Assembly: GCA_021234155.1 (NCBI GenBank)
Contig: JAJEKV010000036.1
Span: forward strand, 11,483,426-11,547,425
Origin: Isoetes taiwanensis
Lineage: Eukaryota; Streptophyta; Lycopodiopsida; Isoetales; Isoetaceae
Direction of reading: 5' to 3'
DNA length: 64,000 bases
Part shown: positions 1 through 64,000 of the stretch, piece after piece
How the letters are laid out: the number at the start of each line of letters is the position of its first letter
Position numbering within the stretch: the first letter of the stretch is position 1
Notes under the pieces: generated by a model
Told to the model about the DNA's origin: nothing
The model's input: only the letters and a program-made list of their open reading frames with translations
Database searches by the model: none
Made by a program: the position numbers and the translations under genes

Positions 1-474
1 AAGGTATCAGGCCAGGGCACTTTGTTTCTTCTGTGTATAAATTGCTTTTGCATTCTGAAATCTCTTGCCTCCATCTAATAGATGGCATCTTCAAGTCCCT
101 CAGGCACATTGGAAAAGTGTTTGGACATGGGTATGGGAAAGTGGCTTCATCCCACAGTGGCGGTTTTGTGGTGGCAAATGGTCCATATATGCCTCAGAGT
201 CAACAGATTGGTCCATAAAATTGATAATCAGATTTTAGAGCTCTGTCCCTTTATGTAAGCAAATGATTGAGAGTATTGAGCATTGTTTTTTTTTTGTGTG
301 AGCAGCTTGGGTAGGCATGGTCTTGGTTGTTAACCAAATTTGGCATGTCTCGATCTAGCCAGCAAGTTATGCTCGCTATCTATCCTGATGCATGGTACAA
401 ATGGTGGAAATGAGTTTTTCACCTTGCGTGTCCTTGGCTTTTATGGTCGATCTGGAAGAGAAGAAGACTATTTA
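1..474. other. No recognisable gene
   Basis: A 61-codon open frame at 33-218 (plus) ends in GPYMPQSQQIGP and could be a last exon, but I recognise no family and no splice acceptor stands out. The stretch ends where an LTR begins at 475. Confidence 0.2.
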
Positions 475-1924
475 TGTCACGCTCCCATAATCTATACGAT
501 GCTCCCATCGTACAAATATGGGGAATTCCCCTTTCGTGGCAACTACAACACCATGGAAAGGCCCTCCGTCTGACTTGGACCACTTGGGATGGCCAAGTGT
601 CCGGGTCAGGAATATGGAGGTGTCATTCGTCCCACGTCCTCTATGGGAATCTTATACAGCAGAAGTGTACATACATGTTAGCACACAACAATCATGCTCA
701 AATAATATACCACCACAAAGGGTGGTCCATCCATCATCATCATCTACGTGGTAGTACAGGTACAAGATAACATAAGTAATATACTATAAAATAAGGCTCG
801 ACCCTGGACTCAGACTCCATGGGATCGACTGACGGTTAGGGCCTCCGCTTTGCAAATAGGCTGAAACATGCTATGGCGTGATTGTAGCCTTCCGGGGATG
901 CAATCTCATGGAATCACCCTCTGAAACTACTCCAAGTTACATCTCCACGGTTCGATGAGGCAAGTCAGGGAGGCGTCCCCTCCCCGAGCATGACAGATCC
1001 CTGGGTGTGCTAGAGAACACATGCCACATCAGTGACCCCCGCATCCGTACCGACTTAATCCCCTCAAATCTAAAGTCGGGCTCAGCTGCCTGTTCGAGTC
1101 CCAAGACGTCTATATTGGCACTCATCTGGGACCTAGGGAGTGTCAGACCCATATCTGGCCCATACTCAGTGATAGACTATAAGCCTAGCACACTGTAGGA
1201 TTCCTGTAGCCACGCTAGGCAAGATCCCACCCCCCGTTTCACTATCATACCCATTGTCTGGTGCTGAATCACATCATAGCATCCATAGTCAGGTGGGCTC
1301 TTGTGCATAGGCTGCATTTACTAGGTCTTAAGGGTTCTAGCTAGAGACATTTCTACTCCTAGGAAGCTTTCAGATATCTACCCTCCCTTAACCCCAGACA
1401 CACAGGAGAAACAGAAAGAGAGAACACAATCATAATCAAAGTATCCATCATCATCTTACTAACACATAAAAGAGAAATTAACCATTCCATCTAATCATAG
1501 AAGGGTTAGCTGAAGCATAGACTATCTAGAAACTAACTGGTCTTTTGGCTAGAGCCATTGTCACGAGAGGCTTCCATTCTTCAAGTCTGGTTACAACAGC
1601 TGGTAGCTCCTCCTTCCTCCAACTTTCCCCAAATTAAATTGGGGCAGAATTGGGGTAGGGTCGCATTTGCCCTCCAAACTTAGCAAGTTCCTCCTGGCCA
1701 ATCGATTTGGGCCAGGTGGCACTGCCTAATTGGCTGGCTTTTACCAATTAATAACCTAAGTAGCCTAATTAGGTTATTTATTCACTAATATTTTAGCATA
1801 GCTAATAAAAATCCTTTTAGGTTAACCCAAGTCATCCCCTATTGACCCCCTAAGGGTCTACTTATACACTGGTGACATGTCATAATATGTATATGTATAT
1901 TGTATAAATACATGGAACGTCACA
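475..1924 (-). mobile_element. Ty3/gypsy LTR (family 1), minus orientation
   Basis: Starts TGTCACGCTCCC and ends GGAACGTCACA, matching the terminal pattern of the intact LTRs at 46535-48121 and 60989-62582. Internal landmarks shared with those LTRs include the ACGATGCTCCCATCGT region and the wording around GTGTCATTCGTCCCACG. It is followed on the right by a pyrimidine-rich run (about 1925-1950), which on the minus strand is a polypurine tract. This is therefore the 3' LTR of a minus-strand element. The expected minus-strand interior is not present to its right, so the element is rearranged or was interrupted. Confidence 0.75.
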
Positions 1925-1950
1925 ATCTCCCCTCCCCCCTCCCCCAGCAT

Positions 1951-3129
1951 TGGGGTCCTCAGCATTGGGGTTAGTTTACTAAAAAGACAATTAAGTTATA
2001 AAAGATAACTTTATTTGTTGAAGTAATACAAGATTACATAAAGTTATTGTAGGAGCAAAGCCCCTTGACAATAGACACTAAATACCATATCACCAAAATT
2101 TTGATAGACGTGCACATACAAAATACAGTTAAATAACAAGAGATGGCCCCAGACTGAGGCCCAGAATCTTCTGCAGGACGTGAGTACGTGCTACTTGCCT
2201 GCAGAATTACAGTACATCAATACCTAAAATAGTGTGGTTGAAGGGACCACCCCCTTAAGAAAAAGAAATATGAATGAAGGAAACCCTATCATGCCTAAGG
2301 CTTACATTTTCGTCTCAATGTAAGGAATACAATTATTGTCATAGATGAATGCGTCCTATCATGAATGCCTATATGCCCAATTCCCCATCTAGGATGCATA
2401 TAACCCGACCCCTTAAATGATCCCTATCGGGTGTGCACAATATTCTAAGGGTTTCCAAGAAAGAATAACGGCTTAAGCAAGGGGCATGTCATCTAAATAA
2501 CCATTGAAGCCAAAATTAGCAAATATTTATCTTCTGCAAAGGGGGCGGCATCAAACTATTTTTTCTTAGCTATTCTCTGCACAAAGAAGGGGTTGGGTTG
2601 AGATTTCATCGCAGATGACTTTTGGGTGCTAAGAAAAAGGCAAACTCAGCTACAAATAGGATGGTCGGCCAGTTTATAGATACAGAAGAACACTGCTGCA
2701 GAATCCCGGCACCAACAGCCCAGTTCTTCATCGCTGATTCAACTTCATTTCTTTTACAAGATCCGACCAGTTCCAGACATTAGATTGATACTCCTTTTCT
2801 TGGACACTGAGACTGGCCCGGATCCCCATTTTGCTCTTATTTCTTAAGCCTATTCAAGCTTGATTTTGTTGTAAATTGATTGGTCTCAAGCTGAAGGAAG
2901 ATAGGCTGTAGTCAATCCTTCTTTCCTAAGTCCTTTGGAAATTGCCTTAAACTATGGATCCGGTTGGATGGATATCTGTTGCTCCATATCTTGTTTCTGA
3001 ATCAATGTACTCGTGCTCTTGAGAAGAGGTGATATAAAGACTCAAGAGTTACTTCTTTGTTCCGTTCCTTGTCTATACTATTATAGTTTGAAAGTTTTAT
3101 GCTAGTTAAATTCCTTGAATTGTATCAAG
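1951..3129 (+). other. Probable LTR/leader of a second retroelement
   Basis: No coding potential is seen. It lies directly upstream of a degenerate primer-binding site and a plus-strand gag, so most of it is probably that element's 5' LTR. The left LTR boundary cannot be placed without a second copy. Confidence 0.35.
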
Positions 3130-3142
3130 TGGTGTCAAAGCC
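3130..3142 (+). promoter_or_regulatory. Degenerate primer-binding site (iMet tRNA)
   Basis: TGGTGTCAAAGCC differs from the plant retroelement consensus TGGTATCAGAGCC at two positions. It lies 22 nt before the ATG (3165) that precedes the gag frame. Confidence 0.5.
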
Positions 3143-3164
3143 AATCCGTCCAAATACCTGATCA

Positions 3165-4275
3165 ATGGCCCAGAACTGCTTCAATGTCTCTGAAAGACAA
3201 TACCAGCAACTTAGCCTTGTCCAACGCAAGCTATATTGCATCTCAGTTAGCATTGCCTATGCCATGTAACCAGCAAGAGTATGATAGGCAAGTAGAATTG
3301 TTGTCTATCTTGTACCGCTTCCTTCCAGATATTTATCTGCAACCTCCACTGTCTGACGATCCTCCACTAGTAACCCCTCCACTGCCACCAAAATTGAGAA
3401 AATGGTTAGAGAAGGCAGACATGCCGTCTTTCAAAGGAGGAAAGACAAAGCCAGTTAAGGTCATTAGTTTCATAAGCCAGTGGGAAAAATTCTTTGAACA
3501 TGTGCAGGCAACGGATGTGGAAAGATTGCAAGCCATGGATACTTATTTAAAAGATCAAGCCCAAACATGGTGGCAAGGCAGACGAGAATGTGATCCAAAG
3601 ATTAACAATTGGGAAGTTTCAAAACGGCATTTGAAGCACATCATTTACCATCTAATTACCAGAGTGAGCTCTGTAGAGAATGGGACCGTTTGAAACAAGA
3701 GGAAGCAGAGAGTATTCAGTCCTACACTTCCGAATTCACTCACTTGGCGGCACTGATAAGAAATTTGGATGGGAATGAGCTTTTAAGAAAATATGTTAGC
3801 AGATGTAGAGATGATATCTATGCGGAGATGGAAATACTGCACCCTAAACATCTGGACATGGCTATAAAATTAGCATCTGCAGTAGAGAGGAAAATAGATC
3901 TAAAATCTAGAAATTTTGATTTTTGGGATGAGGAAACCTCAGATCAGGAGGATAAAAAGAAAAGCAAAGAAAAAGCCGAAAATAAGAAATATTCTTGACA
4001 TTTCAAGAAGAAGAGATATAATGGCGAGAGTAATGGTTCCGAAAAGAAGCGAGAAGAAGGAAATCAAAATCAGCAGCGGAATGAATCTAAGGAACCAAAG
4101 GGAGATTGCCATAGATATGGAGGAAAGCATTACATAAGGAACTGTCCGTTTGAAGAAGGGGGGATCACAAAAGCTGAGCCACCTAAACCCCAAAAGGTTA
4201 CTCAAATGCATGCGATTGAAGTCCCCAAACCCCTGGAAGATATAGCCGAGACTTCTACGGCTGTTGATGAGTAGA
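3165..4275 (+). pseudogene. gag: Ty3/gypsy gag, broken
   Basis: Retrotransposon capsid/nucleocapsid polyprotein. The capsid part contains ISQWEKFFEHV, AQTWWQGR and, after a frameshift near 3610, SFKTAFEAHHLPSNYQ and IQSYTSEFTHLAALI, the usual order of the Retrotrans_gag fold. An in-frame TGA at 3996-3998 interrupts a Lys/Glu-rich linker. The same frame then continues to a degenerate zinc knuckle, CHRYGGKHYIRNC, in which the second Cys is Tyr and the spacing is one residue short. The frame stops at TAG 4273-4275. No protease or polymerase follows, because an LTR fragment in the other insertion begins at about 4441. This is a dead fragment. Family assignment is firm, the exact clade is not. Confidence 0.8.
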
Positions 4276-4440
4276 AGAAGAGTGTAAGTTTTCAGGATGC
4301 CAAAGAAATGAAGTAGCTCCAAATTGGAACCATGGGGTAAACTAATTAGGAATTATTTCTTTACGGTCATGTGGAATAAAAATTAGACTATTATCTTTAA
4401 TAGTGCAAAGCGTACCTTTGGTAGATTGGTAATTATGAAT

Positions 4441-4909
4441 CTGCAAAGTGTGCACAGGAGGGGCGGATGGAGTGGACTACCCGAGCCATTGTCCTATGCC
4501 AGCCAACGCCATTGTTATGACTCTGTCTGTTGTTATCCGGAGGCCTTGGCCGTCAGTTGATTCCCATGAGTCTGAGTCGGGGTAGAACCCTTGTTTATGG
4601 TGCATTTTCTTTATTATGATTGATGTTCTGGATGTCATGGGACTGATGATGATGGGCCATCCTTCGTGGTGTCATATTATTTATTTGTGTTGTTGCCAGG
4701 TGCTAACCTTGTATGTACGATTCCGCTATTAGGATTCCCATTGAAGGCGTGGGACGAATGACACCTCCGTGTCCTTCACCCAGACACTTGTCATCACAAG
4801 TGGTCCGAGTCAGACGGACGGACGTTCTATGGTGGTATTGTTTCCATAGAAGAGAGGATTTCCTGTATGTATACGATGGGAGCATCGTATAGGTCGGGGG
4901 AGCGTCACA
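4441..4909 (+). mobile_element. Truncated gypsy 5' LTR (family 1), plus orientation
   Basis: This is the reverse complement of the first part of the LTR at 475-1924 and ends AGCGTCACA. It starts abruptly inside the LTR and is followed by a perfect primer-binding site, so it is a 5' LTR of a plus-strand element lacking its upstream part. Two LTRs of one family thus face in opposite directions 2.5 kb apart. Confidence 0.75.
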
Positions 4910-4910
4910 A

Positions 4911-4922
4911 TGGTATCAGAGC
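4911..4922 (+). promoter_or_regulatory. Primer-binding site (iMet tRNA)
   Basis: TGGTATCAGAGC is the exact plant iMet primer site, one base after the LTR end CGTCACA. Confidence 0.85.
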
Positions 4923-5866
4923 ATGATTTTGGTGGACCAGATCATTGCACTGGCCATGTTCTAACTCGATAGGATGTTAAGTAGTTGGGGACTCTAATAT
5001 AGAGAGGATTCTGATGGAGTATTAAATTTGTGCTAGTAGTGTGTTTGGGAAAAAATTTGGGGGTATAAATGTAAAACCGTGTGGAGTTTGGCAGGACATG
5101 GTTCCTCAATTCCAGAGGCCATAACTTTCTCTAGGAAGCTCGGATTCAAAAAATTTTTGTCCATCGCGTCGGGAACCCCAAATAGCTTAGAACACCTTTT
5201 GGCCAACTCAAAAAGGTAAATATGAGAGAGAAAATCCAAAACCGGAGCACTCTGCAAAAAACGGTTTTCTTTTCGAATTATAAACACAAAAATTTCAGTG
5301 TCCACTGGTTTTGACCAAGTTTGATTTATTTATTTTTTTAATAAAAAATAAAAAAATTTAGGGCGTAAGAAACTCGCGGACGTTTTTTTTTTGGGGCTTT
5401 TGTCTTTTTCCTTTCATGCTAGCCACGCCACCGCAACCTCCACCTGCCATAGCCACCGGAGTAACTAGCACTGCCATAGCTGTGTATTCTTCTTCGCAAC
5501 CGCCATAGCCACCCTTGCCTCATAGTTGACGACTTCTACCTGCCTAGAGTGCTCCACTTTACCAAGATATGGCGCACACTAAGGGGACGAAGAGTTATTC
5601 CAGCTGCAACGTCTTCCAACTCTTCGCCGAGCTTGGGTGCCACATCGGCGATACAGTCGAAGGACCAAGGAAGGTTGAGCTCCTCCTCGAGCAGCTAGTA
5701 TTGAGGTTCCTGGAAGGCGACTGCATACCATACCCTATCTTCCATCTTACAGAAAGATTCTTGCTCAAACTAAACGTCGAAGGGGAGACCTACACCCTGG
5801 TGGAGCAGGAAGATTAAGTACTGACCCTGGTTCGGTTTACCCCTCGGGCATGGCCTACAACTACTA
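4923..5866 (+). other. Retroelement leader with a small ORF
   Basis: This is the untranslated leader of the truncated plus-strand gypsy element. An 82-codon frame at 5569-5817 (starts MAHTKGTKS) is open but matches nothing I know. The leader is cut off by a dispersed repeat at about 5867. Confidence 0.4.
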
Positions 5867-6119
5867 AAATGTTAGATACGACCATCGAAAGGGGTTGGCT
5901 CATGTGGTCAATCTAGGAGTGTTGTAAATTCCACATTTTCATTACATTTTATTTATCTGCTCGTGGTGTTATTATTGTACCATAGGCTAAAATACTGATG
6001 GCTTATAGGTATTCCTCCCTTAAGTCAGACGTGAGAAATTGTGCATTTGGATTCAGTATCTTCAAACTAATTCTCATACTGGAGTAAATACACAATGCTT
6101 CGCTCGTATCCCAGTGGCA
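5867..6119 (+). repeat. Dispersed repeat family R1, copy 1
   Basis: About 250 bp starting ACTAAAATGTTAGA and ending CACAATGCTTCGCTCGTAT. It recurs at 11271-11491, and a short degenerate piece occurs near 16035-16110. It has no coding potential. Confidence 0.8.
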
Positions 6120-6358
6120 CTAGATAATATATGCACATTCTATCATTTTTCTTTGATTAATAAACTTTTTTCATCCTTCAAAACAAGAACGGGGAAGGGG
6201 GGAGGAGGGAGGGAGGGAGGGAGGGAGAGAGAGAGAGAAAGAGATGCGTTGGCCACATGCGAGCCGAGAGATAAAATGAGAGATAACGAGAGATGGGAGA
6301 TGACGAGAGATAGGGGAGAGACAAATTTTTGACTCTCCCCCTCAGAGGCAAATTGCCC
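6120..6358. repeat. Purine-rich low-complexity stretch
   Basis: GGGA and GAGA runs (about 6190-6330) dominate. The open frames over it are low-complexity artefacts. Confidence 0.7.
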
Positions 6359-6886
6359 CTAACTATAGTTAGGGGCATTCCCATATATTTTTTGTAGTTT
6401 AGCACGACTGCCCGTTAAATATTTTTGGGCGCCCAAAAACTCTGCCAATTTTGAAACCCCCTGTTCTTTACGTGAACTCCTAATACGAGGAGCGCTTGAT
6501 CCGTCCCGCCTCTCTTCAATCCATCTTCCTTCTTCTAGCCCGAAGCTTCTACAGGCCACTGGCAAGTGCCTCTTCACTAGGCTAGTCTCCCAATCCTGAA
6601 AAGAAAGAATAGAAGCCACAATAGGGACGGCACCTGCTTCTGCAATATTTCTGCTATTTTGAGTGCTCTCATCTTCTTAAGTCAACACAGGGCAGGTGCT
6701 ATGACCGCTGGAGATCCATTTTTCGATACTAGATCGCTCATAAGTGGCTCCGGTGCAGAGGCTAACAGGGTCTTTCATGAGATCAAGGGAAATAGGGCAT
6801 TTGAAATAGGGAAATAGGGAATTAGCCCGAGGCTTGCTGGCCGCTGCAGCTTCTACAGGCATCATAGCTTCTGCTGGGAAGAACAT
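6359..6886 (-). pseudogene. U-box/ARM E3 ligase pseudogene
   Basis: Read leftward from ATG 6886, the first 69 codons give a U-box: [34 protein letters not shown] and HSTCPVL, which is the E2-binding fold of plant PUB ubiquitin ligases. A TAA follows at once. In the same frame after the stop comes NSRNIAEAGAVPIVASILS, which matches the start of an armadillo repeat in PUB-ARM proteins. The second half of the U-box and the linker between U-box and ARM are missing, so an internal deletion has fused the two parts. The frame then loses resemblance. The family would mark target proteins for proteasomal degradation, but this copy cannot encode a working enzyme. Confidence 0.7.
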
Positions 6887-8716
<1,830 letters not shown>

Positions 8717-9356
8717 TATGTCCATGTCTAATTAATATCTTCATAAAATATGTATGGGTAACATATATCTATCACATCAACCGTAAAAAATTTAGCTACA
8801 TTTATTTTCTAGGACCTTGACAGCCTTCAATACTTCGGCATTTGGAACATTTCAAGGCTTAAACAACTAAGAGATCTTTTTCATATCAGTTTAATCCCTT
8901 AATAACATACTTAGATTAAACAATTTGACTATATGCTTTGACATGTTGGAATGTTTTAAGCATTCCTTAATAACATAGTTAGGTTAAACAATCTAGCTAT
9001 ATTTCGTTCTCCAACATCAGTAATTAAAGTATTGGCTATTTAATTAAACAATTTGTATTATAATCTTCTAGAGCCAGTATTATCTATCTATCCATCTAGT
9101 ATAATCTTCAAGGCATGTTCTTTTATGAGGATGTATAAGCATAATGCTCTTCATTACTCCTTATATATCTGGCGAATCACCACTTAAGTTTATACAAAGC
9201 ATGTGCACCATGATGAATAATTTGTCAATGTTTGTTTTCTAATACTTTGATGGTTTTGATCCACTTCAATTCTTTGCAAACTGTGAGAAGGATTGAGATA
9301 CTGCAATGTCGAGATGAAGTGGAGTCATAGAGGGGGAGCTCAATCAAACTCAGTTA
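8717..9356 (+). repeat. Dispersed repeat family R2, copy 1
   Basis: About 640 bp starting GTCCATGTCTAATTAATAT. It shares long stretches with 14345-15205, including GGTAACATATATCTATCACA and the closing AGATGAAGTGGAGTCATAGA. It is non-coding. Confidence 0.85.
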
Positions 9357-9475
9357 AAGAAGATAAACACAGGTCAGATCATGCCAAAAATGCATGGAAA
9401 GGGCCAAGTTTTGTTCTGAGCAATTGGATTTGGGAAGACAAGGGCAAATCTAGGTAAATCAAGACATCTGGATGG

Positions 9476-9580
9476 GTGCATTATACAGTTCCCTCCCCAT
9501 GTGGCATTACCGTAGCCCTCCATTTCAAGCATGGAGGGCCAGATATCAGCCGTGTAGGGGTGGGGGGCTGTATAATGCAC
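9476..9580. mobile_element. Small foldback (MITE-like) element
   Basis: Terminal inverted repeats of 13 perfect bases, GTGCATTATACAG at 9476-9488 and its complement at 9568-9580, continue imperfectly inward. A second hairpin, CCCTCCAT/ATGGAGGG, lies inside. No target duplication is obvious. Confidence 0.55.
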
Positions 9581-11270
9581 TCTACCCAAGACTTCTAAGT
9601 ACAGCCCAAAAGCTGATCCTGAACAGAGGTCGATCAAAATCATCCTGCAAACTATTAGAAATGGGTTGTAGTAGCAAGAATTGGGCCCAAATGGTCTAAT
9701 TTGAATCAATTCAAGCCGATTCGAGTATTTTGAAAGAGATGGAAAATTTATTGCATTGGACTGTTAGCTTTTGGTAAATCGTTTTTGCTTCTTGTTGTTT
9801 ATATTTGGAGTTGTTGTTTGTTGCTTTTGTATTCAAATTTTGGGATACCATTGAGATAATGCTATTGGGTTCTTAGACGAAGTGAAGTATCTGATCTAAA
9901 TTGTTTGGATACCTATTGGGCCCTTAGACAAAGTGAAGCATCTGATCTAAAGCAGGCGCCATCAGAGGCATAGTTATATCCACATTGTATGAGTATAAAC
10001 TTGAGTTGTATAATTCTAAAAAATTTAGGAATTTGGCTCTTGAATGGGCCTGGTCTAGGGAGCATTGGACATGGATTGTAGACAGTGCTTCCAAAAAAGA
10101 CAATCTGTAAGAAGACACTGCTACAAAAACAGCTACAAGCCAGGACAAAGGACCTAAAAGAATCAAGATCCCGGCTCTTGTACGCAGTTGCCATCACGAA
10201 ACTATATACTTCTTTTAAGCTGGAAATGTGTGATTTCATAACTCCACGTTACCTATGCATATTAATCCATTTGCTACGTAAAGTGGTATTTTAATATCAA
10301 ATCTGAAACCATAATTAAGTAATTGTTGTAACAGTTGGAACTTTTGGAGGTATGCGTGATATGAGATTGAGCTTAGCTTGGTCAACGAAGTCATCACGAG
10401 CACATAGAATTTTGGACATGGATGGCGTGGAGCATTCTTAGTCTATTGAAATGTCTAAGCTATAGATTGAGTAATGAATGTTGTTTGATGGAAGGCGAGG
10501 ATCGTAGGATGCTGATTTCGGGCCCGAAATCGTCATCTAACGAATATCAGCAAAAACAAAGTTTAATTTTTTTAAATGACAAATGTTCCTTTCAATGGTT
10601 TAATGTCTTGTGTATGTATGAGATGTGTATGAACTATATACGAGATGTATCTATTAGACATTTACCCTGAAGAAGCATAGAGCATTTGCATTCATTCACA
10701 TAGGAGCACACAACCTCAGAATTGAGAGAGGCAAGTAACACCAAGGAGAGCGAGAAAACGAGGCTTGCCAACATTGCCAATTGGGAGTTATTGAAGTTGA
10801 GTGTCACACTCTTTAGAACTGTCCATGATTTCCACCTATCTTGGTACGATATGCCGGGTTGGTTACGTCTAACTAACCCATGATGAACACGCCTTCCGTG
10901 GGGACATGGGCATCTTATATTCAGGAGGTATTAGATATGTGGCCTAATTTTGCCCTCATTACTACACTGACATGTACAAATATACAATTCATCAGCAAGC
11001 GCTAACATTTTTCCCTTGAAAACATGGTTTCTAGTCCTGGAGAGTAATATGCCGACCATTCTTTGTTTGTTTGTTTTGGTTCCATAGGCCATTTGGTAGC
11101 TGGATGATAAAAGCCAATTCAACTCAACTCAACTCTAAAATTGAGGCAGGTTACTATTATAATCAGTAAGCTCTTGGTACATAGACTAAAGATTGCAAAT
11201 CTTGAAGGCATCCTTGTCAATTTAGTTGGATGCCATATACTTGAAGTTTTGGCTACAATAATACAGATAC
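9581..11270. other. No recognisable gene
   Basis: AT-rich sequence. Open frames are short and unlike any domain I know. Confidence 0.4.
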
Positions 11271-11491
11271 TAAAATGTTAGACACGACCATCGAAAGGGT
11301 TTAATTCATGTGGTCAATCCAGGAGTGTTATAGATTCTACATTTTCATAGCATTTATTCATCTGCTCGTGGTGTTATTAATGGCTTATAGATGTTCCTCC
11401 CTTGAGTCAAACGTGAGAAATTGTGTATTTGGATTCAGTATCTTCAAACTAATTCTCATACTACAGTAAATACACAGTGCTTCGCTCGTAT
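11271..11491 (+). repeat. Dispersed repeat family R1, copy 2
   Basis: Matches 5867-6119 over almost its whole length and lacks a short internal segment present there. It lies just left of the Mutator-like element. Confidence 0.8.
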
Positions 11492-11531
11492 CAAAAAGAG
11501 GGAGGGGGGAGGGGTGTGGGTAAATAAGATA

Positions 11532-14237
11532 GAGTCAAGATAATTATACCCCGGATTGGTATATCCCAGAGCAAAAAAAGTTGCCCTCTGGGATCCCTCG
11601 CCTGTCCCCTACGGAGCCCGTTTTCTTCATCCCGTTCTGCCATACTGATACCGGGATATCATTTGGGATATCGTCCGTTAGGATCCCCAGATGCAAATCC
11701 CGACATCCGAGGTTCCCAACTTAGTGATACCGGAGCATGAGATTACATGGTGGTATCCCCAACCCGGGATCCACAATTGAATCCATCTCCATCAAATTAA
11801 GTCTTATGGATGCAATGAAGCATAAGAAGATTGGTAACATTGTTGTCAAATAGAGAAAATTTGCTCGCTCAGATAGATTGGCTGTTTCTGTTGATTCTAG
11901 CATCATCTGCAGAAATGCCGATTCTTTTATTCCACTTCCAAAACAGGAGATTTGCACTAATCAGATAATGCATAAAATTGGGGAAGAAAAGGAAAAACAG
12001 AGGCCTGATCAAAATGTGGACGATCGAAACAGAGGCCTGATTTTTATAAGATTTTCCAGTCCCTTTTGAAGCGTTCACAAGGATCTTTTGATGGAAAACA
12101 GGTATGCGTCTTGCATGTAAAGTAGTGCTTTGGATGCTTGATAATGAAGATCCTGCCCTAGAGCATGCAGAATCAATTGAAGAACTTGTAGAATTTTATG
12201 CATACTGATGGAAAAACAATCTGAAATATTGTGAGCTAATACGAGGTCTGGTTTTTTGAATTATAGAGGATCTTAAATTTTTGAAAGCTGAACATCTGCA
12301 TGGGTCTTTACAGAAAAAAAGAGCCATACCCTGTTTCTAATCTCTGTAAACTCAAGCATGTAGCCAAAAAATAAACACAAATTTGTTTACCTTCTGGATC
12401 AAGTTCCGGATCCAGAACAACATAAACCACTTATTTTCTTGGCCGGATCAGGGGAGAGGGGTAGCAAGGGAAGCTGTTCCTCAGCGGCTATGGCAGAGTT
12501 TTTGATGAAGAGCTGGAATGAATCATAAGCCTTGATGCTTTACAACAGTTTTTGGCTTCAGAAAGCATTACCTTTTCTGCTCCGACTATGGCTGATGGAT
12601 AACTAAGGTGGCTATGGAGTTCTTTCCAGGGAAAAAATTAAGGAACTTTTATATTCAAAGTGGTGAAATAGACTTGGCTAAAGTATGCCAAAAGTTGAGG
12701 TGAAAGCTTCTAATGTTTAGCTAAACTTTCTAAATTTTTCCACCTGTACTTTCTTACATTTGGCTAAACTTTTATGTAAAAAAAAACTTCTATCTTTTGA
12801 CTCTTTGCACTAATTCAAGACTTAAATATTAATTGACCATAATAAATAGAAAGGCTATAGGATAATTCGGCTAAAGTACACTAAAATTTGACGTAAAAGC
12901 TTCTAAGTTTTGGCTAAACTTTCCAAATTTTTGCAATTACACTTTCTTGCGATTAGCTATAGTCGGGCGAAACGGAAGTGGGGTGTGGAATAGACTTGGC
13001 TAAAATTTTATTTCTTTTAGCCCAAAAAGGGCCATAGTTTAGCCAATTTTTTAGGCCAAAATCTCGCCATTTAGCTATGTTTAGCCACTAATTTTTTCCA
13101 TGGTTCTTTCTCCACCAGTCCTTGGGTAATACCTAGGGATAAGATAGGAACCCTTATAGCCGGATATGCCGAATAGATGAAGAAGGCGACCTGTGGCTCT
13201 GCTGTCGCTGATTTGTGGCTCTCTGGAAGCCGTGAGTGGAGGAGATCAGCCTTGCAGATAATTCGGGGTTGGTTTTTACATCTCTTGGTGTATCGAAAAT
13301 CCCCTGTTTTGGCAGTACAAAAGGCCAATGTTTTTGCTGCAAGAAATACCTTGGACATGCTCAATTTTTTGCTCTAAATCCCCCGAGTAAATCTCTTGGA
13401 ACAAAAGCCTTAAGCAATAAAGACCCTTAACCTTCAAAGATCTGGCAGCTCTGATAGTGCTCTTCGGCTTCAAATCCGACAGATCTTTAAGCAACAGATG
13501 CTTTAAGCTTCAAAGATCTGTAAAAATCTTGCAGATAAGAGCAAGCCTCTGTAAAAATCCGCCATAATAAACTCATCTTCTACAAAGCTCATCCTGAAGG
13601 CTGATTCCTTCGCTATAGCCCACCTCCATCTGTCTTGTTAGGTAAAATGGATTCCAGCTTTCATTTTTTATGACGAATAGAAGCTAGGCAATTTTTTTTT
13701 CCTGTTTCTGCTCAAACCCAATTTTTGAAAAACGTTTCTCACCGTTTTATGGCTTGCTGGGCGATATCTCCTCATTATATGCTTCATTATATGCTCTGCC
13801 CTTCACAGAAGCTTGAAGGCAGGGGATTGATAGCCATAGCCAGATTTTTCTAATAGATTCATCTCCCTATTTTGAAGAGGCAAAATGGAGATTCAAAAAT
13901 GGTAATAGATTCATCTCCCTATTTTGAAGAGGCAAAATGGGGATTCAAAAATGGTAAAAGCATACTGACATTCAAAATTTGTGGATAAATTTGTGGATTC
14001 TCAGTTGGGGGATACCACCATGTAATTTCATGCTCCGGTATCACCAAGTTGGGGATCCCGGATATCAGGATTTGCATGTGGGGATCCTGACGGACGATAT
14101 CCCAAGTGGTATCCTGGATATCAGTATGGCAGAACGGGATGAAGAGAACGGGCTCCGTAGGGGACAGGCGAGGGATCCCGGAGGGCTGCTTTTTTTGCTC
14201 CGGGATATACCAATCCGGGGTATAAGTATCTTGACCC
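11532..14237. mobile_element. Non-autonomous Mutator-like element, long TIRs
   Basis: Two inverted copies of about 247 bp bound the element (11532-11777 and 13990-14237), beginning GAGTCAAGATA on the left and GGGTCAAGATA on the right (complement). They are flanked by an exact 9-bp direct duplication, AATAAGATA, at 11523-11531 and 14238-14246. Long TIRs plus a 9-bp duplication are diagnostic of the Mutator superfamily. No MULE transposase is seen in the 2.2-kb interior, so it must be mobilised in trans. The interior has a 52-bp tandem duplication at about 13851-13955 (AATAGATTCATCTCCCTAT) and short frames of unknown origin. Captured host sequence is possible. Confidence 0.85.
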
Positions 14238-14344
14238 AATAAGATATGGTGGCTCTTTGCATGCAAAGCAACATGGCTCATTTACTCTTTACACATTCTA
14301 TTTGGGCTGATGTGGCTCATTTACTCTTTACACATTATATTTGG

Positions 14345-15205
14345 GTTGAAGTACGTCCATGTCGAATTAATATTATCATAAAGTATGTATGTATGGGTAT
14401 ATTTTCATAAAATATGTATGGGTAACATATATCTATCACATCAACTGTGTAAAAAATTTAGCTACATTTATTTTCTAGGACCTTGACAGTTTTAGTACTT
14501 AGGCATGTTAGAACATTTCAAGGCTTAAACAACTAAGAGATCTTTTTCATATCAGTTTAATCCCTTAATTGCATGCTTGAATTAAGCAGTTTGGCTATAT
14601 GCTTTGACATGTTGGAACGTTTTCAGCATCTCTTAATAACATAGTTAGGTTAAACAATGTGGCTATATTTGGTTTTCCAATGTCGAACGTTTTAATGCTT
14701 AAACAAACTTTAAAAAAAAAAAATCATATCATATTAATCCCTTAATAACATAGTTAGGTTAAACAATCTAGCTATATTTGGTTCTCCGATATGGTGTTTA
14801 ACGCTTTGATCGGCATGAGGTGGGTTATAAATTGTATAATAACATCGTAATAGTAATTAAAGTATTGTTTGTTTAATTAAACAATTTGTATTATTTCTAG
14901 AGACTATCTCTCTATCCGTCTAGTATAATCTTCAAGGCATGTTCTTTTCTGAAGATGTAGAAACATAATGCTCTTCACTACTCCTTACATATGTGGCGAA
15001 TTACCACTTAAGTTTATACAAGGCATGTGGACCATGATGAACAATTTGGCAATGTTTACAACTAACTAGCAATGTTTGTTTTCTAATACTTTTGATGGTT
15101 TTGATCCACTTCAATTCTTTGCAAACTGTGAGAAGGATTGAGATACTTCAATGTTGAGATGAAGTGGAGTCATAGAGGGGAGGCCCAAGCAAACTTTGTT
15201 AAAGA
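14345..15205 (+). repeat. Dispersed repeat family R2, copy 2
   Basis: Longer relative of 8717-9356 with an internal reiteration of the AACATAGTTAGGTTAAACAAT segment (about 14637 and 14748). Non-coding. Confidence 0.8.
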
Positions 15206-16140
15206 GGATAATTGCCTAGGTCATTTATTGACGGGTCCCATAGTCTCCCAACAATCTGCATACAAGAATGCTTTGAAACGTTATGGTGCTTAGACCAACT
15301 TGAGACCAGAGAGTGACTGAATTGAACCCACAGATGACAAATCACATTTGCAATAGAGGATCTACCAGATAATATAATCATATGCTGACGAGTTAGAATG
15401 CCTTGAAACATATAAGTGCTTCGGCCAACTTGAGATGTAGAGAGTAGACCCGATGAATTGAATGTACAAAGAACATATATGGATCTAATTTGCATAGCAT
15501 GACCAAGGGGGCCACATTTCAAAAAAGGTGTCACACTTAGAGACAAATAAGTGAGAAAAACAAGGGAAGCCATATTAAAGGCTCATATTAAAGGCTCATA
15601 TTAAAAACACTCGAAATTGGCTTCAAGGCATGTGAAATGTGAGTTTATCCCGATGAAACTGCTGAAATGTTAATGAAAAAGCATTTGAGATCAGAGAGGA
15701 CTTAACTTGAAATCATAGAATACTTAACTTGAAATCATAGAATACTTAACTTGAGGCAGTTGAGAGGACTTAACTTTAAATCATAGAGCACTTAACTTGA
15801 GGCAATTAGATCAAAGAACACTTAAACTTGAGGCATGCTGCTATTCTAATTAAAGCGTAGACAGTTGGATGTCATAGACGTCAAGAGCAAGAAATAGAGC
15901 ACTTAGCTTGAGGCACCTTGCTTGCTGTTATAATCAGAGCATTGTTGGTCCAGGGACCAGAGATCGCACAATGTGGAAGGCAGCCTTGTAAATTGAGTTG
16001 GATGAAACTTAAAATTTTGGCTACAATAATGCACCTACAAAAGTGTGAGGCACGACCATTGAAAGATTTTTTGCTCCAATAATACAACTAAAATGTTGTT
16101 GGACCATTGAAAATTATAGCTTGCACTACGAAGAGGGGCT
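15206..16140. repeat. Degenerate tandem repeats, no gene
   Basis: About 15261-15360 and 15390-15480 are diverged copies of one unit of roughly 130 bp (CTTTGAAACG/CCTTGAAACA, CCAACTTGAGA). About 15695-15835 holds several copies of a roughly 25-bp motif around CTTAACTTGAAATCATAGA. A worn piece of repeat R1 lies near 16035-16110. Confidence 0.6.
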
Positions 16141-16869
16141 GATAGCGGGACGACGTTATCAGCCACGGATTTACGCGTAGTAATGCTGGATCGAACTGGC
16201 TATGGTGGATTTTCGATCTGGCAAACTATTTTGTCCGCCGTAGACTCAGTTCTTGAGCAAAAGTGGCTGATTTTTGTCCCTACCTGTGCAATAACGCCGG
16301 CTTCTCGGATCCGCCACATGGGCTGTTGCAAAATCCGTTAGAAAAATCGCATTACAGATCAAATCGCTGCATAAGCGAGGCTGATTACGCAGAAAATTGA
16401 GGAAAAATTCGTCGTAAAGCACGATTAGGACAGAAGGCCCGGCGTCAAGGAAATAAAAAAAGGGCCGGTAGATTGGTGGGGAATAGCCTGATGCAATAAA
16501 ATAAAAGCAGCCTTAAATTAGTCAGATCCGGTGGCTATGGCGTGGAGGAGGTAAATCTGGTGGAGAAAAAGCATGGGCCATTCGTTATTTTTATTCATCC
16601 AGCGTCGGAAGAAAAAGGACCCACGCAGCTATGGTAGATGCTTCGGTTAGAGATGAAGATTTAATGCCCTTTTAGCTATGGCGGAAACAGAGCTTTTTTT
16701 TACCCCAGATCTGTCCCCTTTTTGTCGATTCCGACCATCGCCATCCGTCTACCAGCTCGATTTGATCCTTGGGTTGCTTCCATCTCCAGCCACGTTCACG
16801 GATTAAGGATCTAGGGGATCGAAATGGGCGATCGTTGGAGGTTGTTAGCTGCCGGATTGCATGAATTGA
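16141..16869 (+). promoter_or_regulatory. Upstream region of the GT92 gene
   Basis: A repeat-free stretch, richer in GC than its left neighbour, that should hold promoter and 5' UTR. No convincing TATA box could be fixed. An in-frame TGA at 16867-16869 directly precedes the chosen ATG. Confidence 0.4.
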
Positions 16870-18796
16870 ATGCTTGAAACAGAGTGCCGCTGCAGCATGG
16901 GGCTTTTTTCTGCACGAAGGTCGAACAGAGGATTTAAGCTTTCGCCCATCATCGAAAGCCCTCCTTCCCGACGGGATTTTTCGGCGAAATCTAACCCTGT
17001 TTTTCTGCTTTTTCTTCTGATTTCCTTCGTCATCGTTCTCGTTATATCGCACCGCGCTTTCAGAGGTATTCTTCCGATTTGATTCTTCATCTGATTGTAA
17101 AATTTCTGCTCCGTTCTTCGAACTGAGCATGAAAATTTGAAATTGCACCTGAACCCACAGATTTTTTCCGTTCCGTTTTGCAGATTCGACCAATTTTTCT
17201 CCGCAACTAACAGGTCCGGCGATCGGGAGCAATAATAATGCTCTGCAATTGCAGGGCGATGAAATTGATTCTCCGTTTTGGAAGGACAGAAGCCGAAGCA
17301 GGGTTTTGGTAATTCAGGACGTGGTAATTTTGGGGGAGGAGGTTTTGCTGCTAATCAGATTGCCGGAATCATACGCCATAGCCGGCAAGGAAGAGCTGAG
17401 CTGCATATTTGGCAACAGAACCAGCTCTTCGGTTGTCGGAATTGACGAAATTAGGGGCAGAACAGGGGTGCGATGCAGGCTTCCGAGGAATCAAAACCTA
17501 AACGGGGAAGAAATTGTTCTGGAGATCGAACGCGAAGGAGAATCTGTTCCAATTGCTATGTCAGATCCAAAACATGCTCCCATTTTTTGGAGCAGCATGG
17601 TTTTTGAAGCTCTGACTACGCCGGAAGATGTCGTTCTATTTGCAAAAGGGATTGTATCTAAACAGGGCCACATCGCCGATCCCAAATTTCTGAAATGCAT
17701 CTTCGATGGGCGGATTGAAACCCAATTGGCCGCTGCAGCACAGGAGGTTTTCCGATGCAACCATCCGCCCGAGAATCAGAGAAAAATGCTTGCCGGTAAG
17801 AAAATTTCCTTGATTTCGCATGGAAAAATCATGCCCTCTGTTGCGTATTATGAAGAATTGGCCGAATCCGCCATAGCCGCAAACGGATTTAGTCTGTGGA
17901 GCCTGTTCAACAAAGGGGAGGAAGAATCGAAGAAATATTTCCTCTGCGCCTGCACGATGATGTTCAACGGAGCAAAATTCTTAAAAGAATGGGCCATGTA
18001 CCATTCTTATTTGGGGATTCAGCATTTCATTCTCTACGACAATAACAGCGAAGATAATCTGGAAGAACAGGCCCAAATTCTTCAACAATTTAATATCAGC
18101 AGATTTCCTTGGCCCTGGACAAAAACCCAGGAGGCCGGATTTTCGCATTGCGCTCTAAAATCATCCAAAATCTGCTCCTGGATGGCTTATATCGATGTGG
18201 ATGAATTTATCTACCCTGCTGCTTGGATCAAACGAGGAAATTCAGATTCTGGGCCCATTCTGCACAATTTGATCGAAGAAATTCGCAGCATTAAGTCAGT
18301 TCCGGGCAAAAATGTGGGCCAGATTTCTATGGCTTGCAGGAATTTTGGGCCTTCGGGATTAAATCATCATCCAGAAACAGGGGTTACACAGGGCTATACT
18401 TGCAGGGCTGCCAAGGAAGAACGGCACAAATCGATTGTTCGATTGGATGCAATTGATTCTTCGCTGCTAAATATTGTGCATCATTTTGAATTGGGCGAAG
18501 ATTTTTTCACTTATCCAGTTCCGACCAGGAAGGGCGTGATTAATCACTACAAGTATCAGGTCTGGGAAGAATTTAGGACCAAATTTCGCAGAAGAGTCTC
18601 TGCTTTTGTGACGGATTGGAAGGAAAAGAGAAATTTGAAATCCAAAGACCGCGCTCCTGGATTGGGCACTTCCGAAATCGAACCCAAGGATTGGAAACGC
18701 AGATTCTGTGATCTGAACGATACCGCTCTGCGGAATTATGTCGGAGAGATTTTTGGCCACAAAAATTCTGATTCTGCGCAGTTTCCATGGCAGTAA
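16870..18796 (+). CDS. Glycosyltransferase family 92 protein (two exons)
   Basis: Predicted Golgi type II membrane glycosyltransferase of the plant GT92 (DUF23) family, which includes beta-1,4-galactan synthases. Exon 1 is 16870-17065. The intron is 17066-17183 (donor AGAG|GTATTC, acceptor TTTTGCAG|AT, phase 1). Exon 2 runs 17184-18796, ending TAA. The spliced protein is about 602 aa. Residues about 40-60 form a signal anchor (NPVFLLFLLISFVIVLVISH). The catalytic domain covers about residues 315-560: NGAKFLKEWAMYHSYLGIQH, FILYDNNSEDN, then MAYIDVDEFIYP near residue 400 with the metal-binding DxD, and HHFEL later. Length fits plant GT92 proteins. A second possible start is the Met of MGLFSARRS (16897). 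The frame is intact, unlike everything around it. Sugar specificity cannot be read from the sequence. Confidence 0.92.
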
Positions 18797-19515
18797 AAAA
18801 TTTCAATCGGCAAATCACAGGCTGCTTAGATTCGGAAAGCAAATTATATGATCGATTCGGCATCAAGTTTCATCTACTCAACACTTTAACAGCAAATTAG
18901 AGGCCGGATCTGACCTGTTCAATTGCGTTTCTGCCGATTCTTCATCTTGCAGCAATCCGGCGATATATTTATGCAAATGGGCCCATTTCGCTCGTTTCTT
19001 TTCCTGCAGATGCTGCTTTGGATGATTTACGACAAAAATGATGGATATTCTTTGTGGGTGCCCGAGGATTGGACAAAGATTTTTAGTCAGATTTAGCTCA
19101 TAACATCCATGGCTCTTAGATTTGCCTGCAGTTTGTTAGTTATGAGAAACGAATTCTTTGTTACTTGTAAAATAAAAGTTGTTAACGTTTTTATTGACTT
19201 GTATATATCTTCTTCGAGAATACAAACGAAGGCTAAATTCTATTTCTAATTCTAAACGCATGTGAAATGAGATTTTGATTATTTATTTGAATTGGACCAT
19301 ATACGGTATGGTCTTGATGTTATGCTCACTTAAAATTTGAAGGCTGCCTTTTTTTTCCACTACAGTGTTATTATGGCTGTCACATTTTTATAAGACACCT
19401 TTTTTTAGTTTGCACGATCAAGAAGGGTATGTTTATAACCTATGATTGTTGAATGTTTTATGGTGTATTCGTATGAGAATACGTAGATTGTTGATGCTGG
19501 CAACTGGATTGTGGT
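18797..19515 (+). other. GT92 3' UTR and downstream spacer
   Basis: AATAAA at 19171-19176 is a good polyadenylation signal candidate about 375 nt after the stop. Nothing else is recognisable. Confidence 0.5.
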
Positions 19516-19613
19516 AAGAACCTGTATTGGGCGCCTTGGCAGATGGCTGTAAGAACTTGGCCTTAGCAGATGGCTGCAAGAACTTGTATTGGGCACCTTG
19601 GCAGATGGCAGCC
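19516..19613 (+). repeat. Three imperfect tandem repeats
   Basis: Units of 27-36 bp begin AAGAAC and end GCAGATGGC; the middle unit lacks the TGTATTGGGC segment. Confidence 0.75.
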
Positions 19614-20435
19614 AGGGATGATGATGCCAAACTCGGATGGCGGCCAGGGAGACGATGGCGATGGAGGCGATGGAGAGCAAGGCTTCCAACTTCAGCTTTG
19701 TTTGGTGATGTGAGGTTTGGTGTTGTGCTTATCTTTTGTGCAGTTTGGTGCTTATGTTTTGTTCATGTTGTGCTTACGATGGCGATGCGGTTTGGTGCTG
19801 TGCTTATGTTTTGTTGGTTTTCAAAGGCTTCCAACTCCAGCTCTTCCAAGTCTAGATCCTGCTTCCACATCCAGATATTACCTCTACCTCTAGCTCTTCC
19901 GCATCTCCGTGAAAGGGCGCCATAGCCAGAAGGGCATGAAGAAAAACTACTGGATCTCTTATTCCGGCAATAATCTTTCATATCTATACAGGATAATCTT
20001 TTCAACTATTCCGGATATGGCAGCGATTTTGGCCATGGCAGATTAGTCCTGAATGGCAGAAGGTATCCGACAAACCATACACAGTTCGCCCTTCTGTTGA
20101 GCTTTCTGTAGCTCATCCTAACTAGCATAATCTTTACACTCTAGTCATGGTTGATCCTGGTGCTGTAAACCCTACTTCTCCTATCTATCGAAACTTTTTG
20201 CACTGGCTTGTTATCAATATTCCTGCAGTGAAAAGCATTAGATGGACTGCAGGTGTTTGTTTTTCCTTTTGCATATATTTTGTTTCCAATTCTTCCCACT
20301 TGTCTTTGCCTTCAGTGGATTTCACGGTATGAAGGAGAGCCGAAGCAAGGAAGACCACATGGCTGTGGAACCACACAGCGTATTGTTTCACGCCTTTATT
20401 CTCAGCTTCAGATAAGATAGTCGGACACTGCCTTC
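19614..20435. other. No recognisable gene
   Basis: Contains degenerate repeats of GTTTGGTG and TGTGCTTATGTTTTG (about 19700-19830). Open frames are short and unlike known domains. Confidence 0.4.
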
Positions 20436-20525
20436 TCGTGGGTTGTAGTTAAGCCTTGAGCATTGGGGAATTGGGGTTCGATTCCCCAGGCTCATGTCGG
20501 CATGTCATGGTGGTATCCTGTTCAT
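20436..20525 (+). repeat. tRNA-like SINE remnant
   Basis: Contains a canonical pol III B box, GGTTCGATTCC (20475-20485), in a stem context (GGGG...CCCC), preceded by TAGTTAAGCC, a possible A box. There is no complete tRNA cloverleaf. A similar B-box unit lies at 62667-62677. Confidence 0.4.
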
Positions 20526-21353
20526 ATGTTTGAGTTGTGCAGTATTGGACTGAATTACTATGACACTATACCGTACAGATGCAAAATTACTATTTTAACC
20601 TTTAAAATCAGGTCAACAGGGGTCAGTTTGATCGCACAAAGACCTCATATGGGCGAACAGGATCTGTGGAGGCAGAATATCCTATGGATTGTGCCATAAT
20701 CCAAGGGCCGAGAAAAAATAATAGCAATAATACACGGCATACATACGATACGTCCTAAAAAAATTAGTTTTCCAACTGCCTAAATATAAGACATGTTCTA
20801 TTAATATGAGACGTGTCTTATAATCTCGGTTTTCCACGCAAATTGGAGCAAATGAACTGCAAGAACTTGACCTGGGAAAGATGATAATCAGACCCGCAAG
20901 AATTCGACCTGCAATTCCTCTGCCTTCAACATGAAAATCTGATCTACGTAAAGGCTGCTTACTGTAATTCTGCTCCTATATCGAATAGGGAGCTTACACG
21001 TGGCACTCTTTCTATTAGGGAAAGTTGACTAAGGTTGTCATTGTCATCAAGTTTTTATTCAACTGTCAAGTTTATTTGTTAGAGCAAAGTCAAACTATTG
21101 CAGAATTTGGGGTAAAAATTCCAGAATGTCTTCTGGAATGTAGGGTATGAAGATCAGAATGTAGAGTAAAAATATTAGAATGTAAAGCAAAAACAACACA
21201 ATTAGAGTTATAAAAACATTGATCAGACTTAAAAACATTGATCACAGTAGAAACACTTATCACAGTAAAAGTTTTTGTATTCAACTTAGAAATAAAAAAA
21301 GGTTTCCAATCAAACTTTAAACAACAACTACTACTTCAGTTCCAAAATTCAAT
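20526..21353. other. No recognisable gene
   Basis: AT-rich sequence downstream (on the minus strand) of the recombinase gene, with reiterated TCA and ACATTGATCA motifs near 21215-21245. It may hold that gene's 3' UTR. Confidence 0.4.
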
Positions 21354-22509
21354 TTACTGAGAATGTGTTAAATTTCCAGCAGTTTGTAACACGTTGAAAT
21401 TTCCAACATTTTGTCTCGCATCATAGGTGGCCAATTCTTCATTGTAAACATTATCAAACATTCTCCGTGATCCGTCAGTGTTGATTGGTTGTCTGATGAT
21501 TGACATGGCAGCTTTAGACTGTAATTCAGATGTCTTATCATACCTAAACAACTATCCAATTAGAACTACTACTAATAGACAATTAGAACTACTAACTACT
21601 ACGACTACTAGTACAAACAAAACTAGTACTACTAACAGAACTAGAACATACCTCTTATACGACTCAGTATTCCTGTGACCAGTGATGTTCATCCCAACAT
21701 CAATGGGAACGTTAGCATGTGCACGACGACTAACAACTAAACTCCTGCCAGATTTGCCAGAAATTGTACGCCAATTGTGCTTAGCATGTATTTCATCCAA
21801 GAAGCTAGAACCCTAGCACTAACTTTGTGCTTCTTATTTTACCAGACCTACACATCAAATCAACAAATTAGAACATGGAAGTAATTCGAAAACAAACATG
21901 AAACATGCAGAAACTTAATGGCCTTTAGGAGAATTGATACACTGTATAAAAACAAATCTAGATTGTTGTTCGTCTTCTGGATAACATGGAAGATGCCTCA
22001 CAAGACATTTAAAAGTCCGCACTACATCCACCTCAAAGCACTGCACAGGTAATTGAAAAGATTCTTCTTGATAGTTCTTCACAGAGACATCATAGTTCTT
22101 ACTCAGATGCTCATTATATTCAAGACATTCTATGCCCTCAACAACTAGGACCTGAAAATCTGCAATCACAAGCTTATGAAGCTCATCTCTACCTCTGATT
22201 GCAAAGCGAGAGACATAGTAATACATGATCCTCCTTTGAAGCCCTCTATTACTAAACATGGAGCGTTTAGGATCAGACAGCATAGCTACTTCATCAGTAA
22301 AGGACACTTCATCCACTTTCTTCCTCTTTCCACACACACCAGGTGTCAACTTAGACCTTCTCATAGAGGCTATATAAGCCTTTCTAGCATTGCAGAATAT
22401 ATGGTTGTGTCTAATGTCAAAAGGTACTTCTTCAATACCAGTTATCCCAATCTTGACTTCTTGAGCTCTCCTTATTATAGCCCCGAATTTTCTGAATATA
22501 TCTTGCAAC
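21354..22509 (-). CDS. Crypton/DUF3504-type tyrosine recombinase (partial, spliced)
   Basis: Site-specific DNA recombinase/integrase fold. Exon a (22509 to about 21918) follows an acceptor ...TTGCGATAG|G and carries FCNARKAYIASMRR, then NRGLQRRIMYYYVSRFAIRG with RGRDELHKL holding the first catalytic Arg. Exon b (about 21800 to 21652) carries SGKSGRSLVVSRRAHANVPI and MNITGHRNTESYKR. A 108-bp intron (21544-21651, AG|GTATGT...TTTAG|G, phase 2) leads to exon c (21543-21354), starting YDKTSELQSKAAMSII. This matches the R..(H/K)xxR..GHxxxxS..Y architecture of Crypton recombinases and the animal proteins derived from them, with Lys in place of the box-II His. The join between exons a and b is unresolved: a TAA ends exon a, and part of the fold there seems missing. 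Upstream exons were not found. Confidence 0.75.
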
Positions 22510-22839
22510 CTATCGCAATAAAAATAGAATTAACCCAACTAACCGCTCCAGGTGGTGTTGAGCGCAACTTCTGTGCGGTCATATCTTTAGGAAATGATGG
22601 ATATGCATACTTATCTATGTCCCTGGACACTATTTTGATATGTACCACAATGTATATTTGTATTTGTATAGTTTGTCAGCATTCTTATTAGTGCCAAGGT
22701 TTTTCTCTCGAAAACCCTTCGAGGCAGGGGTTATATGTTTATTGTGCTCCCTGATTGGGTCACATAGGCCAATTGGTCTCCATGGATGATAAAAAAAACA
22801 TTCAATTTAATTCAATTCATTGACGTCATCTTAGGTTGT

Positions 22840-24080
22840 TAGCTCTTTAAAACTTTATGTACAATGCAAAAACCATCCATCCACCCATCTAGCTCATGTC
22901 GGTATTGACATCCTTCATTCAATCTCGTATTGATTGAGGGGGGAAACTACCAAAGTGCCCTACAAGTTTAGACAATTACCAAAATGTCCCTATATGTTTC
23001 AAATTTACCAGAATGCCTCTAACTACAGTGTATAAGGAGGGGCATTATGGTAGAGTTGAAACTTAAAAAGGGCATTCTTGTAACTTCCAAAATTTGTTAG
23101 AGGCATTTTGGTAGTTTTCGTAACTAAAATGCAAAGCCTCCCAGGTCTGTTGAAGCACATGAATTTGTTGCCATAAACAAAATACTATGATGTATATGCT
23201 TTATAAAAAATGGTTTGATGCGGACCAACTCCCACCATAAGTGATGAAATTAGGTGGTCTTCTATTTTCATCTCTAGAAAACTATGGTGAAATGCGAATA
23301 TTTATTTCAATTCAATGTACTGGAAAACCAAATATTGTCACATATGTCGATTGCCTAAGGGCATTCCTCTTTACAAAATTAGTTTGATGTCGGTAGACCT
23401 CCAACCAAATGGTACCTTGTTGTGTGGGAATAAACGAGAATATAGTCTTCATGAAAGAAATAAATAAACCACTTTTTAGCTATTAGGTTGCAACAAAAGG
23501 AAGCACCTCTTTGTCTTTTTGTCTTGAGTCTAATTGATTCAACTCATATGAACACAATTTTTAGTAATCGACGAGGACATGCTATACGAAATGATTGGTC
23601 GTAACCCCTATGCGAAAAGGTTTGTAATGAATCATAGAAATTAGGGTTCTTAGACCCATAGGTTGTTCCTCTTCAATACCAACTTTGCACTAGCACTGTC
23701 ACTAGTGGCTAGTTTTCTAAGTCTTACGTGAATTCTTTCTCCTGCCCAAGAATTTCTCTCGATTTGGCACCCGCAATGTGATAAGGGGAGGTCTTGTCTT
23801 GGGCGGTACACACTTTTATTCTATTGAGCATCCACCATTGTGATTCCGCTCTGATTAAAAAACATTAGCTGTGTAGTAGTTCATTTCTTACTAAATATTA
23901 ATAGTTGATGTGATGAAGACACATACCTAAAAGGTAAAGATGATATACATTGTTCAAATATAAACCCAATATTGCCCTCCATACTAAGCCCTATTTGATG
24001 TGGAAAAGAAGAATCCAACGTCATGCTCCCAAAAACTTCACTTACAAAACACCTCATGTTACTTTTTGTGGGCCTCTCGT
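22840..24080. repeat. Diverged tandem duplication, copy 1
   Basis: About 1.2 kb collinear with 24255-26700. Shared landmarks are ACCATCCATCC, GGAAAACCAAATATTGTCA, TGCCTAAG, GTAGACCTCCAA, TTCTATTGAGCATCCA and ATTGTTGATGTGATG-like text. Non-coding. Confidence 0.75.
22943..23119. mobile_element. Foldback MITE
   Basis: 177 bp starting GAAACTACCAAAGTGCC and ending GGCATTTTGGTAGTTTTC. The halves are imperfect inverted repeats over most of the length. It is absent from the equivalent place in copy 2 of the duplication, which supports insertion. Confidence 0.65.
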
Positions 24081-24451
24081 GGAACAAGATTTTATTGGTG
24101 CATCCACATTGAAATTGTAATTTCTGTTTGTGTTAAGGCAGATCCACTAACAAGAAATAGATGCTTCAAATTGTGGAGACATGGCCACGTTTCAAGACTT
24201 TAATAAGGAAAGAATAGAATAATAGTCTAGTTTAATGCATGTTTCAAAGTTGTCATCTTAGACCATTAGCTCTTCTAAAACTCGATATACACCTCAAAGA
24301 TCATCCATCCATGTAACTTATTTCAACATTATCTCTTATTAGGTAGTCAAAGTGTAAAGTCTTCGAGTCTATCCAAACACATAGAAACTGTTGTAATAAA
24401 CAAGAGACATGTGGTATATGCTTCATAAAGTGAAATGAATTAAATCTTGTT

Positions 24452-24580
24452 CGGTTTAGTGGCTAGTCCATTGGGTTAGCAATTAAGAGATCTTGTGTTC
24501 AAGTCTCTGGGGGTCCATCATATGTCCTCATGGACGCTGCCAATGTGGCATGACGTAAAAATACTATCTATCTATCTATC
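24452..24580 (+). mobile_element. tRNA-derived SINE
   Basis: A-box-like TAGTGGCTAGTCCATTGGG and B-box-like TGTTCAAGTCTC are about 38 bp apart. The element ends in a TATC repeat tail (24565-24580). It is missing from copy 1 of the duplication. Confidence 0.7.
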
Positions 24581-24928
24581 GTCCAGGAAGACCAAAAGTC
24601 TTGCTGGACCCAAATATATGGTTGATGGGGACTAACTCCCATCCTAGTTGATACCTTATTACGATGTGTTGAAGTTAGAGGAAGAGGAGGAGGAGAAGCT
24701 TTCGTAACATAAACTCCTAAACCATGACATCTCCAGGAAACAATTGGGAAAGTTATAATACAAATCTTCATTTCCATGGTGGTTGTCTCAAGACTGTCCA
24801 AGTACTAGGAAACCAAATATTGTCAACGTGTCTACATATTTGATACGTCACACATGCCAATTGCCTAAGTTCATTGATTTTTACAAGGTTAATTTGGTGT
24901 GGGTAGACCTCCAAGCAAATGCTACCTA

Positions 24929-25481
24929 GGGGAGGTGCACCAATAGTGGACCACCTACGAATAATGGATATGGAAATGTTGCAACTAAAATAATTTTATC
25001 ATTAACATTACATGGCTAAAATGCTTTCATTGTGTGGTAATAAATATACTTTTATATCAAAAAATAAGAAAATAAAAAGTTGGACGGTGAAACAACACCA
25101 TAAAATGAGCGTATCCAAAAATAGATTACGTGAAAAGCCGCAATTGTGGATCAAGGGATTGTTATTGAGCATGTTTAAAGTAGGCCTAAGGTTGGTAAGA
25201 TTTAAGCCGCAATTGTGGATCAAGGGGCTGATATTGAGCCTATGTTTTTTATTTTTTGTTGAAAACAAGGGTGATAGGATTTGCACGTGTGCACATCTAC
25301 CATCCGATAGTGGCCAATGGGTTTTGAACCCTTGTGCGGGTCAACCCAATCTAAGGCCTTACCAATAAGCCACCACCGCGATGGATGAACCTATATTTTT
25401 CATCAACTTCGTCCAATGATTTTGAGATAATGATTGACATGTTTTTCCATGGTCCATAATTGACTATTGGTGCACCTTCCC
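24929..25481. mobile_element. TIR element with TA target duplication
   Basis: Terminal inverted repeats GGGGAGGTGCACCAATAGT (left) and GGGAAGGTGCACCAATAGT (right, complement) are flanked by TA on both sides (24927-24928, 25482-25483). Copy 1 of the surrounding duplication lacks it. Tc1/mariner- or Harbinger-like ends are possible. There is no transposase. Inside are a SINE and two copies, about 71 bp apart, of a segment containing CCGCAATTGTGGATCAAGG (25139, 25209). Confidence 0.75.
25265..25385 (-). mobile_element. tRNA-derived SINE inside the TIR element
   Basis: Read on the minus strand: A box TGGCTTATTGGTAAGGC and B box GGGTTCAAAACCC, with near-tRNA spacing and a tRNA-like 5' end. It does not fold into a complete tRNA gene. 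Confidence 0.6.
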
Positions 25482-25724
25482 TAGTAAATGAGAGGTCATG
25501 TTGCTTGTATATTCTTTATGAAATAGATCAATACACGTTATGGAGTTGCATCTAGTTTTCAAATAAATATAGATATATCAAAAGATACAAATCTTTGTCT
25601 TCTAGTGGTTGAGGCTAATTAATTTGGCCATATCGACACAATTTTCAATCAACATGGTTGACCAAGACATGCAATGCAAAGTGATTGGAACAAGATCCAC
25701 GGCCAATGAAGTTTGTAATGTATA

Positions 25725-26315
25725 GGGGAAGGGAAGCAGGGGCTCCCCTTCCGAAAAATTGGCAGGGGCCCCGCGACCGGCGATAGCCGGGAGCGGGGGA
25801 ATCGAGTCTTCAAGCTTGAAAATTTCTGCAATAAGAACAGAAGAGCAAGAACAGAAAATCTCTGCAAGAACAGAAGCTCTGCAGCCAAACCAAGCTTTTA
25901 GCTCAAATGAGCCTCTTCTTCCGGTGGGGACATAAAACAGCTTGTTTACAATACAGTTTTCCTCCCAAGATCGTCCCCACTCTTCAAGAATCTGCAAGAA
26001 ATCGGCTCTGCAAGAAGATCCGAAAGCTCTACAAGAAGCTCAGAGAAAACTTCGGTGAGAAGCTCGCAAGAACTCTAAAACGTAAACTTCGGTGAGAAGC
26101 TCAGTAGAAAACTTCGATGAGAAAAACTCACTCTGCACCAAATCAAAAGCTAGCTACTCGGCAAGAAGCTCTGCGGCCATTAACCGGCTATTTACCCTAA
26201 AATTTACCTGCTGTGCGGAATGGGTGTCCCGATTTCCATTCCGCGTTATTGGCATATGCCACGTGGCTGCACAGAAATAATCGCCAGCATAATTTGATGA
26301 CCCAACTTCTATATT
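25725..26315. mobile_element. GC-rich insertion of unknown class
   Basis: Interrupts the duplicated sequence between GTTTGTAATGTATA and GTATGATAGAATTTAGG; in copy 1 the two sides are contiguous (about 23626-23660). It contains many copies of TCTGCAAGAA/AGCTC-like motifs. Ends show no clear inverted repeats; a near-match TGTATA/TGTATG could be a duplication. Confidence 0.45.
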
Positions 26316-26778
26316 GTATGATAGAATTTAGGTTCTTAAACCCCTAATTTATTTCCTTGGATACCTCCAAGCTCACTGATCGCTTTGTCTTGCCCAATAA
26401 TACCCCCCCCCCAAAAAAAAAAAAAAAAAAAACCCAAAATTCCTCTCAGTTGGGTATCCACAATGTGGTAAGGGGGGCTTTTTTTATTCTATTGAGCATC
26501 CAACATTGTGATCCACCTTGATTAAATAAATTGTTATCATGTGTAGCCTAATGGTTCTTTTCTTATCGAATGTTGATTGATGTGATATGATGTGATGGAG
26601 ACATTCGCTAAGAGGCATCGATGATGTAAACTTTCTAAATAAAAATCTGCAAAGAAACAAGGAATTCAATGCCATGCTCCAAATTACAAAACTTCAATTA
26701 CACTTGCAAAACTTTCACTCGCTTGCAAAACTTTCACACGCACACACGCGCGCGTGCACACACAAAATATCTCCCTCC

Positions 26779-27080
26779 CCCATGCTATTCGGCATCTATA
26801 TTGATCAGTTGAAAAACTGGTTGCAAGAAGATGGAGGGGCAGGCACTAGAACTGCTAGATATGTACTTTTGCTTTTGTTATATGCAGATGATATTGTGAT
26901 CTTTGCTAGAACTGCAAGTGACATGCAAAGACATATTAATGATTTAGCCTCATTTTGTAAGCATACAAGCATGTCGATCAATCTAGGTAAGAACTAGATT
27001 TTGGCTTTCAGCATGAGAACACTGGTTTCCATTTCTATTATAATGGGCAGGAGGTTGAAATATGTGACACAAATAAATAT
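26779..27080 (+). pseudogene. LINE reverse transcriptase, left part
   Basis: Non-LTR retrotransposon RT palm region: LFGIYIDQLKNWL, then LLYADDIVIFARTASDMQRH (catalytic YADD) and NDLASFCKHTSMSINLGK. After a frameshift near 26995 it continues GFQHENTGFHFYYNGQEVEI and CDTNKY. The frame is cut at 27080 by the 14.3-kb element and resumes at 41426. A CA/CG-rich microsatellite at about 26734-26765 precedes it. Confidence 0.85.
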
Positions 27081-27135
27081 AAACAAGGTTGCAAATTAAA
27101 CGGGAGTGTTGCAGCACTCCCGTTTCAAAGATTCC
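27081..27135. repeat. Left terminal inverted repeat and hairpin
   Basis: 26-bp TIR, overlapped at 27098-27125 by a perfect hairpin with an 11-bp stem (AAACGGGAGTG/CACTCCCGTTT) and 6-nt loop. CAAAGATTCC, also present near the right end, follows at once. Confidence 0.8.
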
Positions 27136-29000
27136 TTTAGAAAAAGCACGTCACTTCAAAAATTGGGCTTTTTTAAGAGAGGTTTAAAGTTTCAGGAGTA
27201 TCAATTTTTTTTGGGCCTATTTTTTGGGGTATTCTTTGGACACGACTTTGGATTTTTGGAGTTAAGCACGTGAAAATGGCAGAATTGAGACATGAGTACG
27301 TAATTTTATAGAGGTGGATGTACAAAAAACACAAATTTAGTAAACATAATAATAATAATTTCATTACTGTTTTTGTGTTATATCAATAATGGCCAATAAT
27401 GGCAATAAATAATAGATGTCAATCAGTAGCCACAACAAAAATCCGTCAGAGATCTAAATTAAAATCTTCTTCATTCTTCTTGCTGCTCTCAGCTTGATCA
27501 GTCTCTATCGTTTCACCTTTCTCTGGTGACTTAGGCTTTTCTGTGTTGGTGGTTGCTTCCGGTATTGTAGCTAGAGCAACTTCTTTCAGCTCTGCAAATG
27601 TAGCTTCGTCTTCCAAAGAGCTTGTAAAAGGAGGCTGTATCTCCGAAGATGTCATCTTAGCAAAATCAGAATTAGACTTTGCCCCCAACTCTTTATTCTT
27701 GTCTGGTAGAGTTAGAAAGTCTCATCTTAATGAACTGTACAGCCTCCTTATCAATGTCAACAGCTACACAATTTCGGCCCTTCTTAAGTGCACAAGCAAT
27801 AGTTGTACCAGAGCCAGAAAATGCGTCGAGCACCCAATCTCCTGGACGTGAGAACATGTCTAGAAGATGGTTAATCAGCTTCTGTGGCTTCTGGTAGTGA
27901 TTCACTATTCTTCCTTGTGCACTAGGGTCCTGCAGCTTCTGTAACACAGCTAGAAACTCCAACAGGTTTGAAAAGTTCTGGCACGCCGCTGTGTTGAAGT
28001 GTTCCATTGTATGTTTCCCATCGAAACTCCAATAAGCCACATGGAGATATTCGACCTTACTCAGCAGTCGCGGGCCTCCACCATGGTAATTAATATTTGT
28101 TTTATACCTAAGGAACAAAAAAATAAAAAAGGATTTAAGTACAGCCAAAAGAAACGTGATAGGAATAGAAACTCCTAACAAGAATTTAAAAATGCTACGG
28201 ATGTAACTACAAAAAAAAGAAGGTAATGAAAACAAAAGGACTTGTGTGTTCCGTAATAAGTGCTTACCAAACCCGATTTTCATAACCGACTTAGCTTGAA
28301 GCGAACCAAAATGATTCTTAAAGTCGGGCTTCCACAAGGCGGATTGCATGCTTGAGTGAAATACAACCCGACCTCCAATGTTTTGCCGTGGTAATTTGCT
28401 TTATACCGTCGGCGAAAGCATTAAACTTCGAGTTTTTAAATGGTGGTCGTCATTAGCGGTACCTTTTTCGACTTAAACCCATATGGAAGGTCAGCTATTA
28501 CCAAGGTAAAATCTTAGGGCTTTATTGATTCGGCTAATTTGGTGCAATCACCGGTGTACTATCTGAAACGGGTTATTTTGATCGTACATTGTAAACCGTT
28601 CGTAATCGGAGGGCTCGGTGTCCAAAACACACTTTGTCCCGGCCAAATATGTTCTCTTTCTCGCGTTGTCCTAACCAGATGCATGAAGCCCTCCGGTAGG
28701 TCCTTGTTTTTCTTTTTGCTCTGCAAAAAGAAACGTCTTAGTAACAAGAAGAACAACAATATGAAAAACAAGTCAACATACCCAGCCTTCAAAATTTGGC
28801 GCATATTGGGTAATCCTGTCGTCCGAGGTTGCGATAGGGTAAAGCTCTTTGCACCTTTCCCAGCTGTCGACATTTAACTGCTCCATTAAGCATGTTTGAC
28901 ATGTGATGACATTTTTTTGGCTGTAATATAATACGAACATTAGAAGGAACAAAACTAAAAAGGAAAGCAACAAGAAAGAATCATTTAAAGACTGTAAGAT

Positions 29001-29280
29001 AAAGTGTATTCCAGAATACACTTCGGCCCTCACACTGTAAGGCGAAGTGTATTCCGGAATACACTTTGTCTCTTGCTTGAGGGCCAAACTGTATTCTGGA
29101 ATACACTTTGTCTCCTACGTGAGGGCCAAAGTGTATTCCGGAATACACTTTGTCTCCCGCGAGTGTGCCAAAGTGTATTCCGGAATACACTTTGTCTCCC
29201 GCGAGTGGGCCAAAGTGTATTCCGGAATACACTTTGTCTTTCGTGTATGAGCCACAGTGTATTTCAGAAAACACTTCTTC
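29001..29280. repeat. Palindrome array 1: seven sites, 42-bp period
   Basis: Palindrome core GTGTATTCCGGAATACAC extends to AAA...TTTG in the best copies. Centres are at about 29012.5, 29055.5, 29097.5, 29139.5, 29181.5, 29223.5 and 29265.5, so spacing is 43 then 42 x5. Outer copies are more degenerate. The 16-bp spacers are themselves alike (TCTCCCGCGAGTGGGC). The array lies in the 393-bp intron 28921-29313 of the methylase gene. Constant spacers and perfect dyad symmetry indicate protein binding sites rather than a CRISPR. 42 bp is four helical turns, which puts every site on one face of the DNA. Confidence 0.95.
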
Positions 29281-29583
29281 CTATCAAATAAAAACCCAAA
29301 GTGGCATTCTTACTTGTGGAGCTCCTTGGACATTTCTTCTAGTGTAAATTCCTTATCAACAACCTTTTGCACTAGCCTTTCTAGTATAGCCATATCTGTG
29401 AAGCCCTGCATTTCTCGCCAGACAGTTATTGTCATTTTTTTTTTTGGGACGTTGGATCCTTTTTTCTTTTCGGAGACCTTTCCTTTGCTTTTCAAATCAC
29501 CACGCTCGAACATGGTGAAGATTTCGTTTTGGAGGTCCCAAATCTGCAAAGAAAAAAGCGATGTCAGTGGGAAAGTTGCAGGG

Positions 29584-29597
29584 GTATTCCAGAATAC
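29584..29597. promoter_or_regulatory. Single degenerate palindrome in a 65-bp intron
   Basis: GTATTCCAGAATAC, the core of the array palindrome with one centre change, occupies part of intron 29544-29608 of the methylase gene. Confidence 0.7.
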
Positions 29598-30957
29598 AAG
29601 AAACTTACTCTGCCCTCTCTAAAGGCTAGTTGGAACCAGTTGTCATGTGGTATTAGAGACTGCCGTTTGTTAGCCTCGTCGTATTTGAGGCGGCACTCCA
29701 CACAGCACACGCTTCCTTCAGTTCCAGAGAGTATTGTGGTTTCTTCAAATCATCTCCATATTTTTCTTTAAATATAACATATTCCCTGTGCATGAACCTG
29801 ATTTTGTCCATGAAACTCATTTTAAGCTTATATTCGTTGTCAGCATTGTGCGTGTTGGCAACGATTTTGGCTTCTTCGTCTGTCAGACCACAGTAAACAA
29901 CGCAGAGCACAGAGAGATATCTTGGATTGTTTTTCTCCTTGTACAACTGCCTCCTTGCTTTGAAACTGTGGTTTTCCCCAAGGACATAGTGCATGTAGGT
30001 GTCTGCTTTTTCTCTGTCATAGTCCTTGGGATCCATGCACTGGGATCTGTCAACAAGAACAACAATAGGAGCAACATGGGCATTGGGATTGCTCCTTATT
30101 CTGTCCTTCAGATTTCTTAAGTGGTCAGCATAGATTTTGTGAACCTGAAGGGGGCGCTCACCATCTTCATTCTTCGGTGGCAACCTCATGGAAGTTACTG
30201 GCAAGTATATTACACCTTGCACATACTTATTCTAATTAATTTCTTCCATCCTCTCTGAGGTCTTGTCCACCTTTTTTTCTTTAATGGCCACCCCAGGTGC
30301 CTTGCCCTTTTCCTTCTTCGTTTTTGGTTGTTCCTCGGGGATTTCTGCAACTTCAAGCTGTTGTACCTTCCGTTTCTTTGGTTCCTTAGTGGCTATGGTG
30401 GCTCTTGACCTGCTAAGTTTCTTTGGCGGCACTGGGGGAACTTCCTGTTCTTCTTCTTGGGACCCTCCATCTGATGACCTCCCTGAAGTACTAGGAGAAG
30501 GTGATGATCCTGATCTACCTCCATCTGATTGCTCGGACTCACTGACAGGAAAGTCCTCGCTTGTATTAGAACAAACCTGTCTAATTAGTGAACACAGGCT
30601 ACGTTTGGTCCGGTAGTGTGAAAAGAATTTGTACAGTGCCTGTGGTTGCACACTGACAATTCTAAAGAATGCGATGTCTACAACAATGAACCCTTGGGAG
30701 GTCTTGAAGAATAGCCTCCCCACCTGACCTCCTTGTCCGGCTACCTCTGAGACCTCTTTTATTGTCCCAAGGTTAACGAACTCGGTGTCGGCGTACCTTT
30801 TGTTCCCAGCACTTTTACAGACGTACAGAAACGTCAGTGTGCTGTATTTTCCGTCTGCACCCCTGGTTACGAACCATTGCGTTTGAAAGTTTTCGTATAT
30901 CGCAGGCTCGTCCGTGTCAGCGGTGTGCTTCTGAGGGTGTGGACGCCTAAGCTTCAA

Positions 30958-31800
30958 AGATTTTTTTGATGCCCTTTTGCTTCCTTCCTCCCTGCCACTG
31001 AAACGTTTAAAACAACAATGTTAAGACAGAAAATGGGATGGAAGCTGTATTCCAGAATAAGATTTACTAACCTTGTGCCCTAAAGGCCAGCAAAAAACAG
31101 GAAAACAAGCAAAAATATTGTCGCTCTAACTCAATTTTTTATGCCTTAATTGGACTAAAAAGTGGTATGTTTAACATAAAAAGTGGTCTGTTTCCGCTAA
31201 AAAAGTGGTATTTTTAAGTGCAAAAAAACAAGTGTTTTCAAGAAGACATGCAAAGTGTATTCCAGAATACACTTTGCCCTCCAGGCGAAGAGCAAAGTGT
31301 ATTCCGGAATACACTTTGCTCTTCGCAATACACTTTGCTCTTCGCCTGGAGGGCAAAGTGAGCAAAGTGTATTCCGGAATACACTTTGCACTTCGCCAGA
31401 AGCCCAAATACACTTTGGCCTACAAAAGCAAACCAGGAAACACACGAAAGACGTACTATGTACTTTACATGCTTACATGTCCATTGTTTTCGCTATGTAA
31501 ATCGGAATACAGCAAATCAATATAGATCAGAAGGCGCTCGGGCTGGCGACTAAATTTAGGAGGCGCTCAATTTTCCTTTTTAAAGGTAGGCCACTGTCAG
31601 TTGTGTTTTTCTATGTGATGCGGAATACGTCTTGTCCAAACACTCTGGACAAGTGTATTCTGGAATAGCATCTTTGCACACACACAGCAAATGCTGCACA
31701 TAAAATCCTATTCTGGAATAGCATTTGTATTCTCGAATATCATTAGTCCAATCGACTTGTGAGTTAGTAACAAGTCCAGAATTTTTTGCAGTTGTTTAAC
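30958..31800. promoter_or_regulatory. Divergent promoter region with palindrome sites
   Basis: Spacer between the two outward-facing genes. Besides array 2 it holds degenerate sites: TGTATTCCAGAATAAG (about 31047), GTGTATTCTGGAATAG (about 31652), CTATTCTGGAATAG (about 31708) and GTATTCTCGAATAT (about 31727). Autoregulation of both genes by the palindrome-binding protein is a natural inference. Confidence 0.55.
31251..31418. repeat. Palindrome array 2
   Basis: Three full sites, with centres at about 31263.5, 31305.5 and 31375.5, plus half sites at 31327-31337 and 31406-31417. The first two are 42 bp apart. The spacer CCCTCCAGGCGAAGAGC reappears inverted at about 31338-31354, so part of the array is itself a larger inverted repeat. 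Palindrome identical to array 1 but the spacers are unrelated, so the palindrome is the conserved unit. Confidence 0.93.
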
Positions 31801-34800
31801 ATGGTTAAGCGCTTCGTGAACAAACTTCCACCACCATTTGTTTGCCCAAGTACCTCTACTTTAGATGGAACACAAGACGGAGATGCTTCTTCAACACCTA
31901 CCTCGACAAGGTCTTTGTTGCTTCTCGAAGACACTCCGAGTCCAGTAACTAGTAGACTGCCACCACCTTTCCAACCCTCTCCAAGTCCAGTAGGAAACCG
32001 GCTGCCACCTCCTTTCAAAGCCTCACCTGTTGCACGTAGCAATCTTCCACCACCATTTGTACCATCCCCCGACACTACAATGGCTCGACCTCAGAAAATT
32101 TTTCGAAACAGACTACCTCAGCCCTTTGTTGTTTCTCCATCTTCACTTACACGTACCAGGAATACATCACGTTCTGAAGACTGCGAGATTCACCATAGCT
32201 TCTCCCACCACGATTTCACTACAAATGAAGACGACCTTGCAACATCTACTCCTCTTCACACAACCGTGGTGACACATGGGTTTGCAGAATTTCAGTCTGC
32301 TATAAGAGACATGTTTGAACGAACTCCTTATGAAGAAGCTACAATAACTTTCGCTGGCACATCATATGGTGGCCCATCTCCTTCATTCAACACTGTACCT
32401 CCGCCTTATCCGAGTACAGCTTCACGTGGTTTGTTCTCCTCTACAAGCACACCACTAAGGGTAGAGGAGGTCACCCCCAGAGTAGAACTCTCTTCAGAAG
32501 ATGAAGACACCAACGAAGTGCAACGAGATTACACATTCTCTAACAGTCCACCAAGAAATTCAAGGTGGATTATGGTTTGAGAGCATGCTCCTCTGTAAGA
32601 AGAAGAAACCTTATGGACGATCGTAAAATGAGAAGACTTTTAAGAAGTAAATGCTGCTCATTGGGTTGCATCAACAAATTTAACATGTCTAAATTACGAG
32701 CAATTAGAGACAACTACAGTTCAATGACATTGGCTGACCAGAATGCCTACTTGGCCTATCATGTAAGACTAGACCGCAACACCTTCTTGCACTACATTAA
32801 CCGTCAAGAAGTTTGTCAGAAATGCTTTATGGTTGTCCACCGTTTAGGGTCCACCAGAATGTCTAGAATACACAAAAGACTGGACAAAAATCCAGCAATT
32901 GATGATCATTGTGGACCAAGAAGAGTTGTAACCATGCATGCCCTTCTTCTGCTTTGTGTCATGGATGGAGAAATATTTTAGAGAAACATGTGAGAAGTCG
33001 CCTAACAAAACATGTATCATTTAACGATAACATCACCAAAAAGATGTTTTTAATCGGTACAAAGAGACTTGCACTCAGCTTCAAAGACATCTCTTACTCA
33101 CACTTCACCGGTGTGGAAAAGTGAATTCGGTTTAGTGAAAATTCCCGGAGACATAGAATGTCCGTTTGCTCAAGGTGTCGCGAAATTAAAGAGTCAACGA
33201 AACCGCAAAGGCAGAGGTCGAAAGAAGTCAGCTCATGTTCTCCAATCTCTCACTTGTTTTAAAGAAAATGCTTTGACCTGATTTCTTCTCTGAGATATTG
33301 TGCAACGTAACCTTGCCGGACATCGTGAACAACAACAAGCGTGAGAGAAGAAAGCTTGCCAAACCACGAGAAAAAAAGCTCTTGAGCGTCCCACGCAATA
33401 TATATGTCATTGTGATTGATGGAATGGACCAAAAAAAAACTACTCTATCGCATTTCTTGAACATTCCTAAAGATGTGTCAGAGGAATGTTTTGTTAAGGT
33501 CCACCTTGTAGGAGCTATGGTCTTCAAAGGAAGTCTAAAGTGCAAAGTATTTTTGACATATCTAAACTTGCATGGTGACCCGAACCTCACAATTACAATT
33601 CTTAACAAGGTCCTGTGCGAGCAAGAGCAATTACCACCAGTGCTTTACCTGCAACTTGACAATACTACAAGGGAGAACAAGAATCAAACACTCTTTGCAT
33701 ATTGTGCCATGTTAGTGGAGCTAGGGATCTTTAGAAAAGTGAAGCTGGGTTTCTTGCTTGTAGGCCACACTCATGATCAAATTGACCAAATGTTCAGCAG
33801 ATTTTCTGTGCGCCTCAGAAGGAAGAAGGCTTTCTCTCTTCCTACTTTAGTTCGAATTATTGAAGACTCTTACACTCCCACTCCAATGATCGATCTTCTT
33901 AAAGAGACTGCTGATTTCAGAGAGTTTATTTTCTCTCAACGTTCAGACAGAGAACAAGCTGTGAACAAATTGAATGATCTCACCTTTCAACATCACATCA
34001 AGTTCTACTTGAAGGATGGCCAAAGTTTCTTACAGGGGAAGAAGTATACCACAACTAAGGACTGGAGTCCACCAGAGGGATTACGCTTCCTTAAATATCC
34101 AGACACTTCCTTCATAGAACGTGCTGAGCAACTTCCTCTCAAAAATCCTAAGGGGTCCAAGCAGAAGAAAAGTACCCCAGAGTCATCCTTAAAAGCCATT
34201 GAAAATGGAATTTCCTCAGGCTTTAAGTACTTCTTAAAAGAAGATCGGATGTGGTGGACTAATTTCTTTCTCGAACAAAAAATTGTTGTGAAAAATATAG
34301 CTCTAAGACAGTTGCAAGAACCATTTCAATGGCCTAACACCTTCCATCAACCCCAGCACCAAGCAGGTCCAAGCAATGCTACATTAGCACCTGCAGTAGA
34401 AGAAGACGAGGATCGAGTCATGTACCTCGGACCAAGACGCAGGAATGAGCCTCAAGGTAATATCACAGAAATTGCCAAGGGTATGCTAATTGCTCTTCCA
34501 ACTGAGGAGGATGACAAAGGTCGACCTTTCTGGATAGCAAAAGTGCTTGACACAGTCAAGGAGGAAGGCTTAGTCACTAAACTCAAGATTCATTGGCTTG
34601 CAACACGCTTAAAAAATGCTTTTGAAGGTAGATATAAGTTAGAAATGAGAAGCCAAAGAAAAGGAAGAAAGTCCAAGAAGGTGGGTTGTAGGGATGAGCT
34701 GATCCTTAATGACGTGACTATATTGTGCTATGATTTTAAATTGAAATCTGACAATCGTCTACGCCAGAGGACTATCAATTTGCTTAAAAAAGCTTGTAAT

Positions 34801-34986
34801 TACGAAGAAGAGGATGAAGAAGGTGGTGGCAATGCTTCACCATCTGTTGATAGTGATGAGGAAGATAACTCAAGCACTTCCTCTAGTGACAGTGAAAGAA
34901 GTGAAGGTGATGAGGATGGCATAAATGAATATGATGACGTCCTGGATCCCTCTCTCATCACTCCTCACACTTTTGTACATAACTGA
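31801..34986 (+). pseudogene. RNase H-like DDE/D-type protein (DUF7869-like), frameshifted
   Basis: Candidate transposase. Part 1 (31801-32580): low complexity with five [NS][KRL]LPxPF repeats (NKLPPPF, SRLPPPF, NRLPPPF, SNLPPPF, NRLPQPF). A frameshift near 32560 leads to a Cys-rich module, SKCCSLGCINKFNMSKLRAI and EVCQKCFMVVHRLGSTRM. Frameshifts at about 32950-33200 disrupt the middle. The main frame (33298-34986, about 562 codons) is intact: IYVIVIDGMDQKKT (D41, D44), LYLQLDNTTRENKN (D121), FLLVGHTHDQIDQMFSR (H157, H159, D160, D163), then about residues 373-440 a chromatin-reader-like GRPFWIAKVLD...LKIHWLA segment and an acidic tail. Position and spacing fit an RNase H-fold catalytic triad. 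I recall this family as DUF7869, common in plants, algae, oomycetes and invertebrates, function unproven. Transposase role is inferred from the TIRs. Confidence 0.7.
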
Positions 34987-35877
34987 GTCTTAGAAAAAGA
35001 CTGTAAATTTTGCATGTGAATATGAAGATTCTATCTTCAAATTTTGAGAATACTACAGTTTCAGTTACAGACTTACTTCAATTTTTTGTTAAATATTTTA
35101 TCCTCTGAAATTAGAATTTCTCTCATAAAATATACTTCAAGAACATTCTATTTGCTAAGAAAAGTGACACTTTAAAAAAGTCAATTCTTTCGTTGCACAA
35201 AAACATTAGTCACTTTGGGGAGGGGTCAAAATAGAATTTCATTTCTAGAGCCTAGTTGCACACAACCAACACAATGCAACAACATGCTGACATGTGGCCC
35301 TCCCCTTTATTTCCAAAATAGCAGTACAACAATAATTCACTTCTAATAAACCCTCATTTCTAATAATCCCTCATGCACACTGGCCTTTTTGGGTATACAA
35401 AAGCATCAAAGTACCACAAAGGATCCAAAACTCAAATAAGTTCATAGAGATTTATAGGCCTCCGTCGCTAATGTCCAACACGACCCCAACAAGTCAAGAG
35501 TCTTGCGAAACTCGCAAAGGGCATCTCGACATCCACCTTGAGCAGATCTGCAAAAGAAACAAAGAAACACCTGGTACGAGGACCCCAATCTTGGCACAAA
35601 GGCTACCACATCTAAGGCATACGAGGGCCTACCACCAAGGCGCAAGGGCCCTCGACATCGACTCCACTGACAACCCAACATTCAAGACATAAGAGTCGCC
35701 CCAACAACAATGCTTGGCATGAGAGCCTCCAACCCATTGTACAAGACAACCTCGCAAGATCGAGAAGTCGAACAAGGAGCCAATCAACATAAAAAACTAA
35801 GACATTGACTATAAGAATACTACAATCACGCAAGGTTGTAACGCAGGGCTAAAACTAAAAAGGGGGAGGGGGGGTGG
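34987..35877. other. Non-coding segment right of the RNase H-like gene
   Basis: Probably 3' UTR followed by remnants. A 47-bp segment starting TTCTAGAGCCTAGTTGCACA at about 35245 is repeated right after the first direct repeat (36028). No gene seen. Confidence 0.5.
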
Positions 35878-36027
35878 GGCATGCGACTACAAAGGGGGAG
35901 GCTCAAAAGACGGCTGATGAAGATGGGAGGAATGCAACAAGTCTATAAATACTCCAAGGGGGGACTCTCACAACTAGCCTCAAGAAGCGGATTTATCTGC
36001 TAATCTCAAAACGCAGATAAATCGCAC
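35878..36027 (+). repeat. 150-bp direct repeat, left copy (candidate short LTR)
   Basis: Near-identical to 41156-41305. Contains TATAAATA (35944-35951) and, at its end, a hairpin GATTTATCTGC/GCAGATAAATC (35990-36000, 36013-36023). TATA box upstream of a hairpin near the 3' end suits a small LTR. Confidence 0.6.
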
Positions 36028-39000
36028 TTCTAGAGCCTAGTTGCACACAACCAACACAATGCAACAACATGCTGAAACAAGAGGCAGAAAGACAAGAAAC
36101 AAAAAGTCTAAACTATCATAAGCTTAGCACTCAAAACATTGCCGAAAGGAACCAATCCTAGAGCATCTCACAAAAATGAAATAAAAGTGCAAGGGAAGGA
36201 ACATCAAACGAGAAAAGATCATGACGTAGGGACCTGACTCACTAAAAATAACATCAACGGATGCCGAAAAATCAAACTATAGCTCCATCAACAAGGGGTG
36301 GGGACTACACGTGTCCAAACCACCACACCACCATCGCAATTCCGAAAGGTTAAACACAACATACTCACTTACTAAAAAAAATAGTACAACATATTCACTC
36401 GCTAAGAAAAAATAGTGGACCTAAAAAAAAGGCTCCATCAAACCAACCAAGCTACCAACATGAACAATCCTAAGCTTAATAACTCAACATACCACTCCTA
36501 CTCAATGACAATGAATGCTAGGACTAGAAGACACAACAAAATGCTATGACGCTACAAAAATCAATGAAGGCATGTGACTACTACAAAACAAGGCTCGAAG
36601 GACAACTAGGCTGAAAGATCTTGCACTACCACCGCATACCGGCACAAGGATTAACCAAGGCGGACTCCCCTTCAAAAACCCACGCGGGCACGTGAACACC
36701 ACTCAACTCTGTACATACCAATCAACTCCAGAGAAAAGTAGACAATTATCAACGTCAGAAGGAGCTGAGGAGCTTCAAAATCAAAGTACCATTGCACCAC
36801 TTGGAACCCAAAATACTATGAGGATTGAAAGGCACTAGAAGTCACAGGGAGTCCCTAACTTCTACTCCCCTAAACCAAGTAGGCAATAAGGCAAGAGCCA
36901 TTCCCACCTAGCACAAAGGTCATTTTCACCTCTCAACAAACAACATCGACAAAATAAAATCTCTAACCCTCATGAATCGACAACCGCACAAAGGTAAAAT
37001 ATGAAGTCACTCATGTGCATACGACCTATATTAACAGACTGGCACTACGATTGCTAAGGGCTCTTGAAAACCACAAGAGATGAAAATACAAACAAATAAA
37101 CCCATGAACTAGACGACACAAGACTTGGGAAAAGAAAAAGTGGACATTAACAAAAATGAACTCTAAAATGAAATAGCGGGACATCAAAAGCAAAACAGCA
37201 CGCCATACTCTATTCCGCTTCCTGTTCTTAATGTCTTGCCAAGCAAATCTTTAACATCTTGCCAAGCAACACAAAAATCTCAGTCCACTTAAAAATCTAT
37301 ATTGCTTTCCCAACACTAAAATGGAGAAAATGACATTTCTTGGCACACTGGAGCCCCCTAGGACTTCATCTACTGTACCCTCTCTCTTCCATACATAATG
37401 GGACTAAAGAGAATCTTGTTGTGGTTGCTACCCAAAATGAAACATGCACAGAAACAAGCTTAATGAACCTAATGAAACTCAAGCTGGAATAAAAAAGTCC
37501 AAACCATGCTAGCATATGATAAGGCGCTCTTGACGAGAAAAATGAGAATACAGACCACACTCTAAACTAATGCCTGTAAACAGTCCACACCCTAAACTAA
37601 TGCCTGTGCAGGCTGGTACATGACACCGTAAGAGACTAAAGCAGCACCACAAAGTAGGAAGGACAAACTAAGGTACAAAAACAAAGAGCAAAAAGGACAC
37701 TGTTACAAAATCCCAAGGCAGTTACCACAACTCATGCCAGCCACACCTCGAGCCAATTAGGAAGACTGTAACCCCAAATAGGGGCCCTACAAAACTAGCA
37801 TCCAAGCAGTACTAGAAAGTTCTAGAAAACAATAAACAGCAGCATACTTTGGCAGTCTCTATGCTAGCATCTACTGAGAGAAGTTCCAGCATCTAATGAG
37901 AGAAGTTCGTGCATCTAACAAGAGAAATTCCAAATGAAATAATAGGGACAGGCTACTAATAAACACCCACAAGTTGAACATACTCAACAGGGGCAATAAA
38001 GATAAGGCAAGGACAAGATTGAATCAAAGAGCCCAACTACTGCTTTATTAAAATCCACAAGGGGTTAACTATCCATACGCTAAGTGAAGATTGTACCATC
38101 AAGCTGAAGGGAACCACATCCAAGTGAAAATTGTACCAACGTAGCTACCAATAAACACTCACAACATGCAGACAACATGCTCAATAACAACAACATGCTA
38201 AAAAATGAATGGGTACTTGTTGCTCAAGACCGTATCTAGAAATGGACAAGAGAGGACAAAATCGCCTAAAAGAACCACTAATACCTATTGAACACTCATG
38301 AGATGTCACACTCCAAGCAAAATTAACTAACGAACACTCGTGAGATGTAGACCACACAATCTAACATAAAACAAAGGCCTACTTACTAGCTGCTTAGAAC
38401 TGTCTCCAGAATGCCCATCTCCGCTACCCCACAATCTAACAGAAATCAAATGCCTACTTACTTGGCACTACAAGCTAAAACAGACTTAGACAAGGATGTC
38501 CAACAAAATCGAAGTGTTGTGGCATAAACATGTATCCATACGTTATCAAACTAGCCATCATAAACAAAGACGAGAAGGTAAGCCCACCTCATAAAATCAA
38601 AGTCGCATGCAAGAAACCATCTGTACATGCGCACAAAATGTCAAATTATAACACATTACAAACTGCCATGGACTATTAGTTTATGCGCACGGTTCTGCAG
38701 TGTACTACATCTCTTGCAGTTTACAGGGCTCAACTCACAGCTCCAACACCACGGCGAAGAATCCAGCATCATACATAACCATCTAAGGCCATGGTTGTTG
38801 AATCATAAGACAATACGAAGGCAGCTATGCAGGAAAACCAAGATAACAGCTCCATCTCTACTGGCCAATTGCTTTGCACAATGCTATGAAGCTCAAAACA
38901 AGCTGGGATGCAAATAACACAATGGTACACGGTCAACACAAACTAAAAGGCCTTAGCAGATTCAGACAGATGGGAAAGAGACCGACATTCAACAGGAAAC

Positions 39001-41155
39001 CCAATCTATCCAAGTCTCATAGCGAGTATTGTGTGTATGCAGAAGTTAAAACTGTCCGGTAACATAAACTATAAGAATTATGACGAAGTCAAACCCTGCC
39101 AGAAAGCATTACTGCACGGTGATGTGAACAATTGTGATGAAGCCAAATCCTACCGTAAAAAAACATTACCGCATCGGTGATGTGAACAATTGTGATGGAG
39201 GCAAATTTTGCCGTAAAAAGCATTACTGCACGATGGTGTGAAGCTTGGACTATAGAAATAGAGATTACCACAAAGAGACTGACACAAACTCAAAGGAAGA
39301 GAGACATTGGAAGTGCTGATCGAGCGAGACAAATAACACCTGCAAGAGAGACTGTAATAACGTTCGGCCATGGATATGCAAAATTCACAGGGTCTCTAAA
39401 GGAATAGATGACAAAACGCTGCTGGATATACTGACAAGCATGAGAGCAAGGGGGCACAATAGTCCAGCCAAAAAGCCACATCAAGTCAGTGTTCACCTAG
39501 CTCATCACATCTTCCCTATCTCAACATAATCGGAAAGCATGCTAACAAAGATATAGTGGCAACCAAAACCTATGACCGGGCATCCAAAAATACTATCTTT
39601 GGACCAACGGAAAAGCACGGAGAAGAGTGGCTAAGGATGGGCAAGGAGAAGAGTAACCAAGGACATCCGGGACGACGACTTCAAAGGAGAGACAATAAAA
39701 TGCCAGACTACAGAATGTGGACCACTACAAGAAACAAAGAGGGAGGAATTGGGGCCAAAAAAGGATTAAGGCAGGCAATGGCAATGGCACGGGAGCAAAC
39801 AGATCTAGACTGAGTACAATACAAATCCGCGAACCAACAAAAGAAGATTGCCAAACAATCGCCGATTATCTCAAAACTCCTGATAGGCCATCGTGACAAG
39901 TCTCCAGAGATCAACTAAACCCAAATAAAATCAATCTGAGGCAACTTATAGGCTTACCGAGATCACAGGGACGAACTTTCTTGAAGGGCACGAGCCTTGA
40001 GATGAATACCTTAGGCTCAAGCAACACCAATATTAAATGAAATTAGCCATCTCCAGACACGTCCATAGCCAGTACCATCCATGAGATTGCAATCTTCTAG
40101 GTGAACGTAACTTGAGATACTGCAATAGACTTAGTCCGAGCCACCAATTGCAACACAACATCATACTCCAAGCTCTGAACAAATGCATTCATTCCAAAAA
40201 AACGTAGAGAAGGGATCAAAATTTCACTTTTGACACGCGTTCAAATCGAAAGGAGTGCATCCTAAAACACGAACGTGAATCACGGAAGCTTAAAATGGCT
40301 AGAAATAGAATAGGAGATGGAGCAATCCAAGGATGCACAAAAAGCCTTTGGACGTCAACCAAGGAATGTCGTAGTGCAAAGAAAACAAATAGATCGGCTA
40401 AAATACTCATCATGAACACAACCAATCAGCTCATGCATGCCAGAAAATATTGCGAAATTGACTTTACAGAGTATGTGATGCAGGGAACACTCGTCTCACA
40501 ACTACAATACCTCCTTGCAACTGCAATCCTTCTCCGAGCAAAGCTATGGCAACTAAGGATATGCCGTAGGAATTTATGGCCACGCCCAGAGACCGACGAA
40601 CCTATTCCTGCTAAAGCAACAAATGACAGAGAAAGCATCCTTGTCCTTCAAAATAAAAACATAAACAATAAACCATAAAAGAACATCTCAGATCTCTATG
40701 CCAGCCTGGTCGGCAAGTGCCTGATGCCACAAGAATTTCAAAAGAGCTCACACAATAGAACCATCGCCTCTGCAAAAGACTTTGCCCAGAATCCAGCCCC
40801 AAACCCTAGCTTGGCAGTTTACATGCAACAACGCACTCCAAAGGCTAGCTCGAACAACTCCAACACAAGTGCTTAAGTGTCGACTCAACACCGCTAAACC
40901 GCCGGCCTAGTTGCCGACTTAAACCTAAGAGCATCTCCTAATCCAACGCTGCTTATACAAGAACCAAACCAACGAAAACATGGCTCTGGTAAACTCCTCG
41001 AGATTAACTTGCACGAACACAACTGTTTGAACCAGGCACAAAATTGAACAATCAAATGGTGCGAAGCCCGGCGGTCAACGGGATCGCCCGCAACGAAAAG
41101 GAAATCGAGAATCCACAATCGGCCACAAAGGGAGAGAATCGCCCAGAGAAAAAAT
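36028..41155 (+). mobile_element. Interior of a non-coding LARD-like retroelement
   Basis: 5.1 kb with no credible ORF and a strong strand bias, A-rich and T/G-poor on the plus strand, as in retroelement RNA. It ends in AGAGAAAAAA, a possible polypurine tract, directly before the right direct repeat. No convincing primer-binding site follows the left repeat. Short tandem motifs occur at about 37240-37270 (TCTTGCCAAGCAA), 37860-37935 (GCATCTA..GAGAGAAGTTC, three units) and 39095-39242. Confidence 0.5.
39095..39242 (+). repeat. Tandem repeat, about 57-bp unit, 2.5 copies
   Basis: Units share GGTGATGTGAACAATTGTGA and AGCATTACTGCACG-like text, with small indels between copies. Confidence 0.8.
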
Positions 41156-41305
41156 GGCATGCGACTACAAAGGGGGAGGCTCAAAAGACGGCTGATGAAG
41201 ATGGGAGGAATGCAACAAGTCTATAAATACTCCAAGGGGGGACTCTCACAACTAGCCTCAAGAAGCGGATTTATCTGCTAATCTCAAAACGCAGATAAAT
41301 CGCAC
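41156..41305 (+). repeat. 150-bp direct repeat, right copy (candidate short LTR)
   Basis: Matches 35878-36027, including TATAAATA (41222-41229) and the terminal hairpin. It lies only 95 bp inside the right TIR of the 14.3-kb element. Confidence 0.6.
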
Positions 41306-41354
41306 GCATCTTTTTTTTTTTAACCTCGTTTTACCCGCTTTTGTAAAAAAAAAA

Positions 41355-41425
41355 GGAATCTTTGAGGAATATTCCTTTCGCTCTCGTTTCGATGATTTGC
41401 TCCCGTTTAATACACAATCTTGTTT
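41355..41425. repeat. Right terminal inverted repeat
   Basis: 41400-41425 is the inverted partner of 27081-27106. GGAATCTTTG at 41355-41364 pairs with 27126-27135, with about 35 bp of unlike sequence between the two blocks. Confidence 0.8.
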
Positions 41426-41560
41426 ATATTGGGCTTTTAGTGGATCACAACTGTAGCTGGAATAAGGCAGTGGAACAGAGAATGAATGCAGGGCTTAAAG
41501 CCCTGTATGCAATGCAGAGGAAACGTAAGGGTGTGAATCTTGGTTCGGGAAATTCCCCGG
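41426..41560 (+). pseudogene. LINE reverse transcriptase, right part
   Basis: Continues the RT thumb region: GLLVDHNCSWNKAVEQRMNA and GLKALYAMQRK. It fits directly onto the left part ending NKY at 27080. Resemblance fades after about 41545. Confidence 0.8.
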
Positions 41561-42730
41561 AACTATAGTAACCTACCGTGCAAATCTAAAAAAACTCTTG
41601 TTAACAAAATGTTACACGGATCCACCCCTGACCAGAAATTCAACATTTTAGGAAAACGTACATACGCGATAAAAAGTGGCAGAAATTTAGCTTTATGTAA
41701 CTTATTTACTTTTCCGGAAATTCCATGAGCACCCAATTTTAAACATTTCTTCTTTAGGGTTATCTTATAATTATAGAGGATGGCGCTGAACAGGTCACTG
41801 CCGATTTCCCTTCCCTCCCTTTGTTTTCTCTTACTACCACACAGAGATAGTGCCAGACTGCCAGTGCCGTGGCTCGGTTCTTCCATTATGGTTGGTTGCA
41901 TGGAGTAGAAGGAGGAACGATAGCAGAAGGAGGAATGATAATATTGAGCAGAGCTTGAAGGACGATTGTTAGAAAGTAGCACTGTTTCATTTTGTGAAAG
42001 CAACCAATGTATCTTCAATCTTGTCTTTTATTTCGTATTTTGGTGTGATTCAATCTTGTCTTTTATTTCGTATTTTGTTTGTACAAGCAGGAAGTACCTT
42101 TTGAAGGTGCCAGACAATGGATGCAACATGGCCTGCTCTCCGTGTTTTCATAAAGTGTTTTTAGAATGCGCTTTGCTAATGAGGGCGATGCTAAAGAATT
42201 CCTCGGGTTTGTTCGTATCCTCTTATGCTGGTTGTATTTAAATTAGATTGTATTTAAATACATGTTGTGTGGTTCTTTCCTGATCTGATTTGGAATAGAT
42301 TGAAAGCTTGATATAGATATATTTCTCAATGTAATGTTTCTAATCTGCTCTCTTCTTTTACATTAAATCTGTTTGTGCAAAGCTTGCTATGGATATATTC
42401 GGTGTTTGTTTAGATGTTATGATTCTATTCTGCTCTGCTCTCTTACAGTAAATATATGGATGTTGTAATTGTGTTGTATAATTTTTACATATTTGATATA
42501 GCATATTTGTTCTCCCATGTCAGAGCACAAAAAGATATACAGGTCGCCCCATTAATTTATCACACCTAATGACTTAAGGAAGAAGTCTGTTCTGTTCTAC
42601 AGCAGAATGGAAGACGGCATTGTTATTCTAGCTTCTCCAACATGTTTGCAAATTGACATATGCTATAGCTAGTTTAAATTTCAGTAAGTTCTAAGTGCAA
42701 GAAGAAAAGAGGGTATTTGAAGTTTGAGAA
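41561..42730. other. No recognisable gene
   Basis: AT-rich. A short duplication ATTCAATCTTGTCTTTTATTTCG-like occurs at about 42014 and 42050. Confidence 0.4.
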
Positions 42731-42731
42731 G

Positions 42732-42909
42732 TGTTAAGTGCAAGAAAAAAGATGGTACAGAGTAATCCAGGTTACAGCTTAAAGGTTACATTGCTTTAGG
42801 GACATTATTTTGGCTAAAAAAGGTGCTAAGTGCAAGAAAAAAGATGGTATAGAGTAAGCCAGGTTACAGGTTACATTGCTTTAGGGACATTGTTTTGGCT
42901 AAAAAATGT
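42732..42909 (+). repeat. Tandem duplication, about 85-bp unit
   Basis: Two copies of a unit running from AAGTGCAAGAAAAAAGATGG through TTACATTGCTTTAGGGACAT to TTTTGGCTAAAAAA; a partial third start (AAGTGCAAGAAGAAAAGA) lies just upstream. Confidence 0.85.
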
Positions 42910-44594
42910 GTTATACGCAATAATTTTGGTTTATAGAATAAAAGTTGATGCTGCTGCAACTATTTGTGCTTAAAGATAAGCATGTTTCTATTATGTATTC
43001 AGTGCCTTAATATGTATATTTTTACATTGAATATGTATTATGATTTGTGAGATTTCAAATTTCAAATTTGCTTGTTGGTTTAGAATATATATAAGAAATT
43101 ATAGACAAAATTTTAACTTGTAGGAAACTAGCTTGTTGGTTTTAAAATTACAGGAAATTGTAGGTAGGAATTAGCAAATAGCAGGTTACTGTATAAAATG
43201 CAGGAAATTTTCCTTGAGTAGTCCAAAAATTTCCCGAAGCAAGGTGTGAATTCAATTTTGTAGCGTGTTAGATGAGGCATAATATGAAAGATTTGCAACC
43301 AAATCTAAGCTCTTCATTCAAATTTGAGGTGTTCATAAAATTTAATTTAAAAAAGAAAAAAATAATGCTCATACAATCCATACTAAAAACATGTCATGTA
43401 GTGTGCAAGACCATTGTTAGATAAAAGTCGTATATGTTCTTTTGGGTAAAAATAGAGTTATCCTGGTTTTGGTGATACCTTTGCAGGGTATGCCTTCTGG
43501 CAAAATCACCAAAATTGCATAGTAACTGCGCAGTCACGTTGACTGTGTGCCTAACCCTTAGCCATTTTTTTGCTCAGATTTTTTAGCATGACTTTCTGGC
43601 CCGATCTAGCTCCAAATCGGTTCGAGTGACTTTCATCTGGGTCAGAATGAGAGATATTAGAGGAGTTGATCCCCCGCGAACCAAAAATCCCCTCCAGAGC
43701 ACCTCCGGATTCAACCAGTTCCAAGATGGCAGAATTTTTTCGAGTGATTCTGCCGGGCAGAATTTTTTTGTTGTAATTCCGCCAAAAGGGATATCCTGCG
43801 AAGATATCACTAAATCTAGGGGTAACTCTATTTTCACCCCGTGCATTCATTTAAAGTTCCATAAACCACTCTGTTGTCCATAGACTTTTTTCTTGAAACT
43901 GCTTTTAGCTAACCCTTAGACTATGCAAGAGGTAAACGTCTACGTACCCACTTCTTCAAAAAAACCATCTATAATAGATTCGAAAAATTGTATTTATAAA
44001 AGTTGCTCTTGGCGCATCTCCTTCGTGATTGTCCACTACCATCTATAAAAGATTAAAAAATTTGTCTTTCTAAAAGTTGCTCTTGGCACATCTTCTTAGC
44101 GATCGTCCATTTGTCTACCACATGCTTGCTTCGAAAAAAAAATGGGAATGCTCTATGCTCTGTTGGTCTTCATCAATCAGACTGAAAAGATAAACATCTA
44201 AAGAATATGGTCTCAAATAAGCACCTTCATTCAGCATGACAAGCTTTAGTTGAACTCGTGCATTTTAAACAGTAGCTGCTTCTGGAAGCTATATTCAAAG
44301 TGTCACCAATGGTTCATATATTCATGCACTTGCATATTTAATATGTTGGATTTATCATGCCATAGGCGATGGTCTAGGATGCATATTTAATGGTTTATTT
44401 ATCTTGTTGGAAACACTTGTCATTTAATATGCATGTCAGTGGAAATAAACTACAAAAGGGAAGAATAAGATCGGAGTTGAAAAGGGTAGACAGAAAATAG
44501 TGTTTGCTGATGAGACGGATTTGGTGGAGGAGATTGTGAAGGAGACAGAGTTTTGGCATACTTGGGTTCGAATCCCAAGCTCTGATTCTAAGAT
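42910..44594. other. Unassigned, with retroelement-leader-like and tandem segments
   Basis: 43490-43860 resembles the untranslated leader of gypsy elements in composition but has no match inside the window. About 43960-44105 is a two-copy tandem repeat sharing CCATCTATAA and AAAGTTGCTCTTGGC. No gene seen. Confidence 0.4.
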
Positions 44595-46135
44595 TGGTAT
44601 CAGAGCCAGACAGAAGATTCAAGCTGACCTGCCAAATCACTGTTATACTGTATAACAGTGATTTGCTTGTGCAGGAGTGCATCGATCAGTAGAGCTGCTA
44701 TTGTGTAGTAGAATCTTGGCTTCTCTTGCAGTGACGGAATTGGATTCCGAAAGGGATGGATTTTGCAAATTAGCTTTGTGTGCAATCTGTGATTTCGTGC
44801 CCAGAGATTGCCTGAAAGAGGAGATGCAACTCAAATTTCTGGAAGAAGCGACGTTCAGTACTGAAACCGTGTCTTAAAGCATTTTGATTTGAAGGAGTGC
44901 CTAGTCTGTGATACAGCACTGGCAAAGCCGGATTTGCTGGAGGTATAGTCAGCTTGGAGATCTGGTGGTTGGAGTTCCAGCCATCTTCGATTTCGTGATC
45001 CGGAATTGGAGTTGTATACAGAGTTGCTTACAGAGTAATTGTTGCTGACCTTATTTTCTGTAAGTTGTTATATTCGCCCCTGTTATTGTTTGTTGGTGTT
45101 TGGTGCTCTGGCTTTTCTAGCCAGAAGGTTCTATGCTGCAGCGAATCGCTAATTAAAGTTCTACTAGCTAGAGGTTTGATTTTAAGTAGGAGTGTGTTGA
45201 AGAAGCATTGCAGCAATAATGAAGTTGTTGGAGCTTGTGTATGGGAGTGCAGGTTGGCTAGATGCAGCAATAAAACGCCGATCTCCGATATATGATTTCT
45301 TGAGTACAAAATCTAGAGCATACAAAGGCAATCAGGTATTACAATTAGGCTGTAAGAAACTTTGCTTGCTGAAATCTTGAAGTAGTATGGCAGCTAGTTG
45401 TGGACTATGTTATTATTGTCATAAAGATGGACATAAGAAATTAATTGTCCAAAATTGAAAGAAATATCGTGTTATAATTGCAGAGGATTGGGACATACCT
45501 TCTTTAGATGCTCTAGTCCTAAAAAAAATTGAACAATGTGGACGTCAACCATCAAGGGGCATTTATATAGCTCAAGAGATGGATGCAGAACAGAACTTTG
45601 AGAAGCAAAAAGATAATCAAGCGATAAAATCATCTGTTTTATCAGTTTATGAGATTAATGAATGCTTTTCTAATTATAAGGTTGATGAATTCATAATTGA
45701 CAGCGGTGCTAAATGATCAGTAGTTAACTCCACTAAGTTTTTGACTAATGTTTGTCCCAGTAAATACACGAGCCATGAGCAGTTGGGAAATGGAGACTTG
45801 CAGGAAGTAACTGGCAAAGGAATTTGATCTCCATGGAAATAGTGTTGATATTGGTAATGTTTTGTGTGTTCCAGGTTTGCACAAAAATTTGATTTCCGTC
45901 TGTCAATTAGTTGATTTGGGATATGAATTAAGGTTTGACAAAAAAGGCTGTAGGGTTTTGCTTGATGGTGAATTGAAGTTTCTTGCAAAGCGAGTTGGCA
46001 ATCTATTTCAGTTCTCAAATAATGTCTTGGAAAGTGTGAATATGTTGGAAGTTACTAAATCCTCAACGTGTGGCACAATAGGCTTGCTCATACGCATATG
46101 AACAATATCAGATACTTTCATCGTGTTGTGTTGAT
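44595..46135 (+). pseudogene. Ty1/copia fragment: PBS, zinc knuckles, protease, pre-integrase
   Basis: Primer-binding site TGGTATCAGAGCC at 44595-44607. Past an unrecognised leader/gag, about 45403-45530 encodes two zinc knuckles (CYYCHKDGHKK, the last Cys in a shifted frame, and CYNCRGLGHTFFRC) separated by stops and frameshifts. Then comes the aspartic protease start VDEFIIDSGA (about 45680), followed by VLCVPGLHKNLISVCQLVDL (45850-45920) and VWHNRLAHTHMNNIRYFH, the GAG-pre-integrase motif (about 46065-46118). Integrase and RT are missing. The order protease then pre-integrase is specific to Ty1/copia. Non-functional. Confidence 0.8.
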
Positions 46136-46529
46136 TTTCCGATGATTAGGTAATAATGTTGCCGTGATAAAAAAAAACGTACTTTTATAACTCAAGATTT
46201 CATAAGTTTTGTGGTGGTGTATTTGTATCTCAGATTATATGAATCCGACGTTGGCATCTGAGTTCTGGGAAGAAGGTGTATTTCTTGGTGCCGAAGGTGG
46301 GGGTGCGGATGGGCCTTGGGCAGATAGCGAGCAGCGGAGGCCCCTTCTAATTCTGTTTGCTACAGGTGTCGGGATGGCCATGAAGCGGTCAGGGAGGTGC
46401 TCATCTGTTTCAAGGACCACCAATGATTTTATGTTTTGCTTCCTTGCATCTGTTTCCCTGGCCGAACTAAGCTTGTTTCCCTGGTCGAACTAAGCTTGGG
46501 CGGTTCTTGGTCTTGCTCCTTCCCAGTTC
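46136..46529. other. No recognisable gene
   Basis: A 94-codon frame at 46209-46493 is open but resembles nothing known. CTGTTTCCCTGGCCGAACTAAGC is nearly duplicated (46449, 46470). Confidence 0.4.
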
Positions 46530-46534
46530 ATAAC

Positions 46535-48121
46535 TGTGACGTCCCCTACTCCTTATACGATGCCCGCATCGTACTCGAAGGAGGAGCATTCCCCCTGGCA
46601 GCTGCCTGACAGGGGCCATCCACCTGACTCCACTCCAATGGGGGCAGAGCCAGCAAGGGAAGAGTGGATGTGTCATTCATCCGTCTTCCATCGGATCGAC
46701 CTATCTGCGGAAGCGTAACAAACAAATATGAGCACAACCAATAATATACAACACAATCACCATAACAATAGCAACATCACAGAGTCAGCAATACCTTCAT
46801 AACAATAATACAAAGGAGGGATCCTACCCAGGGCTCGGACTCAAGGGGATGACCCGGCGGCTAGGCCTCGAGTTCATTGCGCATGCGAATTCATGGCAAT
46901 GGATTTGGCTGGCATAGAACATGGCTTAGGGTAGTCCACTCCATCCGCCCCTCCCGCGTACACACTTTGCGCAGTAGGCTGAAAAGTGTTGGGACTTGGC
47001 CGTAGCTCGCCGGGGTGAGTAGCCGAGGGGCTACTACTGGCGGGTTGCATCTCCCCAACCCCGATGAGGCAGAAGAGAGCTGCCTCTCCTCCAGGTATCC
47101 ATGCTCATCGCAGCGGCTAGAGGGCCACCGCCCAGTATTCGACTTGAACTCACCGGAAGGTCATATCCACCACCCCACGAGTGTCGAGCTCATACCTTGC
47201 CCACACGCAAAGGACAAGCTATTAAGCCTAGCCCGGCCAAAGACCCCGATAGGCTTTACTACCGTGAGGGGTCAGTCCGCTGATGAGACAAGTTCCTCCT
47301 TATCAACCGGCCTTGCCCCTTCACCCACACCCGGTGGGCTCCCATTACCCGGCCGCATTTATGTGGGAACTAAGGTGCTATGCTAGGAGCATCTTCTACA
47401 CGACCTTTAGGTCTCTACCCCCTTCCCACAACAAGGAGATCACAGAGTAGAATACATACAATATCACGTAACGTAGATAGAGAATCATATCAATCTACCT
47501 ACTTAACATCCAATGTTAGGTTCATTCGTTAGAGTCTCGGATCTAGGGATCTACAAGGCTTCGTGAGATGATCTAACATACTAAACCGCATATTGCCATG
47601 CCTAAAGACGGGTTTTGCACAACAACAACTAGATACCCGCTCCTTGGCTTGCTCCCTCATCCTTGAAGGCGTCCATGCTCCTGATCTTGACGAAGACAAA
47701 TGCTACATGTTGTGCAAATCCGACTTTCTGAACTTCGGCAATGCGATTCGAGCCTTACCTTGGCGAATTGGCCCGTGAAAGCCCTAAATGCGAAAGAGGA
47801 AAGGAAGCTCTAGAAAACCCTAATTGGCAAAGTGAAATGAGAGCTAGGGTCTAGGGTTTTAGCCCTTATATAGACCCTATCTAGGTTAGGGCATCCACAT
47901 GGGCAAATGGCTTTAGGCCATTTGGAAATGGATGAACAAGGAACCTTTTGTTGTGTATGTTTAATTACATACCCAACATCCAAGGTTGCCCCCTAGGTGC
48001 AACCTTTAGCTCCTAGGTGCAACGTTGTCCTACTCTCAAGTACATGTCACTTGTGACATGTAATGTGGACGATGGCGAGATAATATAATGATTAGGGCGT
48101 ATATTATGTTGGAACGTCACA
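46535..48121 (-). repeat. 3' LTR of the gypsy element
   Basis: On the minus strand the polypurine tract GTGGGGAGAA (complement of 48122-48131) abuts its start. Contains the palindromic ACGATGCCCGCATCGT shared with the other LTRs. Confidence 0.92.
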
Positions 48122-48131
48122 TTCTCCCCAC

Positions 48132-48334
48132 GTTGACTTGATGCTGTCCTCAGCATCACGCGTCTCCCCACCTTGGGTACCTGCATATCCTGCAATTACA
48201 ACACTTACATATCCAAATTATATTAATCACCCCAGGTAATTTTTATAGTTTACTGTAATTGTACTATGGTGAGAGGCTCTTCCGTCCTCTACTTCATTAT
48301 CGACTATAACAAAATTAACGTCAATTATAGCTTT

Positions 48335-48365
<31 letters not shown>

Positions 48366-51300
48366 ATTATATGATGTGGTAGAAGATTCAACATGCTAAA
48401 ATATGCTGATGCAGTGCTCTAATTGAGTTGGTAAAAGAAGACAAGGGTTTGTGGCCTTAATTTCTTAGGTGATAAGCAGTTTATGTAATGAAACTCGTAG
48501 AAATTTGGCTTATGACATTTTTAAATATGAATGAACCATTAGGGCATGTGGTAGTAGGTTGGACGGGCCGCAATGCTTTGTTGTAATGCTCTGACTAAAT
48601 AAATAAGAAAAGACAATGTTTTTGAGACTTTTTTTCTTGTCAAGGTCATGGAGCAACTTGAGTTATCGAATCCTAACAACGATATTGGCTTTGGTACTGG
48701 TTTTCGTATTGTATATGAATAAGCCATTGAGGAAACGTTTTGATGCTTATTGTTGACCACATTATACCGTTGTATTGTGCTAATTTAGAAGAAAGGGCAA
48801 TGGTTGGCGACATGAATATTTTTTGTAGGGCAGGACACCATTGAGGTCATGGAAACCTAATAGTAATGTTTGCTTTACTTGATTTTTGACCTAGTAGAAA
48901 ATATGCAAGCAAAAATTGGATGCTCATAAACGGCCACCAGGCATCAACGGTGCCAAGGATTTGATCATCGGCAGTGACCAAGGATCTGATCTAGAGATAG
49001 AACTGGCATCATCTTTAGGATATTCGGTATGCTCTGCCCTAATCTGGTCTACTTTTAAGAAAAAAATATGGAGTATCTGTGGCCATCCTGCTTAGCCGGT
49101 TCTGTGATCTTTAACGAGCATGATCTCTGAGCAAGATGCAGATCAGAGCAATAAGGCTGCGCCTTAGGCATGGTAGAAATGCCGGCTAAGCGTGAAGCTC
49201 CTAAGCATGATGCTGGCTAAGCGTGAAGCTCCTAAGCATGATCCAGATCAGAACAAGAATAAAGCAAGTTCCATGGGATTGTCCAATGCTCAAGAGTTTT
49301 CTAGCACAGAAAATGATGACAAGTTTGAAGATCCAAGCAAAGCACATGGCAACGTACTTCTTCCTTCGTGTTTGGGAAGGATTTTAAATTTTAACAGTTT
49401 TTACTTTCCTATTCCTTGCATGACGTAAATTCATTGGGCTGGAACATAGCTTAGTTGCAAAACGTGGCTATTTGATGTAGAAACTATGAAATCATTAGCA
49501 ACATGATAGGAAAATAATTATGATAGTTTCTGAAGTTAAACTTCTACATATTTGTTAACTAGAGGCTTGCTGGGTGTAGCTACGCAAATATGTAAGCTTA
49601 TCTGGGCACAGATATGAGGCTCTAATGGCCTAAAGCTAATAAGCATGATTACTTATTGTGGCTTGTTGCATTCAAGATTTCGAATATAGTGAATTCTGGT
49701 AGGAAACTTGTTGTGTTTCTTCCCATGATACGATAACAACAAGAATGGCTAAAATGGTACTGAGTTGTGTTCTGAACTTGGCTATTGATAAGTATTTCCT
49801 AAATACACTTGGATTTCCTGATATCGACTGCATATACATGATGTGGAGGTTCCGTCTTTGGTGGGCGATTTATGTAACGCTTTTGCAGGTTATATTAAGT
49901 TATTCTTTGGGGCCTTGCCTTATGCTTTGGGGCTTGATACGAATGCTTGCTTTTTATACAGATGTGAGAAGCTTTTAATCATGCCAATGACATGAAACAC
50001 TTGCATTGCATCTGCCTATTGCATTTGTTTCTCTACATAATAGGTTTGAACTGCACAAATAGTCCTCGTGGCAAAGAATTTGGGCATATAGATTTCCACT
50101 TTTAGTCCGCTTTGCCCGCTTGATTTGCAGATCCAAAGTGGCATCTTTAAGATAATCCCGCAAGTCTGATATAATGTAATATGCATGTTCAAGCCCTTGC
50201 ATGAAACATTATTCTCTGCATGCTTGATGCATGTCTATATGGTTTTTATCTTAATCTGCTGCCTCTTTCAGGAAAGTATTTTCGTTGCAGACTTATCTAC
50301 TTGTAGTGGAATTTGGATTGTTCTTTGTTATTTGACATGATACACTTGATATGGATAGTATGATAGATCTGAAATATGTTTGTCCACTGCAGAAGATCTA
50401 GATCTATCTAATTTACAACTTGAACTGGTCTAGGTGTAGATGTAAGACATGAATGACCTAGGCTAATTCTTTATTTCCTTAATCTCTTTGCATTCAGTGT
50501 TTTTACTACACATGCATGGTGAAGGGAGATAATCTTAAAGAATCCCATGACACCTGCTACTCTCAGCATGACAACCATTCTGATGCTTGTTTTTGTTGTT
50601 TTGGGTGCAGGTAACAGGATTCTTTACTCCATGTTATGTGTTTTCGGTATAATTTGAAGTTCAAGATAATCACAATGATTGATGGATTTCTCCAATATGG
50701 TTTAGTATGTGAACATTCTATCTGCAAAAGGCTTACAATGACTGGTGGATTTCTCCAATATGGTTTAGTTTCTGAACATTCTATCTACAAAAACTCATAG
50801 TACAGGGCATGTAATTACTGAATATTTTCGAATTTCGAATTTGCTTATTTTCAGGAATTTTTGTATGTAAACTTTAGTTTAACTTGTATATTCTGGAACA
50901 TGTTATTTGAATGTAATATTATGTTCATTGTGCATAATTTTTCATTTGATCTTGGGTGATTGTATCCACTGTCCATATGGTACACTCTTTTATTTGATAA
51001 CCAGTTCATGGCCTAAGTGCTAAGTCACCTGATTAGTCTTAGGGCTGCCTATTGAAGCTTGATAGTTTCTTGCAAAGAGGTATCAAGTTTAAAGTCTGGT
51101 GACAGATTTCAAGGTTTTTTTTTTTTTTTTTTTAAACTTCCCATCGCCTCCTCACAACACATTATGGCAAAATTATGCGTTGTGAATTCTTGTAGCGCTA
51201 CCCTCCTGCCGCTCGGTCCTTCTAGTTGCCTGCAGGATGTACGCTACGTTAGTATATATTTAATTATTATTATAAGGGTTGGTTGTAAGGGAACCACCCA
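48132..51300. other. AT-rich interior between chromodomain and 3' LTR
   Basis: No retroelement domain and no gene recognised. Composition is much more AT-rich than the pol region next to it. Poly-T runs occur at about 48330-48365 and 51115-51134, so nested poly(A)-tailed insertions on the minus strand are possible. 49190-49240 carries a short direct repeat (GGCTAAGCGTGAAGCTCCTA). Confidence 0.45.
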
Positions 51301-51399
51301 TTAAATACAATTATATGGATGCAAGGCATATCTCTTCGGCATAGGAAGATTATGTTTCTCCCATCCTGGCCGAAAAGATAGCGCCTATATGCCTATATG

Positions 51400-52000
51400 C
51401 CGCTCATGCCTACACCTCTAGTTGCCCAGCGTGGAGGATATCCTTCCCGTATATGGGGCGTGAAGGATAGATTCCTCCTATCAAAACATATATGGGGCTA
51501 AAGGTGCTTTTCCTATCAATGCATCTCTCCATGACCTCCTTTCTCTCGAGGTCGTCTACTTCCGTGGGACAGAAGTAGACTTCTAATCTACCTTCCACTC
51601 AAGCAAGCGGAAACGCGGTCATGCCTACATTGACATTGCACCACGCCCTAGAGAGCACCGTAGTGGTCTCATCATCGGTAACAACGCATGCAACCCATGC
51701 CTAGCATAGGCTGCATGCGTAGATTAGCCTTAGCTACACATGCTTAACTCTAAACCCAAATCGACATGCCTGAGCCGATTTCTTGGTTGCTGATGTCGAC
51801 TACTTCGGTGACGAGCCGACCCTTGGATTGCTCCATAAACTTCGGGTAATTGTTTCTTGAGATCCGACTCAAGTACCCACGTGGCCTTCCATCGGTAAGT
51901 GCTTCCACTTCACAAGGTATTGGAGGAATTTTGACCTTCTTGTCTTCTTATAAGATCTATTAAGAAGGACTTCCTAACGATTTCAATATGCTCGTCGTCA
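51400..52000 (-). pseudogene. pol: Integrase C-terminus with chromodomain
   Basis: The complement of about 51840-51990, read across frameshifts, gives YLVKWKHLP...ATWV.ESDLKK, the chromodomain signature of chromoviruses (targets integration to heterochromatin). Downstream frames to 51410 are not recognisable. Confidence 0.65.
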
Positions 52001-52359
52001 GTCATTTCTAAAACTCATTTGTCTCCAATATTTCCTCGGGGTTTGGGGTGTGCCTCTTTAGCAAACTTACGTGGAAAACCTTATGTATCTTAAGATGTGC
52101 TGGCAAGTCCAACTTGTAGGATTGGTTACCTACTCTCTTCTCTATTCTGAAGGGTCCAGCCCATCTTGGAGCAAGCTTCTTGCAATTGCCGATCGCGGAG
52201 CTTGGCCTGCTTGACTTTGATCTTCAACCACACTTTGTCTCCCACTTCAAATTCTCTTACCGTCCTATGCTTGTTTGGCGATGCTTTTCTCACACGCTTC
52301 TTGCCGCAAGGAGATATCCTCTCACTTCCTCCACCAAGTCTTGCATTTCGAAAAGCATC

Positions 52360-53254
52360 TCACTGAGACTTCCACCTTGGACACGGGTTGTGCCAAGTAT
52401 CTCGGGTAAGACACCGATACCCGTAATTAATCATAAAAGGACTCATCTGCGATGACTCCCGCTGGTCTTTGTTGTAGGCAAACTCTACTAGGTAGATGAA
52501 ATCATCCCACTTGGATTGCTTGTTCCATACATAGCTTCTTAACATATCTTCGATGATCCCCGTTGGTCCTCTCCGCCCCGACCATTTGTTTGGGGATGAT
52601 ATGCCGCGTGCTCATCGAAAAGCTTCGTCCCGGATGGTGGTGAATAGGTCCCGCCAAAAGGCACTCATAAACTTGAGTCTCTATCCCAGATTATCTCCCT
52701 TGGCATGCCATGGAGCCTAAAAATCTCCTTAACAAATAGGTTGGTCGTGTCTAATGTCAGACTGTCTGTTCCTGCCGCGGCACAAAGTGTGCCATCTTTG
52801 ACAACTTATCTACTACCACCATCAAGGCATCTTTGCCCCTTGCTGTTCTTGGGAGTCCTGTAATAAAATCCATACTTATCACCTCCCACTTAGCATTTGG
52901 CACGGCAATGGTTCCAAGGCACACAGGATCCGGAGCTGTTCCTCACTTTGTCTCTGCATATATCGGCACTCTCTAATATATCTTTCTATTTCCTTCTTCA
53001 TGCCGGGCCAATAATAATCGCTTCTAATCTTGAAATATGTCTTCATGAACCCCGTGATGCCCCAAGATGGGACTATTGTGTGTATCATTCAAAATAAGCT
53101 TTCTAACTTGCGAAGATTTTGGGTACACACAATTTGTTTTATAATATAGCAAGTTCCCTTCCTTCTTGTAGTGCTCTAACATCTCCCTTTCCTTGTCGGT
53201 CCCGGCCTCTTTGGAAAGGCTCAAAACTTCCTTGAAGTCGAGGTCCGTCGGCAA
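52360..53254 (-). pseudogene. pol: Integrase, frameshifted
   Basis: Zinc-binding N-terminus: NLLYYKTNCVYPKSSQVRKL, ILNDTHNSPILGHHG, then DYYWPGMKKEIERYIRECRY (HHCC). C-terminal core: QSKWDDFIYLVEFAYNKDQR and SPFMINYGYRC at 52545-52400. The central D,D35E part (about 52550-52880) is present but broken by indels. Confidence 0.75.
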
Positions 53255-53430
53255 TGTTTCCTCAATCTTCTTGCCAAACTCACTTACAAGTGTTGATATG
53301 GCGTTACAATGAATTCGGTTGCCAATGGCTTCCTCGAAAGGGCATCCGCAACCACATTGAGCTTCCCGGCTTGTAACTTATCTCAAAGTCATATTCTTCC
53401 AAGAATTCCATCCATCTCCTTTGCCTCAAA

Positions 53431-54600
53431 TTAAGGAGCAGCCAAGGTAAATATATATTGGAGGCTTTGATGATCCGTGTCTAACTGGAATTTTCTTCCC
53501 AATAAATAATGCCTCCAAATTCTTAAAGCCCTTACTATAGCCGAGGGCTCCACGATCATCGCGTTGGGTACCGGCTGTTCGGCGTCGTTCAACTTCTTAG
53601 AATCATAGGCCACTACTCTTTCCTCCTGCATGAGGATTTGCGCCGTCGCTATCCTCGCTAGCATCTGTTGCCACGAGCTTATCTTTGGTCGGATCCGCAA
53701 GACCAATCTTGGCCGTCGTCAAAGCTTCCTTGGCGTCTCAAATGCTTTACGGGCCTTGTTTTGCCAATGGGCTGCCCAATCTTTTATCTTCCCACCTTTT
53801 GTGAGATCCGTTAATGGCCGCTACCTTGGCAAAATTCTTCACAAATCTTCTATAATAGCACCTTTAGCCCTAGGAAGCTCGACTTCATGCGTATTCTTTG
53901 GTGCCGGCCAGCCGATCCGCGGCTTCTATCTTCAGCGAGTGCGTGGAAATGCCTTGTTGTGATCCGTGCCCCAAGTACTCCACTCTTTCCGTTGCGAAGC
54001 GGCGCCGATAACCATAAAGAGTTGATGCCTTCTTAACTATTCAAGCACCTTCCTCAAGTGTTGGGCTCCCCCCGTGACTTTGCTGTAAACCAAGATATCG
54101 TCGAAGAAGACTATGATGAAGGAATCTAGAAATTCATGGAAGACGCCGTTCATTAACCTCATGAATGTTGCTGGTGCATTAGATACCCAAAGGGCATAAC
54201 CGTGGAACTCATAGTGCCCATATCTTGTCCCTAACGCCGCCTTATGAATGTCTTCCTCCTTGATCCTAATCTGGTGATATCCTCGATCCGAGATCTATTT
54301 TGGAGAAGATCTTTGCTCCCGCAACTGATCCATTAAGTCATCCCACCTAGGCAAGGCATACTTATTTTTGATGGTGTGCTTATTTAACTGGCGGTAATCA
54401 ATGCACATCCTAAGGCTGCCATCCTTCTTCTTCACAAAGAGAATAGGGGCTCGAACGGGGAGACACTAGGTCTTATGAACCCTAGGTCTAGCAATTCTTG
54501 CAATCGCTTTTTAACTCATCAACTCCTCGGTTGACATCCTATAAGGTGCCTTGCTTGTAGGCTTCGGCCCCAGGTTCAAGTGCTATTTCACACTCGACTC
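53431..54600 (-). pseudogene. pol: Reverse transcriptase-RNase H, frameshifted
   Basis: The RT active site FIIVFFDDIL is encoded by the complement of 54091-54120. RNase H follows at 53706-53431 with VVAYDSKKLNDAEQ and FQLDTDHQSLQYIF. RT then RNase H then integrase is the Ty3/gypsy order. Confidence 0.8.
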
Positions 54601-55099
54601 CTCTATAGGGCTAAGTCGCTTAATCTCATCGGGGAACAAGTCGCGAAATTCCTCGATCAACTTTTGCTATTGGCCTGGGAAGCTTGCTAGATTCTTTGAT
54701 CTCTTTATTTCTCTCCTCGCTCCCGATCTTGGAGCTCAAGCTTAAGGAGATAGGCCACCTGGCCGCTTTCTTGTGCACTTAAGCAATTTTTCGCTACTCA
54801 TGCATTGCATGATTGGGGTTACTTTTTACCCGTGATTTCGATGACTTTGCCCTCGGGCGTTGTTAAGGTCACCTTCGTTTCCCACAATCGATGATTGCTC
54901 CTGCTGGTCCAAGATATTCCATTCCAATAATGAGATCATACTTGCCTATATTCATGACTTCCGCTCCCAACGCAACATTAACCCCCGCAAGTCTACATTG
55001 AAGTTTATTCTCCTTCCCACCAGATGCCTAATTGCTCCATTGGCTAACACCACCGCCCGGGCTTGGACTTTAACGGCTTTAACTTCAACATGCTTACCA

Positions 55100-55165
55100 T
55101 CCTAGGGGATGCAAAATTATGATCGCTTCGAGTCTATCAATACTATAAAGGATTTCTCTTGGGCT
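55100..55165 (-). pseudogene. pol: Aspartic protease remnant
   Basis: Complement reads SFIVLIDS, the start of the retropepsin active site (usually LIDSGAS/T); it is followed at once by damaged sequence. Confidence 0.55.
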
Positions 55166-55182
55166 TTTCCTCGGCGTTGAGA

Positions 55183-56475
55183 TCACTTTTTATCTTGACT
55201 TTTCTCTGCATTCCCTCGTATCAATAGTCGCAAAGATGTGACACTCACCATGGATGTAATCCCGTGCTTCGTCGCCGCCAGTCCGATGGTGTCTCCCATC
55301 CCAGCTCTGCCAATGCCGCATTCATAATCGGGGCAGTTGTTGGTCCTATGCCCTGGCTGGAAGCATCTGAAACACATTTGCTTCTCTATACATTCCCTTC
55401 TTTTTTCCTTGGGAATGGATCGCAAAAATTGCCTCACCGCTTGGGAGTAGTTAGACTTGGCTCCTTGCTCCTTGAAGCTTACCCGTTTCTTTTCCCCGCT
55501 TGCCACTACTTGCGTTGCCTTGCTTCCCATAATTTGAATTGTAATTTAGCGTCTTGCTAGCTCTTTGGGCTTGCCGCCCTTGGGCTATAGCCCCTGCTCT
55601 TCCCCTTATCCCGGAAATATTGCTGCCTTGATGCACGCTCTTGTGGACTGTTCCTTGCAAACTTATGGCCTTTGCTTCGCCTCGACCACGGACTTGGGTT
55701 TATTGCCCTTACAAACTGCGGATCTCATCGTTCAAGCCTTCAATATAGCCTTCCACGCGATGCTTTTCACTCAACTTTGGCACATAAAGCCTTAGTCTCA
55801 TGAATTCCTCCGTGTATTTTTGGACTGATTTGTTGCCTTGTTGCAGCCTATAGAACTGCCGCATCATGTTGCACTTATGTTCTCGGTACATAATGATGTT
55901 TGAATGCCTTGGCGAACTTTCGAACTTGCAATCGTCCTGCTTTCAGCCCATGTGCTTTGGCATACCCCTTCCACCAAATTACGCTGCACCCTTGAGGTTT
56001 TCTTTGTTGCTACCCCGCCTTTGTCTTTATCTTTCATGCCATAGGCGTTGCCATACTCACTCATCTCATCCGGCCATGCCTCTGCTTCCATTCGGATCTG
56101 TTTTCCACGAAAACTGCTCTAACTTTCGGCTTTCCACACATTACTAAGAGGCGGTCGACTTTCTTACGGTAGTCGGTCGTGATCGTCCCTCGACCGGTTT
56201 GGATCTGCCCGGGACCTCGTGCCTCTTCTTCCAGCTCTTCCGATGCGAGTCGTATCCGAGCTGGAGCTTGAGGATCCAGAGCTAGGAGATCTTCTCCTTC
56301 GCTTCTCTTCGCCGTTGCACTCACTCTTTGGCCAGCGTTTCAGAGCAAAGGGGACATGCGGTCTGTCCTCCCTCTCTGCTGCTTTCCCTTTAGCAATGCC
56401 CTTATGTGCGTGGATGTCGGACCTGATTTGGGATAGCTCCTCCTCGGTTGTTACCGCGTCGAATTCTGGCGCCAA
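55183..56475 (-). pseudogene. gag: gag with CCHC zinc knuckle, frameshifted
   Basis: Capsid piece MMRQFYRLQQGNKSVQKYTE and EFMRLRLYVPKLSEKHRVEG at 55891-55709, then a basic linker and CFRCFQPGHRTNNC (exact C-x2-C-x4-H-x4-C) near 55370-55325. The N-terminal part (56475-56061) is Arg/Glu-rich and low complexity. At least three frames are needed to read it through. Confidence 0.8.
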
Positions 56476-59400
56476 ATTCCTGGTGGAAGCGCCTTGGTGG
56501 GAATGCGTCCTTGTTCATTTGCTGCTGTGTTCATCAAGGTTTCTAGGTACTCTAGCTGCATGCACATTAGAGTACATTCTGATCATTAGTTCTTGTTTTG
56601 TGTGTTACGTTGTTTTACTTGTTTATACAATTTGAGGGAGCAATTATATACAAAAAGAGATATATATTATATTCATATATAATAAGCTTTTACATGCAAA
56701 TTAATAGACTTTTACTCTTGAAATTTCTTGAGGTAGTCAGGGTGGTCCTCCAAAAATTTCTTCACTTGGGCCGTACCTAATGACCCTGTTAAGTTCCTGA
56801 GAATATTTGTTGACGTTCCTCCTTGGAGTACTGCCTCCATGTCTTGAATTCTCCTATCCGATGTATACGCGGCTGTCACTGCCAATCTGCCCTGCCGCCT
56901 ATAAGGGATTGCAAAGTCGAAGATGGTCAATGCAATCGCTCTCTTGATCAGGACAACATGGTCGATGTTTGGAGGTAATCGTGCATGGTGTCCAAACCCT
57001 GAGAGGGCGATAAGCATAAAGACCCCTTCTTCACCCCTTGGGCTAAATTGGCGGTGAATGACCGCTATTCTTCCGTCCAGCAGCAACGGCAGGTAGTATC
57101 TGAGCGCCTTATCATGCCCTGTTTCTTTCAGACGCGAGGAAGTTGCCCCAATGCCTTCCCCGCCAAGTCATCCACTGGTATCTCCTCTAGCTCTCACGAA
57201 GTCTTGGTGCACCAGCCTCCTTAGGTTGATACTGCCTCCATGCTTTTTCGGGATGGGTGTTGGCGAGCTTCGGTAATAATGCCGATGTGGACTTGCCTTT
57301 GATGCCCATTTGTTCTGAATTGCCATGAACTCCTCCTCCGGGGCAATTCCGTTTAGCCATCATCATGCGATGCTGCGTAAGCTTCTATATCGATGATGTC
57401 TCGCGGTGAAGGTCCCGCTTCTCTTATCTTGATAGGGAAGTCCGAGCTTCTCGATCGATGAAGTCGTCGAGATCACACTGGCCGTCGTAAAGGTGTAAAA
57501 TCTCATCCACCCTAAGGCCTGCAATGGCGGCGACCGGGAAGATTCTTGATGTCGTGAAGGGTTAGATATGCCTCTTTGCTATGAACACCGGCGTCAAGCT
57601 TGTAATGCCCTCCCCGAAAGTGGTGGGGGCTCTTCTTGTTGTTCGCCCCTCCCTCTTGAAGTTTTGGATCTGCTTGCTCGCGCTGTCTCCTCTGTTCTAG
57701 ATCCAAGTCTTACGGGTCTGATTCAGATTCATCCTCCTCCTCTTCTTCTTGCTCGTAGATTCGAAGTCGCATCCGTTCCTCCTCCTCTGCGGCCATGGCT
57801 ATGGGTTCAACTTCTAAAGGCTGACCGAGGGTTCCCCTATCCGGGTTTGACCCCCAAGAGATAGAAAGATGGCTACAAATGGCGTGATAGGAGAAGTACC
57901 TCCTCCTATTAACAGAGATGGACATGTAGTTGGGAAGGCGGACTGCTTTATTCTCTAAGTACTTATCTACATTTGGGATATCTTGCGTGGCTGACTTGAG
58001 GGCGTTAGGTGCAAAATACCCTACACAAGGTGGGAGTTCTACCGAAAAGGTCCTATCTTGGCATGGAACTCGACATGATGTTCGGTAGAAGGGAGTGGCG
58101 TTGATGGTGGCCTCAATGTCAAGTTCCCTTCTAAGACACCGAAGACAGATTCGATGTCGCCTTCACCGCGATGAGCCGTGGCATTGCACCATCGCTTGAA
58201 TGAAGAAGTGGCCATAAGCACCGAGGGAGCCGGGATGACAGATGGATGATGCGAAGCGCCCTAAGGATCAGGGGAAATCGGCTTGGAGCAGAGAGCGAGG
58301 TTGGAAGGCGCAAATGACACTTGGGTTCCCTTTATAGGCAAAACCCTAATTTTGGAAAAAATTTAGGTTTACAATTCTCTGACTTTCTGGGGTCTAGAGG
58401 TATGATTTATAGGCTAACTGAGCTTGGAATGCTCCTAAGGGTCCCTAAGCAATGATTTTGGTTCGTCTAAGGACAACTTGGATCAATTCGGACGAGACCA
58501 CTCACACAAAGGCGCCAGGTGGGATCGGTTTGCAAACCGAACTGGTTGGGGCGACTCGTGAGGGGTGGGCTGCTGTTTAGGTCACTAATGATGCTAAACT
58601 AGAGAACTAAAGACATAATCCCGGATATCTCATCGAGATAGATAGGATTGAGCCTTTACTCGCCTTTATTTGGGCAAGTTGAGGTGGAGTTTGGGGTTCG
58701 ACCACTCACCACAAAGGCTGGGCAGATCGGATTCCAAACCCAATGGGTCCGGGCACTCTGTGAGGGGTGGAGCTCCATTTGACTCCGGCGTTGGCCAATT
58801 TGGACAGATTAGGGGTCAATTCCTACTAACTAGGATGAGTTAGGTCGAATAGTATAGCTACTTTCTCATTTAGGCAAGATTTGGCACCAAACCATGCTCA
58901 ACCACTCACAAGTCGCTGCCAGGTAGGATCGGTTTGCAAACCCAATGGGTCGGGGCGACTGTGGAGGGGTGGGATCAAAATGCCTGGTTTGTTCCGGGAT
59001 TTTTGCTATTTCTAATTGTAGAATTCGCAATACACCCTATTTAAACTTCGATTCGACTTATTTATTTATCAAAATTATAGACTTATACTAAAGAAAAGGT
59101 CATTTACAATAGTTCGGGGCCCTCCTTCTTAATAAACCGAGCTAGTCTAATATCCTTGGGCATGCAAAGTCACTCTCTTAGCGTGTTGAGCACACGCAAA
59201 TGTAGAGTCTTCAGTAGTGTACAATATCTTTGCCCGACGCCTCTGCGGTCGCGAGCAACATGTCGCCCGTGGACCCGCTTGGATGGGTCGAACTCCTCGC
59301 AAAATCTCCCTCGATTAACGCGTGCAAGGGCTCTGGAATGAGGAAGCCATAGCTCTGGCTGAAGTGCTTGATTTCTTGGGCGCCCTAATTTTTGTCCGCC

Positions 59401-60976
59401 CGGTCTTTTCATCGGCTTCTTGGAGGGTTGGTTGTTCCTTGGCCTCTTCAACGTGTTCTTCTTCGCTGGCCGACCTCCCTCAATGGTCTTCACTGTGTTC
59501 TTAAGTAGTATTTGGAGTATTCTTCATACATTTTCATGTAATGCAGCGATATACTCCTTAAGCTCCTTCCGTGCTTGCAAGTCCCTCTTGGCATAGGACT
59601 CCCTCTGCGGCCTTGGTTTTCTTGAATTTGTCATTTGGGGTGCTTGGCTGACCATTTAGGATAAGTGATTGCATTGGCCCACGGGGTCTTCTTCCTCGGT
59701 ATTGGGTTTGAAGGGCCGAAGTCTCTCTGGCTCGTGTCCTCCGCTCCCTCCTCGGGTTGAGTCGGACGAAGATGGGGGCTTCGGGATCCGGCTCTGTATA
59801 GTTCTTGCGGCCCGTGTCTTCTTCTTCTTCGGCTTCTCCGCCCGGCGCCAGGGTCCTTACCCTTCTCTGCTCTCACCCTCTCCGCTCCTCTTTGCTTCCT
59901 CCTTTCTTCCCTCTTACGTTCCCTTCTCCTCCCTCCTCTTTCTTAGCTCTTCCTTTTCCTTAGGCGCTCCGCCTTGGATTTCTTATTTCGCCTTCTTCTC
60001 TTTCCCTCTTCTTCTTCTTGGTTCCCTCACGGTTCTTCATTATCCCCAAGATCTCACTTTCAAGACTCCCTCCGCAGCTCTCATGCCCGCGTCAGCCTCC
60101 CCACGAGGTGCTCAGATACTGCTCCTCTTGGGGTTAGGGTTAGGTTCAACCGGTTGCCTCCTCTTCCCCGATGTGCACCTGCCTCCGCCGGGCCTTACGG
60201 ACGGCTCGCTCTGGCTCACATAACCAGGTGGCACAACCTTGCGGGCTGTCTGTTTTGTCCGTGCCATGCTTTTGTTTGGCGGTTTTCGAGCTTTGGCGCC
60301 TGAAGATCGTCTTCTTGGGCGAGCTGTTCTCCGGGAAAGGTGGGGGTAAAATGGAAACCCTAATTTTCTATTTATAGGGAGGTGGGATTTAGGGTTGGGA
60401 CCTGCAATTCATATGGGGAAAAAAAAACAAACTAGGGCATTAGCGAAGGTAATGAGGCATTCATCCGGGTTCACCATACTCCAAAACACCCACCACTCAC
60501 ACAAGGCGCTTGGGCGATTGGATTACCAACCCAGAATGGTGCCGGGGCGACTCGCGGAGGGGTCGATCGCTTCAGAGGCTATTTTACAATTTACATGGAG
60601 GTTCTTAGTGTTATAACATACAAACCTATCTGGAACTAAGGGAATAAGCCAAACTACATCATTATCTTAATTAATTGGGACACCTAACTATGTCAACGGA
60701 GGTCAACCACTCACACAAGGCGCTTTGGGAATCGGTTTTGCGAACCAATGGTGGTCCGGGCGTGCATCGTGAGTGGTGGCCTATTTTTGGCAATTTAGGT
60801 TGGGAAAGATGCTACACTTCACTAGCAATCTATCATGGAGCTAAAATCTACCCAAAAATTGGAAATTTTCCCAATTGCTCGAAGCTCTTGCTTGGGTGGC
60901 TATACCCCAAGACTCGAATCTACTGTTAGTCCTAAAGGGAAAATGGCCGCTGCTCGATCTTGGATGCCAAGATCAT
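56476..60976 (-). other. Extra 4-kb region between primer site and gag
   Basis: Several minus-strand frames (57086-56712, 57925-57710, 58221-58039, 59493-59170) read as one decayed coding region with an acidic tract (YEQEEEEEDESESDP), but I recognise no domain. Nearer the primer site are five dispersed copies of a roughly 75-bp unit (see findings). Confidence 0.45.
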
Positions 60977-60987
60977 GCTCGATACCA
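60977..60987 (-). promoter_or_regulatory. Primer-binding site, one-base deletion
   Basis: Complement reads TGGTATCGAGC, against TGGTATCAGAGC at 4911-4922: the iMet site with one A missing, one base from the 5' LTR end. Confidence 0.75.
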
Positions 60988-60988
60988 C

Positions 60989-62582
60989 CGTGACGCCCCT
61001 ACTCTTATACGATGCCCGCATCGCACTTTCGAAGGAGGAGCATTCCCCGGCAAATGCCGACAGGGGCCATCCACCACTCCACTCCAATGGGGCAGAGCCG
61101 ACAAAAGGGAAGAGTGGATGTGTCATTCATCCGCCTTTCCATCGGATCGACCTATCTCATGAAGCGTAACAAACAAACGCGTGAGCACAACCAATAATAT
61201 ACAACACAATCACCATAACAATAGCAACATCACGAGTCAGCAATACCTTCATAACAATAATACAAAGGAGGGATCCTACCCTGGGGCTCGGACTCAAGGG
61301 GATGACTGGCGGCTAGGCCTCCGAGTTCATTGCGCATGTAATTCATGGCAATGGATTTGGTCGGCATAGAACATGGCTTAGGGTAGTCCACTCCATCCGC
61401 CCCTCCCGCGTGCACACTTTGCGAGTAGGTCGAAAAAGTGTTGGGACTTGGCCAGAAGCCTCACCGGGTGAGTAGCCGAGGGGCTACTACTGCTGGGTTG
61501 CATCTCCCCAACCCCGATGAGGCGGAAGAGAGCTGCCTCTCCTCCGAGAGGTATCCATGCTCATCGCAGCGGGCTAGAGGGCCACCGCCTCGTATTCGAC
61601 TTGAACTCACTGGAAGGTCATATCCACCACCCCACGAGTGTCGAGCTCATACCTTGCCCACACGCAGTGACAAGCTATTAAGCCTAGCCAGCAAAGACCC
61701 CCGATAGGCTTTACTACCAGAGGGGTCAGTCCACATGAGACAAGTTCCTCCTTATCAACCGCCTTGCCCCTTCACCCACGGCCGGGTGGGCTCCCGTACA
61801 CGGGCGCATTTATGTGGGAACTAAGGTGCTATGCTAGGAGCATCTTCTACCGCGACCTTTAGGTCTCTACCCCCTTCCCACAACAAGGAGATCACGCAGT
61901 AGAATACATACAATATCACGTAACGTAGATAGAGAATCATATCAATCTACCTACTTAACATCCAATGTTAGGTTCATTCGTTAGAGTCTCAGATCTAGGG
62001 ATCTACAAGGCTTCCAGAGATGATCTAACATACTAAACCGGCATATTGCCATGCCTAAAGACGGTTTTGCACAACAGAACAACTAGATACCGCTCCTTGG
62101 CTTGCTCCTCATCCTTGGAAGGCGTCCATGCTCCCGATCTTGTCAAGACAAATTGCTACTCAAGAACTGTTGTGCAAATCCGACTTTTCGGAGCCTGGCA
62201 ATGCGATTTCGAGCCTTACCTTGGCCGAATTGGCCCAGGAAAGCCCTAAATGCGAAAGAGGAAAGGAAGCTCTAGAAAACCCTAATTGGCAAAGTGAAAT
62301 GAGAGCTAGGGTCTAGGGTTTTAGCCCTTATATAGACCCTATCTAGGTTAGGGCATCCACATGGGCAAATGGCTTTAGGCCATTTGGAAATGGATGAACA
62401 AGGAACCTTTTGTTGTGTATGTTTAATTACATACCCAACATCCAAGGTTGCCCCCTAGGTGCAACCTTTAGCTCCTAGGTGCAACGTTGTCCTACTCTCA
62501 AGTACATGTCACTTGTGACATGTACGTGTGACGTGGCAGTATAATATACGTATTAGGGCGTATATTATGCTGGAACGTCACA
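60989..62582 (-). repeat. 5' LTR of the gypsy element
   Basis: Aligns with 46535-48121 along its whole length. Differences are mostly short indels rather than substitutions. Its inner end is CG instead of TG. Confidence 0.92.
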
Positions 62583-62587
62583 ATAAC

Positions 62588-63053
62588 TCTTTGTTGTGTA
62601 TCTTATCGCTTAGTTAACTAAGATAGATTTGAATTGTAAGGCATCACTGGGTTTCCGGCGAACTGGGGTTCGATTCCCCAACTGTGGATCATTCATGAAA
62701 CTGGGTCTTAGAACTATAAGGCCATAACACTGTGTTCTTCCCTCGCAAGCTTTTGGCTCAATCAAGGAAATCCAATTTTACCTACTTCTAGAAGCCTTCA
62801 TTGGGATCTTGAGAGTTTGTGCTTTCAAATTTTGGCCCTATTTGCCGAAATTTTGGCCCTGTTTGGTGTATCAACAAGCATGAACACCTTCCCTTTGTTT
62901 CGTGCAGTTGTGCAACAGATTGGCAGCGTTTTTCTTGCCCAGATGCTCTGTTTTTGAGGGAATTTGCTTGAAGTCGGGCGCTTTTATTCGTCATCAGCTT
63001 TGTCAGAGCTGGGACTAACACAATAACAAGGATAATCAGAAGGATTATAGGAG
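62588..63053. other. tRNA-like remnant and spacer
   Basis: 62640-62690 has a B box GGTTCGATTCC (62667-62677) in a GGGG/CCCC stem context like that at 20475. No complete tRNA. The rest shows no gene. Confidence 0.35.
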
Positions 63054-63323
63054 CTATGTTGGATTATAGGAGCTATGCACATGCATTTTCCCTTTCCTTC
63101 TTTGATGTTTTTCACCAACATCTATGAAAATCTGATGCAAATCAAGTAAGTTCTTCTGTAGTTCCTTGACAGCATCATGGCTTCCTTGCTGGTTTATAGT
63201 TTCAATAACATGGCCACTATTATGTTCTTCGATAGCTTTCTGCAAAAACGTTTCACTCTCCCCCGTTACAATAATTATGTCAATCAGTTTCATCAGCTTA
63301 AGGCCTGAAGGTTCCATTTCCAA
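63054..63323 (-). pseudogene. Qa-SNARE (syntaxin) exon fragment
   Basis: The minus frame contains SETFLQKAIEEHNSGHVIET, then HDAVKELQKNLLDLHQIFID. This matches the stretch of plant SYP1-type syntaxins that spans the end of the Habc domain linker and the start of the SNARE motif region, but several central residues between the two blocks are changed or lost (INQQGS where the family has an ..IQER-like segment). A GT (GATGTTG|GTGAAA) right after DV could be a donor. No other syntaxin exon lies in the window, so it is either one exon of a gene running off the left-hand side of its own strand or, more likely, a stray fragment. Family role: vesicle fusion at the plasma membrane. Confidence 0.6.
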
Positions 63324-63329
63324 GCTTCC

Positions 63330-64000
63330 ACTTTAATGAGAGTAGTATTCTTTTATCTGAAGAGTGGAGGTAGAATAGCATGCCCTAGTTCTCCAGAATC
63401 GAACTTGATGGAATCGAATCGATCCCCAGGATGGGATTGGAACTGGGGTGTGTTTGTTATGCCATGCCCTTGTATCCATGTGTCGTTGTATTGTACGGGT
63501 ACCACTGTGCCTACATACTGTCTTAACCCATGGTGTTGTGTAAGGGGTGGCCCTATTGATTGGGGTCAATTTAACCCCATGCTGACCCGATGTCGGTGGC
63601 TTGGATCTTCCCAGCCAGCATATTCCACAGAAGGTGTAGTCATCTGACAGCCAATAAACGATAAATAGAATGTGGTTTTGACGTGTATGTCAATTATTTA
63701 TCTCCATTAGGGATCTATCGTCTGATGCACAATTTCGAAGTTGAATATTCATAAAAGCCTAGTCATTGTTCTGCCCTACTGTCCAATCATATATTGCCAT
63801 GTGGCACTGCTTCTTTTCTAGGGGAGTGCTTCCACGTTACAGGGAAGGTCATTTATGTGACCTTCCTGACATGTCAATGGGGCTCTGCATAGTAAGGGCT
63901 CAATATTGCCGTGCGTCGGCCCGTTTTCTTTACCAGAAAGGCATAAATGACCTTTCCTATACATAAAGCTTGCACAATTCATTTTGTATTGGTTCAAGGT
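63330..64000. other. No gene; small foldback near the end
   Basis: 63842-63957 begins GGAAGGTCATTTATG and ends CATAAATGACCTTTCC (inverted), with a nested hairpin GGAAGGTCA/TGACCTTCC. It is possibly a tiny MITE. No gene recognised. Confidence 0.4.

Follow-up and report, generated by a model that had tools for sequence, protein, structure and literature searches.

The Isoetes taiwanensis window, the whole 64,000-nucleotide stretch of DNA that was analysed, contains a terminal-inverted-repeat DNA transposon inserted in a LINE. The element is Sola-like and carries a gene for a DUF7869 protein arranged head-to-head with a gene for a ParB-methylase, a protein in which an N6/N4-type DNA methylase is joined to a PH-like barrel and a predicted ParB fold. 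Arrays of parS-like palindromes sit in the promoter common to both genes and in introns. Drawing on sequence features and on analogy, we favour at a probability of roughly 55% a reading in which the ParB-methylase of this Sola-like cut-and-paste element binds the palindromes of its own family and methylates the element, either to counter silencing or as a self-mark.

The inverted termini comprise 31 nt that are 87% complementary (27076-27106 against 41400-41430, flanks included), and the outermost sequence, AACAAG...CTTGTT, begins at 27082 and ends at 41424. The boundary features are as follows.

27078..27081: TATA, left-hand target duplication (10 of the 12 copies tested have an exact 4-bp duplication)
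27082..27106, plus strand: left terminal inverted repeat, AACAAG...AAACGGGAG
27117-27125: inverted block CTCCCGTTT just inside the left terminal inverted repeat
41400..41424, minus strand: right terminal inverted repeat
41425..41428: TATA, right-hand target duplication

A LINE reverse-transcriptase frame (RVT_1, E 1e-9) lies to the left of the element and continues at its right end. When the flanks are joined minus one copy of the target duplication, they form an open LINE frame reading ...EICDTNKYIGLLVDHNCSWNKAVEQRMNAG.... The first-pass annotation had reported both the inverted termini and the interrupted LINE frame, and our analysis agrees on each. It had also proposed a 2-bp AT duplication. 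Duplications are indeed present, with a size of 4 bp instead, exact in all copies tested except L023 and L024. Because the 4-bp version deletes just as many bases as the 2-bp one, it likewise restores the LINE frame.

The element is also smaller than the 14.3 kb originally assigned to it. By BLAST, the window up to ~35242 joins ~41306 directly in 9/9 copies reaching the right end. These represent 9 of the 20 fetched copies, within the 10 kb fetched per copy, and the junctions were inspected base by base in eight of them (L023 by BLAST alone). This shared junction indicates that the intervening segment is a later insertion, and the element proper is about 8.3 kb.

35243..41305: nested insertion, 6,063 bp, outside the element proper, absent from the 9/9 copies that reach the right end
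35243-36027 and 36028-41305: units of the nested insertion, head-to-tail, with matching ends

The gene on the plus strand is the candidate for mobilizing the element.

31798..34986, plus strand: DUF7869 gene, putative DDD transposase (PF25273, 3.6e-52); upstream frame broken, open frame 33277-34986

Across a 34-row alignment of DUF7869 proteins, the aspartates of QLDN and GHTHD.IDQMFS are invariant, and that of IDGMDQ is present in at least 90% of rows (P0017 has N). A search by sequence found no relative of this protein in the PDB. From these residues we infer a conserved DDD-type protein with a transposase role, which lends support, at the level of a putative assignment, to the DDE/D-type enzyme of the first-pass annotation.

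Sola elements are described as having a DDD transposase and 4-bp duplications (PMC10741241). The duplications of the Isoetes family have this size, and its terminal inverted repeats, 31 nt in the window and 34 bp in copy L031 (32/34 matching), fall within the Sola range, which runs from 11 bp to about 1.1 kb. We term the element Sola-like from its duplication size and termini and its putative DDD transposase. Membership in EnSpm/CACTA, which is described with CAC..GTG termini and a 3-bp duplication (PMC12730594), was rejected, as the termini here are AACAAG and the duplication is 4 bp.

The opposite strand encodes the ParB-methylase.

29606..30999, minus strand: exon 1, with barrel domain, acidic linker and ParB domain (5' limit provisional)
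29313..29543, minus strand: exon 2
28782..28922, minus strand: exon 3
28272..28706, minus strand: methylase exon region containing motif IV (ADLPYG); reading frames disrupted in the window copy
27433..28106, minus strand: last exon region, with motif I FSGSGTT and C-terminal tail, frame broken (PF01555, 7.4e-17)

The PF01555 match scores 62.5 bits in the window against a cut-off of 26.7, and the ParB N-domain is recognized by its predicted fold, in keeping with the earlier proposal of a DNA methyltransferase fused to a ParB-like domain. The canonical motif IV of N6/N4 methylases is (D/N/S)PP(Y/F/W); here, D[LI]PYG occurs in 17 of the 29 loci scanned, and the regular expression had no match in the other 12. 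At the position of the canonical ParB CTP-binding motif, GxxR, alignment A4 has a GGSHSAEARRQL-like sequence; the nucleotide-binding motif is presumably altered relative to bacterial ParB. Variants common to several copies number 47, 36 and 170 at the first, second and third methylase codon positions, a skew indicating that the methylase gene is kept by selection. The corresponding numbers for the region 27728-28106 are 2, 3 and 17.

The family is multi-copy, with at least 40 places carrying its left end. In the window copy, both genes are disrupted, exon 1 of the ParB-methylase having one stop and one frame break; open exons are present in other copies, including an open exon 1 in L012 and L015. 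The autonomy previously claimed for the window copy is therefore unsupported; as a defective family member, it would depend on other copies for the proteins needed to move.

Palindromic sites had been noted before, and in the window element they form arrays.

31255..31384: class A array, three exact sites, divergent promoter region
29582..29599: single degenerate class A site, two mismatches, intron 1
29004..29274: class A array in intron 2, seven sites at 42-bp spacing, of which five match GTGTATTCNNGAATACAC exactly

The palindrome sequence tracks the ParB lineage, taking the forms GTGTATTC-CG-GAATACAC, CTATGC-GC-GCATAG and GTCGATGC-NNN-GCATCGAC, the last on contigs that are probably from Azolla. 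Three lineages from two plant sources have alike but distinct half-sites at the same promoter position. This pattern would be hard to reconcile with ordinary promoter or enhancer repeats that serve host transcription factors and accompany the ParB-methylase as unrelated cargo. Tandem promoter repeats are common among transposons and motif changes could track host factors, but the maintenance of the cargo gene by selection also makes this explanation improbable.

The palindromes might instead be read by the DUF7869 transposase, or by its N-terminal part, with the ParB-methylase marking the element in some other way. Other transposases read subterminal and internal repeats, arrays also lie upstream of the transposase gene, and lineage B has additional sites close to both ends of L031. 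Moreover, DUF7869 diverges along with the ParB lineage (36-49% amino acid identity between lineages A and B in tblastn segments), so lineage tracking is compatible with either protein as the reader. However, arrays also occur within ParB-methylase introns rather than just near the ends, the outer 1.9 kb or so at each end of the window element is free of palindrome sites, and palindromes of such size and symmetry are read by ParB proteins. We consider recognition by the transposase rather unlikely.

In the favoured self-methylation reading, the ParB part would recognize the palindromes of its own family, as ParB does parS, and once bound would position its methylase domain at the promoter. Element DNA would be methylated there, as N6-adenine or N4-cytosine, and this mark would either sustain expression of the element despite host silencing or label the element as self, leaving unrelated elements untouched. 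The half-site changes (GTGTATTC, GTCTATGC, GTCGATGC) would then represent specificity switches. Bacterial ParB spreads along DNA after loading, and by analogy land-plant transposons might possess their own ParB-parS system, in which the protein loads at family palindromes and spreads over the 8-10 kb element, with the methylase writing a 6mA/4mC self-mark that opposes silencing and half-site mutations creating new, mutually blind families; we regard this extended version as doubtful. It is quite unlikely that the ParB-methylase acts chiefly as a KorB-like autoregulator, with methylation secondary, that represses both divergent genes from operators between them and limits copy number, because the intronic arrays and the selection on the methylase domain would be left unexplained.

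The first-pass annotation knew of no named superfamily with this combination. A close parallel is found in Sola1-1_Ec32, a giant transposon of the brown alga Ectocarpus, whose gene for a ParB-like and N4/N6 DNA methylase protein likewise lies on the strand opposite the transposase; the suggested role of its product is to bind the transposon that encodes it and modify that DNA (PMC12477816). That element is 21.5 kb, and the two are compared by description rather than by transposase sequence. The portion of the account consulted describes neither palindromic arrays nor sites specific to a lineage. The same source cites Iyer 2011 and Petroll 2025 for similar proteins in green and red algal transposons. 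Since such transposons have already been published from brown, green and red algae, the pairing itself has precedent. The apparent novelty lies in the lineage-tracking parS-like arrays in promoter and introns.

The Arabidopsis VANDAL elements encode an anti-silencing protein, VANC, and their tandem motifs differ between related families (PMC5735166, PMC10398659). As in the Isoetes element, these motifs lie in accessory-gene introns and upstream of the transposase. However, VANC belongs to the DUF1985/DUF287 family, accompanies a different transposase and causes loss of DNA methylation, whereas the Isoetes protein carries a methylase domain. Identity was rejected, as neither DUF1985 nor DUF287 was found when the ParB-methylase and its relatives were scanned with Pfam. 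By analogy, the Isoetes protein most likely binds its own arrays, marks its own DNA and works like VANC.

For the algal genes, a role has so far only been proposed. The same kind of gene is now found in land plants, under selection and with a candidate target that tracks the protein lineage, which makes the role of transposon-borne bacterial-type methylases directly testable by binding and methylome experiments. The system may provide a second and independent example of sequence-specific self-protection on the VANC principle, derived from a bacterial segregation fold. It resembles bacterial ParB/parS, Noc and KorB in predicted ParB fold and in palindrome length, but differs in being eukaryotic, transposon-borne and fused with methylase and PH-like barrel domains.

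We searched the Isoetes taiwanensis genome (1.66 Gb in 1,110 contigs) with both termini of the window element, a check proposed by the first-pass annotation. At least 40 places match the left 620 bases, namely the window plus 39 further places with 93-98% identity (40 scored out of 1,490 first-look candidates), and the final 120 bases likewise match at least 40 (40 scored out of 1,312). The best-scoring 20 of the 39 other left-end places were each examined as a 10-kb stretch. The right end lies inside this stretch in nine copies, and the remaining 11 are either longer or have been truncated or rearranged. Each of the nine joins window position ~35242 directly to ~41306 (BLAST; eight junctions read base by base). 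Therefore, the 6,063 bases at 35243-41305 were inserted later and, among the copies examined, are peculiar to the window. The termini thus recur, and the copies place these bases outside the element, so that 27081..41425 is not a single 14.3-kb unit.

The nested insertion consists of two head-to-tail units of 785 and 5,278 bp and is 38% A. The units match at their ends, and a hairpin (GCGGATTTATCTGC...GCAGATAAATCGC) closes each of them. We looked for a target duplication around it and saw none; possibly it is an element of the rolling-circle type. In one fetched copy (L018), a long open frame at 1542-3542 encodes an aromatic amino acid lyase (PF00221, 2.6e-140) and starts within transposon sequence, as if captured or fused. 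This copy shares its left flank with copy L026, and therefore the locus was duplicated.

With the ends taken as AACAAG or AACACT (left) and TTGTT (right), the four bases on either side agree in the window (TATA) and in copies L011, L015, L019, L020, L022, L025 and L028, and disagree in L023 and L024. In the diverged elements L031 (9,770 bp, with L033) and L032 (7,922 bp), AAGA and ATTT, respectively, are duplicated. Target duplication is therefore 4 bp, exact in 10 of 12 copies, rather than the 2 bp originally read. Removal of the element and one TATA leaves the LINE frame open across the junction, which bears out the claim of an interrupted LINE; the 2-bp reading also restored the frame because it removes the same number of bases. 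Near the duplication of L032, a 12-bp palindrome (AATGTGCACATT) lies in either flank (429-440 and 8370-8382).

The plus-strand gene encodes a DUF7869 protein (PF25273, 3.6e-52). In an alignment of 34 rows including the window, some named (Ceratopteris, Riccia, Cymbomonas and Branchiostoma) and many others nameless, every row keeps the aspartates of QLDN and GHTHD.IDQMFS, and at least 90% of rows keep that of IDGMDQ. Together with the terminal inverted repeats and the 4-bp duplications, this conserved triad suggests that DUF7869 would move the element by cut-and-paste. The divergent minus-strand gene encodes a barrel domain, an acidic linker, a ParB-like domain, helical exons and a methylase domain (PF01555). 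A profile search yielded 61 related proteins, including one named Ceratopteris richardii and seven EukProt Gb_ proteins, which we take to be from Ginkgo. The gene pair noted at first is indeed present, with both frames broken in the window copy. Intact ParB-methylase exons do exist, since the first two form a single open frame in copies L012 and L015 (587 and 568 codons). The L012 stretch also carries a further FSGSGTT methylase motif of different sequence (PPRWILDAFSGSGTTAVCA) at gene-strand position 988, perhaps from another methylase element close by.

The same gene pairing occurs in Sola1-1_Ec32 of Ectocarpus, so the combination does have a named counterpart; the authors propose self-binding and self-modification and cite green and red algal cases (PMC12477816). 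Sola elements are described in a plant review as having a DDD transposase, 4-bp duplications, lengths of 2-9 kb with some above 15 kb, and a presence in moss (PMC10741241). We call the present element Sola-like, not Sola, because the likeness is to these described marks.

Variants were counted by codon position across 21 rows (the window and 20 copies), leaving out columns of fewer than eight letters. Variants in at least three rows (shared) arose mainly in lineages still moving, and singletons mostly after insertion. In the ParB-methylase exons (about 900 sites per position), shared variants at positions 1/2/3 number 47, 36 and 170, and singletons 198, 178 and 227 (p 0.049). The transposase values are 70, 78 and 141 shared and 174, 168 and 202 singletons, and a noncoding control has 64 shared variants in 958. 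Because shared variants pile up on position 3, the ParB-methylase gene has been kept by selection, by this measure no less strongly than the transposase. Counting against this reading, the exon segments were picked by eye, shared variants are tied to copy phylogeny and so are not independent, the counts for the short motif IV segment (28450-28518) are 5/3/1, and two short transposase segments lack codon periodicity.

Palindromes of class A (GTGTATTC-CG-GAATACAC) form arrays in intron 2 and the divergent promoter of the window element. The genome holds 1,810 occurrences of their 22-mer form (reversed control, 0). Perfect 16-bp palindromes number six in 27082-35242 (any in 5 of 50 dinucleotide shuffles, maximum 2) and seven in L031 (any in 9 of 50, maximum 2). 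Class A is found in 19 of the 20 fetched copies, being absent from L018, which runs into another gene. We also examined nine diverged loci located with methylase P0122 (four of 9.5 kb, one of them extended by 1.5 kb, and five of 4.2 kb). L030 and L032, at 72-82% nucleotide identity to the window over matched pieces, carry class A. The other seven (L029, L031 and L034-L038), whose ParB exons are 31-52% identical in amino acids to lineage A, carry 4 to 14 class B sites each (CTATGC-GC-GCATAG), with outer bases that differ between loci and within one locus, and have no exact-core class A site. The class B 18-mer occurs 213 times genome-wide (control, 0), with no class B site among the 20 fetched copies. 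Allowing three mismatches, there is one A-like site in L029 (position 300, in the flank) and one B-like site in the window, within the nested insert. A ParB core tree of 33 rows, from which L009 and L018 were left out for their short length, yields the two groups that the palindromes define (0.999 for the B clade; 0.945 for A versus the rest).

This tracking, the symmetry of the sites and the predicted fold suggest that the ParB-methylase reads the palindromes. DUF7869 diverges together with the ParB-methylase, and the transposase could accordingly be the reader, though we consider this unlikely. If the ParB-methylase is the reader, local methylation around the palindromes might keep the element active or mark it as self; of the steps proposed, this one is the least certain. 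KorB-like autorepression in place of such methylation seems slightly less probable even than a transposase reader. Among worked-out systems, VANC is the closest parallel: its target repeats are found within introns as well as upstream of the transposase, and they vary between related VANDALs (PMC5735166; PMC10398659). Here, intronic arrays shift between introns (intron 1 in L032, intron 2 in the window and L030, intron 3 in all seven lineage B loci), and it is the promoter array that stays constant.

A third lineage came from a ParB profile search of bacterial and archaeal genomes, which returned nine contigs (L039-L047) of one bin titled 'uncultured Trichormus'. Their sequence is plant-like with separate exons. 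Trichormus azollae is the cyanobiont of Azolla, and most simply these contigs would be contamination from Azolla; the presence of plant-like transposon contigs in this public cyanobacterial bin (ERR2144891) is worth flagging. In five contigs the DUF7869 and ParB-methylase genes stand head-to-head, and the other four start 162-615 bp ahead of the ParB match. The upstream region of six contigs carries class C palindromes (GTCGATGC-NNN-GCATCGAC).

Class C sites per contig, at three or fewer mismatches
L039: 4
L040: 5
L041: 15
L042: 10
L044: 8
L046: 2

At this threshold there are no class C sites in L043, L045 or L047, and no A or B sites in the nine contigs except one A-like site in L047. These fern-associated loci have no intronic arrays. 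In L041, a GTCGATAC variant is present beside class C, as if the site were changing. The half-sites of the three classes (GTGTATTC, GTCTATGC and GTCGATGC) agree at five of eight positions, for which random triples in a fixed register give 2.5e-5, a figure for half-sites picked after the arrays had been seen. Site spacings in the arrays of all lineages cluster at ~31, 40-43 and 50-52 bp, close to whole helical turns, as if proteins were placed on one face of the DNA.
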